NCBI RefSeq assembly: GCF_028532725.1
Contig: NZ_JAQKGU010000001.1
Coordinates: 186,001 to 250,000, forward strand
Source: Desulfovibrio sp. Fe33
Lineage (GTDB): Bacteria > Desulfobacterota > Desulfovibrionia > Desulfovibrionales > Desulfovibrionaceae
Direction of reading: 5' to 3'
Length of the DNA: 64,000 nt
Of the stretch, positions 1-64,000 are shown one piece after another. Below the pieces are notes generated by a model. That model saw nothing but the letters and a program-made list of their open reading frames with translations. It was not told where the DNA came from and made no database searches. Position numbers and translations under genes: made by a program. Each line of letters opens with the position of its first letter. Positions within the stretch are counted from its first letter, which is position 1.

Positions 1-486
1 TGCGTGACCAACCAGTGGGTCAACTCCTACAAGCGGCTGGTCCCCGGCTACGAGGCCCCGGTCTACATCGCCTGGGCGCGGCGCAACCGTTCGGCCCTGG
101 TCCGCGTGCCCATGTACAAGCCCGGCAAGGAGAACGCCACCCGCATGGAGCTGCGCTGCCCGGATCCGGCCGCCAATCCGTATCTCTGCTTCGCCGTCCA
201 GTTGGCCTCCGGCCTCAAGGGCATCGAGGAAAACTACGTTCTGGCGGACCCGGTTGAAGAGGACATCTTCGCCATGAACGACCGCCAGCTCAAGCGCAAC
301 CGGATCAAGGCGCTGCCCGGCTCCCTCTACGAGGCTGCCATGAACCTTCAGAGGTCCACGCTGATGAAGGAAATCCTCGGCGAGCACCTGCATTCCGCCC
401 TGGTCGAGAACAAGCTGGCCGAGTGGGACGAATACCGCACCCAGGTCACCGAGTACGAACTCGACAAGTACCTGCCCATTCTGTAG
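1..486 (+). CDS. glnA: Glutamine synthetase, C-terminal part (5' end outside window)
   Basis: The frame is open from base 1 and ends at a TAG at 484-486, giving 161 residues. It matches the C-terminal catalytic half of type I glutamine synthetase, which makes glutamine from glutamate, ammonia and ATP in the cytoplasm. Recognisable pieces are NSYKRLVPGYEAP near residues 8-20, the RNRSALVRVP substrate and ATP segment, and the RCPDPAANPYL motif. The usual Tyr adenylylation site is not evident in this tail, which suggests the alpha-type enzyme, but that is inference from a partial sequence. A strong terminator follows directly, so it is the last gene of its transcript. Confidence 0.95.
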   Translation, partial: CVTNQWVNSYKRLVPGYEAPVYIAWARRNRSALVRVPMYKPGKENATRMELRCPDPAANPYLCFAVQLASGLKGIEENYVLADPVEEDIFAMNDRQLKRNRIKALPGSLYEAAMNLQRSTLMKEILGEHLHSALVENKLAEWDEYRTQVTEYELDKYLPIL

Positions 487-506
487 GCGGCCTCCAGCGA
501 TAATTG

Positions 507-541
507 AAAACCCCCGTGAGCGCAGGCTCACGGGGGTTTTT
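507..541 (+). terminator. Rho-independent terminator of glnA
   Basis: A perfect 10-bp stem (511-520 with 527-536) with a 6-base loop is followed by five T residues at 537-541. On the minus strand the stem is followed by a TTTT tract, so it could also stop the convergent thioredoxin-permease transcript. Confidence 0.9.
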
Positions 542-581
542 CATTTGAGCGGCCGGGAAATGGGCCGCAAACGGCTTGGCG

Positions 582-812
582 CTATTCCAGCCAGCCGAGG
601 ACTTCTTTCTTGGACGGGGCCTTGCCCACCACCTTGACCTGGCCGTCGATGACCACGGCAGGAGTGGAGAAAATGCCGTATTTGGCGATCTCCTGGAAGT
701 CCTTTACTTTTTCGATGTCGGCGGCGACGCCCGCTTCGGCAACGGCTTCGCGCACGGTTTTTTCGGCCTGTTCACACTTGGGGCAGCCGGGCCCCATGAC
801 CAGAATCTTCAT
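582..812 (-). CDS. Small thioredoxin-like (redox-active disulfide) protein
   Basis: 76 residues with an N-terminal GPGCPKC motif, a CxxC redox centre at about residues 10-13, and the cis-Pro segment STPAVVIDG near residue 50. It is a single minimal thioredoxin/glutaredoxin-like domain without a signal peptide, so it acts in the cytoplasm. AGGAG lies 8 bases before the ATG. It sits 22 bp after the permease gene on the same strand, and the ArsR-permease-small-thioredoxin set is a recurrent arrangement. A role in reducing or handling a metalloid for the permease is inferred. Confidence 0.85.
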   Translation of the reverse strand: MKILVMGPGCPKCEQAEKTVREAVAEAGVAADIEKVKDFQEIAKYGIFSTPAVVIDGQVKVVGKAPSKKEVLGWLE

Positions 813-834
813 ATTTTTGCTCCTATGGAATCGG

Positions 835-1932
835 TTAAATAACGGTGTTGAAGAGATAGCCCACGATCAGGATGCCGCAGCCCACCACGGCGATGAAGGC
901 CGCGATGAGGCGAGGCTTCAGGACCTTGCGCAGAATGACCATCTCCGGGAAGGAGAGGGCGATGACGGACATCATGAAGGCGAGGGTGGTGCCGAGGGCG
1001 GCTCCCTTGCCGAGCAGGGCTTCCACCACCGGGATGATTCCGGCGGCGTTGGTGTACATGGGGATGCCCAGCAGCACGGAGAGAGGCACGGACCACCAGG
1101 ATTCGCTGCCCATGATCGAGGCGAGCCATGCCTCGGGCACGTATCCGTGGATCAGCGCGCCCGCCGCGATGCCCAGCACCACGAACTTCCAGACCCGGCC
1201 CACGATGTCGCGCACCGAGTCCAGGGCGTAGGCGAAGCGCTGTTTCCAGGTCATGGGCGGAGTGTCGGCGGCCTCGCCTGCGCGGATTTCCCGGACCCAG
1301 TCCTCAACGTAGGATTCCAGGCGCATACGGCCCATGATCCAGCCCGCGATCACGGCGATGGTGATGCCGGTGACGAAGTACAGGGCCGCGACCTTCCAGC
1401 CGAGCAGGCCGTAAAGCAGGACCAGGGCGATTTCATTGACCATGGGCGCGGCGATGAGGAAGGAGAACGTCACGCCAAGCGGTATCCCGGCCGTCATGAA
1501 CCCGATGAACAGGGGAACGGCGGAGCAGGAGCAGAAGGGCGTGACCACGCCGAGCAGCGCGGCCAGGACGTTGCCTGCGGATTCACGCTTTCCGGCCAGG
1601 AAGGAACGGGTCCAGTTGACCGTGACGAACGAGCGCAGGATGCCCACGCCGTAGACCACCAGCAGCAGGAGCATCAGCACCTTGGGCGTGTCGTAGACGA
1701 AGAACTGCAAGGCCGCCCCGAGATGGCTGGCCGGGTCGAGCCCCAGCAGGGAATAGGCGAACCACTCGGAGAAGGGCAGCAGTTGCCGATAAAGGACGTA
1801 CCAGGCGGCCAGGGCCGCGACTTGCAGGAGCAGGACGCGGACAAGACCGCCTTGGTCTTTGGGCGATTCGGCCTCGGCCTTGGGCTTGCCGCACCCGCAG
1901 GCGCAGGGAATGTTGTTCAATTGTTTCGACAT
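835..1932 (-). CDS. YraQ/ArsP-type permease (DUF318 family)
   Basis: 365 residues. The cytosolic N-terminus carries a Cys-rich CACGCGK motif, followed by about eight to ten hydrophobic segments. The family signature around residues 150-170 includes VTPFCSCSAVPLF and the GIPLGVTFSF stretch. Relatives include ArsP, which exports trivalent organoarsenicals, but the substrate here cannot be read from sequence. ATG at 1932 is preferred over an upstream GTG at 1938 because AAGG is spaced 6 bases from it. A TTGGC-N6-GCCAA operator lies 13 bp upstream, which ties it to the ArsR gene in this cluster. Confidence 0.85.
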   Translation of the reverse strand: MSKQLNNIPCACGCGKPKAEAESPKDQGGLVRVLLLQVAALAAWYVLYRQLLPFSEWFAYSLLGLDPASHLGAALQFFVYDTPKVLMLLLLVVYGVGILRSFVTVNWTRSFLAGKRESAGNVLAALLGVVTPFCSCSAVPLFIGFMTAGIPLGVTFSFLIAAPMVNEIALVLLYGLLGWKVAALYFVTGITIAVIAGWIMGRMRLESYVEDWVREIRAGEAADTPPMTWKQRFAYALDSVRDIVGRVWKFVVLGIAAGALIHGYVPEAWLASIMGSESWWSVPLSVLLGIPMYTNAAGIIPVVEALLGKGAALGTTLAFMMSVIALSFPEMVILRKVLKPRLIAAFIAVVGCGILIVGYLFNTVI

Positions 1933-1944
1933 CGTCACCTTCTC

Positions 1945-1960
1945 TTGGCTAAATCGCCAA
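1945..1960. promoter_or_regulatory. Probable ArsR operator upstream of the permease
   Basis: The perfect inverted repeat TTGGC-N6-GCCAA lies just upstream of the permease start and is repeated with the same spacing upstream of the arsR-like gene. Two matching sites in front of the two transcripts of one cluster strongly suggest the regulator's binding site. Confidence 0.75.
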
Positions 1961-2082
1961 ATGTTGTTTCAAAAAAAATATCACCCGCCCCGATGGCTGG
2001 CCGGGACGGAGGCGCTTCCTCCGTTCCGGGGCGAGATTTCCCGACAATCCGGCCGAAACCGCGTGGCGGCTCCTTTAACCGG

Positions 2083-2385
2083 TTACCTGTCCGCCTTGAG
2101 CACGGACTCGATGCAGTGGAAGAAGTCGAGAACGCAGGGAACGCGGAGGCGGTAGTAGATGTGCTTTCCGCGTCGTTCGTCCTCGACGATGCCCACCTTT
2201 TTCAGCACGGCGAGGTGTTTGGACACCGTGGACATGTCCGCTCCGACCAACTCGCGCAGGTCGCAGACACAACGCGCCCCGTGCGACAATTCGTCTATCA
2301 TCATCAGTCTCGACGGATGGGCCATGGCCTTGACCACTTTGGCCCGCGCCTCGAAACAGTCGGCGGGCAGAATTTCCTTGGGCAT
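2083..2385 (-). CDS. arsR: ArsR-family metalloregulator
   Basis: 100 residues of winged-helix ArsR/SmtB type: the KAMAHPSRLMMIDELS helix, the recognition helix segment DMSTVSKHLAVLKK, and the wing with DERRGKHIYYRL. ARCVCDLREL resembles the CVCDL thiol motif that binds As(III) or Sb(III) in classic ArsR. The frame stays open upstream, but the ATG at 2385 with GGAGG 5 bases ahead gives the normal family length. Repression of itself and of the permease-thioredoxin transcript, relieved by metalloid, is inferred from the shared operator. Confidence 0.88.
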   Translation of the reverse strand: MPKEILPADCFEARAKVVKAMAHPSRLMMIDELSHGARCVCDLRELVGADMSTVSKHLAVLKKVGIVEDERRGKHIYYRLRVPCVLDFFHCIESVLKADR

Positions 2386-2405
2386 CGTTCCTCCACGGTC
2401 TACAC

Positions 2406-2421
2406 TTGGCAATATAGCCAA
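2406..2421. promoter_or_regulatory. Probable ArsR operator upstream of arsR
   Basis: TTGGC-N6-GCCAA, the same half-sites and spacing as at 1945-1960, lies 20 bp upstream of the arsR start, as expected for autorepression. Confidence 0.75.
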
Positions 2422-2471
2422 ATGTCCGGCCGCGTCAAGGGGGCCGCGAGGGGGTGGCGAAAAAAAATGCG

Positions 2472-2582
2472 CCAAGGGCGCGTACAGGGGGGGCAATCGT
2501 TGCCCGCCGGAGGCGGAATCCTCCGGCTATGGCCGTGAAGAGGCTTTCGGGCCTCTTCTTATTCTTCAGGGGCGAAAGGGCT
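2472..2582. repeat. Dispersed intergenic repeat, copy 1
   Basis: A run with CGCGTACAGG, GCCGGAGGCG, GGCTTTC and CTTCAGG landmarks in order is matched, imperfectly, at 57127-57230. It contains two hairpins, CCGGAGG/CCTCCGG (2509-2528) and GAAGAGGC/GCCTCTTC (2537-2558). Both copies are intergenic and in the same orientation. Ends are approximate. Confidence 0.55.
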
Positions 2583-2601
2583 GGCTTCCTCGAAAGGAGG
2601 T

Positions 2602-3054
2602 TTAGTCGCGAGGGGCGATGGAGGCTTTGCCGTGGCTGAAGACCAGGCGGTGCGGCTCGTTGCGGATGACGTGGTCCAGCTCCACGTTCAGGGGCGTGAA
2701 GCTGGTGATGGCCCCGCCGTTGGTGGTCACGGTGACGAAGACCTTCTGGCCGGGCTTGGGGTTGAAATAGACCATGCCCTCGCCGCGTTTCTGCCAGTTG
2801 CTTTCCAGGGTCTTGCACCCGCCCGTGAAGGTCTTTGGGATGAAGGGAGTGACCGCGTAGACGGTCTTGAAGGTCACGCTTTTGAGGGTGCCGTCGGCGT
2901 TGTTACCTACCACCAGGACTTTGCCCACGGTGGCGATGGCCTTGACTTCGGACTCGCGGGCCATCATGGCTAGGTAGTCGGTTTCGGCCCGTGCGGGGAT
3001 GGCGGCGGCAAGAAAAATCAATATGGAAAAGAGGGTGCGGAGCTTCATTGTCAT
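2602..3054 (-). CDS. Exported protein of unknown function
   Basis: About 150 residues. A clear signal peptide (KLRTLFSILIFLAAAIPARA) precedes a small soluble domain with a single Cys (TGGCKTLE). I do not recognise a family. The mature part is rich in beta-type sequence and may be a small periplasmic domain. Two starts are possible, ATG at 3054 and ATG at 3048, and the ribosome site is weak for both. The open frame extends further upstream to 3165, but a start there would put 39 polar residues before the signal peptide. It is probably monocistronic. Confidence 0.7.
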   Translation of the reverse strand: MTMKLRTLFSILIFLAAAIPARAETDYLAMMARESEVKAIATVGKVLVVGNNADGTLKSVTFKTVYAVTPFIPKTFTGGCKTLESNWQKRGEGMVYFNPKPGQKVFVTVTTNGGAITSFTPLNVELDHVIRNEPHRLVFSHGKASIAPRD

Positions 3055-3261
3055 TGGTTCTCGAAATGTTGAGCTGTGGAAACGGATGCACCCTAGCCCA
3101 GATGACGGACAGGCGCAACAATGTGCAAAAGAACGGTGCACAGGCTGAAGAAAACGGTTCGTCATTCCGTCATTCCGCCTCCGGTCGCCGCGCCGGTGGG
3201 GCAGGCCCGTATCGACAAGCCCGGCTTAATCCGGTACTTTTGTGATGACCTGGGAGGTCCC

Positions 3262-3717
3262 ATGGAATATTTCAACTCAGTGGAAAACTTGCAGTGGCTC
3301 ATCTGGCTGGGCGTGGGCGTGTTCTTTCTCATCGCCGAACTGGTAGTGCCGGCCTTCATCGTGGTGTTCCTGGGACTGGGTGCGCTCATCGCCGGGCTCA
3401 CGGCCTTTTTCGGGGCCACGGTTCCGACCCAGCTCGTGGTTTTCGGCGCTTCCTCCGTGGTCCTGATTCTTCTGTTCCGGAAGGTCATGGCCAAGACCTT
3501 TTCCGGCGAGAGGGCCGAGGACGAGGAGCGGGACATCATCGGCGCGGTGGCGGAAGTGGTTGAACCCATCCGCCCGCCCCAGTCCGGCAGAATCAAATTC
3601 CAGGGCTCCTTCTGGAGCGCCCGGAGCAACGAACCCGTGGAGCCGGGCTCCATGGTCCGCATCGTCGCGCGCGACGAAAACGACGTGAACGCCTTCGTGG
3701 TGAAAAAGGAGCAGTGA
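3262..3717 (+). CDS. NfeD-family membrane protein
   Basis: 151 residues: two to three membrane segments (about 10-75) followed by a cytosolic OB-fold NfeD domain (about 90-148). NfeD proteins pair with SPFH/stomatin-like proteins and are thought to organise membrane microdomains. The next gene, 2 bp downstream, is such a partner. GGGAGG before the ATG at 3262 fixes the start, although the frame is open from 3121. Confidence 0.88.
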   Translation: MEYFNSVENLQWLIWLGVGVFFLIAELVVPAFIVVFLGLGALIAGLTAFFGATVPTQLVVFGASSVVLILLFRKVMAKTFSGERAEDEERDIIGAVAEVVEPIRPPQSGRIKFQGSFWSARSNEPVEPGSMVRIVARDENDVNAFVVKKEQ

Positions 3718-3719
3718 AT

Positions 3720-4703
3720 ATGGACCCCGCAACCATGACATCCCTGGTCACGGCCCTGGTTTTCGTCCTTCTGGTGATCGTCCTGATCATCAAGACGGCC
3801 GTGGTCGTGCCCCAGAAAAGCCAGTTCGTCGTCGAACGGCTCGGCAAGTACGCCAAGACCATAGGCGCCGGCCTGCATATCCTCATCCCGTTCATCGACC
3901 GCATCGCCTACAAGCGCTCCCTCAAGGAGGAGGTCATGGACGTTCCGGCGCAGACCTGCATCACCCGCGACAACGTGTCGGTGACCATCGACGGCGTGCT
4001 CTACATCCGCGTCATCGACGCCAAGATGTCCGCCTACGGCATCGAAAACTACTACATCGCCGCGTCCCAGCTCGCCCAGACCTCCCTGCGTTCGGCCATC
4101 GGCAAGATCGACCTCGACAAGACCTTCGAGGAGCGCGAGTCCATCAACGCCTCCGTGGTTCAGGCCGTGGACGAGGCGGCCCAGGAGTGGGGCATCAAGG
4201 TCATGCGCTACGAGATCAAGGATATCACTCCTCCGGGCACCGTCATGGCGGCCATGGAAGCGCAGATGAAGGCCGAGCGCGAGAAGCGCGCTGAGATCGC
4301 CACTTCCGAGGGCGACCGCCAGTCCCGCATCAACCGGTCCGAGGGAATGCGCCAGGAGGCGATCCAGATTTCCGAAGGCGAGAAGCAGAAGCGCATCAAC
4401 GAGGCCCAGGGGCGGGCGCAGGAAATTCTTCTTGTGGCCGACGCCACCGCCGAAGGCATCCGCAAGGTGGCCGAGGCCGTCAACCTGCCCGGTGGCGCCG
4501 AGGCCATGAACCTCAAGGTCGCGCAGCAGTACATCGAGGAATTCGGCAAGCTCGCCAAGACCAACAACACCATGATTATCCCCGCGGATCTCGCGGGCGC
4601 GGGCGGCATGGTCGCCACCGCCACGGAGATCATCAACACCGCCATGCGCCGGGGCAAGGGCGGGACTGCTCCCCAGGTCCCTGGCACGCCCAAGGCCGGG
4701 TAG
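3720..4703 (+). CDS. SPFH/stomatin-like membrane-anchored protein
   Basis: 327 residues: an N-terminal membrane anchor (about 6-25), the SPFH/band 7 domain beginning at VVVPQKSQFVVERLGKYAKT, and a long charged helical region from about residue 180 with EAQMKAEREKRAEI and QEILLVADATAEGIR. It resembles the QmcA/slipin group that forms cytoplasmic-face oligomers. It is co-transcribed with the NfeD gene. ATG at 3720 is chosen over GTG at 3714 because GGAG is 8 bases away from it. A terminator follows. Confidence 0.92.
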   Translation: MDPATMTSLVTALVFVLLVIVLIIKTAVVVPQKSQFVVERLGKYAKTIGAGLHILIPFIDRIAYKRSLKEEVMDVPAQTCITRDNVSVTIDGVLYIRVIDAKMSAYGIENYYIAASQLAQTSLRSAIGKIDLDKTFEERESINASVVQAVDEAAQEWGIKVMRYEIKDITPPGTVMAAMEAQMKAEREKRAEIATSEGDRQSRINRSEGMRQEAIQISEGEKQKRINEAQGRAQEILLVADATAEGIRKVAEAVNLPGGAEAMNLKVAQQYIEEFGKLAKTNNTMIIPADLAGAGGMVATATEIINTAMRRGKGGTAPQVPGTPKAG

Positions 4704-4726
4704 CGGCGCGGACGCCGGAATTGCGG

Positions 4727-4766
4727 CGGCCCCGTTCGGAATACCGGACGGGGCCGTTTTATTTTT
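4727..4766 (+). terminator. Terminator after the NfeD-SPFH operon
   Basis: A GC-rich stem (CGGCCCCGT with ACGGGGCCG, around an inner TCGG/CCGG pairing) is followed by TTTTATTTTT. Confidence 0.85.
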
Positions 4767-4806
4767 GTGGATACGGTCCGGCGGCTTTGAGCCGTTCGAA
4801 CCCGCT

Positions 4807-6027
4807 TCAGTCGAGGTCCATCGCCCGGCCCGCGTCCAGCGGGGCTATGCCGAGGTGGCGGGCCACGGTCTGGCCCACATCGGCGAAGGAGGCTCGCAGG
4901 CCCGCGGAGCCGGGCAGGACGGCCGGACCGAACAGCAGTATGGGCACGCATTCGCGGGTGTGGTCGGTGCCTCTCCATGTGGGGTCGCAGCCGTGGTCGG
5001 CGGTGACGACGGCCAGGTCGCCGGGCTTGAGGCGGGGAAGAAATCCGGCCAGGCGCGCGTCGATCCGCTCCAGCGCGGCGGCGTATCCGGCGGTGTCGCG
5101 GCGGTGGCCCCATTCAGAGTCGAACTCCACGAAATTGGCGAAGGTCAGGGAGCCGTCGGGTGCGTTGGCGGCTTCGGCCTCGACCAGGTCGAACAGGGCG
5201 TCTGAATCCGGGCCCTTGACCGCTTTGGTGATGCCCCGGTGGGCGAAGATGTCGGCGATTTTGCCCACTGAGACGACTTCGCGCCCGGCGTCTTTGAGGC
5301 GGTCTAGCAGGGTCTCGCCCGGAGGCTCCAGGGAATAGTCGCGTCGGTTGGGCGTGCGGGTGAATCGTCCCGGTTCGCCGACGAAGGGGCGGGCGATGAC
5401 CCGGCCTATGTTGTAGCCGTCGAGCAGGCCGCGGACGAGTTCGCACAGGTTCAGGAGTCGTTCCAGGCCGAAGGTTTCCTCGTGGGCCGCGATCTGGAAG
5501 ACGGAGTCCACCGAGGTGTAGCAGATGGGCTTGCCGCTTTCCATGTGTTCGGCCCCCAGGTTGGCGAGAATCTCCGTGCCCGAGGCCGCGCAGTTGCCGA
5601 GGATGCCGGGCAAGCCGCCCTGTTTGATGATCGCGTTGGTCAACGATTCGGGAAAACTCGGATACTGCGGCGGGAACACGCCCCAGTCGAAGGTCACGGG
5701 CGTTCCGGCCAGCTCCCAGTGCCCGCTTGGGGTGTCCTTGCCCCGGCTGACTTCCCGGGCCGCCGCAAACCTGCCGCGCAGTACGGAAGGGGCCAGGCCG
5801 GGCGGCACCTTGCCTGTGACGAGCTCGGCGGCCAGCCCCAGGCCGAGGGAGGTCATGCAGGGCAGGGCGAGCGGGCCTTCGCGCACCTCCTTCCGGTCCG
5901 CCTCGCCGTGCGCGCAGGCTTCGGCGATGTGGCCGAGGGTGTCGGCTCCGGCATCGCCGTATCGGTCTGCGTCCGGGGCCGCGCCGATGCCCAGGGAGTC
6001 CAGGACCAGAATGAACGCGCGCGGCAT
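4807..6027 (-). CDS. deoB: Phosphopentomutase
   Basis: 406 residues, of normal length for DeoB, which interconverts (deoxy)ribose 1- and 5-phosphate. The N-terminal metal site sits in [23 protein letters not shown]. The metal ligands of the alkaline phosphatase-like core appear in [20 protein letters not shown] near residues 335-355. The ATG at 6027 overlaps the deoA stop (TGATG) and has GGAGGGAA ahead. It is the last gene of the nucleoside operon. Confidence 0.95.
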
Positions 6028-7373
6028 CAGCAGGTTCCCTCCATTTGTTTTGCGGTGATCCGTTCCCTGATGACGGGCCTTTCCTCGGGCCGCCGCTCTC
6101 CGACGGCCACGGCCGCCCGGATGCTGTCTGCGGCTGTTCGCGCCTGCTCTTCGGTCCGGGCGTGGACCACGCACAAGGGAGTTTCGGGCGTCACCGGGGC
6201 GCCGATGCGGGCGAAGCCGCTCATGCCCACGCCGTGGTCAATGGACTGGTCGGCCCTGGTGCGGCCGCCGCCCATGCCCACAAGGGCCATGCCCACGGCA
6301 CGGCAGTCCATGGCCGTGATGAATCCTTCCGTGCCTGCGGGCACGGGCAGTTCCACGGGCGCGATGTCGAGATGGTCGTCCGCCCGCTCCACAAAATCGG
6401 CGGGTCCGCCCAGCCCGGATACCATGCGCCCGAAGCGTTCGGCCGCCGCGCCGGAAGCCAGCGCTTCCTCCATTTTGCGAGCGGCATCGTCCATGTCCCG
6501 GGCCGCGCCCTCCATGACCAGCATTTCGCCGGCGCAGGCCAGGACGACCTCGGCCAGCCTGGGCTCCCGCGACGCGCCGGTCAGGAACTCCACGGCCTCG
6601 CGGACTTCCACGGCGTTGCCCACGCTGCGCCCCAGCACTTCGTTCATGTCCGTGAGCAGGGCGGTGGTCGGCACGCCCGCGCCTTCGGCCACGGTGACGA
6701 TGGACCGGGCCAGCTCGCGCGCGTCATCGTATTGCCGCATGAACGCGCCGGAGCCGAACTTCACGTCCATGACCAGCCCGCCCAGTCCGGCGGCCAGTTT
6801 CTTGGACAGGATGGAGGCGGTGATGAGGTCGATGGATTCCACGGTGGCGGTCACGTCGCGCACCGCGTAGAGCCGCCGGTCGGCCGGGGCCAGGTCCATG
6901 GTCTGGCCGATGATGGCGCACCCCGCATCCCGGACGACCTTGGCGAACCGTCCCAGGTCCGGGGCCGTGTCATAGCCGGGAATGGCGTCGAATTTGTCCA
7001 GCGTGCCGCCCGTGTGTCCGAGGCCGCGCCCGGAGATCATGGGCACGAACAGTCCGCACGCCGCGGCCAGCGGCCCGAGGATGAGGCTGACCTTGTCGCC
7101 CACCCCGCCCGTGGAATGCTTGTCGGCCACGCCGCGTTTGATGCCGAGAGACGGCCAGTCGAGCACCCGGCCGGAGTCGCGCATGGCCTCGGTCAGGCCG
7201 ACCCGTTCGCCGAGGGTCATGCCCCGGAAATAGACGGCCATGGCGAACGCCGCCACTTGGCCTTCGCTGACCGAACCGTCCGTGATGCCGCGCACCATGG
7301 CCCGGATTTCGGTCCTGTCCAGTTCGAGCCCGTCGCGTTTTTTGCGGATCACTTCCTGCGGTATGAACGTCAT
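6027..7373 (-). CDS. deoA: Thymidine/pyrimidine-nucleoside phosphorylase
   Basis: 448 residues. The N-terminal helical domain is followed by the phosphate/nucleoside-binding motif [14 protein letters not shown] near residues 85-98 and the C-terminal PYNP domain. The enzyme splits thymidine or uridine with phosphate to base and (deoxy)ribose 1-phosphate, which DeoB then uses. It lies between deoC and deoB, with a one-base overlap to deoB. Thymidine versus general pyrimidine specificity is not decided here. Confidence 0.94.
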
Positions 7374-7462
7374 GAGGCGCTTCCTGCTCCAGTCCTCCCC
7401 ATACCTGCCGACCGGCTTCTCCGGATGCGGCCTTGGAAGGACGGGCGTTTGGTTCGTCCCGG

Positions 7463-8251
7463 TTAAAGGCCGAGGTGTTTTTTCACATCGTCGAGCAGGC
7501 TGCTCGCGCCGAAACGAAGGGTCCGGGGGGTGGCCCAGCCTTCGCCCAGGATGTGGTCGGCGAGGAAGAGATAGCCCGCCGCCTGGTCCGCCGTCTTGAG
7601 GCCGCCGGACGGCTTGAAACCGAGCGGCCGCTTGACCTTCGGTCCCATGTCGCGGATGGCCGAAAGCATGACCGCCGCCGACTCCAGGGTCGCCCCGCCC
7701 GGCACCTTGCCCGTGGACGTCTTGATGAAGTCGGCTCCCGCCTCGATGGCGTCCCGGCTGGCTTCGCCGATGATCTTCGGCGACTGGAGCTGGCTCGTTT
7801 CCAGGATGACCTTGAGCAGGACGTCCTCGCCGCAGACCTCACGCACCTGGTGGAGGAGGGCGATGGCCTGGTCGCGATGCCCGGCCTTGTACCGCTTGTA
7901 CGGCAGGACCACGTCTATTTCCTGCGCCCCGGCAGCCACCTGCGCCCTGGCCTCGGCCACGGCGTTCGCCGCATCGGGCAGGCCGTGGGGGAAGTTGCAG
8001 ACCGTGGCCACGCGCACGCCGGTTCCGCTCAGTTCGGACAGGGCCAGCGGCACGAACTTGTCGTACACGCAGACCGCGGCCACATGCCCCTTGGGCGTGA
8101 CCGCCCGCGCGCACAGGTCGCGAATCTTTCCGTCGGTGTCGTCCTCTCCTAGGGAGGTCAGGTCCATGGAAGCCAGGATGCGCAGGGCGCATGTCTCGTC
8201 GGCTCGGGCTTTTTCGGCCTCAAGCGTCAGTTCTTTCAATTCGTCGTTCAT
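7463..8251 (-). CDS. deoC: Deoxyribose-phosphate aldolase
   Basis: 262 residues with the class I aldolase TIM-barrel core: EIDVVLPYKRY, LKVILETSQL and the Schiff-base segment ADFIKTSTGKVPGGAT, where Lys in FIKTSTG is the usual Schiff-base residue. It converts deoxyribose 5-phosphate to acetaldehyde and glyceraldehyde 3-phosphate. The ATG at 8251 overlaps the cdd stop by 4 bp (ATGA), which supports this start over the longer open frame. Confidence 0.94.
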   Translation of the reverse strand: MNDELKELTLEAEKARADETCALRILASMDLTSLGEDDTDGKIRDLCARAVTPKGHVAAVCVYDKFVPLALSELSGTGVRVATVCNFPHGLPDAANAVAEARAQVAAGAQEIDVVLPYKRYKAGHRDQAIALLHQVREVCGEDVLLKVILETSQLQSPKIIGEASRDAIEAGADFIKTSTGKVPGGATLESAAVMLSAIRDMGPKVKRPLGFKPSGGLKTADQAAGYLFLADHILGEGWATPRTLRFGASSLLDDVKKHLGL

Positions 8252-8658
8252 CGTTTTCGCGGGTTGAGGTTGTGCGGCCCGAAGGACTCGGGCAGCAATT
8301 CGTCCACGGTCATGGTCAGCAGCGGGCCGCGCTCGTTGCAGGCGCGGACGATCGTGTCCGGCCCGGCGAATTCCCGGATTCGCTGTCGGCAGCCGCCGCA
8401 AGGGGTGCAGGGTTCGTCCGAGGGGCCGACCACCACCAGTTCGCGGATGACGCCGCCCCCGGCCAGCACCATAGCCGATATGGCCGATTGCTCGGCGCAG
8501 CAGCCCAGCGGATAAGCCGCGTTCTCCACGTTGCAGCCGGAGAACGTCCGGCCCTGCTCCGTGACCAGGGCCGCGCCCACCGGATGGCCGGAATAAGGCG
8601 CGTAGGCGTTGTCGCGGGCCTTGGTCGCCATTCGTATGAGCTCGTCTGTTCGGGTCAT
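8248..8658 (-). CDS. cdd: Cytidine deaminase
   Basis: 136 residues, the homotetrameric short form. The zinc and proton-shuttle motifs are CNVENAAYPLGCCAEQSAI (Cys and catalytic Glu) and PCTPCGGCRQRI. It deaminates cytidine and deoxycytidine to uridine forms, feeding DeoA. It is translationally coupled to deoC and lies 157 bp after the gene for a nucleoside-type binding protein. Confidence 0.95.
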   Translation of the reverse strand: MTRTDELIRMATKARDNAYAPYSGHPVGAALVTEQGRTFSGCNVENAAYPLGCCAEQSAISAMVLAGGGVIRELVVVGPSDEPCTPCGGCRQRIREFAGPDTIVRACNERGPLLTMTVDELLPESFGPHNLNPRKR

Positions 8659-8814
8659 CTAACGCTCCTCCGCGCAGGATATGCGGTCCGCATCGGATCG
8701 TTCTCCCACCCTCTGGCCGATCTGATTCGGGCCATGGCCCGGGCGGCATGAGGATAAACCGGATCGGGATTCCGTCCGCCGTGAGCCGGCTTGTGTCTCG
8801 TGCGTGAATACAGG

Positions 8815-9807
8815 TTATTTGTCCATGATTTCAAGGTAGTCGGTAACCTTGAGCCTGCCGGAGACGATGTCCGCCCTGGCTTGGTCGACGCGGGCCCGCA
8901 TCTCCGGGGAGATCAGGGTTTCGTTGTATTTGTCGAGCGCGTAATCCACGCCGCCTTCAGCCAGGCCCAGAACCTTCACGCCGGGTTTCCAATCGCCGTT
9001 GCGCGCGTCGCGCATGGTTTGGAGCACGGCCAGGTCCACGCGTTTGACCATGGAGGTCAGCACGCTGCCGGGGTGGATGCAATCCTGGTTGGAGTCCACG
9101 CCGATGGCGAATTTTTTCATGTCGGCGGCGGCCTGGAGCACGCCCATGTTCGACCCGCCCGCTGCGGCGAAAACGACGTCCGCGCCCCGTGCGAACTGGG
9201 CGCGAGCCAGCTCGCCCGCCTTGTCGGGATCGCCCCAGGCGTCGGAGGTGGTTCCGGTCATGTCCTCGAAAATCACGATCTTCCCGTTCACGTAGCGCGC
9301 GCCTTCCGCGTAGCCCAGGGCGAACTTGCGGATGAGCGGCACGTCCATGCCGCCCACAAAGCCGATCTTGCCGGTTCGGGACTTCAGGGCCGCCACCATG
9401 CCTACCAGGAACGCCCCCTGGTGCTCCTTGAAAATCACGGATTGCACATTGGGCCCGTCCACCACCGAGTCGATGATGACGAATTTGGTGTCGGGGAAAT
9501 CCGGGGCGGCTTTTTCCAGCGCCGGGGCGAAGGGAGTGCCCATCACCACTATAAGGTCGCAGCCCTTGGAGGCGAACTTGCGCAGGGCCAGCTCGTACTG
9601 GGATTCGTCGTTAGGTTCGAAGTCCTGATACCGGGTGCCGGTTTCCTTTGAGAATTCCTCGGCTCCCTTGTGCGCGGCCTGGTTGAAGGCGTTGTCGAAC
9701 TTTCCGCCCAGATCGTAGATGACGGCGGGATTCAGGGCGAGCGCGGTGGCCGCGGACAGCGTCAGGGCCAGGACAACCAGGGTGGGCGTGATCAGAGTGC
9801 GGAACAT
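8815..9807 (-). CDS. BMP-family (PnrA-like) nucleoside-binding protein of an ABC importer
   Basis: 330 residues with an N-terminal signal peptide (FRTLITPTLVVLALTLSAATALA). The mature protein has the BMP-family pattern, including GGKFDNAFNQAAHKGAEEF and GVDSNQDCIHPGSVLTSMVKRVD. The family binds nucleosides for ABC import, which fits the downstream cdd-deoCAB genes. No permease or ATPase gene of the importer is in the window. GGAGGGAAGC precedes the ATG at 9807. The first residue of the mature protein has no lipobox Cys, so it is probably a free periplasmic protein. Confidence 0.88.
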   Translation of the reverse strand: MFRTLITPTLVVLALTLSAATALALNPAVIYDLGGKFDNAFNQAAHKGAEEFSKETGTRYQDFEPNDESQYELALRKFASKGCDLIVVMGTPFAPALEKAAPDFPDTKFVIIDSVVDGPNVQSVIFKEHQGAFLVGMVAALKSRTGKIGFVGGMDVPLIRKFALGYAEGARYVNGKIVIFEDMTGTTSDAWGDPDKAGELARAQFARGADVVFAAAGGSNMGVLQAAADMKKFAIGVDSNQDCIHPGSVLTSMVKRVDLAVLQTMRDARNGDWKPGVKVLGLAEGGVDYALDKYNETLISPEMRARVDQARADIVSGRLKVTDYLEIMDK

Positions 9808-9996
9808 GCTTCCCTCCAAACGGTTTCGCGGGAAATTCCCCTTTCCCCGCAACGGCGGCGGCCGCCGGACGGCCCGGCCTCCCGCAATGCAGCGGGACGG
9901 TATGTGACAATACGTCATCAAGGCCGGGACGCCAACCCGAAGATGATTGGCAGGGCGGAAGCGGCCGTCGTTTCGGGCGGCTACGGGCGGGGCTTG

Positions 9997-10035
9997 AAAA
10001 AACAGCGCGTCCCGCAAGAGGATTTTGCGGGACGC
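9997..10035 (-). terminator. Terminator of the exported protein gene at 10058-10846
   Basis: A perfect 11-bp stem (10007-10017 with 10025-10035) is followed on the minus strand by GCTG and TTTTTT at 10002-9997. Confidence 0.9.
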
Positions 10036-10057
10036 GGCGTCGGCATTTCGCGCCAGA

Positions 10058-10846
10058 CTAATTGAAGATGTCGCTGATGGCGTCGCGGATGCTGCTTTTG
10101 ATCTCGTCCTTGGTGGATTCCTTGGCGTCCTGGCCGATTTCCTTGGCGTCGTCGCCGAGGCCCATATCGCCGTTCTGCTGCGGGGGCTGCTGCATCTGGA
10201 CCATATGCGAGTTCTTGGGCAGCTTGTAGTAGGAGGCGTCGAGGCTCTTCTTGGAAATCCTGGCCAGGCGCATCTCGTTGCCGTAGCGGAGGATGCCGCC
10301 GTAGCCCATCTTTTTCGCCTCGTTCAGGGAATCCTGGAAAGACTGGCCCATGGACTGGGTCAGCGCCTCGGACATGGCCATCCACGCCTCGGTGAGCTTC
10401 TTGATGTCGGCGTCAGAGGACATGACCATTTCGTCGCGGCGGAAGATCTTGCCGTTTTCGAAGATCACGGCGTTGTACACCGTGCCTTTGTACCCGGCCA
10501 CGGTCTCGGTCTTGCCGGTCTTTTCATAGCGCACTTCGTAGTCCGGGTCGGAATCGCCGCCGCCGAACATGGAGGTCATGCCGCTGGAGGACATGCTCGA
10601 AGCCATGGCGCCGATATCGTACACCTGGCACTGGCCCTCATCGCAGTTTACGGAATAGACCTTGCCGTCGGTGAGCAGGGTGTAGGTCGTGGGCGAGGTG
10701 TCCATGCGGACGTGCTTGGCGTCCCTGGTGCAGATGGTGACCATGGCCCCGTCGGTATAGGTGTATGTGGCGACGATGTCGGACGCTGCCTGTGCGGCTG
10801 CCGGCATCGCCAGGACAAAACAGAGTAGAAGGGCTATCCTGCGCAT
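10058..10846 (-). CDS. Exported protein, DUF4412-like
   Basis: 262 residues with a signal peptide (RRIALLLCFVLAMPAAAQA). The mature protein begins with a beta-rich domain (VATYTYTDGAMVTICTRD... SVNCDEGQCQVYDIG) that resembles DUF4412-type periplasmic domains. A Met/Ser-rich loop, a helical segment and a charged C-terminal helix (KEIGQDAKESTKDEIKSSIRDAISD) follow. The function is unknown. It is monocistronic, with its own terminator. Confidence 0.75.
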   Translation of the reverse strand: MRRIALLLCFVLAMPAAAQAASDIVATYTYTDGAMVTICTRDAKHVRMDTSPTTYTLLTDGKVYSVNCDEGQCQVYDIGAMASSMSSSGMTSMFGGGDSDPDYEVRYEKTGKTETVAGYKGTVYNAVIFENGKIFRRDEMVMSSDADIKKLTEAWMAMSEALTQSMGQSFQDSLNEAKKMGYGGILRYGNEMRLARISKKSLDASYYKLPKNSHMVQMQQPPQQNGDMGLGDDAKEIGQDAKESTKDEIKSSIRDAISDIFN

Positions 10847-11273
10847 CTTTTTTTCTCTCCTCGCTGTGTTTTCGGAACGGTTCCCGAGCTTTTCCCTCTA
10901 AAATCAGAATACGGCTCCTGATAGCATAATATTGTTTGCATTGGGTAGTCGGCTCACAGCTTTTTTGCCCCGCAATTTCTGCGGGGGGGGGCCAAGGGAA
11001 GCCTGTCCCTCCTCGAGTGTCTCCGTAAAGAAGTGAAGACGCTCGACGGAAGTTCCGTCAAACGTCTTCAAGGGTGATTGGGTCGTTTCTGATTCAGTTG
11101 CCGCCGCTTCGGCTGCCTGCGACGGCCTTAATAAATCGGGCAAGGGGAATTCTGCTCGAAGGGACTAGAACCATTGCGCTTAAACCGGCTATTCGGGTGC
11201 GCGTTTCGGGGCTACCCCCTTTAGGAGACCAGCGACTTCAATTGCAGTTGGTCGCAACCCGTCTGCAACCCGG
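10847..11273. other. Intergenic stretch with two inverted repeats; edge of the variable region
   Basis: No convincing gene is seen. The stretch holds a CCCCGCA/TGCGGGG hairpin near 10970-10988. A nested inverted repeat lies near 11033-11071, outer TGAAGACG/CGTCTTCA and inner GACGGAA/TTCCGTC. A short minus-strand frame (10904-11143) lacks a ribosome site and a recognisable domain. Base composition falls from here to about 14.2 kb. Confidence 0.5.
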
Positions 11274-12797
11274 TCAATAGTCGACCAAATAGAGTCCCTT
11301 GTCTGCCAAGTCGCCTTTGAAGCCGTTTCGTTCGACCAACAAGAACGTTTTTCCCTTCCTGGCAACCATGGGGAAATCATCCAAATCAATATTGGGGTCG
11401 GTGGGCCAATGCGTATTCCCGAAATGCCGGGCGTCGGTGTAGAAGGCGCGGAATTTCACGATAAGCTTGTTCCTCCGATAAGCCCGTTTGTCGCTATCCC
11501 TCGGCAGCAGGATCAGCACCGGAACGCCGTTTTGTCTGGCCTCGCGAACTTCTTTCATCGCGCGTGCAGTCTTTGCGTAGCCGCTGTCCATGTGAAGGTG
11601 TTTGCCTGCGTAGGCAACAATGGGAATGGCAAGGAGCAAAAAGAGCAGCATCCGTATTTTCCGATCATCCAGGCTGAACGGGAGCTTCAATGTTGCCGTC
11701 AATTGTCTGAAGCGAGGGGCCGACAAGAACAATATGATGGTGATCAGCGCCAATTCGAATATGGCACTTAGGTATCGGGGGAGAATTTGTTCAGGCCGGT
11801 GAAAGGGGAAAACGGAGGTGATGGCGTAGGCGTGTCCAATGAATCCGAACAGGAATGGTATGGCCGTTATATAGACGCTTCGCCACTTCCGGACTAGTGC
11901 CAGGACGGCCACGCTGAAGGCCGTATAATAAAGCGCTGCCGAACAATTGGATGAGTATTTGAAGTATACGAAAAAGTTGGCCAGGTATTGGAGTAGGGTA
12001 TTGGATTGTGATTGCCAGGATCGGGGGGCGATTTGGGCGGCTCGAATCGGGTGGTGCGATAATTGGACAAGCTCCAGCCTGCCGAACGACGAGCCCGCCA
12101 GAGCGTTGAACAGCATGGTCTCCATGGCGAAACATGCCAGGAAGATGCCGAGAAAAAACAGGATATTGACAAGCCGCGATTGTTTGTCCTTCGAAAACAT
12201 GTAGATAAGGACAAGAAATGAAGGAAGGTAGTAGACGATTGTAATTTTGGCTCCGTAGGCAAGGAAAAGGAACAGGGCGCTGGCCAAGAGGTTCAACCCG
12301 TGCCTGTTGTCCCGCCATCGAACCAGAAAATAGAGGGCTCCCAATAGAAAAAGTAAAGCCGTTCCCATGGGCAGAAGCTGTGTCCCCTGTCGCAGCATGG
12401 GGCCGGAAAGAATGACAAGAATGCCTGTAGCCAAGCCAACGCGCCACGTGCGTAATCTCTCCACCAGCAGAAAGCTAAAAATGGCCGAAAGGGTGGAGGC
12501 AATGAAAGGCCAGATATAGTAGCCGGTCGGTTCTGTCCCACAGCACTTTGCAACGAGGGACAAAGGAATGTTTATCGCCCATCGGCATGTGTGGTGATTG
12601 AGTCCAAGAGGAATGTCGCCGAAGAGGATAAATTGCTTGATCAGCGACCACTTGTAGATGGCGTCGCCACCAGTTTCGACAGTGTCAGACGCAAAGTAAC
12701 GGAAGAGGAAGGAAAAAACGGCGAGAAACAGTAGGCAGCCATAAAGAAGAAAAGGGCGGTTTTTATTGTTGATTTCAGTGATTGTCGAGTCTTGCAT
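11274..12797 (-). CDS. Multi-pass membrane glycosyltransferase-like protein (GT-C fold suspected)
   Basis: 507 residues with about ten to twelve hydrophobic segments and a hydrophilic C-terminal domain from about residue 415. The layout (loop with an early acidic residue, ETGGDAIYKW near residue 42, then many transmembrane helices) resembles GT-C enzymes that use polyprenyl-linked sugars. No family motif is strong enough to name a substrate. The DNA is more AT-rich than the flanking backbone, and the neighbour is also a glycosyltransferase, suggesting an acquired surface-glycan module. Confidence 0.65.
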   Translation of the reverse strand: MQDSTITEINNKNRPFLLYGCLLFLAVFSFLFRYFASDTVETGGDAIYKWSLIKQFILFGDIPLGLNHHTCRWAINIPLSLVAKCCGTEPTGYYIWPFIASTLSAIFSFLLVERLRTWRVGLATGILVILSGPMLRQGTQLLPMGTALLFLLGALYFLVRWRDNRHGLNLLASALFLFLAYGAKITIVYYLPSFLVLIYMFSKDKQSRLVNILFFLGIFLACFAMETMLFNALAGSSFGRLELVQLSHHPIRAAQIAPRSWQSQSNTLLQYLANFFVYFKYSSNCSAALYYTAFSVAVLALVRKWRSVYITAIPFLFGFIGHAYAITSVFPFHRPEQILPRYLSAIFELALITIILFLSAPRFRQLTATLKLPFSLDDRKIRMLLFLLLAIPIVAYAGKHLHMDSGYAKTARAMKEVREARQNGVPVLILLPRDSDKRAYRRNKLIVKFRAFYTDARHFGNTHWPTDPNIDLDDFPMVARKGKTFLLVERNGFKGDLADKGLYLVDY

Positions 12798-12981
12798 TGG
12801 TACCTTTCAGTTTTCCTCATTCGTCAACAGATGGAGAAGAATGGGAGGGGGCATTCCCATTCTGTGGCATTATTCGAAACAAAATGAACTATAAAGAAAG
12901 CCGACACTAGCCTCAAAAAGGATTGTTTATGTCTGCACGCGGATATGATCGAAATGTATTGTATATCAAACAGACCCTACC

Positions 12982-13962
12982 TTACTTGTTGATAATGTAG
13001 ATCCCGAATAGCCGTATTATTTTTTGATCCTTCCGCCACCGGATTCGGATTAACCAACGCCGAATGGATTTGAAAGAAAAAAACGTATGTGATTTGCCGG
13101 AGTCCTTTTTGTAAAATCTTTCAACTTCGGAAGTTTTTTTCTTTCCATTAATGGACCATCTGACAGCGCCATTTTTTTTGAAGTAAGAGATTATTAATTT
13201 GTCAAATCCTGTTTTGATCGCCATCTTGCTGACAAATTCATCTTTATTTATATTCTCTCTATACTTGTCATATGTTTTGTTGGCGTTGTGCTGCGTGTGT
13301 TTTGCGAAGAGATCTCGACAAACTGCCATCTTTAAATTGTGTTTGAACGCTTGGTAAAAGAATAGGTAGTGTTCTTGGGTTTTCATTTCAGAATCCCAAC
13401 CAAACGTTTTAACCGAATCTGTTTTGGCGATGAAAAAGTTCATCATGCAGTCAGTGTAAGCAAAATTGGGAATGTAAAATTCATTTACATCCATCATGAG
13501 CGTGTCATCTGCCTCCATGAATTTGGCGATGAAGGCTCTTTCGGAATACTTGCCTGTTTCAAGTTTGTATTCATCCTCCAGCCATCCGCCTAAAATGTCG
13601 AGGTCGTCTTTTTCCAGGATGTTAATTGCACTGTCAATGTCACAGCGATTATCAAGTATGAAGTCGTCATCGCAGTAAAGGAAATATGGGGTCTTGACTT
13701 CTTTCAAGAGCCTGTTCCTTCCATCCCCGCTTCCTATATTGAATTCGTAGGTTTGGTAATTGGTGTTTATGTCCGGAAAGTTATGAACGACCGATGCGTT
13801 TTTCCTTATAGTCTCATCATCGCTATCGTCGCCAATCAAGACTTCTGCAAATCTGATTGAATGCTGTTTTTGATAGTCGGATGTGGATTGTAAGAATCTT
13901 TCCAACATGTCGGGGCGGAAAAATGTTTTGACTATGATTGATAGATTGTTAAAATTATTCAT
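12982..13962 (-). CDS. Family 2-type glycosyltransferase
   Basis: 326 residues. The N-terminal GT-A fold starts at NLSIIVKTFFRPDMLERFL. The nucleotide-sugar/metal motif is YFLYCDDDFIL near residues 94-104, and a W-x-D-type acceptor region follows (FGWDSEMKTQEHYLFFYQAF). It transfers a sugar from a nucleotide donor, and the acceptor is unknown. It is strikingly AT-rich compared with the backbone, which suggests recent transfer. AAAGA precedes the ATG. Confidence 0.8.
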   Translation of the reverse strand: MNNFNNLSIIVKTFFRPDMLERFLQSTSDYQKQHSIRFAEVLIGDDSDDETIRKNASVVHNFPDINTNYQTYEFNIGSGDGRNRLLKEVKTPYFLYCDDDFILDNRCDIDSAINILEKDDLDILGGWLEDEYKLETGKYSERAFIAKFMEADDTLMMDVNEFYIPNFAYTDCMMNFFIAKTDSVKTFGWDSEMKTQEHYLFFYQAFKHNLKMAVCRDLFAKHTQHNANKTYDKYRENINKDEFVSKMAIKTGFDKLIISYFKKNGAVRWSINGKKKTSEVERFYKKDSGKSHTFFSFKSIRRWLIRIRWRKDQKIIRLFGIYIINK

Positions 13963-14286
13963 TTTTCTTTAATAGGCTCGCTGTTGTCCGAAGGCCGCGC
14001 TCTTTCCTCGAGTCCGTCTGCGTCGGAGCAGGCTGCGTTAGTGCGAATAAATAATAACTATTGTTTATTTGTATTGTTGTGTTGAGGTGCGCAAAGACGT
14101 TATTCCTCGTTTTGCTGAATGGCAAGGTGTTGTATTAAATAAGTTCACATAGTTATTGTTGATCCAGGGCTATGCCGCCAGGTGGTTTTGAACTTACAAC
14201 AGCGAACGGTTACATTCCGCTCTTGGGGGATATCCACCAAGAGCAGGGCTGGATGTGGCGGCATATGCTTTTCTTTCAGCCCTCCC
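13963..14286. other. Intergenic stretch with a long nested inverted repeat
   Basis: No gene is supported. An AT-rich part (14040-14160) is followed by a structured element. It has outer arms ATGCCGCCA (14172-14180) and TGGCGGCAT (14256-14264), and inner arms GCTCTTGG (14219-14226) and CCAAGAGC (14237-14244). It abuts the truncated end of the DUF3150 gene, so it may mark a rearrangement junction. Confidence 0.55.
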
Positions 14287-15044
14287 CTAGAAATGGGGGG
14301 GTACCCCCTCAGTGTGACCAAGCTTCGGCATCCTGTTGAACGCCGTATCCAGCCGGTCCACGACGGACATCTCGCGGGGCTCCACAAAGCTCAGCCCAGC
14401 CAGCTTGCTATGGATGGAACGCAGGGGAGAGAGTGCTTTGTGGGTGACCTTGTCCTTGCCCTCGAAGCAACGCTTCCACGTGTCGGCAGCGGCCTTGGCG
14501 ACCTCATCGAAAAGCGTGTCGCCGAGTTCACTTACTTCGTTCTGCAAGCCATGCCCGACGACGTTATCCGTGGGCGGGACGAGCTTGAAGAATTGCCACC
14601 GGAAATCCAACCGACTGCGAACGTAATCCGCACTGACCTGGGAACTCCCGATAAGGCTTTTCCCGCCGGGATGTTGAGATATCCAGCCACGCACAGCCTC
14701 GTCGTGGCGGCTGAGGGATTGCTCCTTTGCGGCCAGAAAGTCGTCGCGGATGGCGTTCAACTCGATAACTATGTCGTCGGCCATATCTTCAGGGATGCCC
14801 CAGCCGCCGAGAAAGCGGACGCCGGTCCGGTCCAGGAGGTTAACGGCGCGAGCCTTGAGGGTGCCGAAGATGCGCAGTTCCTTGGGATCGCAAATCTTCT
14901 TGCTGCCAAGCGAAGCAAGCTCCTCCGGCGGCAGTTTCGCACACTGAAGTCGGCGGGCGTCAGCTTCTTGCGGGCAGTCCAGATGCTTACGTTCAGATTC
15001 AGGGCCATGAGGTTGTCGAAGACGGTGATATTGGTATCCTTCAT
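14287..15044 (-). pseudogene. DUF3150-type gene, frameshifted and truncated
   Basis: The natural start is ATG at 15044, with GGAGAAAGC ahead and an ATGA overlap with the ATPase gene. It reads KDTNITVFDNLMALNLNVSI and then TARKKLTPADF. The conserved continuation (LPPEELASLGSKKICDP, then GVRFLGGWGIPED) is in the -1 frame, so a single-base change lies near 14935-14950. The frame ends at 14287 in GHTEGVPPHF, after RLDTAFNRMPK. I expect the family to continue beyond this point, so the 3' end also looks lost. DUF3150 proteins are of unknown function and, as I recall, are encoded beside CobS/MoxR-like ATPases, as here. Confidence 0.7.
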
Positions 15045-16030
15045 GATGCTTTCTCCTTTTGATGGGGGAATATGCGTTGTGCGAGTTCGTGCAGCACGGT
15101 CCGGATCTCAGGTGAGGCACGATATCCAAGCGCACGATCAAGCGCGTAGGTGACGGGCTGGATGCCCTGCCTTGCAAGGGGTTGGAATCGGACAGTCAAA
15201 TCTGCCCAACGAATCAGAGTACGAGTGGAGAACGTCACTTCAATGGTGTCGCGAAAGCTTCCGTCCGCTTCACCCATGAAGAGCTTGCGCACCTCGTTGG
15301 CGAACTCGACCATCTTGGTGCGCACTTCCGAGGGAAGCCCCCGAACTTTGTGGAACAGCAGTTCCCGTTCCGCCTTGGGGCTTGGATAGCCAATCTCGCA
15401 CAGCCAGAAGCGATCCATGAACGCCAGGTTCTGCCGAAGCGTCCCTTGATAGAGACCGGTCTCGTCCGTACCGCCATTCGTATTGGCGGTAGCGGTGAAC
15501 CGGAACAGAGGATAAGGCTTGATGATCTCACCGCCATTTTCAGGAATGCACAGCGGGTCGCCGTCGAGGATGCCATTCAGGCCAGCGGCGGTTGCCGGAT
15601 CAAGCAGATCGATCTCGTTCAGCAGAAAGAGCCCGCCAAATCTCATGGCGAGTGCAAACGGTCCGTGCTGGAAGGACATATTCGAGTCCTCCACGGTCAG
15701 ATGTCCGACCAGGTCTGGGAACTCCAGCCGTCCATGGCCGGTGATGTCGAACACTGGATAATTTAGCTTGGCCGCAAGTTGCTTGATAAGGCTGGTCTTG
15801 CCACTCCCTGCAGGGCCAAACACGTAGAGCGGATCGGATGAATCCATGAACCACACTACGGCATTCCGGCTGGAGTCATGGAACAGGTATTCCGGGTTGA
15901 TGCCAGGGGTGAACGAAGACGAGGACGCAAAGCCGCGCACAGTACGTTTGGATTTCTTGCCACTGAAGACTTCGCCAGCATCATGGTCAGCAGGTTGCAG
16001 AGTTTGTAATTCTTTCAAAATATCATTCAT
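15041..16030 (-). CDS. MoxR/CobS-like AAA+ ATPase
   Basis: 329 residues. Walker A is YVFGPAGSGKTSLIKQL near residues 68-84. Walker B is FGGLFLLNEIDLLDPAT near 130-146, with the GLNGILDG insert and sensor segment FRFTATANTNGGTDETG. The pattern matches MoxR/NirQ/CobS-type ATPases that remodel or load partners, usually with a von Willebrand A protein. No such partner is present here. GGAGG precedes ATG at 16030. It overlaps the DUF3150 gene by 4 bp, so the two were made together. Confidence 0.85.
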   Translation of the reverse strand: MNDILKELQTLQPADHDAGEVFSGKKSKRTVRGFASSSSFTPGINPEYLFHDSSRNAVVWFMDSSDPLYVFGPAGSGKTSLIKQLAAKLNYPVFDITGHGRLEFPDLVGHLTVEDSNMSFQHGPFALAMRFGGLFLLNEIDLLDPATAAGLNGILDGDPLCIPENGGEIIKPYPLFRFTATANTNGGTDETGLYQGTLRQNLAFMDRFWLCEIGYPSPKAERELLFHKVRGLPSEVRTKMVEFANEVRKLFMGEADGSFRDTIEVTFSTRTLIRWADLTVRFQPLARQGIQPVTYALDRALGYRASPEIRTVLHELAQRIFPHQKEKAS

Positions 16031-16051
16031 TGTTTTCCTCCTTAGAATGAG

Positions 16052-16085
16052 AAAACCCCGGCCCTGCATGCGCAGAACCGGGGTT
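16052..16085 (-). terminator. Hairpin with T-tract between the ankyrin gene and the ATPase gene
   Basis: Stem AACCCCGG/CCGGGGTT (16054-16061 with 16078-16085), with an inner CTGC/GCAG pairing, is followed on the minus strand by TTTTCTC. It lies 21 bases before the ATPase start and about 14 bases before its GGAGG. It can act as the ankyrin gene's terminator or as an attenuator. A similarly placed hairpin precedes the ERF gene. Confidence 0.6.
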
Positions 16086-16118
16086 GGACCAACTGAACTA
16101 TTTATGCCAACTGGCATG

Positions 16119-18419
16119 TTAATGATATGTGTAGCCGCCCGCCTCCTTAAGCTTTGCCGCTTGGTTCAAAAGGGTTTGCATTGGCAACGAACTACAGGCG
16201 TCTGTCAAAGTAAGCCCCATATCAAGTGGGCAATTTGTTTTTGCTCCATGCGCGAGCAAGAGTTGAACAAGTTCGATATCGTTGAGCAAAACAGCCTGAA
16301 AAAGTGGTGTCATTCCGTCACGGTGCACATCGTTCACGTCAACTCCCTCAGCAAGGAGGATCTTGACGTTTTCAATCGCTCCAGCTGATGTCCCATAGCC
16401 GTCTCTACAGCATCCTGGCCATGGGCGATCTGCGGTGTTGGAAGCGCAATTCAGTACCGCATAAAGCAGCGGTGACAGCTCTCCATATTCAGTCGGAATC
16501 CGTTGGTTCATGTCAACGCCTCGCTTGATCAACAGCTTCAGCAAAATGGGATTACGATGAACCAAGACCATATGAAGAGCGGTATGTTTGAGTTGACCCT
16601 TATCCGTAATCAGCGCCTCAGGGAGCAAGCCTTTCGGGATGTGACGCATGGGTGTCATCAATGTCTCGGCTGAGATGGGGTTGTCGTCACGGCTCAGAAT
16701 GGCTTCAGCAACTTTATATCTGTTGCCCCAGGCTTCCTGTGCCATGGTCTCATAAAATGCATTGCTTTCCAGTACAGTGCGAAAATTGAGATTGATTCCT
16801 TTCGTGATGTATTGAATGGCCCGATCACAGTCATGGTCCTTGATGGCTGAACATAGTTTGTTGTTGTCTGTCGTGTAGGCTTTTATGATGGCATCAAGCT
16901 GCCCTTTGTATTTTGCTTTGCTATCTGTTTGCGCCTCAGGAGAAGCGACAATTTCTGGAATCCAATCGCCGAACAATCCCTCGAAACGGCGTCGTCCGAT
17001 TTCAAGAACTCGTCGTCGATACTCATTGTCGTCGAGATCATGTTTGGAGAATTCATCCTGTCTGACGGAAACATCCCAGAGTGCGGCACATTGGTCATGC
17101 CATTGGGACCAAGATTGCATTTTCTTGATATGTAGCCAGTACTTGTGACGGGACTTTCCGGAGCTTTGTTTGAGCGAAAGCAGATAGCATGCCGTGGAAT
17201 GTGTCATCTCAAGTATAAGGGGCATGAGTTTTCCAGCCCGATAGCGGGCATTGCAAAATGCTTCCCAGAGAAGGTCGTACCCGCCTTCCACGTCATTGCT
17301 TTCGATGGCTTTGAGGCCGTCCGTAAAAGGAAGGCTGAACGAGTGAAAGCCGCCTTTGTCTGGCGCGGTTCTTAGATCATGAAGCCTGGATGTGGATGGC
17401 GTGCCTTTACGTCCATAAGGAGGAAGTACTTTCAGGCATTCGACAAACTGTTTCTTCTCTTCTTCATAAGGTGCGAACCAAAAACGTTCTTCATGTAGCT
17501 CAGCGATTATTTTTAAAGGTGGCTGTCGTTCTTCCACTTGCTCAATGATGATCCGCTTAGCAATTTTAGTACGGTTATAGAATGAAGCCTCGGCATGAAC
17601 AGGCATGTCGATGAATGTCCGTATGCATTGAGTGAAAGAGCTTCTCACAAGCTCAAGATATGCCGTTTCAAAAGAGTCCCATAGCTCGTTGGCCTGCTTT
17701 TCGTATTCACGTGAGAGAAAGCGGCGAGCGTTGTCCACAGTACTGGCTATGATAAGTCCAGTCCTCAGGGAGCAGCGGAGTTCTTGCGTAACTTTCCCAG
17801 AGAGGTACTGGGCTTCGGCCATGGCAAGAATCGTCGCCATTGATGGAGAAGAAGATCCCATTTCCCATTTGGCAATAGTCTGTGCTTCTTTAATTATATT
17901 GTCGTTGGAGAGCCAGAAGGTCTCCTTATCCATTTGGGCTCGGCGGCACCACCAGTTCAGGAAGCGGCCAACTGCTGATTTCCCCTTGCGAGGCAGAAAC
18001 CATGTTGGGGTACGTGGGAGAGGTGTTTCTACAGGACCGCCGCAGATGCAACTGGTGAACGCAATTCTGAAAGCGGTATGTGCGAGGATTTTCGAAAGAT
18101 ATTCTCTGAAAAGCGATTCCCATGCCTGCTTCGAATCAACCCAATTGGTGCTGGGAAAAGCCATACGCCGACACCAGTTCGCTTCGTGCAGAAGTTCTAC
18201 GCAGACAATACTGAGGATGATTGATCGAATATCCTTGTGGCCGAAAAGCTGAGCCATCAGAATTTCGAACTCATCATGTCCCACTATGGCCTCGTCTCTA
18301 AGAAAACGTTCGAGTTGCTTTCTCTGAGAGCCTCCGAGGAAGTGCTGTAAATCAGAAGCCTTAAAAAACGTTTTGATGGCTGACGCGACAGGGGAGTAGT
18401 ATGTTCGTTCTTGTGTCAT
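16119..18419 (-). CDS. Large protein with C-terminal ankyrin repeats, unknown function
   Basis: 766 residues. The first about 560 residues are helical, with several Cys and Trp residues (SCICGGP, LNWWCRRAQMD), and I recognise no family in them. The C-terminal part from about residue 600 carries ankyrin repeats: KHTALHMVLVHRNPILLKLLIKRGVDMN, a longer inserted repeat, and MTPLFQAVLLNDIELVQLLLAHGAKTN. No Shine-Dalgarno is seen at the ATG. Instead a hairpin (18434-18459) lies 15 bases upstream. It is probably a protein-interaction component of the ERF-ATPase cluster. Confidence 0.75.
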   Translation of the reverse strand: MTQERTYYSPVASAIKTFFKASDLQHFLGGSQRKQLERFLRDEAIVGHDEFEILMAQLFGHKDIRSIILSIVCVELLHEANWCRRMAFPSTNWVDSKQAWESLFREYLSKILAHTAFRIAFTSCICGGPVETPLPRTPTWFLPRKGKSAVGRFLNWWCRRAQMDKETFWLSNDNIIKEAQTIAKWEMGSSSPSMATILAMAEAQYLSGKVTQELRCSLRTGLIIASTVDNARRFLSREYEKQANELWDSFETAYLELVRSSFTQCIRTFIDMPVHAEASFYNRTKIAKRIIIEQVEERQPPLKIIAELHEERFWFAPYEEEKKQFVECLKVLPPYGRKGTPSTSRLHDLRTAPDKGGFHSFSLPFTDGLKAIESNDVEGGYDLLWEAFCNARYRAGKLMPLILEMTHSTACYLLSLKQSSGKSRHKYWLHIKKMQSWSQWHDQCAALWDVSVRQDEFSKHDLDDNEYRRRVLEIGRRRFEGLFGDWIPEIVASPEAQTDSKAKYKGQLDAIIKAYTTDNNKLCSAIKDHDCDRAIQYITKGINLNFRTVLESNAFYETMAQEAWGNRYKVAEAILSRDDNPISAETLMTPMRHIPKGLLPEALITDKGQLKHTALHMVLVHRNPILLKLLIKRGVDMNQRIPTEYGELSPLLYAVLNCASNTADRPWPGCCRDGYGTSAGAIENVKILLAEGVDVNDVHRDGMTPLFQAVLLNDIELVQLLLAHGAKTNCPLDMGLTLTDACSSLPMQTLLNQAAKLKEAGGYTYH

Positions 18420-18433
18420 GGTATTCGGGTTGA

Positions 18434-18459
18434 CGGGCGGACTGTCTCCAGCCCGCCCG
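18434..18459 (-). promoter_or_regulatory. Hairpin just upstream of the ankyrin gene start
   Basis: CGGGCGG (18434-18440) pairs with CCGCCCG (18453-18459), with partial pairing inside. It sits between the small acidic gene's stop and the ankyrin ATG and has no T-tract, so control of translation or RNA processing is more likely than termination. Confidence 0.4.
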
Positions 18460-18466
18460 AGTGTGA

Positions 18467-18604
18467 TTATTCTTCGTCGCCGATATAGCTGTCGTTGTTC
18501 GGATTGTGGGCGTCGGCCCAGTCGTCCATATCGGCATCATTGTTGGGGTTGTTGATGTCCGACCAAATGTCGAGTTCTTCCTGGCTCATGTTCGAAGTAT
18601 CCAT
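18467..18604 (-). CDS. Tiny acidic protein with internal NNPNND/NPNND repeat
   Basis: 45 residues, from ATG at 18604 to TAA at 18469-18467, with AAGGAGA ahead. The centre is a tandem pattern, WSDINNPNNDADMDDW then WADAHNPNNDSY, and it ends in GDEE. It is very acidic and has no membrane segment. It lies between a basic Asn-rich tiny gene and the ankyrin gene, all on one strand. I do not know a function. The good ribosome site and the repeat make a real gene likely. Confidence 0.7.
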   Translation of the reverse strand: MDTSNMSQEELDIWSDINNPNNDADMDDWADAHNPNNDSYIGDEE

Positions 18605-18634
18605 AACGTATTCTCCTTATGCTTGAAATGGTTC

Positions 18635-18763
18635 TTACTTGGCTTTTTTGTTGGGATTCTTTTGCGTTCCGCGATTCCCTTGCACCTGATCGTACTGACG
18701 GTTGGTGCCTTTACTTCCTTTGTTGGAATTGCTTTGATTCGCTTTGTTGTCTGCCGGTTTCAT
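18635..18763 (-). CDS. Tiny basic Asn/Lys/Gln-rich protein
   Basis: 42 residues starting at ATG 18763, with AAGGAGG ahead. A second AAGGAGG lies about 17 bases further upstream. The sequence is almost entirely polar (NKANQSNSNKGSKGTN... QGNRGTQKNPNKKAK), with no Cys or Trp. It is probably disordered. Its charge is opposite to the neighbouring 45-residue protein, so the two could bind each other, which is inference. The function is unknown. Confidence 0.65.
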   Translation of the reverse strand: MKPADNKANQSNSNKGSKGTNRQYDQVQGNRGTQKNPNKKAK

Positions 18764-18871
18764 AAATCCTCCTTGGGGTATTTTTATCCTCCTTATCCAT
18801 TGAGACGAGTGGTGGCGAATATCCGGGCGGACAATATTTTTCATTAAGCAGAATGTGAGGGCTTAACAGGA

Positions 18872-20089
18872 CTACGCAGCAGGATTCAGTGGCTTGTGAA
18901 CCTTGCCGATGTACAGCCGTTCGTGTGCTCTGCCAGCCTGTTCGCACTGCTCCAAAGCTGCCTGCGCCCGGAGTTCATCGCCAGTTAATAAGGTCAACTT
19001 GTCCACCAACAAGGAGCGGTCGAGCGTCCTTCGGCCTGCTACGGTTGCGACCCGGAAACGGTGGTCTCCGGTTGAGATCCAGTCCTGTGTTCCGATCAAA
19101 TTGTATGTCTGTCGGATACGTTCTTCTGCATCTGCGATACGTCCTTCCAAAGCGGTCTTTCGCTCCTTAAGCATGGCAAGCTCTTCCAGCTCCAGACCGC
19201 AAGCGGAATCCGAGGGGATGCTCGCCGCCTGAAACTTCGGGCAGTCCGCGTTGACATTACACCAGTCGCACAAGGGATGGAACCCCCGGCAGTAATCCAG
19301 GTCGTTCAATCCCAGGTTGTCGGAGTGCACGTCTTCCGTAGTACGCCATATGCCCACAGCTGTTTGCAGACATATCTCCAGCATGGCCTCATCCGGCAAA
19401 TATGGCCCGAATGGTCTGACCTCGGCCATGGAGATGGATAACACCTAGGCCTCGATGTCCACATTGTCCGGGAATTCGGGGAGCGCCACACTGAATAGGC
19501 CTTGAATTATCTGCGGGAACGTGACCGATTACAGGCCAGTGCCAGGAGCGGAAAAGCACGGTTCGGTCCAACAGGACTTGAGCAGCCCGACCTGGCCGTA
19601 CAATTGTGCCTCGTACGACGCATACAGCGAATCTGGGATACGCTCATTGCTCTTCAGTTCCAGAACCCGCATGGCAGGCCGCTGCACGCCCCATACCAGG
19701 GTGAAGTTCAAATGTGCCTTGATGGGAACGCCATCGTGCTCGACGCCGATTTGAAGCAAGGAGAGCAGCTTCACGTCACTAGCTGTAAGAGCCTTCTCGA
19801 TCTCATACTCCTGCCAATGGCCTCGCGGTAGGACAAGCTGACGCCCAAGGATTTCGGCTAGTTCCTTGGTAGCTAATCTATTTATGGCGGATGCGGCGGG
19901 AATAGAGGTTATGCCAAGCTTGCTAGCCACAAACGCCCGTATGCACTCCATGCCCTTGCCGATGTCGGACATGCCTATGTACTGGCTGCGATCCCCAAGC
20001 TCACAGGCCGTTTTTTGTTCGGCATGCGTCAGAAGGCCTTGGGTCAGCAGCCGTATCAATCCTTGTGCTTTTGTGTCGTCAGGCTGCAT
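18872..20089 (-). pseudogene. PD-(D/E)XK (Cas4/RecB-like) nuclease gene with two in-frame stops
   Basis: One frame runs from ATG 20089 (GGAGG 7 bases ahead) to 18872 but is cut by TAA at 19531-19529 and TAG at 19447-19445. The first part has YIGMSDIGKGMECIRAFVASKLG, a nuclease core around AHLNFTLVW, and LELKSNER (the E-x-K motif). The last part has four closely spaced Cys (CRGFHPLCDWCNVNADCPKF), like an Fe-S site of Cas4-type enzymes. Both stops keep the frame and the text between them still reads as protein, so the gene is intact except for the stops. It is probably a recent pseudogene that still makes a truncated N-terminal product. Confidence 0.7.
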
Positions 20090-20759
20090 CTGCGTACCTC
20101 CACCAGACTTTGCGGGAGCCATTCCACTGGAATCCGGCCTTGCGCAGAAACTCCTTCTTGGAATGGGTGTCGCCGGTTGCTAGCACGCACTGCTTGCCGC
20201 CATTGGCCGTACCCTTCCGGTATTGTACGCCATCAAGACGAGGAAGATTGACAGCTCCAAGGGGATTATCCTTTGGCATTGATTTTGGCTGTGTAGCGGG
20301 TGAATTTATCTCGTGATTGCGGGGCGAAAAACCGGTGTTGTGCGGCTCTCTTTGATGCGAGGCCAATTTACCATCATCGTCACTTTCCGTTACGATCCCG
20401 ATCAAAGCCGACAATCCATATCGACGGGCATAGGTCATAGCCGATCCGTATCCTTGGGGATCATTCTTCGGCCGCGGCATGGTCAATAACGACGCCTGCC
20501 ATTGACCTGTTTCAGCATGGACGATCTTGGTAACAAAGCCGAGTTGATTAGCATCAACCGACACAGGATACTGGGTCAACCAGACGCCGTGTTCAAGCAG
20601 AGCCTCGCGGCACGCATTCATGACCGAATGAAGCGTGGCGTAGCGGCTGTTTGTGAATGTGTTTTCAGCATCTTTGAGTGCAGGTGATAGACTTTGCTGG
20701 ATCTGAATCATTGCCTCAGCCAATTCCGTGATTTCTGGAGAGCTCATCTGCAGTTCCAT
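20079..20759 (-). CDS. ERF-family single-strand annealing protein
   Basis: 226 residues. The ERF core runs from about residue 10 to 145, with SRYATLHSVMNACREALLEHG, then TGQWQASLLTMPRPKNDPQGYGSAMTYARRYGLSALIGI. The basic C-terminus ends in a short motif with GFQWNGSRKVWWRYA. ERF proteins anneal single strands in phage recombination. It is the first gene of the minus-strand cluster and overlaps the nuclease gene by 11 bp, so an annealase-exonuclease pair seems intended. ATG at 20759 has AAGGAGG ahead. Confidence 0.88.
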   Translation of the reverse strand: MELQMSSPEITELAEAMIQIQQSLSPALKDAENTFTNSRYATLHSVMNACREALLEHGVWLTQYPVSVDANQLGFVTKIVHAETGQWQASLLTMPRPKNDPQGYGSAMTYARRYGLSALIGIVTESDDDGKLASHQREPHNTGFSPRNHEINSPATQPKSMPKDNPLGAVNLPRLDGVQYRKGTANGGKQCVLATGDTHSKKEFLRKAGFQWNGSRKVWWRYADAA

Positions 20760-20780
20760 CGAAACCTCCTTGATAAGACA

Positions 20781-20815
20781 AAAGCCCTGTGCCGCGATGG
20801 GCAGCACAGGGGCAA
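20781..20815 (-). promoter_or_regulatory. Leader hairpin before the ERF gene
   Basis: CCCTGTGC (20785-20792) pairs with GCACAGGG (20804-20811), followed on the minus strand by CTTTTG and then, about 9 bases later, AAGGAGG. No minus-strand gene lies upstream, so this is an attenuator-like leader rather than an upstream gene's terminator. Confidence 0.55.
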
Positions 20816-21027
20816 TGTGGTGATTTGGAAAATGAAACTAAAAATATCGAAGTTCAGTTTGATAATATATGTTTCAAATAAATTGAAAAGCATACAGGGT
20901 GAAACCACAGGTCGAGCCCAAAGTTCCTGCTATCATGTATAGTCAATAATCTCTTTTAGCTGGACGGCTAAAGCGATATCGGATTATTGGATATTGTTTA
21001 AGTCGAAGTATTGTTAAGGAAGGCCGT

Positions 21028-21507
21028 ATGAAGAATGCTAACACTGTGCCGGTATATGTTGAAACACTGGTAAATATTTTTAACTCCATGCAAAATGATA
21101 ACGGAAGGGAGATCTTGTTGGCACACCTCAAGCAGCTTGACTATAGAGAAACTGCGGGCCTGTGTTTAAATATGCAAGGAGAGTTATTCTTTGACGATAA
21201 TGTTTGCAAGGAGACTCTTTGCAGAGCCAAAACGAGAGACGAGGTCCAAGTTATCATGGATCTATTTGTTAAACTGTTCAAAGCAGCAGATGCGCTTGGC
21301 CGGTCCGTCAGTGAGCTAAAAACTATTAAAGAGGCCGCTTCAGAGGATGTCGAGTTGTCAATTAATATTGGACCGCTGGGGGCTGATGAAGATCATAAGG
21401 TAATATCGAACTGCTCCACTTTCGTTTCTGGAATAAAAGACTTCTACGGTGAAATCACTGGCGATGGAGGAATGCAATTTGGAACTCCAACCTATGAAAC
21501 TGAATAA
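21028..21507 (+). CDS. Hypothetical protein
   Basis: 159 residues, AT-rich. No domain recognised. It is soluble, helical in the first two thirds (VYVETLVNIFNSMQNDNGREILLAHLKQL), with an acidic Gly-rich tail. AAGGAAGG lies 6 bases before the ATG. It is divergent from the ERF gene, with a 270-bp shared control region, and 18 bp upstream of the nuclease-like gene, so probably co-transcribed with it. Confidence 0.6.
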   Translation: MKNANTVPVYVETLVNIFNSMQNDNGREILLAHLKQLDYRETAGLCLNMQGELFFDDNVCKETLCRAKTRDEVQVIMDLFVKLFKAADALGRSVSELKTIKEAASEDVELSINIGPLGADEDHKVISNCSTFVSGIKDFYGEITGDGGMQFGTPTYETE

Positions 21508-21525
21508 ACTGCCAAAGGAGGCCCT

Positions 21526-22410
21526 ATGTCACTTCCTGAACAATTGATAGCCGAAACCTGGACCTCAAAAGTCGCCCGCAAGATCTTTCCCCTCCTTGTT
21601 TGGTATGCCAAGGCTGGCAGGTCTCTTACATATGGAGAGTTAGATGCCGAGGTAGTAAAGCGTGGCTGGAGTCACTCTGTGATGGCGGTTAACTACGGGA
21701 AACCCGCTGGCACAATCGGTGACGTACTGATTGATCTCTCTGAAGAATGGAAAGAAGAAGTGCCCCCGCTCAATGCTATTGTAGTGAATGCAGCGACGGG
21801 CCTTCCTGGGTCAGGAGTCAATTACTACCTCGAAAGATATTGCGAGCGCGATGACATTCCTGACCTAAATAATAGGGAAAGGCTCTCTGTCGTCCAAGAA
21901 GTTCACGCTGACGTGTTCGCATATCAGTATTGGGATGATGTTCTTGAAGCATGCTCCCTTAAACCCCTTAAAAGAGGTCCCACAAGTACACGGCTTAAAA
22001 CAAATGCTTCTCCCGCACGGGGAGGGTGGTCGAATGAAGGCGAAAGCATAGAACATAAGCGGTTGAAAGAGTATTGCGCCAGAAATGCGGCATCGTTTTT
22101 TGAACTTGATGATATCGTGAACGTCCACCAGGAGTATCAATTTGCATCAGGCGACAAAGCGGATGTTGTTATTGAAACCGAAACATCCCTGGTTGGGGTT
22201 GAAGTGAAATCCAGGATTTCGAACGAAGCGGATTTAAACAGGGGACTCTTTCAATGTATCAAATATCAAGCCTTGCTGCGTGCAGAGCAAAGAGCCATGC
22301 GACGCCCTGCTACGGCGTGGGCGGTGTTGGTCTCCGAGCGGGAGTTGCCTACCTTGCTGGCCAACCTGGCAGATACGCTTGAAATCACGTGCTATGTGAA
22401 GGGGAAATAG
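21526..22410 (+). CDS. PD-(D/E)XK nuclease-like protein
   Basis: 294 residues. The N-terminal 110 residues hold a small domain with TYGELDAEVVKRGWSHSVMAVNYGKPAG, perhaps DNA-binding. The C-terminal part has a nuclease-like core: GESIEHKRLKEYC (the early Glu), then SGDKADVVIETETSLVGVEVKSRIS (D then E-x-K), then a helix-rich FQCIKYQALL. This is the arrangement of restriction-like endonucleases. AAAGGAGG precedes the ATG. It sits directly upstream of the type I locus, so a role in DNA defence is likely but not shown. Confidence 0.7.
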   Translation: MSLPEQLIAETWTSKVARKIFPLLVWYAKAGRSLTYGELDAEVVKRGWSHSVMAVNYGKPAGTIGDVLIDLSEEWKEEVPPLNAIVVNAATGLPGSGVNYYLERYCERDDIPDLNNRERLSVVQEVHADVFAYQYWDDVLEACSLKPLKRGPTSTRLKTNASPARGGWSNEGESIEHKRLKEYCARNAASFFELDDIVNVHQEYQFASGDKADVVIETETSLVGVEVKSRISNEADLNRGLFQCIKYQALLRAEQRAMRRPATAWAVLVSERELPTLLANLADTLEITCYVKGK

Positions 22411-22536
22411 GGGGCGATTTCGGGACACCTATTTGCACCCCTGTCTCGACCAACCGGGCAAGCCCTTGAGCATTCACTTTTCTCATTCGATGTACTATGC
22501 CATTTCAAATGTTATCAATTTTAACAGGATACGAAG

Positions 22537-24189
22537 ATGACCGCGTTGGAACAACATGTTTTTCTTAAGAAAATGGAGAAGCGCCTCTGGGAGGCTGCTT
22601 GCAAGCTCCTGCCTTCCCTGGATGCGGCTGTGTACAAGCACGTCGTGCTCGGGTTGGTCTTTCTAAAATATGTCGGCGACAGCTTCGTGCAACGGCAGGA
22701 GGAGCTGAAGGCTCAGTTCGCTGATCCTGATCATGAGTACTTCCTCGATGACGACCTGGAAGATGAAGAGCTGTTGAATGACGAGCTGGAGGAGCGCGAC
22801 TACTACACCGAAGCCAACGTGTTCTGGGTGCCGGAGAAAGGGCGCTGGTCCACGTTGCTTGAATGCGTGAAGCTCAACCCTGGTTCCAAGCTGCCTTGGG
22901 GGGCTGAATTCAAGAGCGTGGGCAGCCTGCTTGATGATGCCATGGATGCCATCGAGAAGGAGAACCCGGTCCTCAAGAATGTATTGAACAAGGACTTTGC
23001 GCGGCTTCAGGTGGAAAGCTCCAAGCTGGCCGAGGTCATGGACCTGATCAACACCATCCCATTTGAGCACGAAAGCCTGAAGGCCAAGGATATCCTGGGC
23101 CATGTGTATGAATATTTCCTGGGGCAGTTCGCGGCGGCGGAAGGCAAGAAGGGCGGCCAGTATTATACGCCGAAATCCATTGTTACGCTGATCGTCGAGA
23201 TGCTCCGCCCGTACCAGGGCCGCGTATATGACCCGGCTTGCGGTTCAGGCGGCTTTTTTGTTTCCAGTGAGGAATTCGTCGAGGCCCATGGCGGGAGGGT
23301 CGGCAACCTGTCCATTTACGGCCAGGAATCCAACCCGACCACGTGGAAGCTGGCGGCCATGAATATGGCCATTCGGGGCATTGAGTTTGACTTCGGCAAG
23401 GAGCCTGCCGATACGTTTGGCAACGACCAGCACGCCGACAAGCGCTTTGATTACATCATGGCGAACCCGCCGTTCAACATCAGCGGCTGGGGCGCAAACA
23501 AACTGGCCGACGACGTGCGCTGGAAGTACGGGGTGCCGCCGGACAGCAACGCAAACTTCGCGTGGATGCAGCACATGATCCACCACCTTGGCCCCAAGGG
23601 GAAAATGGCCCTGCTGCTGGCCAATGGCTCCATGTCCACCGCGACCAATGGTGAAGCGGACATCCGCCGTCAGATTGTCGATGCGGATCTCGTGGAGTGC
23701 ATCGTGGCTCTGCCTGGACAGCTTTTCACCAATACGCAGATCCCGGCCTGCATCTGGTTCCTGAATAAGGACAAATCCAACGGACAGAACATCGAGACGT
23801 TGAGGGACCGTACCGGCGAGGTGCTGTTCATTGATGCCCGCAAATGCGGCTACATGATCGACCGCGTATTGCGCGACTTTGACCGCGAGAAGGACATCCT
23901 GCGGATAGCGCAGACCCTGCTCAACTGGCAGATGGGCGACAAGGCAGAGACGCCCTATGCGGACGAGGCCGGATTCTGTGCCTCGGTCGAATTGAAGGAT
24001 ATCCGCAAGCATGACTACGTGCTGACGCCGGGCCGATATGTCGGCGCTCCCGAGGAAGAGGACGACGGCGTCCCATTTGAAGAAAAGATGGCGGCTTTGA
24101 CCTCGACACTGTTTGAACAGATGGCCGAGGGGCAGCGGTTGGATGGCCGGATTCGAGAGAATCTAAAAATATTAGGATTCGGTGATTGA
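22537..24189 (+). CDS. hsdM: Type I restriction-modification methyltransferase subunit
   Basis: 550 residues. The helical N-terminal domain (about 1-150) includes FLKYVGDSF. Then come EYFLGQFAAAEGKKGGQYYTP, motif I DPACGSGGFF near residue 231, and motif IV NPPF near residue 310, which marks N6-adenine methylation. It modifies the host's own sites together with HsdS. AGGA is 8 bases before the ATG. The DNA is GC-rich, unlike the next gene, and the 3' end overlaps that gene by a few bases. Confidence 0.95.
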   Translation: MTALEQHVFLKKMEKRLWEAACKLLPSLDAAVYKHVVLGLVFLKYVGDSFVQRQEELKAQFADPDHEYFLDDDLEDEELLNDELEERDYYTEANVFWVPEKGRWSTLLECVKLNPGSKLPWGAEFKSVGSLLDDAMDAIEKENPVLKNVLNKDFARLQVESSKLAEVMDLINTIPFEHESLKAKDILGHVYEYFLGQFAAAEGKKGGQYYTPKSIVTLIVEMLRPYQGRVYDPACGSGGFFVSSEEFVEAHGGRVGNLSIYGQESNPTTWKLAAMNMAIRGIEFDFGKEPADTFGNDQHADKRFDYIMANPPFNISGWGANKLADDVRWKYGVPPDSNANFAWMQHMIHHLGPKGKMALLLANGSMSTATNGEADIRRQIVDADLVECIVALPGQLFTNTQIPACIWFLNKDKSNGQNIETLRDRTGEVLFIDARKCGYMIDRVLRDFDREKDILRIAQTLLNWQMGDKAETPYADEAGFCASVELKDIRKHDYVLTPGRYVGAPEEEDDGVPFEEKMAALTSTLFEQMAEGQRLDGRIRENLKILGFGD

Positions 24190-24904
24190 TATGCCCCCAA
24201 GAACATACGCTGAAATAATGTTCGAGGAGGGGACGACCACTGGTCAAGGTTTAACCCTCGAAGGTAAGAACCGTGCAAAGGAAGCTTACCAAAAAGCGCA
24301 CGATGTACGTAAGTTTGAAATAGATCTTTACTGGAAAAGAGCCCTTTATTTTTGGGCATTTGAAGGTGCCTTTCTGACTGCATACGGCATTATCCTAGCT
24401 AAGGGTACGGACGTTGATGGCCAGTTCTATTATTTAGCAGTCCTTAGCCTCTTTGCTCTTTGCTTTACATATTTATGGAGTCTTGCCTTAAAAGGAAGCA
24501 AGCAATGGCAGGAAAACTGGGAGTTGCATATTGATTTTTTGGAAGAATGCTTCTCTGGGAATTTATACAAAACCGTCCTATACAGAAAGGAAAAGAAAGG
24601 TAATTTTTATTCTGTAAGCCGTATTAACGAACGAATAACCTATTTGTTCATGCTCATTTGGTCTACGACATTTGTTGGTTCTCTTCTAAAAGAACTTGTC
24701 CCACATGAAGAGTGGGTGTGGGGTATGGTCCTTTTGCTAGCACCCGTTTATCTGGTCGCGACTCTGCTTTGGATCTGGGATCCATATTCATTGAGGACCA
24801 ATCTAACCGGCTGGATACAGCCTTTATCCGATGACATCGAATGCATTTACAGAGAAGCAAATGCGAATACCGTGATAGCGCCCGTGGAAACAAGCAGTGA
24901 GTAA
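24182..24904 (+). CDS. RipA-family (octameric) membrane protein
   Basis: 240 residues from GTG 24182 (overlapping hsdM), or 237 from ATG 24191. Four hydrophobic segments: YFWAFEGAFLTAYGIILA, YYLAVLSLFALCFTYLW, YLFMLIWSTTFVGSLL and WVWGMVLLLAPVYLVATLL. Between them lies the conserved soluble part KGSKQWQENWELHIDFLEE... LYKTVLYRKE. This matches the RipA-type membrane family, whose role is poorly known. It is AT-rich, unlike hsdM and hsdR, so it looks like cargo. Its place in a restriction operon next to a TIR gene suggests a membrane component of defence (inference). Confidence 0.75.
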   Translation: MIDMPPRTYAEIMFEEGTTTGQGLTLEGKNRAKEAYQKAHDVRKFEIDLYWKRALYFWAFEGAFLTAYGIILAKGTDVDGQFYYLAVLSLFALCFTYLWSLALKGSKQWQENWELHIDFLEECFSGNLYKTVLYRKEKKGNFYSVSRINERITYLFMLIWSTTFVGSLLKELVPHEEWVWGMVLLLAPVYLVATLLWIWDPYSLRTNLTGWIQPLSDDIECIYREANANTVIAPVETSSE

Positions 24905-24948
24905 TTACAACAACTTTCAAAAAGCAACTCAGCCTATCTCAGTTTATT

Positions 24949-25998
24949 ATGCCGATTAACAATGAACGCCCTCAGGGTGAATTGCTCGTTTATCAAGGCA
25001 AGGGGCTGGCTAAACCGCTTCAGGTGAGGCTTGAGGGCGAAACCGTATGGCTCTCTCAAAAGCAGTTGTCGGAATTGTATGGGGTGTCCGTCCCTACGAT
25101 TAATCACCACATCACCAATATTTTCGAGGAAGAAGAACTGTCTCCTGAGGCAACTATTAGAAAGTATCTAATAGTTCAAACCGAGGGAGGGCGAAATGTT
25201 AAGCGGCTGATTGACCACTACAATTTGGACATGATCATTGCCATTGGCTTTCGGGTCCGCTCCAAGCTGGGCAGCCAGTTCCGAAGGTGGGCGACAGATC
25301 GGTTGAACGAATATCTCGTCAAAGGGTTTACGCTGGATGATGAACGTCTCAAGGGCGTATCTGGGGGCGTTGACTATTTTGAAGAGCTGTTGGCGCGGAT
25401 ACGGGAGATTCGAGCCAGCGAGGCCCGTGTTTACCTGATGGTTCGCAACATCTTTTCCTTGGCGAACGACTACCGGGAGGGCGAAAAGGAAACCCAGCTC
25501 TTCTTCGCAACGATGCAGAACAAGATGCACTATGCCGCCACTGGGCTGACTGCGGCAGAAATCGTCAAGAACCGAGCTAATGCGGAACTGCGCGATATGG
25601 GGCTGACCAATTACAAAGGCTCGCGGGTGCTGAAAAGGGATGTCGAGACGGCCAAGAACTACCTCGACGAAAAAGAGATCGACACCCTCAACCGTATCAC
25701 GGTGATGTTCCTGGATCAGGCGGAATTCCGTGCCCAGCGTCGGCAGAATATTTTTATGGAAGACTGGCAGGGTTTCCTCGACAAGTTCCTGGGTGATGTG
25801 GATCTCCCCGTCCTTGAGGGAGCGGGAAGCGTGCGCCACAAGGACGCAGTTGCCCACGCAAAAACGGAATACGACAAGTTTGCCGAGAAGCGGCGTCTTG
25901 AGGAGCAGCTGGAGGCGGACAAGGCCTACATTGAGGACTTGAGGGCTTCTGCCAAGGTTTTGGAGCGGGAACGGAAGGCGGGGCGTGATGGGAAGTAA
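24949..25998 (+). CDS. rhuM: RhuM-family protein
   Basis: 349 residues. The N-terminal winged-helix-like part has VWLSQKQLSELYGVSVPTINHHI. The family core follows with YNLDMIIAIGFRVRSKLGSQFRRWATDRLNEYLVKGF, and the C-terminal region is coiled (EYDKFAEKRRLEEQLEADKAYIEDLRAS). RhuM is widespread, often inside type I loci, and has no settled function. It may bind DNA or regulate the locus. No clear ribosome site precedes the ATG, so another start is possible. The 3' end overlaps hsdS. Confidence 0.88.
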   Translation: MPINNERPQGELLVYQGKGLAKPLQVRLEGETVWLSQKQLSELYGVSVPTINHHITNIFEEEELSPEATIRKYLIVQTEGGRNVKRLIDHYNLDMIIAIGFRVRSKLGSQFRRWATDRLNEYLVKGFTLDDERLKGVSGGVDYFEELLARIREIRASEARVYLMVRNIFSLANDYREGEKETQLFFATMQNKMHYAATGLTAAEIVKNRANAELRDMGLTNYKGSRVLKRDVETAKNYLDEKEIDTLNRITVMFLDQAEFRAQRRQNIFMEDWQGFLDKFLGDVDLPVLEGAGSVRHKDAVAHAKTEYDKFAEKRRLEEQLEADKAYIEDLRASAKVLERERKAGRDGK

Positions 25999-27337
25999 AG
26001 AGCAAAAAATTCTGAAAAAAAGAAATGCTGACAACGTTCAGCAGTATACAATTGGTGACCTAATTAAATTGGGTATTATTGAGAAACCAATGGATGGAAA
26101 TCATGGAGGAATTCATCCTAAGGGTGATGATTTCGTTTCTAGTGGCGTACCATTCGTTGCAGCTTCAGACATAAACAATGGAAGCCTCTCCTTTCGAACC
26201 TGCAAATACATAAAACAAAGTCAAGCAAGTCAGTTGCGAAAGGGATTTGCTGAAGAAGGAGATGTTCTATTAACACACAAGGCTACGATTGGGAGAACTG
26301 CAATTGTTCCCAAACATAAATATCCCTTAATCGTGCTAACCCCTCAAGTGACTTACTATCGGGTTAAAGATCAGTCTAAGCTGTCGAACAAATTTCTCAA
26401 GTACTACTTCGATTCGGCGGAGTTCCAGTCTATTCTTGGAAACTGGGCAGGCGGAGGTTCAACTCGTGCTTATTTAAGCATAACGAATCAGCATGGCTTA
26501 CCTGTAACTCTCCCCCCTCTTGAAACCCAGAAAGCCATTGCCCACATCCTCGGCACGCTGGACGACAAGATAGAGCTGAACCGGCGCATGAATGAGACGC
26601 TGGAGGCCATGGCGCAGGCGCTGTTCAAGAGTTGGTTCGTGGACTTCGACCCGGTCAAGGCGAAGATGGAAGGCAGGCAGCCCGAAGGCATGGATGCGGA
26701 AACAGCGGCCCTCTTCCCCGACAAGCTGGTGGAGTCCGAGCTTGGCCTGATTCCTGAGGGATGGCAGGTCGGTAGTCTTAAAAAAGTTGCAACGCTTGAG
26801 ACTACAACGGTTAAGCCCTTCAACGAACCGGGCAGGACCTGGGAGCACTACAGTATCCCCGCATTTGATACTGACAAATTGCCGCTAAATGAGACAGGTG
26901 GCGAGATAAAAAGCAATAAATATGCAGTTCCACCTAATTGTGTTTTAGCATCCAAGCTCAACCCTCAATTCCCAAGAGTTTGGCTTCCTAAAGTGCAAAG
27001 AACAGAGTCGGCAATTTGCTCAACGGAATTTATGCCTTTTGTCCCAAAGGAGTCCTCTGATCGGCCATTTTTATATGAGTTGTTTCGGTCTTCAAGGATG
27101 CAAGAGGTGATAATCAACAAAGCAACCGGCTCAACGGGAAGTAGGCAACGAGTTAAGCCCAAAGAAATTGCAGTTCTTCCTATTGTTGTCCCAACTCGTT
27201 CGGTCTTAGAGGCCTTCAATCTTTTAGCTCTACCTTTGCAAGACAAAGAGGCTTTAGCTATTGAGTCCTCTGGGCATTTAGGCAAAGTCCGCGATACGTT
27301 ACTCCCTAAATTGATGTCCGGTGAACTTGAGGTTTAA
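25988..27337 (+). CDS. hsdS: Type I specificity subunit
   Basis: About 449 residues with the classic two-half plan: target-recognition domain 1 (about 10-180), a central conserved spacer (KAIAHILGTLDDKIELNRRMNETLEAMAQALFKSWFVDF), target domain 2 (about 255-400), and a C-terminal spacer ending LLPKLMSGELEV. The two recognition domains are AT-rich while the central spacer is GC-rich, as expected after domain exchange. The start overlaps the rhuM stop, and an in-frame GTG 3 bases upstream is also possible. Confidence 0.93.
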   Translation: MGSKEQKILKKRNADNVQQYTIGDLIKLGIIEKPMDGNHGGIHPKGDDFVSSGVPFVAASDINNGSLSFRTCKYIKQSQASQLRKGFAEEGDVLLTHKATIGRTAIVPKHKYPLIVLTPQVTYYRVKDQSKLSNKFLKYYFDSAEFQSILGNWAGGGSTRAYLSITNQHGLPVTLPPLETQKAIAHILGTLDDKIELNRRMNETLEAMAQALFKSWFVDFDPVKAKMEGRQPEGMDAETAALFPDKLVESELGLIPEGWQVGSLKKVATLETTTVKPFNEPGRTWEHYSIPAFDTDKLPLNETGGEIKSNKYAVPPNCVLASKLNPQFPRVWLPKVQRTESAICSTEFMPFVPKESSDRPFLYELFRSSRMQEVIINKATGSTGSRQRVKPKEIAVLPIVVPTRSVLEAFNLLALPLQDKEALAIESSGHLGKVRDTLLPKLMSGELEV

Positions 27338-27339
27338 TA

Positions 27340-28386
27340 ATGAGCTGGAAGGATAAATATCACCTTGCACGTAATCTAGACGCTGTACTTTTTACGATAG
27401 CTGAAAAGTGCTCTCTGGAAGGGAATCAGGAAATCGCAGAAGTTATCAGGAAAGCTAGGGTTGATTACACAGAGCCTTATTTCGACGATTTCGCAGGTGG
27501 GCACTTGTATAGTTTCAAGTTCAATATCCCGCAGTCTGTGTATCGTACAATTTACGACAGGCAGGAAGAGGTAGAAAAGTACCTTTCTGAAGCCTTGAGC
27601 AAGTTTTCTCGTAATGATCGAGAATACGTGGAAAATTTGTCTATCCTTGCTTACGAAGAGTACCAGCAACCTGTAGCCTCTAAAAGCAGAACAAAACCGA
27701 TACCAGCCGTTGCAAAAAGCAGAATCTGGAAAGAAGGAAAATACCGCGTCTTTTTGAGCCACAAAGTTCAATACAAAGTTCAAACAGCCAAGCTTAAGGC
27801 CGAGCTGGCAGCGTACGGGATAGATTGCTTTGTGGCCCATGAGGATATCCATCCAACGAAAGAATGGCAGGAAGAAATCGAAAATGCGCTCTTTTCCATG
27901 GATGCGTTCATAGCTTTGATGACGGATAACTTTTCCGACAGTGCGTGGACAGATCAAGAGGTTGGAGTGGCTTATGGACTTCAAGTTCCCATGATCGCGA
28001 TAGATTTGGGAAAGACACCATATGGCTTCATAGGAAAATTCCAGGCTCTTCGTTGCTCATGGGAAGAAGCGCCCAAAAAGATTGTACCGTTACTGATAAA
28101 TGAAGAAAAAGTGTTGGATGCCTATATTGGCGTTGTTGAAAAATGTTCATCATTTAATGAAGGCAACACCCTCGCACAATTACTTCCTCATATTGAACAA
28201 TTATCACTGGCCCAGGCAAACCGGCTGATTGAAGCTTTTAACGCCAACAGTCAAGTCAGCGGGAGTCACGGTTTTCAGGGAGAGCATCCAGATGTATACG
28301 GTCCAGGACTTCAGAAAACTCTAGAGCGTATAACCGGTGATAAATATATCAAAACTTACAGTAAGATAGAAAAAGCCAGTTCTTAA
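27340..28386 (+). CDS. TIR-domain protein inside the type I operon
   Basis: 348 residues. The unrecognised N-terminal domain (about 1-110) is helical. The TIR domain (about 133-260) begins [22 protein letters not shown], passes through [19 protein letters not shown], and has [13 protein letters not shown], where Glu207 fits the catalytic Glu of NAD-cleaving TIR enzymes. A C-terminal helical tail of about 80 residues follows. It starts 2 bp after hsdS and ends 20 bp before hsdR. The gene is AT-rich. I infer an abortive-infection effector that consumes NAD when restriction fails or is blocked. It could instead be a signal-making TIR. Confidence 0.85.
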
Positions 28387-28406
28387 GCTCAAAAGGGAAT
28401 AGCGCT

Positions 28407-31400
28407 ATGCCCGATATCAACGAAGACGCTCTCGAAAAGCTCGCCATCAGTTGGTTTGAAGAGGAAGGCTACACCAGCGTTCACGGCCCCGACTTAAACC
28501 CCGAGGTGGACGGGAGCGGAGCGAGAGCTCGGCTGGATGACGTGTTGTTGCTGAAGCCCTTGCGTGCGGCAATAGAGCGGATCAATCCCCAACTCCCGGC
28601 GGGCACGGTCGACGAGGTGCTCCACCTTGTCCAGAAGCTGTCCCACCCGATCACGGTCAAGGCGAACCAGGCATTCCATCGGCTGTTGCGCGAGGGCGTG
28701 GAGGTCAGCTACAAGCGGGACGGGGAGAATATCGAAGACAGGGCGTTCCTCATCGATTTTCACGACGTGGACGCCAACACGTTCTGGATTGTGGATCAGC
28801 TCACGATTCGGGGGAGCAAGGGCAATCGTCGTCCCGACCTGATCGTGTATATCAACGGCCTGCCGCTGGCCGTCATCGAATTAAAATCCATCGTTAAAGA
28901 GAACGTAGGCGTGGACGAGGCCTTTCATCAGCTCCAGACCTACAAGCACGAATTAGTGGACCTTGCCATGTTCAACGAGGCGCTGGTGGCCTCGGACGGT
29001 ATCCAGGCCCGCGTGGGCTCCCTGACCGCCAATCGTGAATGGTTCCTGCCGTGGCGAGCGGTGAAGTCGGAAGAGGACCGCCCGTCCTTCGAGTATGAAC
29101 TCAAGGGCATTGTGAAAGGCTTCTTCGACCGGACGCTGCTCCTGGAATACATCCGCGATTTCGTCCTGTTCGAGGCCGACGACTCCAGCACGATAAAGAA
29201 GATCGCCAGTTATCATCAGTTCCACGGCGTACGCCAGGCCGTGGCCGCAGCCGTGAAAGCGGCCTCCGAACATGCACCGAACGAATTGAAAGGACGCGGC
29301 GGCGTCATCTGGCACACGCAGGGTTCCGGCAAATCCATCTCCATGTGCTGCCTCGCCGGAAAGCTCATCCGCCATCCCGATCTGGCCAATCCGACCCTCG
29401 TTGTCATTACGGACCGAAACGACTTGGACGGACAGCTCTACGAGACGTTCTGCAAGGCAGGAGACCTGCTGGCAGACAGTCCAATACAAGCGGACGACCG
29501 GAGCGAACTCCGCCAAATTCTCAATGAGAAACAGTCCGGTGGCATCGTGTTCACCACCATCCAGAAATTTTCCCTCGACAAGGACGAGACCAAATTCCCG
29601 GTCCTGTCCGACCGACGAAACATCATCGTCATAGCCGACGAATGCCACCGTTCCCAGTACGGGTTCAAGGGCAAGCTGGATGAAAAGCGAAACGCCTTCG
29701 TTGCCGGGTATGCCCAGCACATGCGCGACGCCCTGCCTAACGCCACGTTCACCGGCTTCACCGGCACGCCCATAGCCGAAGAGGACAAGAACACCCAGGC
29801 GGTATTTGGCGAATACGTCAGCATCTACGACATCGAGCAGGCCCAGCTTGATGGCGCGACCGTCCCTATCTTCTACGAAAGCCGTCTGGCCAAGCTGGAT
29901 CTCAATCAGGATGAGTTGCCGCTGATCGACGAAAAAGTAGACGAGGTAACGGAGGATGAAGAGACTTCTCAGGCCGAAAAAACCAAGGGCAAGTGGGCTG
30001 CCCTGGCCAAGCTTGTCGGCGCGGAACCGCGTATCCGGCAGGTAGCAGAAGATCTGGTCGACCACTTTGAAGCCCGCCTGGAGGTCGTGGACGGCAAGGC
30101 CATGATTGTCTGCATGAGCCGTGATATCTGCGTTGAGATGTTCAATGCGCTCGTGAAATTGCGTCCGCAGTGGGCAGGAAACCAATTGGCTGACGGCACC
30201 TATGATCCCTCGGACGGGGCAATCAGGATCATCATGACGGCCAGTGCATCCGATCGGCGAGAGTTACAGAACCACCACTACAGCAAGACCCAGAAGAAGG
30301 CGCTGGAGAAACGGTTCAAGGACCTGGATGACCCGTTGAAGATCGTCATCGTCCGCGATATGTGGCTGACCGGCTTCGACGCGCCGTGCGCACACACCAT
30401 GTACATCGACAAGCCTATGAAGGGGCACAACCTCATGCAGGCCATCGCCCGCGTGAACCGCGTGTTCAAGGGCAAGCAAGGCGGTCTGGTTGTCGACTAC
30501 ATCGGCATTGCCAGCGAGCTGAAAAACGCGCTGCACACCTACACCCGAAGCGGAGGGCGTGGAGGTCAGCCGACTATTGACGTGTACGAGGCCTTCTATG
30601 TGCTGAAAGAGAAGCTCCAGACGGCACGCGACATCTTCCACAAGTTCGATTACTCAGCCTACAAGACCAAGGCTGTCGAGTTGCTACCCCCTGCTGCGGA
30701 CTTTGTCGTCGCCACCGAGGAGCGCAAGAAAGAGTTTTTTGATGTCGTGGTAGCCATGACCCGCGCCCAGTCCCTTTGCGGTACCCTGGACGAAGCTGTG
30801 GCTATACGGGATGAGATCACCTTCTTTCAGGCCGTGAAGATCTTCATTGACAAAACGACAGCCACCAAGGGCAAACAAACACGGCAGGAGAAGGACGCGA
30901 TCCTGAATCAGCTCCTCGCTCGCGCCGTGGTCCCCGAAGGCGTGGACGACATCTTCGCCCTGGCAGGCCTCGACAAGCCGGATATCTCCATTTTGTCCGA
31001 AGAATTCCTCGACGACGTCCGCAATATGGAGCACCGCAACCTGGCCGTCGAATTGCTCGAAAAATTGCTCAGGGGCGAAATCAGCGCCCGTTCACGCCGC
31101 AATACGACGCAGGAGCGCAAGTTCTCCGAGCGGCTCAAGGAATCCCTGCTCAAATACCGCAACCGCGCCATCGAGACCGCCCAAGTCATCGAAGAACTCA
31201 TACAGATGGCTAAGGACTTGAACGAAGCCCTCAAGCGCGGCGACAAGCTCGGCCTCAATCCCCGCGAGCTGGCCTTCTATGACGCCCTGGAAGAAAACGA
31301 ATCCGCCGTAAGGGAGTTAGGCGACGATGTCCTCAAGAAGATAGCCAAGGAGCTGACCGAAAAGCTGCGGAAGAACGTGACCGTTGATTGGCAGCACAAG

Positions 31401-31544
31401 GATTCCGTCCGGGCGAAGATGCGGAACCTAGTTCGCCGGATTCTGAAGAAGTACAAGTATCCGCCGGATGCTCAGAAAGAGGCAGTAGCTGAGGTACTGC
31501 GACAGGCCGAGAGTCTGGCGGATGACTGGAGTGAGGCGGCGTAG
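28407..31544 (+). CDS. hsdR: Type I restriction endonuclease/translocase subunit
   Basis: 1045 residues. The N-terminal PD-(D/E)XK nuclease is [21 protein letters not shown] (about 142-160). Walker A is [14 protein letters not shown] near residue 302, the DECH box is [11 protein letters not shown] near 410, and a helicase motif III-like FTGTPI follows. The C-terminal helical domain docks on HsdM. It pumps and cuts unmodified DNA using ATP. All key motifs are present. AAGGGAA precedes the ATG. Confidence 0.95.
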
Positions 31545-31718
31545 AGGCTAGGCATGGCTGACATGAAGTGCCCCTGACAGCTCTTATTGATGGAATCTAT
31601 AATCTAGATTTTGAACGTTCACTTATACGTTGTGATTTATTCTGGGATACTAAGGTTTCTTCTCTGTATTTTCCTGAAGTTAAATTCTACCGAAAGAGTT
31701 TGGCTTATGCTGCAATAG

Positions 31719-31774
31719 CATGAAGCCTCCCCCATTTGTGAGCTGCTCAAAGTGAGCAAGGGAGAGGCTTCATG
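31719..31774 (+). promoter_or_regulatory. Hairpin covering the tnpA ribosome site and start codon
   Basis: An 11-bp perfect inverted repeat, CATGAAGCCTC with GAGGCTTCATG, includes the tnpA ATG (31772) and closes a stem holding GGGAGAGG. Transcripts entering from outside would fold and hide the start, as known for IS200. Confidence 0.75.
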
Positions 31775-32203
31775 AAGAGCAATTCAAGCCTATGTCATAC
31801 GAAATTGGACTGTAAGTATTACATTGTCTGGATACCGAAGTACCGACGAAAGGTATTGTTTGGGAAACTGAGAAATTATTTGGGAGATGTGTTCCATAAG
31901 CTGGTAGCACAGCGTGAGAGAAAAATACTGGAAGGGCATTTGTGCGTTGATCACGTACATATGTATATCGCGATTCCTCCCAAATATTCCGTGTCGAAAG
32001 TTGTGGAGTACATAAAAGGCAAGAGTGCGATCCACATAGCGCGAGAAGCAGAGGGTCGGGCAAAAGTGTTTGCCGGGCAGAGCTTTTGGGCACATGGATA
32101 CTATGTCACGACAGTCGGCCGCGATGAGAAAGTGATAAGGGAGTACATCCGCAGGCAGGAGCATGAAACAAAGCGGATGGAGCAATTGAAATTCCGCCTT
32201 TAG
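31772..32203 (+). CDS. tnpA: IS200-like Y1 transposase
   Basis: 143 residues. It starts with KYYIVWIPKYRRKVL, carries the HUH motif as CVDHVHMYIAIPP near residues 58-70, and has the helix with the catalytic Tyr in KVIREYIRRQEHE near residue 128. Full length for the family. A small hairpin (CCGCC/GGCGG) overlaps the stop codon. It is inserted 3' of hsdR and at the C-terminal end of the gene at 32231-32947. Confidence 0.9.
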   Translation: MKSNSSLCHTKLDCKYYIVWIPKYRRKVLFGKLRNYLGDVFHKLVAQRERKILEGHLCVDHVHMYIAIPPKYSVSKVVEYIKGKSAIHIAREAEGRAKVFAGQSFWAHGYYVTTVGRDEKVIREYIRRQEHETKRMEQLKFRL

Positions 32204-32230
32204 GCGGTGCTTAAAGTCGCTTTGAGTTGC

Positions 32231-32947
32231 TCACAAGTTCAAGACCCGGCTTTGCCGGAGGGGCATGACTTTTCTCCGTGAAAACGTCTTCAATTTGATC
32301 CCGAAGCAAAAATTTTTTTCCAGTACGGACTCCAACATCTTCTCGAATTCAAACTCAGGACAGCAAGGACTAGCACGCATGATAACCTCATTCCCATCAG
32401 TGGCTACGCTATATCCTTTTTGAGTAAAGAGCTTGGTAACCTTAGGGTAAGTTGACAGTATATTGACTTCGTTCAAATCTTCAGGAAGTTCGTGTACATC
32501 ATGTAGATACTGATCCAACAACTGCCAATAGTCATCGATGGCCTCGATGTACGAATCCATGGAGACTTCATCAGTCAATAACAAAGCGTCATAAACGTAA
32601 TCCTTCGAGAACTCATGGATGGTAGTAAGAGTGTCGGCAAACTCCTGAGTAAAAAGAATGGAGCATAGCTTGCTTCTGTACTCGGTGCATGCGTCATGCT
32701 TATATTGGTGAATAAAAGAGGAAGAAGCTTGCGATCCTAGCAGTGAAATGGATCGTATCAAATCTTCGAAAGTCTCGGAGTCAATATCTTCCAGTAATGA
32801 TTTGATATGTTTAATAGCCTCAGTGGCACGAGCATATCTTTGAGGCTCCTCTGCCATTGCCTTCCGCCGCAACTAGCTCATATGAAAAAAGTCTTTCGAC
32901 AGAATATCATCATACAAATCGATGGATGAGGTCGAGTTCTCAGACAT
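32231..32947 (-). pseudogene. Hypothetical protein gene with an in-frame TAG and an IS-derived tail
   Basis: ATG at 32947, with GGGAGAA ahead, begins SENSTSSIDLYDDILSKDFF and hits TAG at 32875-32873 after 24 codons. The same frame continues for over 200 codons (RYARATEAIKHIKSLLEDID...). The last about 14 residues are encoded by the right end of the IS200-like element, so the original C-terminus is lost. A shorter product could start at ATG 32857 or TTG 32872. The protein is acidic and helical, and no family is recognised. Confidence 0.5.
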
Positions 32948-33032
32948 AAATGGTTCTCCCCAAAAGGCTTGCGAGGCGTCCTGTCTCCCTAAAAACTAGT
33001 GCTATCCTAGTTCAAAACGGCCAAAAAAGAAA

Positions 33033-33064
33033 AAGGCCTTGCGAAGAATTCTTCGTAAGGCCTT
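33033..33064 (-). terminator. Former tRNA-Phe terminator, now at the element's left end
   Basis: Near-palindrome AAGGCCTT-N16-AAGGCCTT with inner CGAAGAATTCTTCG. On the minus strand it is followed by TTTTTCTTTTTT. It stands just downstream of the orphaned tRNA 3' end, as the original tRNA terminator would. Confidence 0.8.
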
Positions 33065-33069
33065 GATTC

Positions 33070-33123
33070 CTATGGTGCTCGGGGACAGAATTGAACTGCC
33101 GACACGGGGATTTTCAGTCCCCT
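33070..33123. repeat. attL: 54-bp duplicated 3' part of tRNA-Phe
   Basis: Identical over 54 bases to 38549-38602. It covers the tRNA from the anticodon stem to the CCA end plus three bases, but is not followed by the 5' half of the tRNA. With the integrase gene 160 bp away, it is an attachment site. Confidence 0.92.
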
Positions 33124-33250
33124 AATTTATGTTTCACTCGGCTTAACTTTTTATCCCCCAAAATGGACTATAGCCCTTGTCATACGTTGATTTGTCCATT
33201 ATATGAATTTCACGTTCCATCACCTAGCACAACCTTGTCTCACCTCCAAA

Positions 33251-33270
33251 ATGGGGGACAAATGGGGGAC
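33251..33270 (+). promoter_or_regulatory. Candidate integrase arm-type sites, left pair
   Basis: ATGGGGGAC occurs at 33251-33259 and 33262-33270, 11 bp apart. The same 9-mer pair with the same spacing and orientation lies at the other end of the element. The pair sits directly before the integrase start, so binding could also control int. Confidence 0.6.
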
Positions 33271-33284
33271 AAAAGGTGGCAGAC

Positions 33285-34547
33285 ATGAAAGAGAAATGGA
33301 AAAGCACTTCGTTCAAGGGCGTGAGATACCGGCTTCACCCCACCCGCAAGAATGGCGTTCAGCGAGATCGGTATTTCTCCATCAGATTCTACGTTGACGG
33401 CAAGCGCATCGAGGAGGGGTTAGGTTGGGCTTCCGACCCAAAAGAGAAGTGGTCGGCAGAAAAAGCATCCCGTGTCCGTGCTGGACTCCTGGCCGCCGCC
33501 AAAAGGGGGGAAGGCCCCCGCACGATGAATGAACAGCGGGAGAAGGCCGAGGTAAAGCGCCTCGAAGAAAAGAAGGTTGCCGAGGCCGAAGCACGGCGCA
33601 ACGTCACATTCAAGTCTTTCGCCGAGGACCAGTATTTCCCTGTCGCTCTGCCCACCTGGAAGTCGGAAACGGGCCGCAAGCATGAAGAGCATTGCAAGAC
33701 CTGGCTCTACCCGCATATGGGCGACGTATCATTGCGCGAGATCACGATTAGCCACGCCAACAGGGTCAAGTCCGCCATGCTCAAGGCTGGACGCGCACCG
33801 AGGACCATGCAAGCGGTTTTCCGCACTTTCAGCATGATATGGACCTCGGCCCGTGATGCCGGGATCGTGGAGGGCAAATGTCCCACCACCCTCAAGTCCT
33901 TCAAGCTGCCGAAGATCGACAACGAAAAACAACGATATCTATCCCCGGAAGAGGCCGAGCGTTTGCTGGCCTGTGTACGCGCAAAGAATGAACAGGCGGC
34001 GGACATGGCTCTGGTTTCATTAGAAAGCGGCTTCCGTTTCGGGGAGATCGCCGCACTAACTTGGGGGGCGGTTGACCTTGAAGCCCGAACCCTTCTCGCC
34101 ATGAACACCAAAGGCGGGAAAGATCGAGTTGTCCCCATGACCGAGCGGTTGCATGAACTCCTGTCAGGCATGGAACAGAGCGGCGACGGCGAACTTGTGT
34201 TCCCAACCGGCCTTGGCACCAAACACGCGCAAGTCCCCACCGCCTTTGTCCGGGGCGTGGCCGACTCCAAGTTGAATGAAGGCGTGACCGATCCGAAGAT
34301 GAAAGTCAGCTTTCACGTTTTGCGGCATTCCTACGCCAGCCGTCTTGTCAAACAGGGGGCGGGCCTTCTCCATGTCCAACGGCTCTTGGGCCACAGTACG
34401 CCGGTCCTGACCACCAGATATTCCAAGCTGGCGAGCGAAGACCTGACCAACGCGGTCAAGGCCATGGAGCGGGGCGAGAAAGCCGACGCCGCCGAGAAGA
34501 GAGGCCGGGGTAAAGTCGTTAACATCAAACGCGCAGGAGGTGAGTGA
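33285..34547 (+). CDS. int: Tyrosine recombinase (integrase)
   Basis: 420 residues. The N-terminal arm-binding-like domain (about 5-50) has YRLHPTRKNGVQRDRYFSIRFY, then a charged coil and the SAM-like core-binding domain. The catalytic domain has SLESGFRFGEIAALTWG (first Arg), TKGGKDRVVP (Lys), FHVLRHSYAS (His-x-x-Arg), LLGHSTPVLTTRYSKL (His and Tyr nucleophile). All catalytic residues are present. ATG at 33285 with AGGTGG ahead is preferred over GTG 33276. It should catalyse exchange between the tRNA-Phe repeats. Confidence 0.93.
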   Translation: MKEKWKSTSFKGVRYRLHPTRKNGVQRDRYFSIRFYVDGKRIEEGLGWASDPKEKWSAEKASRVRAGLLAAAKRGEGPRTMNEQREKAEVKRLEEKKVAEAEARRNVTFKSFAEDQYFPVALPTWKSETGRKHEEHCKTWLYPHMGDVSLREITISHANRVKSAMLKAGRAPRTMQAVFRTFSMIWTSARDAGIVEGKCPTTLKSFKLPKIDNEKQRYLSPEEAERLLACVRAKNEQAADMALVSLESGFRFGEIAALTWGAVDLEARTLLAMNTKGGKDRVVPMTERLHELLSGMEQSGDGELVFPTGLGTKHAQVPTAFVRGVADSKLNEGVTDPKMKVSFHVLRHSYASRLVKQGAGLLHVQRLLGHSTPVLTTRYSKLASEDLTNAVKAMERGEKADAAEKRGRGKVVNIKRAGGE

Positions 34548-35116
34548 TGGATTCAAAACACGCACGTGCACAACTTTTCCAGCTTCTCTATGACAAAAAC
34601 AAGACCGGCATTGCCAAGTTTCTTAGAAGACACAGCAACTCTTTGCCTCCAGAAAGTTTTACCGACATTGCCCTATTTTTTGAGGGTGGGTTGCGCCGTA
34701 AAGGAGGGCGAAAGGCTGCCGATGGTGTTAACAAATTGGTGCTTGCTCAAGAGTACGGGAAAAACCTAGCTCTAGTCGGGACAGTGTTCCGCAATGACAC
34801 AGAGGCAAAACGTGCCGCCGCAGAAACATTAGGGATGGAACACAAAGAGGCTCGCGCCCTTTCTGGCTATATGAAGGATGATCCAAAATTTCAAAGTTGG
34901 GTAAACCAAGAGAGGCAATTGACCAGCGCATGGCTGGCAACCTTGAAAAAGATTGAATCCAAGGGCCCGGAGATCACCCGTGAAGAAATCGAGAGTTATT
35001 TGGCTGATTATGTACGGAAGGCCGTAGCGATCGACCCGGACGGCTATTGTGTCCCCTCTGTCCAAATGTCCGATGGGGAATGTGTTTCAGTATCTCGCAA
35101 GACTCTCGGCCTCTGA
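34547..35116 (+). CDS. Hypothetical protein of the integrative element
   Basis: 189 residues. ATG overlaps the integrase stop, with AGGAGG 6 bases ahead. The protein is helical and charged (FLRRHSNSLPPESFTDIALFF, then EGGLRRKGGRKAADGVNKLVLAQEYG). I recognise no family. Coupling to int suggests a role in the element's maintenance or control. Confidence 0.65.
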   Translation: MDSKHARAQLFQLLYDKNKTGIAKFLRRHSNSLPPESFTDIALFFEGGLRRKGGRKAADGVNKLVLAQEYGKNLALVGTVFRNDTEAKRAAAETLGMEHKEARALSGYMKDDPKFQSWVNQERQLTSAWLATLKKIESKGPEITREEIESYLADYVRKAVAIDPDGYCVPSVQMSDGECVSVSRKTLGL

Positions 35117-35225
35117 CCTGATTCAATGAATAAATTCATTCGCAATTTATTCATAAATACAATCACAATTTCAGTGTGTTAACAGTCACTCTATAGCCCG
35201 TAATCAAACGGATGAAGGAGTGATT
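35117..35225 (+). promoter_or_regulatory. AT-rich control region before the AlpA-like gene
   Basis: It contains interleaved inverted repeats of GAATAAATTC type (AATGAA-TAAA-TTCATT near 35125-35142 and GAATAAATT/AATTTATTC) and a GTTAAC site. It ends with AAGGAG before the AlpA-like ATG. It probably carries promoter and operator. Which protein binds is unknown. Confidence 0.5.
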
Positions 35226-35447
35226 ATGCATCCCGATCAGATTCAAGAATTGGAGCGGACCCTTCCGCCGATCATTGCCAGAACCGCAGTCCACCAACTC
35301 ACCGGGGGGCTGATTTCCACCGGACGTTTAGCGAACCTGGATAGCCTCGGCCAAGGCCCGAAACGAATCCGGGTTGGTCGCAAGGTCGCCTATTTGCGTT
35401 CCGACTTCACGGCATGGCTTGCCAGCCGCACGTCCGAGGCGGCGTAG
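35226..35447 (+). CDS. AlpA-like DNA-binding regulator/excisionase
   Basis: 73 residues with a MerR-type winged helix: GGLISTGRLANLDSLGQGP, then KRIRVGRKVAYLRSDFTAWLASR, close to AlpA of satellite and phage elements. AlpA-type proteins switch on int or serve as excisionases. AAGGAG precedes ATG 35226. The stop TAG abuts the ATG of the next gene, so the two are coupled. Confidence 0.82.
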   Translation: MHPDQIQELERTLPPIIARTAVHQLTGGLISTGRLANLDSLGQGPKRIRVGRKVAYLRSDFTAWLASRTSEAA

Positions 35448-36608
35448 ATGCCCGCTCCTGATCCCTACATTGTCGCCGTTGGCGCAAAGCTGTACCAGCT
35501 CCTTTGGGACGGCCATTCAATGGCTCAGGCCGTGAGTATGGCCCAGGAGTTTGCCAAAGCTACAGGGCCAGAAATCCCTTTTGAAGACCTGCTCAACATC
35601 GCCCAAGCGCAGATGGAAATTGTAGCAGCCGAGCGCGTCAGCACCGTCAGCAATCAGCCCAATTCGTCAGCGCCGTCAGCATCGTCAGCAGCATCAGCGC
35701 ACGTCATCTCCGCGTCAGCAGATCGTCAGCACTTCGTCAGCACTTCGTCAGCAGATATCAGCGCTTTCGTGGATGAGTTTATCGCGCAATCTACTGGAAC
35801 ATTTACAACTTCCGAGTTGTGCCAGTGGTGCGGGTTGACTGATCGATTACAGCGCAACGCCGTCAGCTCTAAACTCTTAAGAGAAAGACAAAAGAACAAG
35901 ATAGAGCGCGTTGGGTCGCGCTCTGGCAACTGGCGACGGGTCGAGAGCGAATGTGAAGCCATCAACTTCATGGCCGATGAGGAAGACCCCGTTGATATCC
36001 GGCTGCCCTTCGGACTCCATCTCATGGTGGAGTTGATGCCGGGTAACATCGCCATTGTTGCCGGTGAGCCAAACGCGGGAAAGACCGCCTTTTTGCTGAA
36101 CGCCGTCCGCATGAATCAAGATCGTATGGAAGTTCATTACTTCAACAGCGAAATGGGCGCGCAAGAACTGAAAAAGCGCCTCAGCAAATTCGATTGCCCC
36201 ATGTCTGAGTGGAGATTCAACGCATGGGAGCGCACCGACAATTTCCACGACGCAATCAGGCCCGGAAAGGGAAAGCTGAACATCATCGACTTCCTGGAAG
36301 TCTCTGAGGACTTCTTCAAGGTTGGCGGGATGCTCAAGGCCATCCACGACAAACTGGACGGAGCCTTGGCTATTGTTGCCCTGCAAAAGAACCGGGGTAC
36401 GGACCTCGGCCTTGGTGGTGGTCGCAGCCTGGAGAAACCCCGCCTCTACCTGGCCCTTGAGCCGAACAAGCTCAAAATCGTGAAAGCCAAGAACTGGAAG
36501 ACAGACCGCAACCCCAACGGCCTTGAAAGACGCTTCAAGACTGTCAACGGCTGCGATTTGCGCCCGCAAGGAGAGTGGCAACGCAACAGTGCTGAAGATG
36601 CCGCCTAG
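35448..36608 (+). CDS. RecA-fold replication ATPase (RepA/DnaB-like) with iteron array in its gene
   Basis: 386 residues. A short N-terminal domain is followed by a Ser/Ala-rich linker (about 63-105), a winged-helix-like segment (FTTSELCQWCGLTDRLQRNAVSSKL), and a RecA/DnaB-like ATPase. The Walker A motif there is VAGEPNAGKTAFLLNA near residues 203-218. The ATPase also has HYFNSEMGAQELKKRL and LAIVALQKNRGTDLGLGGGR. This layout suits a replication initiator or helicase of an integrated element. The linker DNA carries nine CGTCAGC repeats in all three frames. Confidence 0.78.
   Translation: MPAPDPYIVAVGAKLYQLLWDGHSMAQAVSMAQEFAKATGPEIPFEDLLNIAQAQMEIVAAERVSTVSNQPNSSAPSASSAASAHVISASADRQHFVSTSSADISAFVDEFIAQSTGTFTTSELCQWCGLTDRLQRNAVSSKLLRERQKNKIERVGSRSGNWRRVESECEAINFMADEEDPVDIRLPFGLHLMVELMPGNIAIVAGEPNAGKTAFLLNAVRMNQDRMEVHYFNSEMGAQELKKRLSKFDCPMSEWRFNAWERTDNFHDAIRPGKGKLNIIDFLEVSEDFFKVGGMLKAIHDKLDGALAIVALQKNRGTDLGLGGGRSLEKPRLYLALEPNKLKIVKAKNWKTDRNPNGLERRFKTVNGCDLRPQGEWQRNSAEDAA
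35636..35752 (+). repeat. Nine CGTCAGC repeats (iteron-like) inside the rep-type gene
   Basis: Copies start at 35636, 35645, 35665, 35674, 35683, 35713, 35724, 35735 and 35746. The spacings are 9, 20, 9, 9, 30, 11, 11 and 11 bp. The last four copies are one helical turn apart. The copies fall in all three codon phases, so they are not explained by repeating amino acids. This suggests binding sites for the encoded initiator, hence an origin. Confidence 0.7.
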
Positions 36609-36648
36609 GGGCTTTTCACGGCACCGTAAACAGCCAAGGAACACAGTG

Positions 36649-36885
36649 ATGACAACAAAATCTACCGACACCCCCACCCCCCGGAAAAAACGGTTGCGCT
36701 TGACTTCGATTGAGAGCGTCCGCGCATACCTCGCTGGATGTCTGACTCGGCTTGAAAATGGCGAATTGGACGAAAATCAGACCAAGGCCCGCGCATACGT
36801 CGCACAGACGCTTGTGCGGATCATGGAAGGCAGCGACTTGGAAAAACGAATTGCGGCGCTTGAGGCCGCGCAGGAGGGACGATGA
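36649..36885 (+). CDS. Small basic/helical hypothetical protein
   Basis: 78 residues: a basic N-terminus (TTKSTDTPTPRKKRLRL) then helices (SIESVRAYLAGCLTRLENGELDENQTKARAYVAQTLVRIMEG) and a short coiled tail. AAGGA is ahead of ATG 36649. It overlaps the next gene by 4 bp. No function recognised. It resembles small accessory proteins of integrative elements in general shape only. Confidence 0.6.
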   Translation: MTTKSTDTPTPRKKRLRLTSIESVRAYLAGCLTRLENGELDENQTKARAYVAQTLVRIMEGSDLEKRIAALEAAQEGR

Positions 36886-37115
36886 AGATGAAAACACGCC
36901 TGGATAAGTTGGAACGTGTCCAGGAGGACAAGCAACCCCCGGCACCCTCTATCGTGGGTTTTGCAACGGCAGACGGATTTTCCGTCAACGGTCAGGTGTT
37001 CGCCAGCGTAGAGGATGCCCAGGGCGCATATCCGGGTCACACAGGCCCGATCGTGGTGGTCAACGTCGTGGACGGCAGCCGCCCCGCCCCGGAGGTTCCC
37101 GATGAAGCCGCGTAA
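36882..37115 (+). CDS. Small hypothetical protein
   Basis: 77 residues. A short coil at the start (KTRLDKLERVQEDK) is followed by a compact beta-type part (IVGFATADGFSVNGQVFASVEDAQ). AGGAGG precedes ATG 36882, and its end overlaps the next gene by 14 bp. The N-terminal (R)LDKLERVQ motif is echoed in the next protein (RLERLEAQ), so the two may be paralogous or share a partner. Confidence 0.6.
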   Translation: MKMKTRLDKLERVQEDKQPPAPSIVGFATADGFSVNGQVFASVEDAQGAYPGHTGPIVVVNVVDGSRPAPEVPDEAA

Positions 37116-37395
37116 CATCCATGCCCGCCTTGAACGTCTTGAGGCCCAGGCCGTGCCGCAAGACATGCCCCGTTTTTGGATCACCCCCTCATGGTGCGAG
37201 CTGACCTACGCCGAGGGTCGCCCTGGCGAAGTATTCCACCGAAAGGCAGACGAAACCCAAGAGGCATTCATGGCCCGCGTGGAGGCTTCGACCGATTGCC
37301 CCTGCCTTCACGGGTTTAAGCGCCTGACCAATGGCGAGTGGGAGCGGATTGCCCAAGAATACCACGCAAACAACGCAACGCATATCAACAGCTAA
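37102..37395 (+). CDS. Small hypothetical protein with N-terminal coil
   Basis: 97 residues, beginning KPRNIHARLERLEAQ and then FWITPSWCELTYAEGRPGEVF, with a Cys-Pro-Cys motif near residue 67. GGAGG precedes ATG 37102. It overlaps the previous gene, so the three small genes 36649-37395 form a tight unit. The function is unknown. Confidence 0.6.
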   Translation: MKPRNIHARLERLEAQAVPQDMPRFWITPSWCELTYAEGRPGEVFHRKADETQEAFMARVEASTDCPCLHGFKRLTNGEWERIAQEYHANNATHINS

Positions 37396-37420
37396 TAGAC
37401 TGAAATAAAGGAGAAATTCT

Positions 37421-38383
37421 ATGTTCACACGAGAAGTCAACGGATCGGCTGCCCGCGTCGTCGGGCCGACAATGAACGGGACTGTGCAACTCCCTGACCT
37501 GCTTGCATATGAGCAGGACGGCACCGTCAACGCTACCCAAAGCGGCATGGAAATCGGCCCTCTCGGAAGCCTCTTCGCTTCCATCCTGGCCGGGGTGCCC
37601 TCCGACGTGGGCCAGACCGCCGAGGACCGCGCACGCCGCCACCAGAAACAGTTTGCCAACCTGACTGATACCGATTCCAGGTATGAGCGCGATGCTTGGC
37701 GCGGGATCTACGACGCAATCGCCGCCACCAGCGCCGAAGTGATGACACCGGCCTTTACGAACGCGGGCAGGACTGTCCGTGACCGCGACTTGATTCCGGA
37801 GCGGGCAATGGCGCGTGGAGTTGAAACCATTGTCACCGCCCTGGACGGCTTGAGCGAGAAGTTGCGAATCCTGTTCCTGGCTGGACCTGGTAGGCGTTTT
37901 GAGGGTGTCCAGAATGTGCTCGTCAACGCCGTGGCCCTGCCGGTGGCCGAGAATTATGAGGCGCTGCGTCGTGAAATGCGAGCGGCCGAGGTCCGTGCCC
38001 TGTTCCGCGAGAAAAAGACCAAGGGCGAACAGGCGGCGTTCCTCAACGCCCTGAGCCTCAGCGAATCGTATGAGGGCTTGGCCGCACTTGCCGATGACCC
38101 TATGGGCCGCCCTCTCGCCCCGGAGTTTGAGCGAAGCACCCGCACCGCCCTGGCTCATAAGATTGACCCTGCCCTGAAATTCTGGCTCGACACTGAGCCC
38201 GGATTGCTTATCGGGATTGCCGGGCGCATTGACACACTCGTCGAGTTGATCTTTCAGACGGCGTGCCACTCGGTTTTGCAACGTCGTGGGAATCAATCCA
38301 TCAAGTTCAACCGGCCCGACTGCGGACGCATCGCACGGGCCTACACTGAAAGTCTTGTGGAGGATTTCGACTTGGCGGCATAG
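37421..38383 (+). CDS. Hypothetical protein, last gene of the integrative element
   Basis: 320 residues, mainly helical, with no membrane segment or signal. Notable stretches are LFASILAGVPSDVGQTAEDRARRHQKQF and the repeated helices of residues 100-230 (EKLRILFLAGPGRRFEGVQNVLVNAVALPVAENYEALRREM). AAAGGAG precedes the ATG. No family recognised. Its end position and size would fit a cargo or interference gene, but this is a guess. Confidence 0.65.
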   Translation: MFTREVNGSAARVVGPTMNGTVQLPDLLAYEQDGTVNATQSGMEIGPLGSLFASILAGVPSDVGQTAEDRARRHQKQFANLTDTDSRYERDAWRGIYDAIAATSAEVMTPAFTNAGRTVRDRDLIPERAMARGVETIVTALDGLSEKLRILFLAGPGRRFEGVQNVLVNAVALPVAENYEALRREMRAAEVRALFREKKTKGEQAAFLNALSLSESYEGLAALADDPMGRPLAPEFERSTRTALAHKIDPALKFWLDTEPGLLIGIAGRIDTLVELIFQTACHSVLQRRGNQSIKFNRPDCGRIARAYTESLVEDFDLAA

Positions 38384-38473
38384 TCCACCGCCCGCGCTTC
38401 TCCTCCGTGGCATGGGGCCGGTCCTGCTAACGCTAGGCTGGCCCTTTCTTTTGGGTGGCGGTTTTTTATTCAA

Positions 38474-38493
38474 ATGGGGGACAGATGGGGGAC
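38474..38493 (+). promoter_or_regulatory. Candidate integrase arm-type sites, right pair
   Basis: ATGGGGGAC at 38474-38482 and 38485-38493, 11 bp apart, matches the pair at 33251-33270. In the excised circle the two pairs would flank the 54-bp core on opposite sides, as arm sites do. Confidence 0.6.
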
Positions 38494-38515
38494 CACGGAG
38501 GGAGGAAAAGAAAAA

Positions 38516-38541
38516 AGGCTCACAGATGGTTCTGTAAGCCT
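38516..38541 (-). terminator. Terminator of tRNA-Phe supplied by the element
   Basis: AGGCTCACAGA pairs with TCTGTAAGCCT with one internal mismatch. On the minus strand it is followed by TTTTTTCTTTT. It differs in sequence from the displaced terminator at 33033-33064 but does the same job at the same distance from the tRNA. Confidence 0.8.
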
Positions 38542-38548
38542 TTGATTT

Positions 38549-38602
38549 CTATGGTGCTCGGGGACAGAATTGAACTGCCGACACGGGGATTTTCAGTCCC
38601 CT
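38549..38602. repeat. attR: 54-bp repeat within tRNA-Phe
   Basis: Identical to 33070-33123. It overlaps the 3' two thirds of the intact tRNA gene, so integration leaves the tRNA functional. Confidence 0.92.
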
Positions 38603-38627
38603 GCTCTACCGACTGAGCTACCCGAGC
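38552..38627 (-). tRNA. tRNA-Phe (anticodon GAA)
   Basis: 76 bases on the minus strand. The acceptor stem is GCTCGGG/CCCGAGC, with ACCA encoded. The D-arm has AGCTCAGTCGGTAGAGC, and the anticodon stem GGGGA/TCCCC encloses CTGAAAA with anticodon GAA. The T-arm has TTCAATTC. It is intact despite the inserted element. Confidence 0.95.
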
Positions 38628-38692
38628 AACCGGTCGAGAAGTGGGATTTACCGAAATGGGACGGGGTTGGCAAGTCCTTTTTTCAGTATATT

Positions 38693-40447
38693 TCAGCTCT
38701 CTTCTTCCGGGTCCGCCCCCATTTCAAGAATGCTGGCCGCGTAGGCGCGGCGCAGGGCTTCCATGTATTCGACGTCAACCGGGCCTTTCCAGGTGGTTAT
38801 CTCGGTATATCGCTTGGGAATTTTCGCCTCGTCAGGGCGGTAGCCCATCTGTAGCCGCAGACGCCAGCGCATTCGCTGGACCCGCTTGCCGATGTCGTCC
38901 AGGGAGCCGTTCAGCTCGCCGTAGCCGACCGATGTCAGGGCTTCGGCCAGGAGGTCCTCCTTGTATACGCCTCGCGAGAACATGCAGCCGACCATGCAGT
39001 TGAGCACGATCCGCTCCCGGCCGTCCTTGAGCAGGAACCCCAGGGCCTTGTCCACGTCCTTCTCGTCGTGCTTCTGGTCGTAGGCGTAGCCGCCAGCGTC
39101 CAGGTGGGAGTGGCGGAAGCCCAGCCCCTCGGCCACGAAGAAAACCTCGCCCGTGGCGTAGCCCGCCATCTCCTGTCCCAGGACGCAGGCAAAGTCCTCG
39201 CCGCCGTATACCCGGGCGCATTTCATGGTCCCCTGGGCCAACAGCCGGTAGAAGTCGTTCTCAGGCCGGCCGAGATGCTCCACGGCCCGCATGTATGTTT
39301 CGGAGTCGCCCCACTTGAGCGGCTCCAGCGTCTCCTTTTCGGTGATGACGCCCTTTTCCAGCGCTTCGGTGGCCCAGGCCAGGGCCACACCCGCCGACAT
39401 GCAGTCCAGCCCCTCCTTTTCGATGACGTCCAGGATGCGCAGGACCTCGGAGGCGTCGGTCACTTCGAGCATACCGCCGCAGGAGAATATGGGCTCGTAG
39501 TCATAGCCCACCTGGCGGTAGAGATACTGGTTGTTGGTCTGGAACTGTTCGCGCACGAAGCCCACATGGATGCAGCCGACAGGGCAGCCCGCACAGGCCG
39601 CGTTGCGCAACAGGGTGTCGTCGGCAAAGGTCTCGCCCGAGATCTTGACAGCGTCCGGGCTCGAAGTCTGTTGCAGGTTCTTCCACGGCAGGGATTGGAG
39701 CGCGTTGAGCGGGTTGATGTTCACCGCCGTGCCCAGGCCGTGGTATTTGGCCATCATCTCCGTGGTGGTCAGTTGCTCGTAGATGTGCTTGTAGAGCTTG
39801 GGGTACGCCTTGCCTTCGGGCAGAGCGAAGCCCCGGTCGCCGAGGATGCAGATGGCCTTCAGGTTCTTGACGCCCATGGCCGTGCCGCCGCCCATGCGTC
39901 CGAAGTGGCGGAAGGTGTCCACGTTGATGCAGGCGTACGCGGAGAGGTTTTCTCCTGCCGGGCCGATGCGCATGATGGAGCGGCGGCCCGAGCCGGGAAA
40001 TATCTTGCGCAGCACGCGGCCGGTCTGGAGGGCGTCGAAGCCCCGCAGATACTCCACGTCGCGGGTTTCCACCCGGCGCGACCCCACGCACAGGGCGGTC
40101 AGCCGTTCGGCCTTGCCCACTATCACCAGGGCGTCCAGGTCCGCGAAGCGCAGGGACAGGGCGGATTTCCCGCCCGCGTAGCTTTCGGTGTACTGGTTGT
40201 GGTAGGGCGAGCGGAAGGCGCAGCAGGTCTTGCTCATGAGCGGGAAATAGCCGGTCAGCGGGCCGATGGCGAAGATCAGGGGCTGCTCGGGGTCGTCCCA
40301 GTCGCGGTCGACGAAGCCGTATTTTTGGAAGAGCCGGGCGGCCAGGCCGGAGCCTCCGAGGAACTCGTCCCGGCCGGGGATGTTCTCGATGTTGGTCCTG
40401 CCCGTGGTGAGGTTGACCACCATGACGCGGAAGAAGTCCCTAATCAT
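38693..40447 (-). CDS. Aldehyde ferredoxin oxidoreductase (tungsten-pterin type)
   Basis: 584 residues. The N-terminal pterin domain has FLGGSGLAARLF and MGGGTAMGVKNLKAI near residues 180-195. The Fe-S ligands are CAGCPVGC near 285, with a distal Cys in LNCMVGC near 497. Family members oxidise aldehydes to acids with ferredoxin as partner. The ferredoxin gene directly upstream overlaps by 8 bp, so the two are co-translated. The substrate is unknown. The length is near the family norm. Confidence 0.92.
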   Translation of the reverse strand: MIRDFFRVMVVNLTTGRTNIENIPGRDEFLGGSGLAARLFQKYGFVDRDWDDPEQPLIFAIGPLTGYFPLMSKTCCAFRSPYHNQYTESYAGGKSALSLRFADLDALVIVGKAERLTALCVGSRRVETRDVEYLRGFDALQTGRVLRKIFPGSGRRSIMRIGPAGENLSAYACINVDTFRHFGRMGGGTAMGVKNLKAICILGDRGFALPEGKAYPKLYKHIYEQLTTTEMMAKYHGLGTAVNINPLNALQSLPWKNLQQTSSPDAVKISGETFADDTLLRNAACAGCPVGCIHVGFVREQFQTNNQYLYRQVGYDYEPIFSCGGMLEVTDASEVLRILDVIEKEGLDCMSAGVALAWATEALEKGVITEKETLEPLKWGDSETYMRAVEHLGRPENDFYRLLAQGTMKCARVYGGEDFACVLGQEMAGYATGEVFFVAEGLGFRHSHLDAGGYAYDQKHDEKDVDKALGFLLKDGRERIVLNCMVGCMFSRGVYKEDLLAEALTSVGYGELNGSLDDIGKRVQRMRWRLRLQMGYRPDEAKIPKRYTEITTWKGPVDVEYMEALRRAYAASILEMGADPEEES

Positions 40448-40880
40448 CGCTTTCTTCCTCCTTCGCCGACGCGCGCGGCAGCTCGACCATTTCGAGGCAG
40501 TCGTGGGGGCAGTAGGCCACGCACTGGCCGCAGTGGATGCAGACGTACGGGTTGACCTGGTGGTCCAGGAAGATGGCGTCGACAGGGCACGCTTCGGCGC
40601 ATTGGCCGCAACGGATGCACAGGTCTTTTTTCTGGATCACGCCGCCGTCCCTGCGCTGGGAAAGGGAGCCGGTCGGACAGGCCGCCGCGCAGGGGGCGGG
40701 GCGGCAGGCCAGGCAGACGCGCGCTTCGAAGCCCGTGGTCAGCCCGCCCGAGGACGAAATGCGGATGCCCGCCTTGTTCCAGGAAAGAACCTTGTGGACC
40801 TGTCTCGCACAGGCCAGCGAACAGGAATGGCAGCCGATGCATCGTTCCATGCGGGCTGCTCTGAGAGCTTTCATCGTCAT
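40440..40880 (-). CDS. Four-cluster 4Fe-4S ferredoxin, partner of the aldehyde oxidoreductase
   Basis: 146 residues with four Cys sets: CIGCHSCSLAC, CLACRPAPCAAACP, CIRCGQCAEACP and CIHCGQCVAYCP. The pattern resembles HycB/DMSO-reductase-type electron-transfer subunits. It likely carries electrons from the oxidoreductase whose gene overlaps its 3' end. ATG at 40880 with GGAGG ahead is chosen from a longer open frame. Confidence 0.9.
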   Translation of the reverse strand: MTMKALRAARMERCIGCHSCSLACARQVHKVLSWNKAGIRISSSGGLTTGFEARVCLACRPAPCAAACPTGSLSQRRDGGVIQKKDLCIRCGQCAEACPVDAIFLDHQVNPYVCIHCGQCVAYCPHDCLEMVELPRASAKEEESDD

Positions 40881-40909
40881 GCCTCCGGGCGGGGAAAGTC
40901 GGGTTGGAA

Positions 40910-42532
40910 TCACTCCGTGGTTTGCAGAATATCCTGTTTGAGCGCCCACAGAATATGATTTTCGATTCGGCCGGAATCCAAGTGGGGCGCCGCCTCTGAA
41001 ACCTTGCGTATCAGGGTTGCGGTGTCAACCGGCTTGCGGGCGAAAAAGGCCAGCCTGCGGATCGTTTCGAGGTCGATGGCGGTCTTCAGTCCGGCGTAGA
41101 GGTTGGGAAAATCACGGTTTCTGTAAAATGCTTCGCCCGTTCGCCCGATGACCAGCTTCACGCCGTCCTCCAGGGTGCGCGTGGGGTAGCCTGCGAAAAG
41201 CTCGCCGTATTCGGGGGCCAGGGGATGCGCCAGATCGCGCAGCGGCGCGGCTTCGACGGGTTCAGCCCACAGGCCGTCCCACAGGGCCGCGTATTGGGCG
41301 ATGACGACCGGCCAGTCGAACAGGCGGCGCACCCGTTCGCGTCCGGCCATTCCCAGGGAACGCCTGAGTTCCGGGTCGCGGATGAGCCGATTCAGCGCGT
41401 CGGCCAGGGCCGGAACGTCCACCGCCGTGGCTTGGGCCAGGGCCAGATGGTAATGGTTGTCGAAATTCAGCGGGGCGGACAGGTCCACGTCGGGCGTGCG
41501 TCTCGGCCCCATGGTCGGGACGAGCAGGCCGGTCACGCCGTCCTCGACGATGTCCCGGTAGCCGTCGTAGTCGGAGGCCGCCACGGGCAGTCCGAAGGCA
41601 CCGGCCTCCGCCAGGGTGATGCCGAAGGTCTCCTGCGGATTGTCCGCGATGGACACGAAAATGTCGGCCTTGCGGAACAGCTCGCGCTTGCGTGCTTCCC
41701 CGGGCCGGAGCACCACGCTTGTCGGAATGCCCGCGTTGGCGGCCAGGTTGGTCAGGGTGTCCAGGACATGGGTTTCCCGTTCGGCCCATCCCGCCAGAAT
41801 CAGCTCCACGGATTGCGGGTCCAGACCGTCACTCACCAGTCGGTGCAGGGCGCGCACCAGCGGCACCAGGTCCATTTTGGAGTGGTGGGAGATGCGCCCG
41901 AAGACCAGGATGCGCACCGGGCCTTCCTCCGGCTTGTTGCCGGGGGAACAGGCGTCGGCGTCCACGGCCAGCGGGATGCGGGCAAGGGCCGGACCCGGGT
42001 GCGTGGTCTCGTCGATGCCGAACCCCTCGCGCAGTTGGCGGAAGTAGCCCTCCACGACCCGTTTGCCCGCCTCGGAAGTGCAGACGATGGCGTCACGGCG
42101 GGTGGCGCCGGGCCACAGGTGTTGCAGGAACGCCTTGGGATAGCCCGCGTAGCTCAGGGAGTGGATGGGGCCGGTGATCGGGAATATCCGTTCGCTCAGC
42201 CGGTTGCGCATACGCGCCAGGTACGGCTGGCTGGTGATGCAGTCCGACAGGTGAAAACAGTGGTAATGCGCGTTTGCCAGTCTGCCGGGCAGTTCGTCGC
42301 GGAGCATGAGGCGCACGCGCGCGTCCTGCACCAGGCCGGGCGCGGTCGCTTCCAGGTGCTTCTTCAGCGGGGCCAGGGCGCGGTCGCCGGGTAGGAAGAA
42401 ATGGTACTCGTCGTAAGGGTCGGCTCGGAGCAGCGCGTCCAGAAAGGCCGTATTGGCCACGGTTCGGCCCAGGATCGGGCCGCCCTCGAAAAAGGGGTCG
42501 AGCGTTCCCCAGATGCGTTTTGTTCCTGTCAT
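40910..42532 (-). CDS. Family 4-type glycosyltransferase
   Basis: 540 residues of GT-B fold. The donor-binding domain shows RILVFGRISHHSKMDLVPLV, the ELILAGW strand, and FVSIADNPQETFGITLAEAGAFGLPVAASDYDGYRDIVEDGVTGLLV, the usual E-x7-E motif region. An extra C-terminal helical region of about 110 residues follows. Substrate unknown. ATG 42532 gives a start at GTKRIWGTLDPFFEGGPILG. The ribosome site is weak, so the true start is uncertain. It is divergent from the diguanylate cyclase. Confidence 0.85.
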   Translation of the reverse strand: MTGTKRIWGTLDPFFEGGPILGRTVANTAFLDALLRADPYDEYHFFLPGDRALAPLKKHLEATAPGLVQDARVRLMLRDELPGRLANAHYHCFHLSDCITSQPYLARMRNRLSERIFPITGPIHSLSYAGYPKAFLQHLWPGATRRDAIVCTSEAGKRVVEGYFRQLREGFGIDETTHPGPALARIPLAVDADACSPGNKPEEGPVRILVFGRISHHSKMDLVPLVRALHRLVSDGLDPQSVELILAGWAERETHVLDTLTNLAANAGIPTSVVLRPGEARKRELFRKADIFVSIADNPQETFGITLAEAGAFGLPVAASDYDGYRDIVEDGVTGLLVPTMGPRRTPDVDLSAPLNFDNHYHLALAQATAVDVPALADALNRLIRDPELRRSLGMAGRERVRRLFDWPVVIAQYAALWDGLWAEPVEAAPLRDLAHPLAPEYGELFAGYPTRTLEDGVKLVIGRTGEAFYRNRDFPNLYAGLKTAIDLETIRRLAFFARKPVDTATLIRKVSEAAPHLDSGRIENHILWALKQDILQTTE

Positions 42533-42782
42533 GTCTAGGTCAAAACCGTTCCCGGTGGGTTTGTCAATGGCCGGTCGCATCCGTCGGCGGGCAGACTTTG
42601 CCGTCCCGATTGCGGACTTTGTCATCACATACGAAAATTTAAGCTGTTATATCGTGCGGTTGTATTGTCTACGGAAGACCTTTTCCTTTTCGACACATGG
42701 CATGGCCCCGTTTTTGCTCAAACTTTTTTGCGGCGGAAGAGTCCGCCAAAGTTTTGACGTCGCAAAGGAGCGTGACGCAGAT

Positions 42783-44279
42783 ATGCCTAGACAGTCGATG
42801 AAACGCGGCAGGCGGCCTGAACTCATGTGGGGCCTCGGGCTTCCCGAATCGGTCGTCCGACAGATCGAGGAGGGGGTGGGACCCGGCTTTCATGTGCGCA
42901 ACTTCGCGGATGGGGCCTATCCCGTGACCCGTGAGCTGGAGCAGGAGGAAAAGCCTTCCGCCGCCTGGATTCCCTGGTCTGTCTGGTCGGGCTTTCCCGA
43001 GGCCCGCAGGCAGGAATATCGCGATCAGGACGAGACCCAGCGTATCCTTATCCGCGACAACGGGGCGGACCTCGAAATGGACAAGGTCCTGGCCGAAGGG
43101 TTTCTCACCGTGGTGGATCTGCCCCTGACGCGGCCCAAGGTTCAGGACGTCATGTTCCGCGCCCGGGAGGTCAAAAGCCTCTATTCCGACATCTACCGGA
43201 TGACCGAGGAAATCCTGCTCGAGCGTGAGCTTCTGGCCCGGAAGACCGATCAGCTCATGTTTCTCAACAAGCTCATGACCTCGGCCACCGAAAGCCTCGA
43301 CGCGGGCACCATCCTGGCCAACGCCAAGGAGTCCCTCGGCCTGATCCTGCCTGTGAAGATGCTCAACGCCGCCTTCTGGAGCACCGGCGCGAACGAGGGC
43401 GCGGATGTGGAAATATTTCTCAACGGGAAGATGCCTCCGGCCGTGGAGTCCGCCTGGATCGAACAGATAATGGCTTCCGTCGGCTCCATGGGGGCGGGCG
43501 CGGTCAACGGCTTCCAGGTCTCTCTCGTGGACCCGGCCCGCAGGCAGGAGTTCTCGCTGGCCCCCGATCAGGGCAGGCTCGTGACCATGCCGCTCGCCGC
43601 CGGGCAGCAGACCTTCGGCTGCCTCGCCCTGCTTTGCGAGTCCGGATACAGGCTCGGCAAGGATCAGGTCGAGACCCTGCGGTCGGCCGTCAACCATATC
43701 GGGCTCGCCCTGCGCAACGCGCTGGCCTTCAAGGAGGTCAAGCTCAAGGCGGACCGCGACGGCCTGACGCGGCTCTACAATCGCCGTTCCTTCGACGAGC
43801 GTCTGGTCTACGAGATCAAGCGCCGCTCGCGTTATCATCACGATCTTTCTCTGCTCATGGTCGATCTCGATCATTTCAAGGTGGTCAACGACACCTACGG
43901 CCACAAGGCGGGTGACATGGTCCTGCGCAAGGTCGGTGAAATCCTGTCCACCGAGTTCCGCACGACCGACCTCGCGGCCCGTTACGGCGGCGAGGAGTTT
44001 GTGGTTCTTCTTCCCCATACCAGCGAGGAGTGCGCCTGGAAGCTCGCCGAGCGCGTGCGCTCCGCCATCGAGAGCTGTTCCTTCTGTTTCGAGGGCAGGG
44101 GCTTCGCCGTCACCGCCTCCATCGGCGTCGCCTCCGTGGAGGGCGCTTCCCTTTCCTCCACGGACGACGATCTCGTTCTCAAGGCCGACAAGGCTCTGTA
44201 CCAGGCGAAGAACAACGGCCGGAACATGGTCGTCGTCTCTGGGCACAAACAGCCGACCGCCCGCAACGCCGTGCAGTAG
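42783..44279 (+). CDS. Diguanylate cyclase with GAF-like sensor
   Basis: 498 residues. The unrecognised N-terminal region (about 1-140) is followed by a coil, a GAF-like domain (about 155-320) and the GGDEF domain (about 325-490). That domain has DGLTRLYNRRSFDERL, VDLDHFKVVNDTYGHKAGD, and RYGGEEFVVLLP as the active-site motif. The inhibitory I-site RxxD is suggested by FRTTD before the active site. It makes cyclic di-GMP. There is no signal peptide, so it is cytoplasmic. AAGGAG lies 13 bases before the ATG. A terminator follows. Confidence 0.9.
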   Translation: MPRQSMKRGRRPELMWGLGLPESVVRQIEEGVGPGFHVRNFADGAYPVTRELEQEEKPSAAWIPWSVWSGFPEARRQEYRDQDETQRILIRDNGADLEMDKVLAEGFLTVVDLPLTRPKVQDVMFRAREVKSLYSDIYRMTEEILLERELLARKTDQLMFLNKLMTSATESLDAGTILANAKESLGLILPVKMLNAAFWSTGANEGADVEIFLNGKMPPAVESAWIEQIMASVGSMGAGAVNGFQVSLVDPARRQEFSLAPDQGRLVTMPLAAGQQTFGCLALLCESGYRLGKDQVETLRSAVNHIGLALRNALAFKEVKLKADRDGLTRLYNRRSFDERLVYEIKRRSRYHHDLSLLMVDLDHFKVVNDTYGHKAGDMVLRKVGEILSTEFRTTDLAARYGGEEFVVLLPHTSEECAWKLAERVRSAIESCSFCFEGRGFAVTASIGVASVEGASLSSTDDDLVLKADKALYQAKNNGRNMVVVSGHKQPTARNAVQ

Positions 44280-44302
44280 GGCGGCCTGAAAACGCCATGA
44301 CG

Positions 44303-44338
44303 GCCCCGTCCGGAGTTTCTCCGGGCGGGGCTTTTTCA
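44303..44338 (+). terminator. Terminator of the diguanylate cyclase gene
   Basis: GCCCCGTCCGGAG pairs with a TCCGGGCGGGGC arm and is followed by TTTTT. Confidence 0.85.
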
Positions 44339-44511
44339 TTGTCTTCGGCGGAGCGGGAAAAGCATGGCGCGGCCGCATTTCCCGTCCCCCTGTCAAGTTG
44401 ATTATTTATACCTCTCAAGCGCTTTTCCCATACATTCGTCGACATTTCGGGGGCGGTGGAAAAACCGGGCCTATACTCCTCCCAAACACTTCAACAGGAG
44501 GATTTATCGTT

Positions 44512-44802
44512 ATGGGAGGAACCGTAAGTTTGATCGGAAGCATTTTCGGAGGGCTGAGCAGCATAATGGCAGCCGATGCCTCCGACAATTCGGATTCGTT
44601 GGAAGAGGAGCGCCGGGCCCGGGAGAACGAGCAGAAACAACAGGAAGCCGACGAACGCCGCCGGGACCGGGAAAAGGTTCTGGAAGCGCGGCAGTTGGAA
44701 TCCCGGCGCGAGGCCGAAAGCTCGCTCACCCTCGGTTCGGCGTCGCTCAAGGGCGATCCCGAAGTATCCGCCAAGACCCTGAAGACCAAGCTGGGGGAGT
44801 AG
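44512..44802 (+). CDS. Small phage-module protein, coiled-coil
   Basis: 96 residues. It has a Gly-rich hydrophobic N-terminus (GGTVSLIGSIFGGLSSIMA), a long Glu/Arg-rich coil (SLEEERRARENEQKQQEADERRRDREKVLEARQ) and a Ser/Gly tail. AGGAGG is 10 bases from ATG 44512. It ends 1 bp before the portal gene, so it belongs to the phage module. The function is unknown. Position beside the portal suggests a virion or assembly accessory. Confidence 0.65.
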   Translation: MGGTVSLIGSIFGGLSSIMAADASDNSDSLEEERRARENEQKQQEADERRRDREKVLEARQLESRREAESSLTLGSASLKGDPEVSAKTLKTKLGE

Positions 44803-44803
44803 C

Positions 44804-46534
44804 ATGGACAGAACAGAATTGGCCCGCTCCCTGCTGAAACGCTTCTCCGGTTTGGAGGAGGCCCGCCGTCCGTGGGCGGGGGCGTGGCAGGAGCTGTCGG
44901 AATACATGCTGCCCCGCAAGAACAGCTTTGTCGCGTCCGGTTCGGGCGCGGCGTGGCAGGGACGCGCGGGGGACGAGCGCATCTTCGACTCCACGCCCAT
45001 GCACGCCCTTGAGCTGCTGGCCTCGTCACTGGGCGGGCTGCTGACCAACCCTTCGCTGCCCTGGTTCGACATCTCGGTGAAGGACCGGGCAGCGGGCGAC
45101 GCGGACGAGGTCCGCGCTTTCATGCAGGAGTCCCGCGAACGGATGGTGGCGTTGTTCAACAGCGAGGATACCGGGTTCCAGGCGCACGTGCATGAGCTTT
45201 ATCTGGACGTCGCCCTGCTCGGCACGGCGGTCATGTACGTCGAGGCGGACCCCACCACCGTGGTCCGCTTCTCGTCCAGGCCGCTGGGCGAGGTCTTCGT
45301 GGCCGAGTCCGCGCGCGGTCAGGTGGACACCGTGTACCGCCGCTACGAGCTCACGGCCCGCCAGGCGGTCCAGGAGTGGGGCGCGGCCTGCTCGGACGAG
45401 ACGTTGCGCAAGGGCGAGGACAGGCCCGAGGAGCCCGTGGAAATCCTGCACGCGGTCTTTCCCCGGATGGATCGCGATCCGGGGGGATTCGGCTCGGCGC
45501 ATTTCCCTTACGCCAGCGTGTACCTGGAGGTGAAGAGCAGCCATGTGCTTGAGGAGAGCGGCTATCTGGAGATGCCGTACATGGTCCCGCGCTGGGCCAA
45601 GGCCGCCGGCGAAACCTACGGCCGGGGGCCGGGGCAGACGGCGTTGTCCGACACCCGGGTCCTCAACGCCATGGCCCGGACCGCGCTCATGGCCGCGGAA
45701 AAGATGTCCGATCCGCCGCTGATGGTCCCGGACGACGGTTTCCTCGGCCCGGTTCGTTCCGGTCCGGGCGGGCTGTCCTACTATCGGGCCGGGTCAACGG
45801 ACCGCATCGAGGCCCTGCCTGTGAATGTGGATTTACGGGCCGCCGAGGAGATGATGAACGGCCGCAGGGAGTCGATCCGCCGCATATTCCTGTCGGATCA
45901 GATCGCGCCGGAAGGCCCGGCGGTCACGGCCACCGAAGCGGTCATCCGCCAGGCGGAGAAGATGCGCGTGCTCGGCCCTGTGCTGGGCAGGTTGCAGACC
46001 GAGCTTCTCAGCCCGCTGATTCGGCGGGTCTTTCGCATCATGCTGCGCGCCGGGGCGTTGCCGTCCTTCCCCGAGGGGCTGTCCGCGGATGATCTCGAAG
46101 TCCGCTACACATCGCCCGTGACCCGCGCCCAAAAACAGTACGAGGCCCAGGGACTTTCCCAGGTCATGGAATACCTTTCGCCGCTGGTGGGCGGGCAGGA
46201 CGCCTTCGGGATCATGGACAACTTCGACACGGACCGGGTGGCCCGGCATGTCGCCGAGCTGTTCAACACTCCTTCCGACTACCTCAAGTCCGAGGAGCGT
46301 GTGGCCGAGGGGCGGGCGCAGAAGACGCAGGCCGCGAGTTCGGCGCAGATCACGGCCACCGTGGCCGACGCGGCGGCCATCGCCAAGACGCTGTCCGAGA
46401 TCCGCATGGACAATCCCAGCGTGCTGTCCGGCCTGTGGTCCCTGCTCATGGGCTCAACCGGCGTCGCTGCCCCGCCTTCGGCCGCCCCCGGCCCCGGGGC
46501 CGGTTCCGACGCGCAGGAGGCTCCCCATGCCTGA
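44804..46534 (+). CDS. Podovirus-type portal (head-tail connector) protein
   Basis: 576 residues. The N-terminus has RPWAGAWQELSEYMLPRKNSF, then FDSTPMHALELLASSLGGLLTNPSLPWFDISV and AHVHELYLDVALLGTAVMYVE, a typical pattern of the T7/P22-like head-tail connector family. The C-terminal stretch ends in a Pro/Ala-rich tail. It would form the DNA-entry ring of a capsid. The frame is intact. It overlaps the next gene by 8 bp. Confidence 0.88.
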   Translation: MDRTELARSLLKRFSGLEEARRPWAGAWQELSEYMLPRKNSFVASGSGAAWQGRAGDERIFDSTPMHALELLASSLGGLLTNPSLPWFDISVKDRAAGDADEVRAFMQESRERMVALFNSEDTGFQAHVHELYLDVALLGTAVMYVEADPTTVVRFSSRPLGEVFVAESARGQVDTVYRRYELTARQAVQEWGAACSDETLRKGEDRPEEPVEILHAVFPRMDRDPGGFGSAHFPYASVYLEVKSSHVLEESGYLEMPYMVPRWAKAAGETYGRGPGQTALSDTRVLNAMARTALMAAEKMSDPPLMVPDDGFLGPVRSGPGGLSYYRAGSTDRIEALPVNVDLRAAEEMMNGRRESIRRIFLSDQIAPEGPAVTATEAVIRQAEKMRVLGPVLGRLQTELLSPLIRRVFRIMLRAGALPSFPEGLSADDLEVRYTSPVTRAQKQYEAQGLSQVMEYLSPLVGGQDAFGIMDNFDTDRVARHVAELFNTPSDYLKSEERVAEGRAQKTQAASSAQITATVADAAAIAKTLSEIRMDNPSVLSGLWSLLMGSTGVAAPPSAAPGPGAGSDAQEAPHA

Positions 46535-46757
46535 GGCCAGCCCGCTTGAACTGCATCGGGCCTACATGCGGCTTTTCGATTCCGCCGACGGGCGCGTGGT
46601 CATGGCCGATCTGGAGCGGCGGGGCTGCTTCATGCGGTCCACGTATTCCACGGACCGGGGGCGGACCGAATTCAACGAAGGCCGCAGGTCCCTGGTCCTG
46701 CACATGAAACACATGCTTGAACCCGACAACTTCATCGAGAAGGAGAACAACCGATGA
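46527..46757 (+). CDS. Bbp19-like phage protein
   Basis: 76 residues with VVMADLERRGCFMRSTYS, then FNEGRRSLVLHMKHMLE, which matches the small Bbp19 family encoded between portal and scaffold genes in podoviruses. AGGAGG is ahead of ATG 46527. It overlaps the next gene by 4 bp. The role in the virion is not known. Confidence 0.78.
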   Translation: MPEASPLELHRAYMRLFDSADGRVVMADLERRGCFMRSTYSTDRGRTEFNEGRRSLVLHMKHMLEPDNFIEKENNR

Positions 46758-47590
46758 TCGAAAAGAACGTGAAGAAATGGCAGATGACGCTGCCCGAGGA
46801 ATGGACCGTCCGCCAGATGGGCGAGGACGGCGTCGAGGCCGATATCCCCCTGCGCGACCATCCGGCGCTCGCCAAGTACGCCACCAAGGACGAGGCCGTG
46901 AAGGCCCTGGTCCATGCCCAGCGGATGCTCGGCAAGACGCCGGAAGGATACGTGCGCGTGCCCGGAGAAGGGGACACTCCCGAGGACCTGGCCGCCTTTT
47001 ACGGGGCGCTGGGCAGGCCCGACAAGCCGGACGGCTACGAGTTCCCGGACATGGAGCTGCCGGACGGTTTCCAACTGCGCGAGGACATGCTCGGCGGCTT
47101 GCGCGAAAAGGCCTTCGAGCTGGGGCTGACCCCCAAGCAGGTGGCCGGGCTGTACCAGTGGTTCCTGCCCCTGGTCCTGGACACCCATCATTCCATGGAG
47201 GCCGAGGCGGCCAAGCTGCGCGAATCCGAGTTGCAGTCCCTGCGCAGCGTGCACCGGGGCGACACCCCGTCCCTGCTCGATTCGGCACTGCGCGCGGCCG
47301 AGGCCGTGGGCGGCGAGGAGCTGCTCGCCGCTCTGGACGCCACCGGCGCAGGCAACCGCGCGGCGGTCATCAGCGCCTTCGCCAAGATCGCGCCCCTGGT
47401 CCTGGAAAGCGGCCTGCGCGGCTCGGCTCGCGGCTGGGGCGAGGACCTGAGCATCGAGCGGCTGCGCGAGATGATGCGGGACCCGCGCTACAAGGACCCG
47501 ACCAAGCGTGACGCCTCCTTCGTCAAGAAGGTGAACCAGGGCTTCGAGCTGCTTTATCCCGGTGATTACGTGCCGGGAAGCAGGGTCTAG
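46754..47590 (+). CDS. Phage scaffold-like protein
   Basis: 278 residues. The N-terminal part has YATKDEAVKALVHAQRMLGKTPEGYVRVPGEGDTPEDLAAFYGALG, common in podovirus scaffold proteins, followed by acidic helices and a basic C-terminus. It would guide capsid assembly. The partner capsid gene is missing. It is the last gene of the module. Confidence 0.75.
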   Translation: MIEKNVKKWQMTLPEEWTVRQMGEDGVEADIPLRDHPALAKYATKDEAVKALVHAQRMLGKTPEGYVRVPGEGDTPEDLAAFYGALGRPDKPDGYEFPDMELPDGFQLREDMLGGLREKAFELGLTPKQVAGLYQWFLPLVLDTHHSMEAEAAKLRESELQSLRSVHRGDTPSLLDSALRAAEAVGGEELLAALDATGAGNRAAVISAFAKIAPLVLESGLRGSARGWGEDLSIERLREMMRDPRYKDPTKRDASFVKKVNQGFELLYPGDYVPGSRV

Positions 47591-47616
47591 AATCCGGCCT
47601 TTTTCAACCGGAGAAA

Positions 47617-47657
47617 ACAACGGGCCGGAGGCATACAGCCTCCGGCCCGAAAAATTT
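47617..47657 (-). terminator. Terminator of the selenium-type operon
   Basis: A perfect 12-bp stem, CGGGCCGGAGGC with GCCTCCGGCCCG (47621-47632 with 47638-47649), is followed on the minus strand by TTGTTTTCTC. On the plus strand it is followed by AAAAATTT, so it serves mainly the minus-strand operon. Confidence 0.8.
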
Positions 47658-47686
47658 CCGAACCCGGTGGGGGAAAAACGGGCCGA

Positions 47687-47899
47687 TTACGCCTCGTCTG
47701 CCGCCGCTTCCAGGTCGTTCAACAAAGCGTCGAGGTCCAGGCCGTAGCGTTCGGCCGCTTCGGCCACGGTATCGAACAGGGCCCGGCAGAGCAGGCACTC
47801 GCCCGCCTGTTCGTCGCGGGAGTGGAAGACCGCGTCCGTGGCGGGATGATGCTGGACCACGTCCAGAAGGGTCATGTCCGGGGAGATGCGGCGCGTCAC
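47687..47899 (-). CDS. DUF1858-like small protein
   Basis: 70 residues from GTG 47899, with GGAGG ahead. It shows SPDMTLLDVVQHHPATDAVFHSRDEQAGECLLCRALFDTV, like the DUF1858 domain with the early Pro-x4-Asp-x-Val pattern. Two Cys (CLLC) could form a redox or metal site. The GTGA overlap with the upstream gene makes it the last gene of the YedE operon. Function unknown. Confidence 0.7.
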   Translation of the reverse strand: MTRRISPDMTLLDVVQHHPATDAVFHSRDEQAGECLLCRALFDTVAEAAERYGLDLDALLNDLEAAADEA

Positions 47900-48759
47900 G
47901 GGAGTTCCTCCATGGCCCGCCTGAGGGCGTCCGGGATATGGGGGACCAGTTCCCCGATTTGGGAGGCCGGGGTGGGCCGGGCCGCTTCGCCCGCGTACCG
48001 GTTGGCCTGAGCCGCCACCTGCGCGGCCTTGGGCGTGGGCAGGCCGTATTCCATCAGGGCGCAGGCCATGCCCGTGACCGTGTCGCCCGTGCCGCCCATG
48101 GCTTCCATGGCTTCGACGGACGGGCCGGTGATTTCCGCCAGGACGCCGGTGCGGTCCGCGATCCGGTCCGTTCCTCCCTTGACCAGCAGGCAGGCCGCCG
48201 CGTTTTCGTGGCTGTACGCGCGTTCGATCAGCTCGGGCGCGCGATTCTCGTCCTGGAGGATGAATCCGCGCGTGTAGAAGGGGTGCGGAGCCGTCTCGTC
48301 CGCGAGAAAGGCAAGCTCACCGGCGTCGGGCGTGAACAGGGCGTACTCGCCCGCAAAGCCGCTCATCTTGGCTGCGTACATGAATCCGGCGTCGGCCACG
48401 AGGGCGGGCGGCCCGGCCATGGCCTGGGCGGCCATGAGCACCTTGTTGTGCCAGTCCACATCGGGTTGCAGATAATGGAAGGCGAGCGTGGAGCAGGCGC
48501 GCGACGGCAGGACCTCGGTCAGATGGCGGTATAGTTCCCGGCTGCCCCGGCCGAGCCCTTCGTCCCCCACCAGCATGGCGTGGGGCGGTTCCGTGCCGAG
48601 AAAGGCGCAGGCCGAAGCCGCTGCGGCCAGCAGCGCGGGCGTGCCCCGGTCGGGCGGCAGGGCGCGTCCTCCCACGGAGAGCGCGCCGTTGGCCAGGAGT
48701 GCGGGCGCGTCAAGCACGGGGACGGCCGGATCGGGCACTGTGCCGACTATGATGAGCAT
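47896..48759 (-). CDS. Ribokinase-like/NAD(P)HX dehydratase-related protein
   Basis: 287 residues. The C-terminal part has CLLVKGGTDRIADRTG and MGGTGDTVTGMACALMEYG, the anion hole and catalytic Asp (GTGD) of the YjeF C-terminal/ribokinase fold. The N-terminus is less typical and lacks a YjeF epimerase domain. It is translationally coupled to the DUF3343 gene upstream and the DUF1858 gene downstream, so a role in the selenium-type operon is more likely than general metabolite repair (inference). Confidence 0.75.
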   Translation of the reverse strand: MLIIVGTVPDPAVPVLDAPALLANGALSVGGRALPPDRGTPALLAAAASACAFLGTEPPHAMLVGDEGLGRGSRELYRHLTEVLPSRACSTLAFHYLQPDVDWHNKVLMAAQAMAGPPALVADAGFMYAAKMSGFAGEYALFTPDAGELAFLADETAPHPFYTRGFILQDENRAPELIERAYSHENAAACLLVKGGTDRIADRTGVLAEITGPSVEAMEAMGGTGDTVTGMACALMEYGLPTPKAAQVAAQANRYAGEAARPTPASQIGELVPHIPDALRRAMEELP

Positions 48760-49298
48760 AAGCGCAGCATCTCCGCGTGGGCCAGCTCCAGGGCGTAGCC
48801 GCACAGGGTGTGGCCGATTTCCCTGGGAGCCGGGGCTTCGTCGAGGGTTAGGCCGATGAGCCGGGCCGCGATGTACGGCACGTCCGGGCAGCCGCCGCCG
48901 GACACGTTGACGATGGTCCGGGTGGATTTCTCGACAGTCAGTTTCATGTTGGCGGCGCGGACCATGAGGTAATCGCCGAAATCCTTGACCTGGTACAGGT
49001 CCACCGGGGCGAGCAGAGGCCCGGTCACGGGCACGGTCTCCAGCGGCACGGTTCCGGCTTCGGCCAGGGTGCGCAGGATGTCGAGCTTCTCCATGAGCGG
49101 GAATTCCACCACCAGGTCGCACCCTTTCTGAATCTCGGGCGGCGGCCCCATGACGCGGATTTCCCGGCCCGACTCCTTGAGCAGCTTTTCGGCCCGGATG
49201 ACCTCGCTGGTGTGCTCGAAAACGAGCAGGCCCCGGTCCGCGCGCGATTTGGGGCGCGGGCCGGAACCCTTTTTTCTGAACAGATCGGCCAGGGCCAA
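48747..49298 (-). CDS. Protein with DUF3343 domain
   Basis: 183 residues. The first about 85 residues contain LLVFEHTSEVIRAEKLLKESGREIRVMGPPPEI, the DUF3343 (putative Se/S-related) pattern that usually follows YedE/YedF. The second half (SGGGCPDVPYIAARLIGLTL) holds a Cys in a Gly-rich turn. It lies 2 bp after the TusA-like gene and overlaps the kinase-like gene by 13 bp. It probably acts in selenium or sulfur trafficking in the cytoplasm. Confidence 0.8.
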   Translation of the reverse strand: MALADLFRKKGSGPRPKSRADRGLLVFEHTSEVIRAEKLLKESGREIRVMGPPPEIQKGCDLVVEFPLMEKLDILRTLAEAGTVPLETVPVTGPLLAPVDLYQVKDFGDYLMVRAANMKLTVEKSTRTIVNVSGGGCPDVPYIAARLIGLTLDEAPAPREIGHTLCGYALELAHAEMLRLCSS

Positions 49299-49300
49299 AT

Positions 49301-49519
49301 CTAGCTCCCGAGCAGCTTGAGGCGGTATTCGCCGTCGTTCTCGGTGATGGATTCAACCTTCCAGCCCTTGCCCTGTGCGGCGCGGGCGACGTTTTCCTTG
49401 GAAGCCTCGGTGTCCACTAGGACTTCGAGTTCGCCGGAGCCCATGGCCGTTATCTTGGCCAGGGTATCCAGTACCGGCTGGGGGCAGGAGAGGCCCCGTG
49501 CGTCGAGTATTTCACTCAT
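49301..49519 (-). CDS. TusA/SirA-like sulfur (selenium) carrier
   Basis: 72 residues with the family motif LDARGLSCPQPVLDTLAKI, in which Cys11-Pro is the persulfide or selenide carrier. YedF proteins join this domain to a DsrE domain, and here only the TusA part is present. It lies between yedE and the DUF3343 gene. It probably passes S or Se inside the cell. Confidence 0.88.
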   Translation of the reverse strand: MSEILDARGLSCPQPVLDTLAKITAMGSGELEVLVDTEASKENVARAAQGKGWKVESITENDGEYRLKLLGS

Positions 49520-49528
49520 GATATCCCC

Positions 49529-50614
49529 CTAAGCAGCTTTTTTGCGCATGGTGAAACCGATGAACAGGCAGACGGCCAGGCCGATGAACACGGCGGCGAT
49601 GCCGTGCGGGCCGACGCCGTTGGGCGAGCTGGCCAGGCCGAAGTTGTGGGCGAAACCGGCACCCACGATCATGCCGAGCACGAACACGGCGGCGTCGCCG
49701 TCACCCTCGCCCGCCATGAAGAGCTGTCTGCCGGGGCAGCCGCCCGTCAGGGCGAAGCACAGGCCCGCGAGGACCATGCCCATGAAGTTCCACAATCCCT
49801 GGGTGTGGGCCACGGGCTGGCTTGCGAAGCCCATGTGGAACTGCCCGAGGATCAGGTTGACCGCGAAGGCGGCGACGAGCAGGGCGATGACGCCCGTGAG
49901 CAGATGCACCTGTTTGAACAGGATCAGGTCGCGGAAGGCCCCCATGGTGCAGAACCGGCTGCGCTGGGCCAGGATGCCCACCAGCAGGCCGACGGCCAGG
50001 GAGATGAACAGGGGCGCGTGCATGGCGCCGGGACCCTTGAGGCTGTAGAAAAGCACCCCGGATTTCGGCTGTTCGGCGACCTGCGGGTAGAGGAACATCA
50101 GCACCAGGAATCCGGCCATGATGATCGGCATGAGCAGCCCCACGGATGCGTAGGTCTTCTGGCTTCGGCCCAGGTTGTATCCCTGGCGGAAGAACAGGGT
50201 GCCGATGCCGATGCCCACAATGAGTCCGGCCAGGCCGAGCAGGGCGTTCAGGTCGCCGCCCGCCAGGCGCAGGATGGCGCGCCACGGGCAGCCCAGGAAA
50301 ACCAGGGCCCCGATCATGGCGAACACGCCGAGGACGAAGCGGACGATGGGCGCGGAACCGGCCCTGGGCCGGAAGTCCTTGCTCACGAGGGCCGCGGCCA
50401 GTGATCCGAGCACGAAGCCGATGATTTCCGGGCGCATGTACTGGACCACGCCGGCCCTGTGCAGCCCCACGGCTCCGGCGATGTCGCGTTCAAAGCAGGC
50501 CACGCAGATTCCCATGTTGCCCGGGTTGCCCAGGTATTGCAGCAAAGCGGCAAGCCCCCCGATGACGAGCCCGACGGAAATGATGCCTTTCCGCGAGGCA
50601 AAAAAATTGGTCAT
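49529..50614 (-). CDS. yedE: YedE/YeeE-family putative selenium transporter
   Basis: 361 residues with about ten membrane segments. Conserved Cys-containing stretches are NMGICVACFERDI, FLGCPWRAILRLAGGD, QRSRFCTMGAFRDL and LTGGCPGRQLFMAGEG, typical of the YedE selenium-linked group. AAGGAGGAGG precedes ATG 50614, although the frame is open further up. It heads an operon of five genes with tight spacing. The substrate is predicted, not shown. Confidence 0.88.
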   Translation of the reverse strand: MTNFFASRKGIISVGLVIGGLAALLQYLGNPGNMGICVACFERDIAGAVGLHRAGVVQYMRPEIIGFVLGSLAAALVSKDFRPRAGSAPIVRFVLGVFAMIGALVFLGCPWRAILRLAGGDLNALLGLAGLIVGIGIGTLFFRQGYNLGRSQKTYASVGLLMPIIMAGFLVLMFLYPQVAEQPKSGVLFYSLKGPGAMHAPLFISLAVGLLVGILAQRSRFCTMGAFRDLILFKQVHLLTGVIALLVAAFAVNLILGQFHMGFASQPVAHTQGLWNFMGMVLAGLCFALTGGCPGRQLFMAGEGDGDAAVFVLGMIVGAGFAHNFGLASSPNGVGPHGIAAVFIGLAVCLFIGFTMRKKAA

Positions 50615-50776
50615 ACCTCCTCCTTGCATAAGGTAAATGAAAAAACTCCCCCAATTCCGACATGAAACATAGAGGAATACGACGGCTTGAACCAATTCTT
50701 TCTATGTGTGTAAAAAATCGGGGCTATAGATTTTATGGATAGTTGGAAGGAGGAAAGACGGCGGAGAGGAGGGTGG

Positions 50777-51721
50777 TCAGGGTGTCCGATGTTCGATGCC
50801 GGACAGGGTCTCGCGGAAGGTTTCGATCTGCGGCCCCCCCAGGGAAACGGCTTTGCGCGCGGCCTGGAGCGCCTCGTCGCGGCGGCCGAGTTCGTTGAGC
50901 ACGAAGGCCAGGTTGTTGAAGGCGATGCCGCTGTCGGGATTGGCCTCGGCGGCCTTGCGGAAGGCGTCGGCGGCATCCTGCGGCTCACCCCCGGCGTAGC
51001 GGGTGTTGCCCAGGCCGATCCAGGCGTCGTGGCTGTGCGGCCACCGGGCCGTGGCCGCGGCATAGGCTTCCTCGGCGGCGGCGCGTTGTCCGGCCCGCTC
51101 GAGGCCCACGGCTCCTTCGAGCCACGGTTTCTTTTCGGCCACGGCGGGCAGCCGGGACGGCGGCAGCACGAGCAGCCCCCAGAAATCCGGTCCCCAGGTA
51201 TTCTCGAAGACCCGCCAGGGGGTCCGTTTCGTGCGGGTGAGTCCGGAGTTGAGGATGACCTCGCCGGTCTCCCGGTCCAGGCCCACGGCCACGGCGTAAT
51301 GCCAGACGGGATACCAGGAAAGGCCGAGGTTTTGCAGGACGACGACAGGAACGCCTTCGGCCATTTCCGCGGACAGGTCGTCCGCGCCGTGGATGACGTA
51401 GGCCATGCGCCCGTGGCGGCGGGCCGCGGTGATCATGTCGGGCTGGATGCTGCCCTTGCGCGACGGCGTGTAGACCTGTGAAGCCAGGTCGTCGGGGTGT
51501 GCGGGCAGGCCGCTCCAGGTCATGGCCATGGCCAGGGCGGCGGGGCCGCACTGGTATTCTTCCTGGGCGTAGAAAGGCACGCCGTGAACGCGGGTCAGGG
51601 GATCGCCCGAGGGCGAGGGGGGCATGACGCCGCCGTAGAGGCTGCATCCCGTTCCCAAGAGGAGCAGCAAGGCGAGACAGGCGGCGGCCGGAAGACCGCC
51701 GCCCGAAGTCCGGTCAGGCAT
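50777..51721 (-). CDS. PA2778-family lipoprotein: C39-like cysteine peptidase with TPRs
   Basis: 314 residues. The lipoprotein signal ends in LLLGTGC. The peptidase domain has FYAQEEYQCGPAALAMAM (Cys), WHYAVAVGLD (His) and LNSGLTR (third residue, Asn), so the catalytic set is present. The C-terminal part has TPR-type repeats (DAWIGLGNTRYAGGEPQDAADAFRKAAEANPD). It pairs with the PA2779-type gene just upstream. Substrate unknown. Confidence 0.87.
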   Translation of the reverse strand: MPDRTSGGGLPAAACLALLLLLGTGCSLYGGVMPPSPSGDPLTRVHGVPFYAQEEYQCGPAALAMAMTWSGLPAHPDDLASQVYTPSRKGSIQPDMITAARRHGRMAYVIHGADDLSAEMAEGVPVVVLQNLGLSWYPVWHYAVAVGLDRETGEVILNSGLTRTKRTPWRVFENTWGPDFWGLLVLPPSRLPAVAEKKPWLEGAVGLERAGQRAAAEEAYAAATARWPHSHDAWIGLGNTRYAGGEPQDAADAFRKAAEANPDSGIAFNNLAFVLNELGRRDEALQAARKAVSLGGPQIETFRETLSGIEHRTP

Positions 51722-51730
51722 GGAGGCGGG

Positions 51731-52132
51731 CTAGTTCGCCTTCTTTACGAACGGAAATACGTCCGTGGCTCCCGCCATGTCCGTGATGAGCAGGATGATG
51801 AAGACCAGGATAGCCGCTCCGACGAGGACCCCGAAGAAGCTGCCGCCTGCGGGCATGTCGCCCACCTGGTCCGCGATGCGGTTGAGCTCGGCGTCGGACA
51901 GGGCGTCGACGCGCTGCTCGACTTCGGCCACGGTCAGCCCCTTGTTTTCAAGGATGCGGCGTACGTCGTCGCGCTGCAACTGCGCTTTGATGAAGGCGCG
52001 GTTTTCCACGTTGTGGGTGGCGGCCATGGACGCCTCGGTGGAGACGAGGCCCGCTCTGGCGGAAGCAACGTTCAGAGTGAGCAGGCTAACTACTACCATC
52101 AGACATACTAATGAGCTGAATTTTTTGTACAT
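51731..52132 (-). CDS. PA2779-family membrane protein
   Basis: 133 residues: signal or membrane segment (FSSLVCLMVVVSLLTLNVASARAG), a helical region (KAQLQRDDVRRILENKGLTVAEVEQRVDALSDAELNRIADQV), and a C-terminal membrane segment (FFGVLVGAAILVFIILLITDM). PA2779 proteins are found next to PA2778 peptidases, as here, 9 bp apart. Function unknown. Confidence 0.85.
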   Translation of the reverse strand: MYKKFSSLVCLMVVVSLLTLNVASARAGLVSTEASMAATHNVENRAFIKAQLQRDDVRRILENKGLTVAEVEQRVDALSDAELNRIADQVGDMPAGGSFFGVLVGAAILVFIILLITDMAGATDVFPFVKKAN

Positions 52133-52272
52133 TTTGGAAACCTCTCCAATTTGTGGGGTGTCAGCGACTTTTCAATAATTACCGCATTAGGTGGTTTTTG
52201 GCAATTGCAAGGATATCCCGCGAGAGTACGCGGCTCTTGACACGGCTTGCCGATCTCCTGCAAGGAACGGCC

Positions 52273-53313
52273 ATGCACAATCTCATAGAGCTGAACAAGA
52301 ACGACCTTGAGGCCTTCGTGGCCGAGGACCTGAAGGAACCGCGCTACCGGGCGGAACAGATATGGCAGTGGCTTTGGCAGAAGCGCGTGCGCGACGTGGA
52401 AGCCATGACCAACCTGTCCAAGCCGCTTCGCGAAAAGCTCGCTTCCATGGCGGTGGTTGTCTGGCCCGAGATAGCCAGGGTGGCCGAAAGCAGTGACGGG
52501 ACCATCAAATTCCTGCTCAGGCTCGGCGACGGCAAGCTCATCGAGACCGTGCTCATCCCCATGCAGGACCGCTATTCCCAGTGTCTTTCCACGCAGGTGG
52601 GCTGCGCCATGGCCTGCACCTTCTGCAACACCGGACAGCTCGGCTTCGAGCGCAACCTGACCTACGGCGAAATCATGGGTCAGATTCTGGTGGGCCGCCA
52701 GTACCTTGAGGATCACGGCATGAACCCCCTCAAGAACCTCGTGTTCATGGGCATGGGCGAGCCGCTGCTCAACCTGGACACCCTCATCAGGGTCCTGACC
52801 GATCTGCCGTGCGAGCGCGGCCTGTCCCTGTCCTGGCGGCGGTCCATGGTTTCCACCGTGGGCTTCCCGGACAAGCTCAAGATCCTGGGCGATCTGGAGA
52901 TAGCCCTGCCCGCCATTTCCCTGCACGCTCCCACCCAGGAGCTGCGGGCCAGGATCATGCCCAAGGCGGCCAAGGTCCATCTCGACGACCTCATGGCCGC
53001 GCTCGAAGCCTATCCCATGCGGCCGCGTGAGCGGATCACCTTCGAATACCTGCTGCTCAAGGACGTCAACGACTCCATGGAGCACGCGGATCAGTTGGCG
53101 AAGCTCATCGACCGCAAGAAGGGGAAGATCAATCTTATCGCCTACAACGCCACCGAAGGGATGCCCTACGGCGCGCCGGACCGGGAACGGGTCGAGGCGT
53201 TCGAGAAGCGGCTGTGGGACCACGGTCTGACCGCCTTCATCCGCCGTTCCATGGGCGCGGACATCAAGGCCGCCTGCGGCCAGCTCAAGGCCGACACCAT
53301 CGGGAAGGGCTAG
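52273..53313 (+). CDS. rlmN: 23S rRNA (adenine-2503-C2)-methyltransferase
   Basis: 346 residues. The radical-SAM motif is STQVGCAMACTFCNTGQLGF, with CxxxCxxC, and the SAM-binding MGMGEPLLN follows. The C-terminal methyl-carrier Cys is in DIKAACGQL. The length fits the family. It methylates A2503 of 23S rRNA, and in many bacteria also A37 of some tRNAs. AAGGAAC precedes ATG 52273. It is convergent with the next gene, with only 8 bp between stops. Confidence 0.96.
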   Translation: MHNLIELNKNDLEAFVAEDLKEPRYRAEQIWQWLWQKRVRDVEAMTNLSKPLREKLASMAVVVWPEIARVAESSDGTIKFLLRLGDGKLIETVLIPMQDRYSQCLSTQVGCAMACTFCNTGQLGFERNLTYGEIMGQILVGRQYLEDHGMNPLKNLVFMGMGEPLLNLDTLIRVLTDLPCERGLSLSWRRSMVSTVGFPDKLKILGDLEIALPAISLHAPTQELRARIMPKAAKVHLDDLMAALEAYPMRPRERITFEYLLLKDVNDSMEHADQLAKLIDRKKGKINLIAYNATEGMPYGAPDRERVEAFEKRLWDHGLTAFIRRSMGADIKAACGQLKADTIGKG

Positions 53314-53321
53314 CCGCCCGG

Positions 53322-54137
53322 TCAGCGGTCCAGGCCGTGCTTGCGGCGGATGGAATTCACCAGTTCGGTGCGGGTCTTCATGAACTCGTCGAATTCCCTG
53401 AGCACCTTGGGGTGAGCGATGGTGGACAGGTGGTAGTCTCCCGTTGCGCTCGGCAGGCCGGGGTCAAAGACCAGCTTGTCCTTGTATCCCATGTCTTCCA
53501 GCAGCCGACTCGCCACCATCAGGTTGGTGTAGACGCCGTCCACCCGGTTCCTGAGACCTTTGCCCAGCAGGCCTGAAACGGAAATGTTCTCGGATACCGT
53601 CAGGGAATCTTTGACGTCGGGCGGAATGACCAGCCAGGGCTTGAGCCCGGCGATGATTCCCAGGGTCTTGATGGCCTTTATGCCCTTGCCCAGGTTCTCG
53701 GGCCTCACCAGAATGCCGTCGGTGTATTCGCAGACCGGCACGGAATAGAAAATCTTGATTCCTTCGCGCCTGACTTTGTTCCAATCCTCGGAGTCCGGGA
53801 ATTTCAGGTCCAGGGTGCGGGTGTCCAGGAACTCCTGGTAGAGCCGTTTCACGGGCAGTGGAACGTATACCATGTTGTAGCCGCGCTCTATGGCGAAGGA
53901 GTCCAGGATGTCGCGGGCGAAACCCTCGTAGTCGCCATGCTGGAAGGAGCCGTACGGAGGGTAGTCGATGCGCTCCACGCCCACGGTCAGGCAGGGCCGT
54001 TCGGCCTGCGCCGGCCCGGCGGGATGGAGCAGAAGACAGAGGATGAAGAAAAGCAGGACGGTTCGTCCGCAGGGAACGCTTTTCAATCGTTCGGACACGG
54101 CCCGTGAGGCGGGGAGAGGGACTGGACGGCTGGGCAT
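53322..54137 (-). CDS. Periplasmic amino-acid-type solute-binding protein
   Basis: 271 residues: an N-terminal signal region (RTVLLFFILCLLLHPAGPAQA), then a type 3 binding-protein fold with TVGVERIDYPPYGSFQHGDYEGFARDILDSFA and a late SATGDYHLSTIAHPKVLREFDEFMK. No transporter gene neighbours it, so it may serve a sensor or an orphan importer. The start has no clear ribosome site, and a later start closer to the signal peptide is possible. Confidence 0.8.
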   Translation of the reverse strand: MPSRPVPLPASRAVSERLKSVPCGRTVLLFFILCLLLHPAGPAQAERPCLTVGVERIDYPPYGSFQHGDYEGFARDILDSFAIERGYNMVYVPLPVKRLYQEFLDTRTLDLKFPDSEDWNKVRREGIKIFYSVPVCEYTDGILVRPENLGKGIKAIKTLGIIAGLKPWLVIPPDVKDSLTVSENISVSGLLGKGLRNRVDGVYTNLMVASRLLEDMGYKDKLVFDPGLPSATGDYHLSTIAHPKVLREFDEFMKTRTELVNSIRRKHGLDR

Positions 54138-54237
54138 ATGTTCTATTTTGGGTTTCTTGATCGGCCAAGGCTTGGGTATGGGATACCCTTAAACCCGGCG
54201 GGTGACAATGGCTCCCCTTCCAGTATATGTACCCGCC

Positions 54238-55068
54238 ATGGATACGCAAACCATCGCCTACGCCTTCGGGCTGACCCTGTTCGCCGGATTGTCCACGGGC
54301 ATCGGCTCGGCCATCGCCTTTTTCGCCCGCCGGACCAACACCAAGTTCCTTTCCCTGGCCCTGGGGTTCTCTGCCGGAGTCATGATTTACGTTTCCTTCG
54401 TGGAGATTCTGGTCAAGGCGCGTGCGGCCCTGGCCGCCGAGTTGGGCGATGTGGGCGCGGCCTGGGTGACGGCCCTGTCCTTTTTCGGGGGCATCGCTTT
54501 CATCGCGTTCATCGACAATTTCGTGCCGAGTTACGAGAACCCGCATGAAATGCACTCCATCGAGGAGATGGAGGAGGGGCTGGAGAATCTGCCCCAAAAC
54601 GAGGCGCACGATTTCGACCGGCTCAAGCGCACGGGCGTGTTCGCGGCCGTGGCCATCGCCATCCACAACTTCCCGGAGGGGCTGGCCACCTTCACCGCGG
54701 CCCTGACCGATCCGGCGCTCGGCCTGGCCATCGCCGTGGCCATCGCCATCCACAACATACCCGAGGGCATAGCGGTCTCCATTCCGCTGTACTACGCCAC
54801 GGGCGACCGCCGGAAGGCGTTCTTCTATTCCTTCCTGTCCGGCCTGTCCGAACCCGTGGGCGCGCTTATCGGCTATCTGGTTCTCCTGCCTTTCTTCACC
54901 CCCGTGGTCTTCGGCGTGCTGTTCGCGGGCGTGGCCGGGATCATGGTTTTCATCTCTCTCGACGAGCTCCTTCCGGCCGCCGAGGAATTCGGCGAGCACC
55001 ACCATTCCATCTATGGACTGGTGGCCGGGATGGGCGTCATGGCCCTGTCGCTCCTGCTCTTTTTGTAG
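54238..55068 (+). CDS. zupT: ZIP-family zinc/divalent-metal transporter
   Basis: 276 residues with about eight membrane segments. The metal path motifs are [16 protein letters not shown] (segment 4) and [15 protein letters not shown] (segment 5), the ZupT signature. A His-rich loop is weak here. It imports Zn2+ and related metals. An in-frame ATG at 54208 could add 10 residues. Neither start has a strong ribosome site. Confidence 0.9.
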
Positions 55069-55202
55069 AAAATCCGCGTTTCGCCGGTCCCTGGCTTCAT
55101 CCGGGAACGCCCGGAATCCGGGGGTTGCCATCCCTCAACTACATATGTATGGGTAGCGCCAGCCGCCGAAAAGCTGCGGAAATCATATATCAGGAGTGCA
55201 TC

Positions 55203-55484
55203 ATGGCAGCCACCGTGGACGAAATTACCATCAATTATTCCGAAGACAACCAGCTCATCGTCAAGGAGCTGGACAAGGTCATCCTCTCCAAGGGCGCCTG
55301 GACCACCATCGTGTTCCGTTACCAGGAACTCAACCGGGCCAAGGGCGAATACGGCCCGGACAAGTATACCATCCGCCGCTACCAGAAGGTGGACGGCACC
55401 TACCGTCCCAAGTCCAAGTTCAACATTTCCTCCCAGGCTCAGGCGCAGAAGATCGTCGAGGCCCTGGGCGGCTGGATCGAGTAG
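55203..55484 (+). CDS. Conserved hypothetical protein
   Basis: 93 residues, soluble, starting AATVDEITINYSEDNQLIVKELDKVILSKG and containing FRYQELNRAKGEYGPDKYTIRRYQK. CAGGAG precedes ATG 55203. It is 14 bp upstream of nfo, so probably co-transcribed. I do not recognise a named family. The basic, beta-rich character could suit nucleic-acid or protein binding. Confidence 0.75.
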   Translation: MAATVDEITINYSEDNQLIVKELDKVILSKGAWTTIVFRYQELNRAKGEYGPDKYTIRRYQKVDGTYRPKSKFNISSQAQAQKIVEALGGWIE

Positions 55485-55498
55485 AGGCCTTCCGTCTC

Positions 55499-56344
55499 AT
55501 GTTCCTGGGCGCGCATATGTCCATCGCCGGGGGCCTGCACATGGCCTTCGAGCGGATCACGCGGGTGGAGGGCACGGCCCTCCAGATATTCACCCGCAAC
55601 CAGCGGCAGTGGAAGGTCCCCGCGCTGACCGAGTACGACGCGAAACTGTTCGCGGCGGCCTGGTCGCGCTGGGGCGATTATCCCGTCGCGGCCCATGACT
55701 CCTATCTCATCAATCTCGCCTCGGACAAGGAGGACCTGCTCAACCGCTCGGTCCTGGCCTTTGCCGAGGAACTCAGGCGCATCGAGATCCTGTCCGTGCC
55801 GTTCCTCGTGACGCATCCGGGCTCCCACCTGGGCGCGGGCGTCGAGGCCGGGATACGGCGCTACACAGCCAACCTCGACCGGGCCATCGAGCGTTCCGGC
55901 ACGGAAAAGGGCATGGTCCTGCTGGAGACCACCGCCGGACAGGGCACCAACCTGGGGTCCACCTTCGAGGAACTGGCGGCCATCATCGAGGCCTCGGCAC
56001 ACTCCGAACGGCTCGGGGTCTGCTACGACACCTGCCATACCTTCGCCGCCGGGTACGACATCCGGACCCCGGAAACCTATGCGGCCACCTTCGACGCCTT
56101 CGACCGGATCATAGGCCTGGATCGCCTGAAGTTCTTCCATCTGAACGACACCAAGAACGAATTCGGCTCCCGCAAGGACCGGCACGAGCACATAGGCAAG
56201 GGCGAGATCGGCGTCGAGGGCTTCCGCAACCTCATGCGCGATCCGCGCTTTGCGGACGTTCCCAAGACCCTGGAGACCCCCAAGGCGGAGGACCTCCAGG
56301 ACGACATCCGCAACCTGGCCCTGTTGCGCGAATTGGCAAAATAG
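55499..56344 (+). CDS. nfo: Endonuclease IV (AP endonuclease)
   Basis: 281 residues of the TIM-barrel family. Zinc-binding parts include VAAHDSYLINLAS, TVTHPGSHLGAG-type text (FLVTHPGSHLGAG), LLETTAGQGTNLG, GVCYDTCHTFAAGYD, FHLNDTKNEFGSRKDRHEHIGKGEIG. All expected His, Glu and Asp ligands are present. It cuts DNA at abasic sites in base-excision repair. The start has no strong Shine-Dalgarno, but FLGAHMS is the family start. Confidence 0.94.
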   Translation: MFLGAHMSIAGGLHMAFERITRVEGTALQIFTRNQRQWKVPALTEYDAKLFAAAWSRWGDYPVAAHDSYLINLASDKEDLLNRSVLAFAEELRRIEILSVPFLVTHPGSHLGAGVEAGIRRYTANLDRAIERSGTEKGMVLLETTAGQGTNLGSTFEELAAIIEASAHSERLGVCYDTCHTFAAGYDIRTPETYAATFDAFDRIIGLDRLKFFHLNDTKNEFGSRKDRHEHIGKGEIGVEGFRNLMRDPRFADVPKTLETPKAEDLQDDIRNLALLRELAK

Positions 56345-56430
56345 TCTTTCATACCCGCAATACCGCCCCGGACCGCGCTTCGTTCCGCGCGAAGCGGCCC
56401 GGACAGGCCGTGCGAGGGGGCGGGTATCCA

Positions 56431-57114
56431 ATGGAGGCAATCCGCTTGCGCAGACTCGACGCCATCATATTCGACTTCGACGGAACGCTGGCCGACGTGC
56501 CGCTGGACTTCGACTTCATGAAGACCAAGATCGCGGCCCTGGGCGAGGTGTTCATGGACGAGCGCCCGGTTCCGGACGGCACGCCCGCCCTGGAATGGCT
56601 GGACCGGCTGTCGGCGCAGGTCATGGAGCGCGACCGGGACGAGGGCATGGAATTCCTGTCGCGCGGGCGGCTGGTCATCGCGGCCATGGAGCTGGACGCG
56701 GCCCGGGACGGCTGCCTCTATGAGTTCACCCGGCCTGTGCTCGACGACCTCAAGGCGCGCGGTGTGGCCCCCGGCGTCATCTCGCGCAATATTTCGGCGG
56801 CGATCAAGAAGGTGTTCCCGGACATCGAGGATCACTTGCAGGTGTTCATCCCCAGGGAAAGCGCGGGCCGCCTCAAACCGGACCCGGCGCATTTGCTTCA
56901 GGCCCTTGAGCGCATCGGCGTCGCCCCTGAGCACGCCCTTATGGTGGGCGACCATCCCATGGATGTGGAGACGGGCAAACGGGCCGGGGCCATGGCCGCC
57001 GGCGTGACCACCGGGCGCATCGCGGCCGAGGGGTTCGCGTATCTCGAACCGGACTTCGTGGCCACGGACGTCGCCGCTCTCATGAGCGAGCTGAAAGGGG
57101 CCGGGTTGATCTGA
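56431..57114 (+). CDS. HAD-family phosphatase (Gph-like)
   Basis: 227 residues. HAD motif I is AIIFDFDGTLADVP, motif III is Lys in GRLKPDPAHL, and motif IV is MVGDHPMDVETGKRAGA. The cap is helical, of subfamily I type. It is likely a small-molecule phosphatase, perhaps phosphoglycolate, but no substrate is fixed. ATG 56431 is chosen over GTG 56410. It is followed by a repeat-bearing intergenic gap. Confidence 0.87.
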   Translation: MEAIRLRRLDAIIFDFDGTLADVPLDFDFMKTKIAALGEVFMDERPVPDGTPALEWLDRLSAQVMERDRDEGMEFLSRGRLVIAAMELDAARDGCLYEFTRPVLDDLKARGVAPGVISRNISAAIKKVFPDIEDHLQVFIPRESAGRLKPDPAHLLQALERIGVAPEHALMVGDHPMDVETGKRAGAMAAGVTTGRIAAEGFAYLEPDFVATDVAALMSELKGAGLI

Positions 57115-57126
57115 GCCGCCCGCTCC

Positions 57127-57230
57127 GAAGGCGCATACAGGGGATGCCGGGGGGCGAATCCTTGCACGCCGGAGGCGAAATCGCCCGATCAATGCCGCGA
57201 ACCGGCTTTCAACGCTTGATTTTTCTCTTC
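57127..57230. repeat. Dispersed intergenic repeat, copy 2
   Basis: It shares CGCATACAGGGG, ACGCCGGAGGCG, CGGCTTTC and CTTCAGG landmarks in the same order and orientation with 2472-2582. Identity is high in the first third and lower after that. Ends are approximate. Confidence 0.55.
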
Positions 57231-57318
57231 AGGAAACAAAAGAAACAGTCCCCTTTCTAAACTTCGCCCCGTCGTGCTAGGGTGCAGTTTGTTGAACCTG
57301 CAACAAGGATGTCTTTCC

Positions 57319-58431
57319 ATGGCTTCGAAGGTCTATTTCTGGAATTTGCGGGCCTCGTCCAAGGCCCCGTTCGGCAAGAGGATGCGCAGCCTGCTCAAGG
57401 CCGCCAAGGCCGACAGGATGATCGGCGAGGGAGACCTGGCCGCCGTCAAGCTGCATTTCGGCGAGGAGGGCGTGACCGGCTTTCTGCGCCCCTTGTGGGT
57501 CAAGCCCATTCTTGATTTCATAGGCGAAGCCGGGGGCAAGCCGTTTCTGACCGACGCCTCGACCCTGTACGTGGGCCAGCGCGGCGAGGCCGTGTCCCAC
57601 TCCATGTGTGCGGCGCGGCACGGCTGGGACCCGCTGGTGCTCGGCGCGCCCGTGGTCATCGCCGACGGCCTGCGCGGGGAATTCGAGACCGCCGTGCCCA
57701 TCAAGGGCAGACACCTGGACGAGGTCTACATCGCCGGGGCCGTTGCCGAGGCGGATTTCCTGGTCTCGGTCAATCATTTCAAGGGGCACGAGCTGGCCGG
57801 GTACGGCGGCGCGCTCAAGAATATCGGCATGGGCGCGGCCTCCAAGAAGGGCAAGATGCAGCAGCATTTCTCCACCGGCCCGATCATCAACCCGGACAAC
57901 TGCCAGGCCTGCGAGGCGTGCCTCCGCGCCTGCAAGACCGGCGCGCTCTACATGGACGAGACCACCGGCAAGGTGGCTTTGGACCCGGAAAAGTGCGTGG
58001 GCTGCGGCGGCTGTTTCGTGGCCTGCCGCCATGGCGGGCTTGCCGTGGACTGGAAGGTGGGCGTGCAGGACTTCCTGGAGCGGATGATGGAGTACTGCAA
58101 GGGCGTGTTCGCCACCAAGCGCACCCCGTGCCTGCATGTCAATTTCGTCATGGACGTGGTGCCGGACTGTGACTGCGTGGGATTCACCGACGCTCCCATC
58201 TGCCCGGACATCGGTGTGCTCGTGAGTTTCGACCCGGTGGCCGTGGACCAGGCCTCCATGGACCTTGTCAACGAGGCTCCGCCTCTCTATCCGAGCCAGC
58301 TTCCCTTTGGCGTCATGCCCGGACAGAACAAGTTCCTGGCCATCCATCAACACGTGCCCGAAGACTTCGGGCTGGCCTATGCCGAGGAACTCGGCCTGGG
58401 CTCCCGCGAGTACGAGCTGATAAGCCTTTAG
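57319..58431 (+). CDS. DUF362 protein with two 4Fe-4S clusters
   Basis: 370 residues. The DUF362 domain (about 30-190) includes VKLHFGEEGVTGFLRP and VNHFKGHELAGYGGALKNIGMG. A two-cluster ferredoxin part follows with CQACEACLRACKTGAL and CVGCGGCFVACRHGGL. The family is common in anaerobes and its reaction is unknown. It is soluble. AAGGATG precedes the ATG. A bidirectional terminator follows. Confidence 0.88.
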   Translation: MASKVYFWNLRASSKAPFGKRMRSLLKAAKADRMIGEGDLAAVKLHFGEEGVTGFLRPLWVKPILDFIGEAGGKPFLTDASTLYVGQRGEAVSHSMCAARHGWDPLVLGAPVVIADGLRGEFETAVPIKGRHLDEVYIAGAVAEADFLVSVNHFKGHELAGYGGALKNIGMGAASKKGKMQQHFSTGPIINPDNCQACEACLRACKTGALYMDETTGKVALDPEKCVGCGGCFVACRHGGLAVDWKVGVQDFLERMMEYCKGVFATKRTPCLHVNFVMDVVPDCDCVGFTDAPICPDIGVLVSFDPVAVDQASMDLVNEAPPLYPSQLPFGVMPGQNKFLAIHQHVPEDFGLAYAEELGLGSREYELISL

Positions 58432-58444
58432 GAAACCGCATATG

Positions 58445-58486
58445 AAAAGCCCCGGTCCGGCGTGAATGCCGAACCGGGGCTTTTTG
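58445..58486. terminator. Bidirectional terminator between the DUF362 gene and the epimerase gene
   Basis: AGCCCCGGT (58448-58456) pairs with ACCGGGGCT (58473-58481). T-tracts follow on both strands (TTTTT on plus, TTTT on minus) between convergent genes. Confidence 0.88.
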
Positions 58487-58488
58487 CG

Positions 58489-59409
58489 TTATGGCCGGGG
58501 AAACTGGCGGAGCACGTCGCGCAAGGCGTCTTCCAGCTCCGGAAATTCGAACTCGAAGCCCGCCCTGGTCAGCCGGTCGGGCAGGGCGAACTGGCCGGAA
58601 AGCAGCAGCTCGTCGGCCATTTCTCCGAAGAGGAGCCGCAGGGCGAAGGCGGGGACGGGGGCCTTGTAGGGCCGGTCGAGGATCGTGCCGAGGATGTGGG
58701 CGAACTTGCGGAAGTTGACCGGAACCGGGGCGCAGAGGTTGTAGGGGCCGTTTGCCTCGGGGTTTTCCAGGAGGAAGCGGATGGCTCTGACCTCGTCCCG
58801 GAGGTGTATCCAGGAGACGCCCTGGAGGCCCGTTCCGGGGGGGCCGCCGAGATAATATCTGAATGACGGGAGCATACGTGGCAGCGCGCCTCCGTTGCCG
58901 AGCACCATGCCGGTGCGGATGACGCAGCGGCGGACGCCTTTCTTTTCGAGGCCCGCCGTGGACGCCTCCCATTGGCGGGCGACATCGGCCAGGAAGCCGG
59001 TGCCGGACTCGGCGTATTCATCGACGGGCGTGGAGCCGCGCGGTCCGTAATAGCCCACGGCCGAGGCCTGGATAAGCACGCCGGGCGCGGAACCCGCCCG
59101 CTCCACTGCCTGATTGATGCGCTCCCCGGCCTTGAGCCTGCTTTCGAGGATGCGTCGCTTGCGCTTGGCGGTCCAGCGTCCGGCGGCGATGTTTTCCCCC
59201 GCCAGATTGACGACGGCCGTGTCGGGACCCAGCACGTCGGTCCAGCCGCCATTGTCCCAGGGCATACCGATGACGCCCCCGTTTTCGAATACGGCGGCGA
59301 CCTTGCCCGGATTGCGCGACAGGATGAGTATTTCCCATCCGTGTTCCCGCAGTTCCCGGACCAGTTCCCTGCCGATGAAGCCGGTTCCCCCGGCGATGAT
59401 AGCGCGCAC
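58489..59409 (-). CDS. TIGR01777-family NAD-dependent epimerase-like protein
   Basis: 306 residues, starting with GTG at 59409: RAIIAGGTGFIGRELVRELREHGWEILILSRNP is the Rossmann start with GxxGxxG. AVVNLAGENIAAGRW and SRLKAGERINQAVERA match this SDR subgroup, and the C-terminal DUF1731-like part has FELPDRLTRAGFEF-type text (FALPDRLTRAGFEFEFPEL). The reaction is unknown. GAGGAAAAC precedes the start. Confidence 0.88.
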   Translation of the reverse strand: MRAIIAGGTGFIGRELVRELREHGWEILILSRNPGKVAAVFENGGVIGMPWDNGGWTDVLGPDTAVVNLAGENIAAGRWTAKRKRRILESRLKAGERINQAVERAGSAPGVLIQASAVGYYGPRGSTPVDEYAESGTGFLADVARQWEASTAGLEKKGVRRCVIRTGMVLGNGGALPRMLPSFRYYLGGPPGTGLQGVSWIHLRDEVRAIRFLLENPEANGPYNLCAPVPVNFRKFAHILGTILDRPYKAPVPAFALRLLFGEMADELLLSGQFALPDRLTRAGFEFEFPELEDALRDVLRQFPRP

Positions 59410-59536
59410 GTTTTCCTCGCTTTGATGGCAATTGGCCTACAGTCGGACCTATCCGCTGAGCAGGATATCACTTGTCGGCCGTTTTTGCCAGACACTAAAA
59501 AATATTAGGTGGTTGGAGAAGCCCGCGTGAAGGATG

Positions 59537-60532
59537 TCACTCCACGAGCAGGATCGGCGTGTCGGTTTCCATGAGGCTTTCCGGCAGCTTGATGCCCCAT
59601 CGCCGCAATTCGTGGCGGCTGAATATGAATTGTCCAGCCGTGGGAGTCACCGGATAGAGGCTGCCCGGCTTCGCGCCCGCGAGTATTTTCAGGATCAGGT
59701 CGGCCGCCGCCTCGCCCTGCGGCCTGGCGGAATTGACCAGCCCGCCCACGGCCTTGCCCCGGCCCACGGCGAAATCCCAGTACCCGAAGATCGGCAGCGG
59801 CGTGTTGGCCGATGTCCAGGCCATGACTTCCTCGCTCGGGACGTAGTGTCCTTGCTCGTCGGTCAGGTTGTGGTAGAGCCCCATCAGGATGATGTCGTAG
59901 CCCTGTTTTCTGGATTGGAGGATCGCTTCACGCCATTGCGCGAAGGAGCAGAGGAGCCTGACGTCGGCGACCACGTCTCCGACATGCAGTGAGGTCCTGT
60001 CCTTGAAGACCGAATCCAGGATCACCCTCGCGGTCTGTCCGGAGTCGAAAAGCAGCAGGCTCCGCTTGAGCGACGGTCCCAGGATTTCCTTGAGGAACAT
60101 GAGGGACCGCTTGTACAGCGGGCGTTCCAGGACGCCGGTCGCCGACTCAAGTCCGCCGAGGTATTCCCTTGGGTTCTGGTTCACGCCCAGGAAGACCACC
60201 GGGATGCCGTTGTCCATGGCCCGCCGCCCCAGGAATTTGACCGCGTTGTCGTCCGCCAGGACAAGGACGTCCGGGCGTTCGGCGTCGATTTCCCGCCAAA
60301 CCAGTTCAGCGGCCGCCTGGTGCGTTTCGGGCGGCGTCCGTTTCGTGTCGAGATAGAAGAAGGCGAGCTGTGCCGTTCCCTCAAGCCTGTCCCGCAGGGC
60401 GTCGTTGTGTCCTTGGACCCAGAGATAGTCTGCGTGATAGCTGTTGACCACCGTCACCAGGGGCCTGCCCGCCTCTGCCGGGCGCGGTGTCAGAAACAGT
60501 ATGCAGCAAAAGGCAGCAAGGATGAAACGCAC
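59537..60532 (-). CDS. ABC-transporter substrate-binding-like protein (periplasmic)
   Basis: 331 residues with a signal peptide (RFILAAFCCILFLTPRPAEA). The mature part resembles the PF04392-type binding fold, with VTVVNSYHADYLWVQGHNDALRD and VLVLADDNAVKFLGRRAMDNGIPVVFLGVNQNP. Ligand unknown. No transporter gene is adjacent, and it may instead feed a sensor. Confidence 0.78.
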   Translation of the reverse strand: MRFILAAFCCILFLTPRPAEAGRPLVTVVNSYHADYLWVQGHNDALRDRLEGTAQLAFFYLDTKRTPPETHQAAAELVWREIDAERPDVLVLADDNAVKFLGRRAMDNGIPVVFLGVNQNPREYLGGLESATGVLERPLYKRSLMFLKEILGPSLKRSLLLFDSGQTARVILDSVFKDRTSLHVGDVVADVRLLCSFAQWREAILQSRKQGYDIILMGLYHNLTDEQGHYVPSEEVMAWTSANTPLPIFGYWDFAVGRGKAVGGLVNSARPQGEAAADLILKILAGAKPGSLYPVTPTAGQFIFSRHELRRWGIKLPESLMETDTPILLVE

Positions 60533-60679
60533 GGGCAGTCCTTGTCGGTTTCCGGGGGGCGCGCATTATGCGGGTCCTTGAGGACACCATTATCATACCT
60601 TGATTGTCTGAACAATATCCGGGGCGGATCGGAGCATCCCCCCTGGGGGCAGCGGCCCGCCCGGCGCGGCTCTCCGGCA

Positions 60680-62872
60680 TCAGGCGTCGTGCAGCTCGAC
60701 GATGAAGACCGTCCCCTTGGGGTGGTTGGAGGCGGCGCGGACCATGCCGCCGTGGTCCGAGATGATGGACCTGACGATGGTCAGTCCCAGGCCTGTGCCG
60801 CCTTTTTTCTCGGTGTAGTACGGCTCGAACATGCGCGAGGAGTCCTTGGGCAGCCCCGGGCCGTTGTCGGCCACGGAGATGGTTACGGTGCCCGCGTCCG
60901 TATCGTGCGTCGCGGTGATCTGGACTTCCGCGCCACGGGTGTCCTTCAGGGCCTCCGCCGCATTGGTGAAGAGGTTGATGAGCACCTTGCGGATGCCTTC
61001 GCGGTCGAAGGGAAATTCGCCTATGGGCGTGGAGAAGGAGAGGTCCCAGCGTATCCGCCGGTGGGTGTTGGCGAACATGGCCGTGACCTCCTCCAGGAGC
61101 GGGGCGAGCTGGTCGGGCCGGGGCTGGACTTCGGGCAGCTTGGCGTAGGCCGAGAATTCGGTGACCATGTTCTGGAGCCGCTCCACCTGGTTGACTATCA
61201 GGCCGGTGCATTCGTCAAAGGTGCCTTCGCCGATGCGTTTGCCATACTTGCGCTGTAACCGCTGGGCCGACAGCTTGATGGGCGTGAGCGGGTTCTTGAT
61301 CTCGTGGGCGATGCGCCGGGCCACTTCGCGCCAGGCGGCGAGCCGCTGGATTTTTTCGAGCTCGGTGATGTCCTCGAACACGGCCACGTGGCCCGCGTTG
61401 CGGCCGCCCACGTTCTTGAGCGAGACCACGCTGACCAGGACCTTGATGAGCTTGCCCCGCACGGGCAGGTCGAGCTGGCGCTGCCAGACCCCGCCGGGCT
61501 TGTTGGAAAGCTGGGTCATGGCCTCCTCGACCATGTTGGAAAAGTCGTCGGACAGGAGGCGGAACGGAACCTTGCCGATGAGAAATTCGCCGGGAATGCC
61601 GAGGATGTCCTCGGCCGCGGTGTTGACCGTGCCGATGCGGCCTTCGGCGTCCATGGAGATGACGCCGGAAGTGATGTTGTTGAGTACGGTCTCGATGTAT
61701 TGGCCGCGCCGTTCCAGTTCCTGATTCTGTTGTGCCAGCCGTTCATTGGCCTGCCGCACGGAGTACTGGCTTTGCTCCAGGTCTTCGGCCATCCGGTTGA
61801 AGGACTGGACCAGGAAGCCTAGCTCGTCGTCCGAGCGGTCCTCAAGGCGCACCGACAGGTCGCCCCGCCCGATGCGCTCCGTGCCCGCGGCCAGCGCCTG
61901 GACCGGCGCGGAAAGCTCCTTGGCCAGCCGGAACCCGAACCAGATGGCCCCCAGGATGATGAGCAGGGCCATGACCCCGAGGGTCAGGTAGAGGTTCATC
62001 TTCCAGGGGTACTTGCGGGTCTTGAGTTTCTTGTATTCGTCCAGGCCGCGCACGATCTGGTCGAGCCGGTGCAGCAGGCCCTGGCCCACGGTTTCGCCGA
62101 CGACCAGATAGCCCGTTTTGCCCTCGTCGACCGGGGTCACGCCCAGGACGAGGTCCGAGCCGGGCTTGGGAATGATGGTCGTCCAGGAGCGCGGGTCGGC
62201 GCGCAGGGACTGCCAGTCGATCTTCTCCTTGATTTCGGGCCAGGCCTGGCTCCATTGGGCGGTGGCGTGGGTGTTCTGCTCGTTGCCCTCGGGAGTGATG
62301 ACGCCCACCAGGCTCAGGTCGTATTCGTCGAACTTCCGGTTCAGGTAGCGGTCCATGGCCTTGCCGCCCCAGGCGAACTGGGAGTCTATGATGTCCTTTA
62401 TCATGACCGCGCCGCGCCGTTCGAGACGGTCTTGGGCAGAGCCGTAGAAGGCGCGTCCGAGTTCCAGGGCCTGCTCCATGGACTCCTCCACCTGGCCCTT
62501 GAACCAGTAGTCCACGGAGGTTTGCACGAACTTGACCGAAACCAGGTAGATGAGCGCGGTGGGGATGAGCGAGAGGGAGATGAAGGCGAGCACCAGCCGT
62601 GTACGCAGCTTGGAGCCCAGCACCCTGCGTCGGCGTTCGAGAATCAGCCGCACCGCGTTGCGGGCCACGTAGAAGAGCATGGCCAGCAGGAAGACCACGT
62701 TCAGGATGAGCAGGTTGAGAATGAGATAGTAATCGCCGCTCAGATACTTGAGCTCGGCCCAGGTCAGCCCGGCGATGAGCACGATGAAGACGAGGGCGAT
62801 GATGTACTCGCGCCGGTGCCGCCTCTGGTCCCTGCGGCTTGTGGAACTGATGCGGATCGGGTCGGGCGTCAC
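60680..62872 (-). CDS. NtrY-like membrane sensor histidine kinase
   Basis: 730 residues. Two or three N-terminal membrane segments (IIALVFIVLIAGLTWAEL, YLILNLLILNVVFLLAMLFYV), an external region, HAMP (about 320-375), a PAS domain (about 405-500), then HisKA with the phospho-acceptor in RRIAHEIKNPLTPIKLSAQRL. The ATPase domain has DNGPGLPKDSS and GGTGLGLTIVRSII. Relatives act in nitrogen or redox control. No response-regulator gene lies immediately downstream. Confidence 0.93.
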   Translation of the reverse strand: MTPDPIRISSTSRRDQRRHRREYIIALVFIVLIAGLTWAELKYLSGDYYLILNLLILNVVFLLAMLFYVARNAVRLILERRRRVLGSKLRTRLVLAFISLSLIPTALIYLVSVKFVQTSVDYWFKGQVEESMEQALELGRAFYGSAQDRLERRGAVMIKDIIDSQFAWGGKAMDRYLNRKFDEYDLSLVGVITPEGNEQNTHATAQWSQAWPEIKEKIDWQSLRADPRSWTTIIPKPGSDLVLGVTPVDEGKTGYLVVGETVGQGLLHRLDQIVRGLDEYKKLKTRKYPWKMNLYLTLGVMALLIILGAIWFGFRLAKELSAPVQALAAGTERIGRGDLSVRLEDRSDDELGFLVQSFNRMAEDLEQSQYSVRQANERLAQQNQELERRGQYIETVLNNITSGVISMDAEGRIGTVNTAAEDILGIPGEFLIGKVPFRLLSDDFSNMVEEAMTQLSNKPGGVWQRQLDLPVRGKLIKVLVSVVSLKNVGGRNAGHVAVFEDITELEKIQRLAAWREVARRIAHEIKNPLTPIKLSAQRLQRKYGKRIGEGTFDECTGLIVNQVERLQNMVTEFSAYAKLPEVQPRPDQLAPLLEEVTAMFANTHRRIRWDLSFSTPIGEFPFDREGIRKVLINLFTNAAEALKDTRGAEVQITATHDTDAGTVTISVADNGPGLPKDSSRMFEPYYTEKKGGTGLGLTIVRSIISDHGGMVRAASNHPKGTVFIVELHDA

Positions 62873-62884
62873 GGGTCGGCCCTC

Positions 62885-63460
62885 CTAGAAGGTGAAGTCC
62901 AGCTGGAAGGCGTTGTCGGCCCCGGCGTCCCAGGACCAGAAATAAATGAAGCGCATGAACCCTTCGGGAGCTCCTTCCTCGTTCATGGAGGTGTGCAGGC
63001 GCAGGGAGTACTTTTTGCCTTTGTCGAGCAACGCCCAAGAGCCCAGGGTGGCCTCGATGGTTCCCCATCCCTCGTCCAGCAGCTTGCCCAGGTCCCTGTT
63101 GCGCAGGGGATTTTCCCTGCCCGGCAGGGTCATGACGAATTCCCTGGTCAGCGAGTCGAAGCTCAACCGGCTCTTGAAGTGGACCTCGGAAATCTTCCGG
63201 TTCAGCCAGTAGTCGCTCGGTTCCAGCAGGTTGACCTCGCATTGGAGCACCAGCACGGCCCCTTCCTCCAGCTCGCCCTTGAGGATCGGCTTTTCCTCGA
63301 CCACGATGCCGAATTGCGCGGTGAGCCGCCCGTGCACGTTGGCCAGGGTCGGCGCCACCAGGCTCAGGCTCTGGGCGAGGGCGTCGCCCGCCATGAGGAG
63401 GGCGGTCAGGAGGATGAAGGCCGGGAGCAATCCGGTCCGGGAACAGTCATGGGTGCGCAT
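62885..63460 (-). CDS. DUF4390 exported protein
   Basis: 191 residues with a signal region (GLLPAFILLTALLMAGDALA) and a beta-rich mature part (SLVAPTLANVHGRLTAQFGIVVEEKPILKGELEEG... FIYFWSWDAGADNAFQLDFTF). DUF4390 genes often sit before NtrY-type kinases, as here, 12 bp apart. It is probably a periplasmic partner of the sensor. The frame is open further upstream, but ATG 63460 gives a sensible signal peptide. Confidence 0.82.
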   Translation of the reverse strand: MRTHDCSRTGLLPAFILLTALLMAGDALAQSLSLVAPTLANVHGRLTAQFGIVVEEKPILKGELEEGAVLVLQCEVNLLEPSDYWLNRKISEVHFKSRLSFDSLTREFVMTLPGRENPLRNRDLGKLLDEGWGTIEATLGSWALLDKGKKYSLRLHTSMNEEGAPEGFMRFIYFWSWDAGADNAFQLDFTF

Positions 63461-63574
63461 TATCCTTGAGGATGTATCAGCACCCGTTTTAAAGAACAAG
63501 TGTTCAAGTCTTGTCTTTCCCCGTGCGGGCGCGTTATGGCTTGGACAGGAATCCATTCGCCAAAGGAGTCTCCC

Positions 63575-64000
63575 GTGCAGAAAGAACTGCTCCTCGCCAT
63601 CGGCGACGACCGCGCCGCCTCTTACAATCTCCGGTTTCTCAAGGATGTTTTCGAATCGTTCTGCGATCTCAAGCTGACCTTGTTCTATGCCGCGCCGCGT
63701 TCCGCCCTGTGGGACTTGCAGGACGCCGGGATGCCTCCCTCGGATGCGGCGGTGGAAGAGCTCGTGGCCCACAAGAAGGGCAAGGGCAAGAAGGCGTTGC
63801 AGGACGCCGAACGGTGGATCGCCGAAATAGCCGGATGCGACGGGGGCAACGTGCGCACCAAGGTCGTTCATTCGCGGAAGGGCACGGCCTGCGAACTGGT
63901 GGCCGAGGCGCGCGAAGGGATGTACGACGCCCTTGTTCTCGGCCGCAAGGGGTTCACCTGGTTTGAGGAGGTGTTCGAAAACTCCGTGTGCCATGAGCTT
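63575..64000 (+). CDS. Universal stress protein family, N-terminal part
   Basis: 142 codons from GTG 63575 with AAAGGAG 6 bases ahead; it runs off the window. It starts QKELLLAIGDDRAASYNLRFLKDVF, has LKLTLFYAAPRSA and later YDALVLGRKGFTWFEEVFENSVCHEL, where the Gly-x2-Gly-x9-G(S/T) ATP-binding pattern is poorly matched. It is divergent from the DUF4390 gene. Function likely stress-related. Confidence 0.8.
   Translation, partial: MQKELLLAIGDDRAASYNLRFLKDVFESFCDLKLTLFYAAPRSALWDLQDAGMPPSDAAVEELVAHKKGKGKKALQDAERWIAEIAGCDGGNVRTKVVHSRKGTACELVAEAREGMYDALVLGRKGFTWFEEVFENSVCHEL

Follow-up and report, generated by a model that had tools for sequence, protein, structure and literature searches.

A repeat array inside an initiator-helicase gene as the putative replication origin of a small integrative element in Desulfovibrio sp. 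Fe33

Nine exact copies of CGTCAGC lie within the coding sequence of a putative initiator-helicase gene on a small integrative element of Desulfovibrio sp. Fe33. We propose, with a probability of roughly three in four, that these repeats are duplex sites for the winged helix of the gene's own product and that, together with an AT-rich stretch, they form the replication origin of the element. Origin activity, physical binding, helicase activity and dependence on a helper are all inferred. The element was found in a window of 64,000 nucleotides (the whole stretch of DNA that was analysed, to which all coordinates refer), and its features are as follows.

33055 to 33123, no strand assigned: attL, duplicating the 3' end of tRNA-Phe (69 nt, in direct orientation to attR with 96% identity, at a distance of 5479 bp)
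33276 to 34547, plus strand: tyrosine integrase, 423 aa (PF00589, E=1.6e-23; phrog_1, E=1.5e-54)
35226 to 35447, plus strand: small HTH protein, weakly AlpA/excisionase-like (phrog_2790, E=0.013; PF12728, E=0.1)
35448 to 36608, plus strand: initiator-helicase gene, 386 aa, which holds the array (DnaB_C PF03796, E=5e-7; AlphaFold2 mean pLDDT 89.9)
37421 to 38383, plus strand: element cargo, 320 aa, without assigned function (no family match)
38534 to 38602, no strand assigned: attR, overlapping tRNA-Phe (38552 to 38627, minus strand)

With an integrase and attL/attR repeats at a tRNA 3' end, the criteria for a tRNA-integrated tyrosine-recombinase element were met, and the integrative element of ~5.5 kb postulated in the initial annotation could be delimited by its two 69-bp copies of the tRNA-Phe 3' end with the integrase between them. 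A search against Rfam returned the tRNA as its sole match. Neither viral contigs nor the order's 348 genomes yielded a relative of the 320-aa cargo protein; taking the class in place of the order gave those 348 genomes again and nothing further. The 3' end of tRNA-Phe recurred several times, complete or in part, in some genomes of the genus, suggesting that it is probably a shared integration hotspot there.

The following parts were distinguished within the initiator-helicase gene.

35448 to 35639, plus strand: N-terminal three-helix domain (~aa 1-64), which is not the phage primase domain
35636 to 35752, plus strand: iteron array, nine exact CGTCAGC in 117 bp, encoding a disordered linker
35748 to 35939, plus strand: winged helix (aa 101-164; AlphaFold2), the proposed repeat reader
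35861 to 35867, plus strand: tenth CGTCAGC, within the recognition-helix codons
35868 to 35907, plus strand: candidate unwinding element, the gene's 40-bp AT maximum (68% vs 45%)
35946 to 36587, plus strand: RecA-fold/DnaB-like helicase domain (aa 167-380; VIA-align Z 18-20)

The product had been described from the letters alone as a RecA-fold ATPase with a winged-helix part, a description borne out by the DnaB_C profile, the AlphaFold2 model and the fold matches (Z 18-20 to RadA, KaiC, G40P and DnaB when the RecA-fold part only was used for the search). In the AlphaFold2 model the winged helix comprised H101-114, E118-120, H121-128, H133-148 (the recognition helix), E152-154 and E161-164, and the array-encoded linker (aa 67-90) had a pLDDT below 50. 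Pfam and PHROGs profile searches of the protein gave a DnaB-like helicase and no match to lambda O, and no match to Prim-Pol was found in the protein or in the 12 kb around it. Residues 1-64 were 41% identical to a protein of genome G027; a similar domain opens an AAA_25 protein encoded on a second element of the genus (L005/L265). The latter element (L265, G027:C12:379000-392000) carries an integrase, a small HTH protein and the AAA_25 protein sharing this N-terminal domain; it also encodes a protein resembling a phage major capsid protein and is perhaps a capsid-carrying satellite. Judged by its sequence, the protein of the Fe33 element is a truncated or chimeric relative of the Prim-Pol / winged helix / DnaB-like helicase family.

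Nine exact CGTCAGC copies in 117 bp, the last four 11 bp apart, had been reported in the initial annotation, and recounting gave the same result (starts at 35636, 35645, 35665, 35674, 35683, 35713, 35724, 35735 and 35746; start-to-start spacings of 9, 20, 9, 9, 30, 11, 11 and 11 bp). The copies fell in all three codon phases (2,2,1,1,1,1,0,2,1), from which it had already been argued that a protein repeat could not explain them. Counting the word in shuffled synonymous versions of the gene, the check proposed at that time, led to the same view: across 10,000 permutations of synonymous codons the array stretch averaged 0.49 copies and never held more than 4, against the nine observed. A protein repeat as the source of the array is ruled out by the phases and the shuffles. 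Moreover the array is the only tight cluster of at least three CGTCAGC copies in the 3.46-Mb genome. Degenerate copies (AATCAGC, GCATCAGC, CGTCATC and ATATCAGC) were present in the same gene, and the tenth exact copy has a counterpart in the phage homologue. Helical phasing of the array's own sites was not significant alone against a strict null (64/500). A neutral origin, in which tandem duplication or a low-complexity Ser/Ala linker left a functionless word, would fit the Ser/Ala-rich composition and predicted disorder of the linker, as well as the many phage sequences with CGTCAAC runs at 6-, 9- and 12-bp spacing; it is at odds with the three codon phases, the non-triplet spacing and the outcome of the synonymous shuffles.

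Conservation among homologues tells against such neutrality as well, the repeats being conserved and the spacers diverged. Homologous genes that keep the protein linker but lose the DNA repeats would have refuted the initial annotation; the homologues gave the opposite outcome, the closest of them keeping every repeat while the spacers and the linker peptide change. In particular, the phage primase-helicase L017, a 72% identical protein, has ten copies at the same place in its gene, with 63/63 repeat bases but only 48/70 spacer bases identical (p=1.2e-7). Furthermore, two compensating 1-bp indels relative to L017 put the peptide between them in another frame and leave the sites unchanged. Synonymous conservation along the gene was highest at the array and at codons 136-153. 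In distant genes another word was repeated in or near the same place; in genes of Humidesulfovibrio and related Desulfovibrionaceae the word in this linker was CGTCAAC, present 6-11 times. That selection acts on the repeats at the DNA level is, from these sequence comparisons, near certain. DNA similarity to L017 starts shortly upstream of the first repeat, so the element may have gained the array, the winged helix and the helicase together as one piece.

The array pattern is a trait of a large family of viral primase-helicases, a point absent from the initial annotation. The winged helix and ATPase of the Fe33 protein were 71-77% identical to those of L017, L033 and L032 and 32-54% identical to those of other relatives. 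The relatives come from phages, prophages and methanogen viruses, and many have an N-terminal Prim-Pol; the wider family architecture is Prim-Pol, helical domain, winged helix and DnaB-like ATPase. A strict test for an in-gene array (at least four copies, a number reached by 0/300 synonymous shuffles) was passed by 31 of 96 homologous loci, a few of which are near-duplicates. These loci had 21 distinct top heptamers among them, and in none were the copies confined to one codon phase. Most of the homologues without Prim-Pol had no in-gene array.

Some twenty further words were used by distant phage and archaeal-virus relatives, for the most part arranged as two clusters with ~10-bp spacing; pooled adjacent spacings were mainly 9, 10, 11, 20 and 21 bp. 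In the main family, cluster I lay at about -245 to -205 relative to the winged-helix start, and cluster II at +19, (+29), +40, +50, +60 and +70, within the winged-helix codons. This two-cluster geometry was the same for different words, among them TGTCTACA, TGTCCACA, TGACCACA, TGACCTCA, ACCTTACA, CTGTAACA and GCGACAAA. That one word recurs in two clusters separated by 233 bp, and also inside conserved codons of the winged helix, is a further difficulty for a neutral origin of the array, which phases, shuffles, conservation and two-cluster word sharing refute in effect; we give it next to no credence. In the main family the array precedes the helical domain and in the subfamily of the Fe33 gene it follows that domain, so its position is not strictly conserved.

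In vir555 the strongest array of the 43.8-kb record sits inside the primase gene; the exact word CGACCACA of MetMV is confined to the primase-helicase gene (first 59 kb; the remainder repeats the start). Plasmid and phage collections yielded no plasmid match and only two archaeal viruses, and GC skew in MetMV and vir555 tracked gene direction and marked no origin. The MetMV record (MK170447; L258/L259) ends with a second copy of its first ~8.7 kb, which probably makes the deposited sequence too long by that duplicated stretch.

The word alone is not diagnostic: when viral contigs were searched for three CGTCAGC or three CGTCAAC (129 loci), only one locus was a family member, and the larger other arrays were mostly spaced by 6, 9 or 12 bp, as in protein or tandem repeats. 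The gene of another phage replication-type HTH protein (L010:597-1268, IMGVR_UViG_3300020410_000002) has three CGTCAGC at 11-bp spacing in a linker, in different codon phases, and is possibly an independent in-gene origin. At L155 (~4561, minus strand), outside this gene family, CGTCARC occurs in two groups of three with 11-bp spacing, the groups being 117 bp apart, a possible two-cluster origin. A 6.7-kb viral contig without a member of this gene family has, at L009:3478-3528, an 11-bp unit containing CGTCAGC in five perfect tandem copies.

Among the homologues, word distance correlated with winged-helix distance (partial r of 0.53-0.60, overall helicase distance removed), also for the recognition helix and wing, the codons of which lie outside cluster II (partial r of 0.38-0.44). 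Correlation with word distance was about zero for Prim-Pol, the helical domain and the ATPase, and 0.30 for the linker overlapping cluster I, as overlap predicts. Moreover, residues diagnostic of CGTCAGC versus CGTCAAC were concentrated in the recognition helix and wing (5/30, vs 5/246 elsewhere; p=0.002). Some of the correlation is inevitable at sites that share codons with the winged helix; shared ancestry is only incompletely accounted for by the permutation test, and the assignment of words and registers was scripted. Since the word differences track the winged helix and no other protein domain, the winged helix is likely the reader of the repeats, a conclusion well supported by covariation only, with no binding data; to that extent it favors the earlier suggestion of sites read by the product of the gene in which they lie.

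The same covariation bears on a different use of the words, as template start sites for priming by a Prim-Pol/helical-bundle primase, with the element borrowing a helper-phage primase in trans. Template-word priming has been reported for the NrS-1 phage polymerase and pRN1 ORF904, Prim-Pol is present in most array-bearing homologues, and NrSPol recognises TTTGGTTA and GTG motifs, with the helix-bundle domain reported as the site binder (PMC8718748). Several observations disfavor this possibility: i) the word differences follow the winged helix, not Prim-Pol or the helical domain; ii) the Fe33 protein has lost the Prim-Pol and helical domains, but all repeats were kept; iii) cluster I is invertible (it is inverted in L196, L227, L226 and L038), which would swap the template strand; iv) the NrS-1 genome has only two copies of its own 8-nt word (PMC7102993). 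Priming sites thus appear quite unlikely. As for a helper prophage in the resident genome, no Prim-Pol relative was found there.

The candidate unwinding element at 35868-35907 showed conserved synonymous sites in 11/12 codons, and the matching stretch was also the AT-richest of the homologous phage gene (65% vs 36%). Across the subfamily of the Fe33 gene the AT-rich stretch lies at ~+102 to +141 and is the AT-richest 40 bp of the gene in 4/6 members; in the main family it lies at -320 to -261, beside cluster I, in 20-22 of 25 genes. An adjoining AT-rich stretch suits an origin better than an autoregulatory operator, one of the other protein-binding roles that the array might serve, along with a partition site, a packaging site or a helper-phage decoy. 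An initiator sitting on its own gene would also impede transcription, and small elements often bear packaging or partition signals. However, no partition or terminase gene was recognised in the element with Pfam and PHROGs profiles, and like arrays occur in homologous replication genes of phages and archaeal viruses, so that a role of this kind is judged unlikely. The preferred reading remains a replication origin: the lambda O-like origin within the initiator gene that had been put forward at the outset is supported, and DNA-level selection, covariation and the AT-rich neighbour have been added to it, while for binding and firing there are no data.

At such an origin, several copies of the protein would bind the sites through their winged helices after excision of the element, the sites lying about one helical turn apart on the DNA. 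The bound protein would gather the DnaB-like ATPase at the AT-rich stretch, open this stretch and load the helicase, and priming and synthesis would be provided by host or helper-phage enzymes. Origin, winged helix and helicase would then make up a portable module, fused to the Prim-Pol primase in phages and to a different N-terminal domain in this element.

The evidence leans, by a modest measure, towards a broader proposal: that a viral initiator-helicase family of bacterial phages and methanogen viruses carries the origin in its own gene, partly in the codons of the reader domain, and that the origin moves together with winged helix and helicase, as a cassette open to capture by a small element even when the primase is left behind. 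If this is true, a single overlapping code governs the evolution of protein sequence, word and origin. That each lineage has a word of its own is what would be expected if protein and sites evolve together, and the small element would have kept the origin-helicase cassette with the primase gone. In-gene origins were previously known from a few model phages; this family offers dozens of naturally occurring combinations of a binding word with its winged helix, and thus a ready-made system for studying how initiator specificity changes without loss of function. It also bears on how coding constraints and a DNA signal are reconciled within a DNA-binding domain, and the array pattern provides a way to propose origins in uncultured phages.

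No description of an in-gene array in this family was found in the open literature searched; most subscription journals lay outside the search, so this is weak evidence of novelty. The criteria for a layout of the lambda O type, i.e., DNA-selected repeats within the initiator coding sequence and an adjoining AT-rich stretch, were met. In lambda the iterons fall in the part of O that joins its two domains and have an AT-rich stretch next to them. The lambda origin has four 19-bp iterons in the middle of gene O (PMC3985674), and the likeness lies in the position of iterons within the initiator's own coding sequence; the proteins, on the other hand, are unrelated, the winged helix is here fused to the helicase itself, and the words are of 7-8 bp with ~10-bp spacing. 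Phage SPP1 has oriL within gene 38 (PMC6316719), but gp38, gp39 and gp40 are separate proteins, whereas here binder and helicase are one chain. A winged-helix (WH) domain has been suggested as the origin recogniser in PrimQH Prim-Pol proteins (PMC5862659); unlike the Prim-Pol (AEP) primase-helicases and the NrS-1 polymerase, the protein of this element has no Prim-Pol part. The origins of PICIs/SaPIs (PICIs being phage-satellite islands) likewise consist of short iterons on a small element, with two sets around an AT-rich part located 3' of the replication gene (PMC6092414). That arrangement was not met by the Fe33 array, whose sites are inside the gene and, in relatives, partly inside the codons of the DNA-binding domain. 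Finally, PLE shows covariation between its origin and the DNA-binding domain of its initiator RepA, with a replicon that can be swapped as a module of the satellite (PMC8263062); that origin, however, lies between genes and has three ~30-bp repeats, and RepA_N is another protein family.
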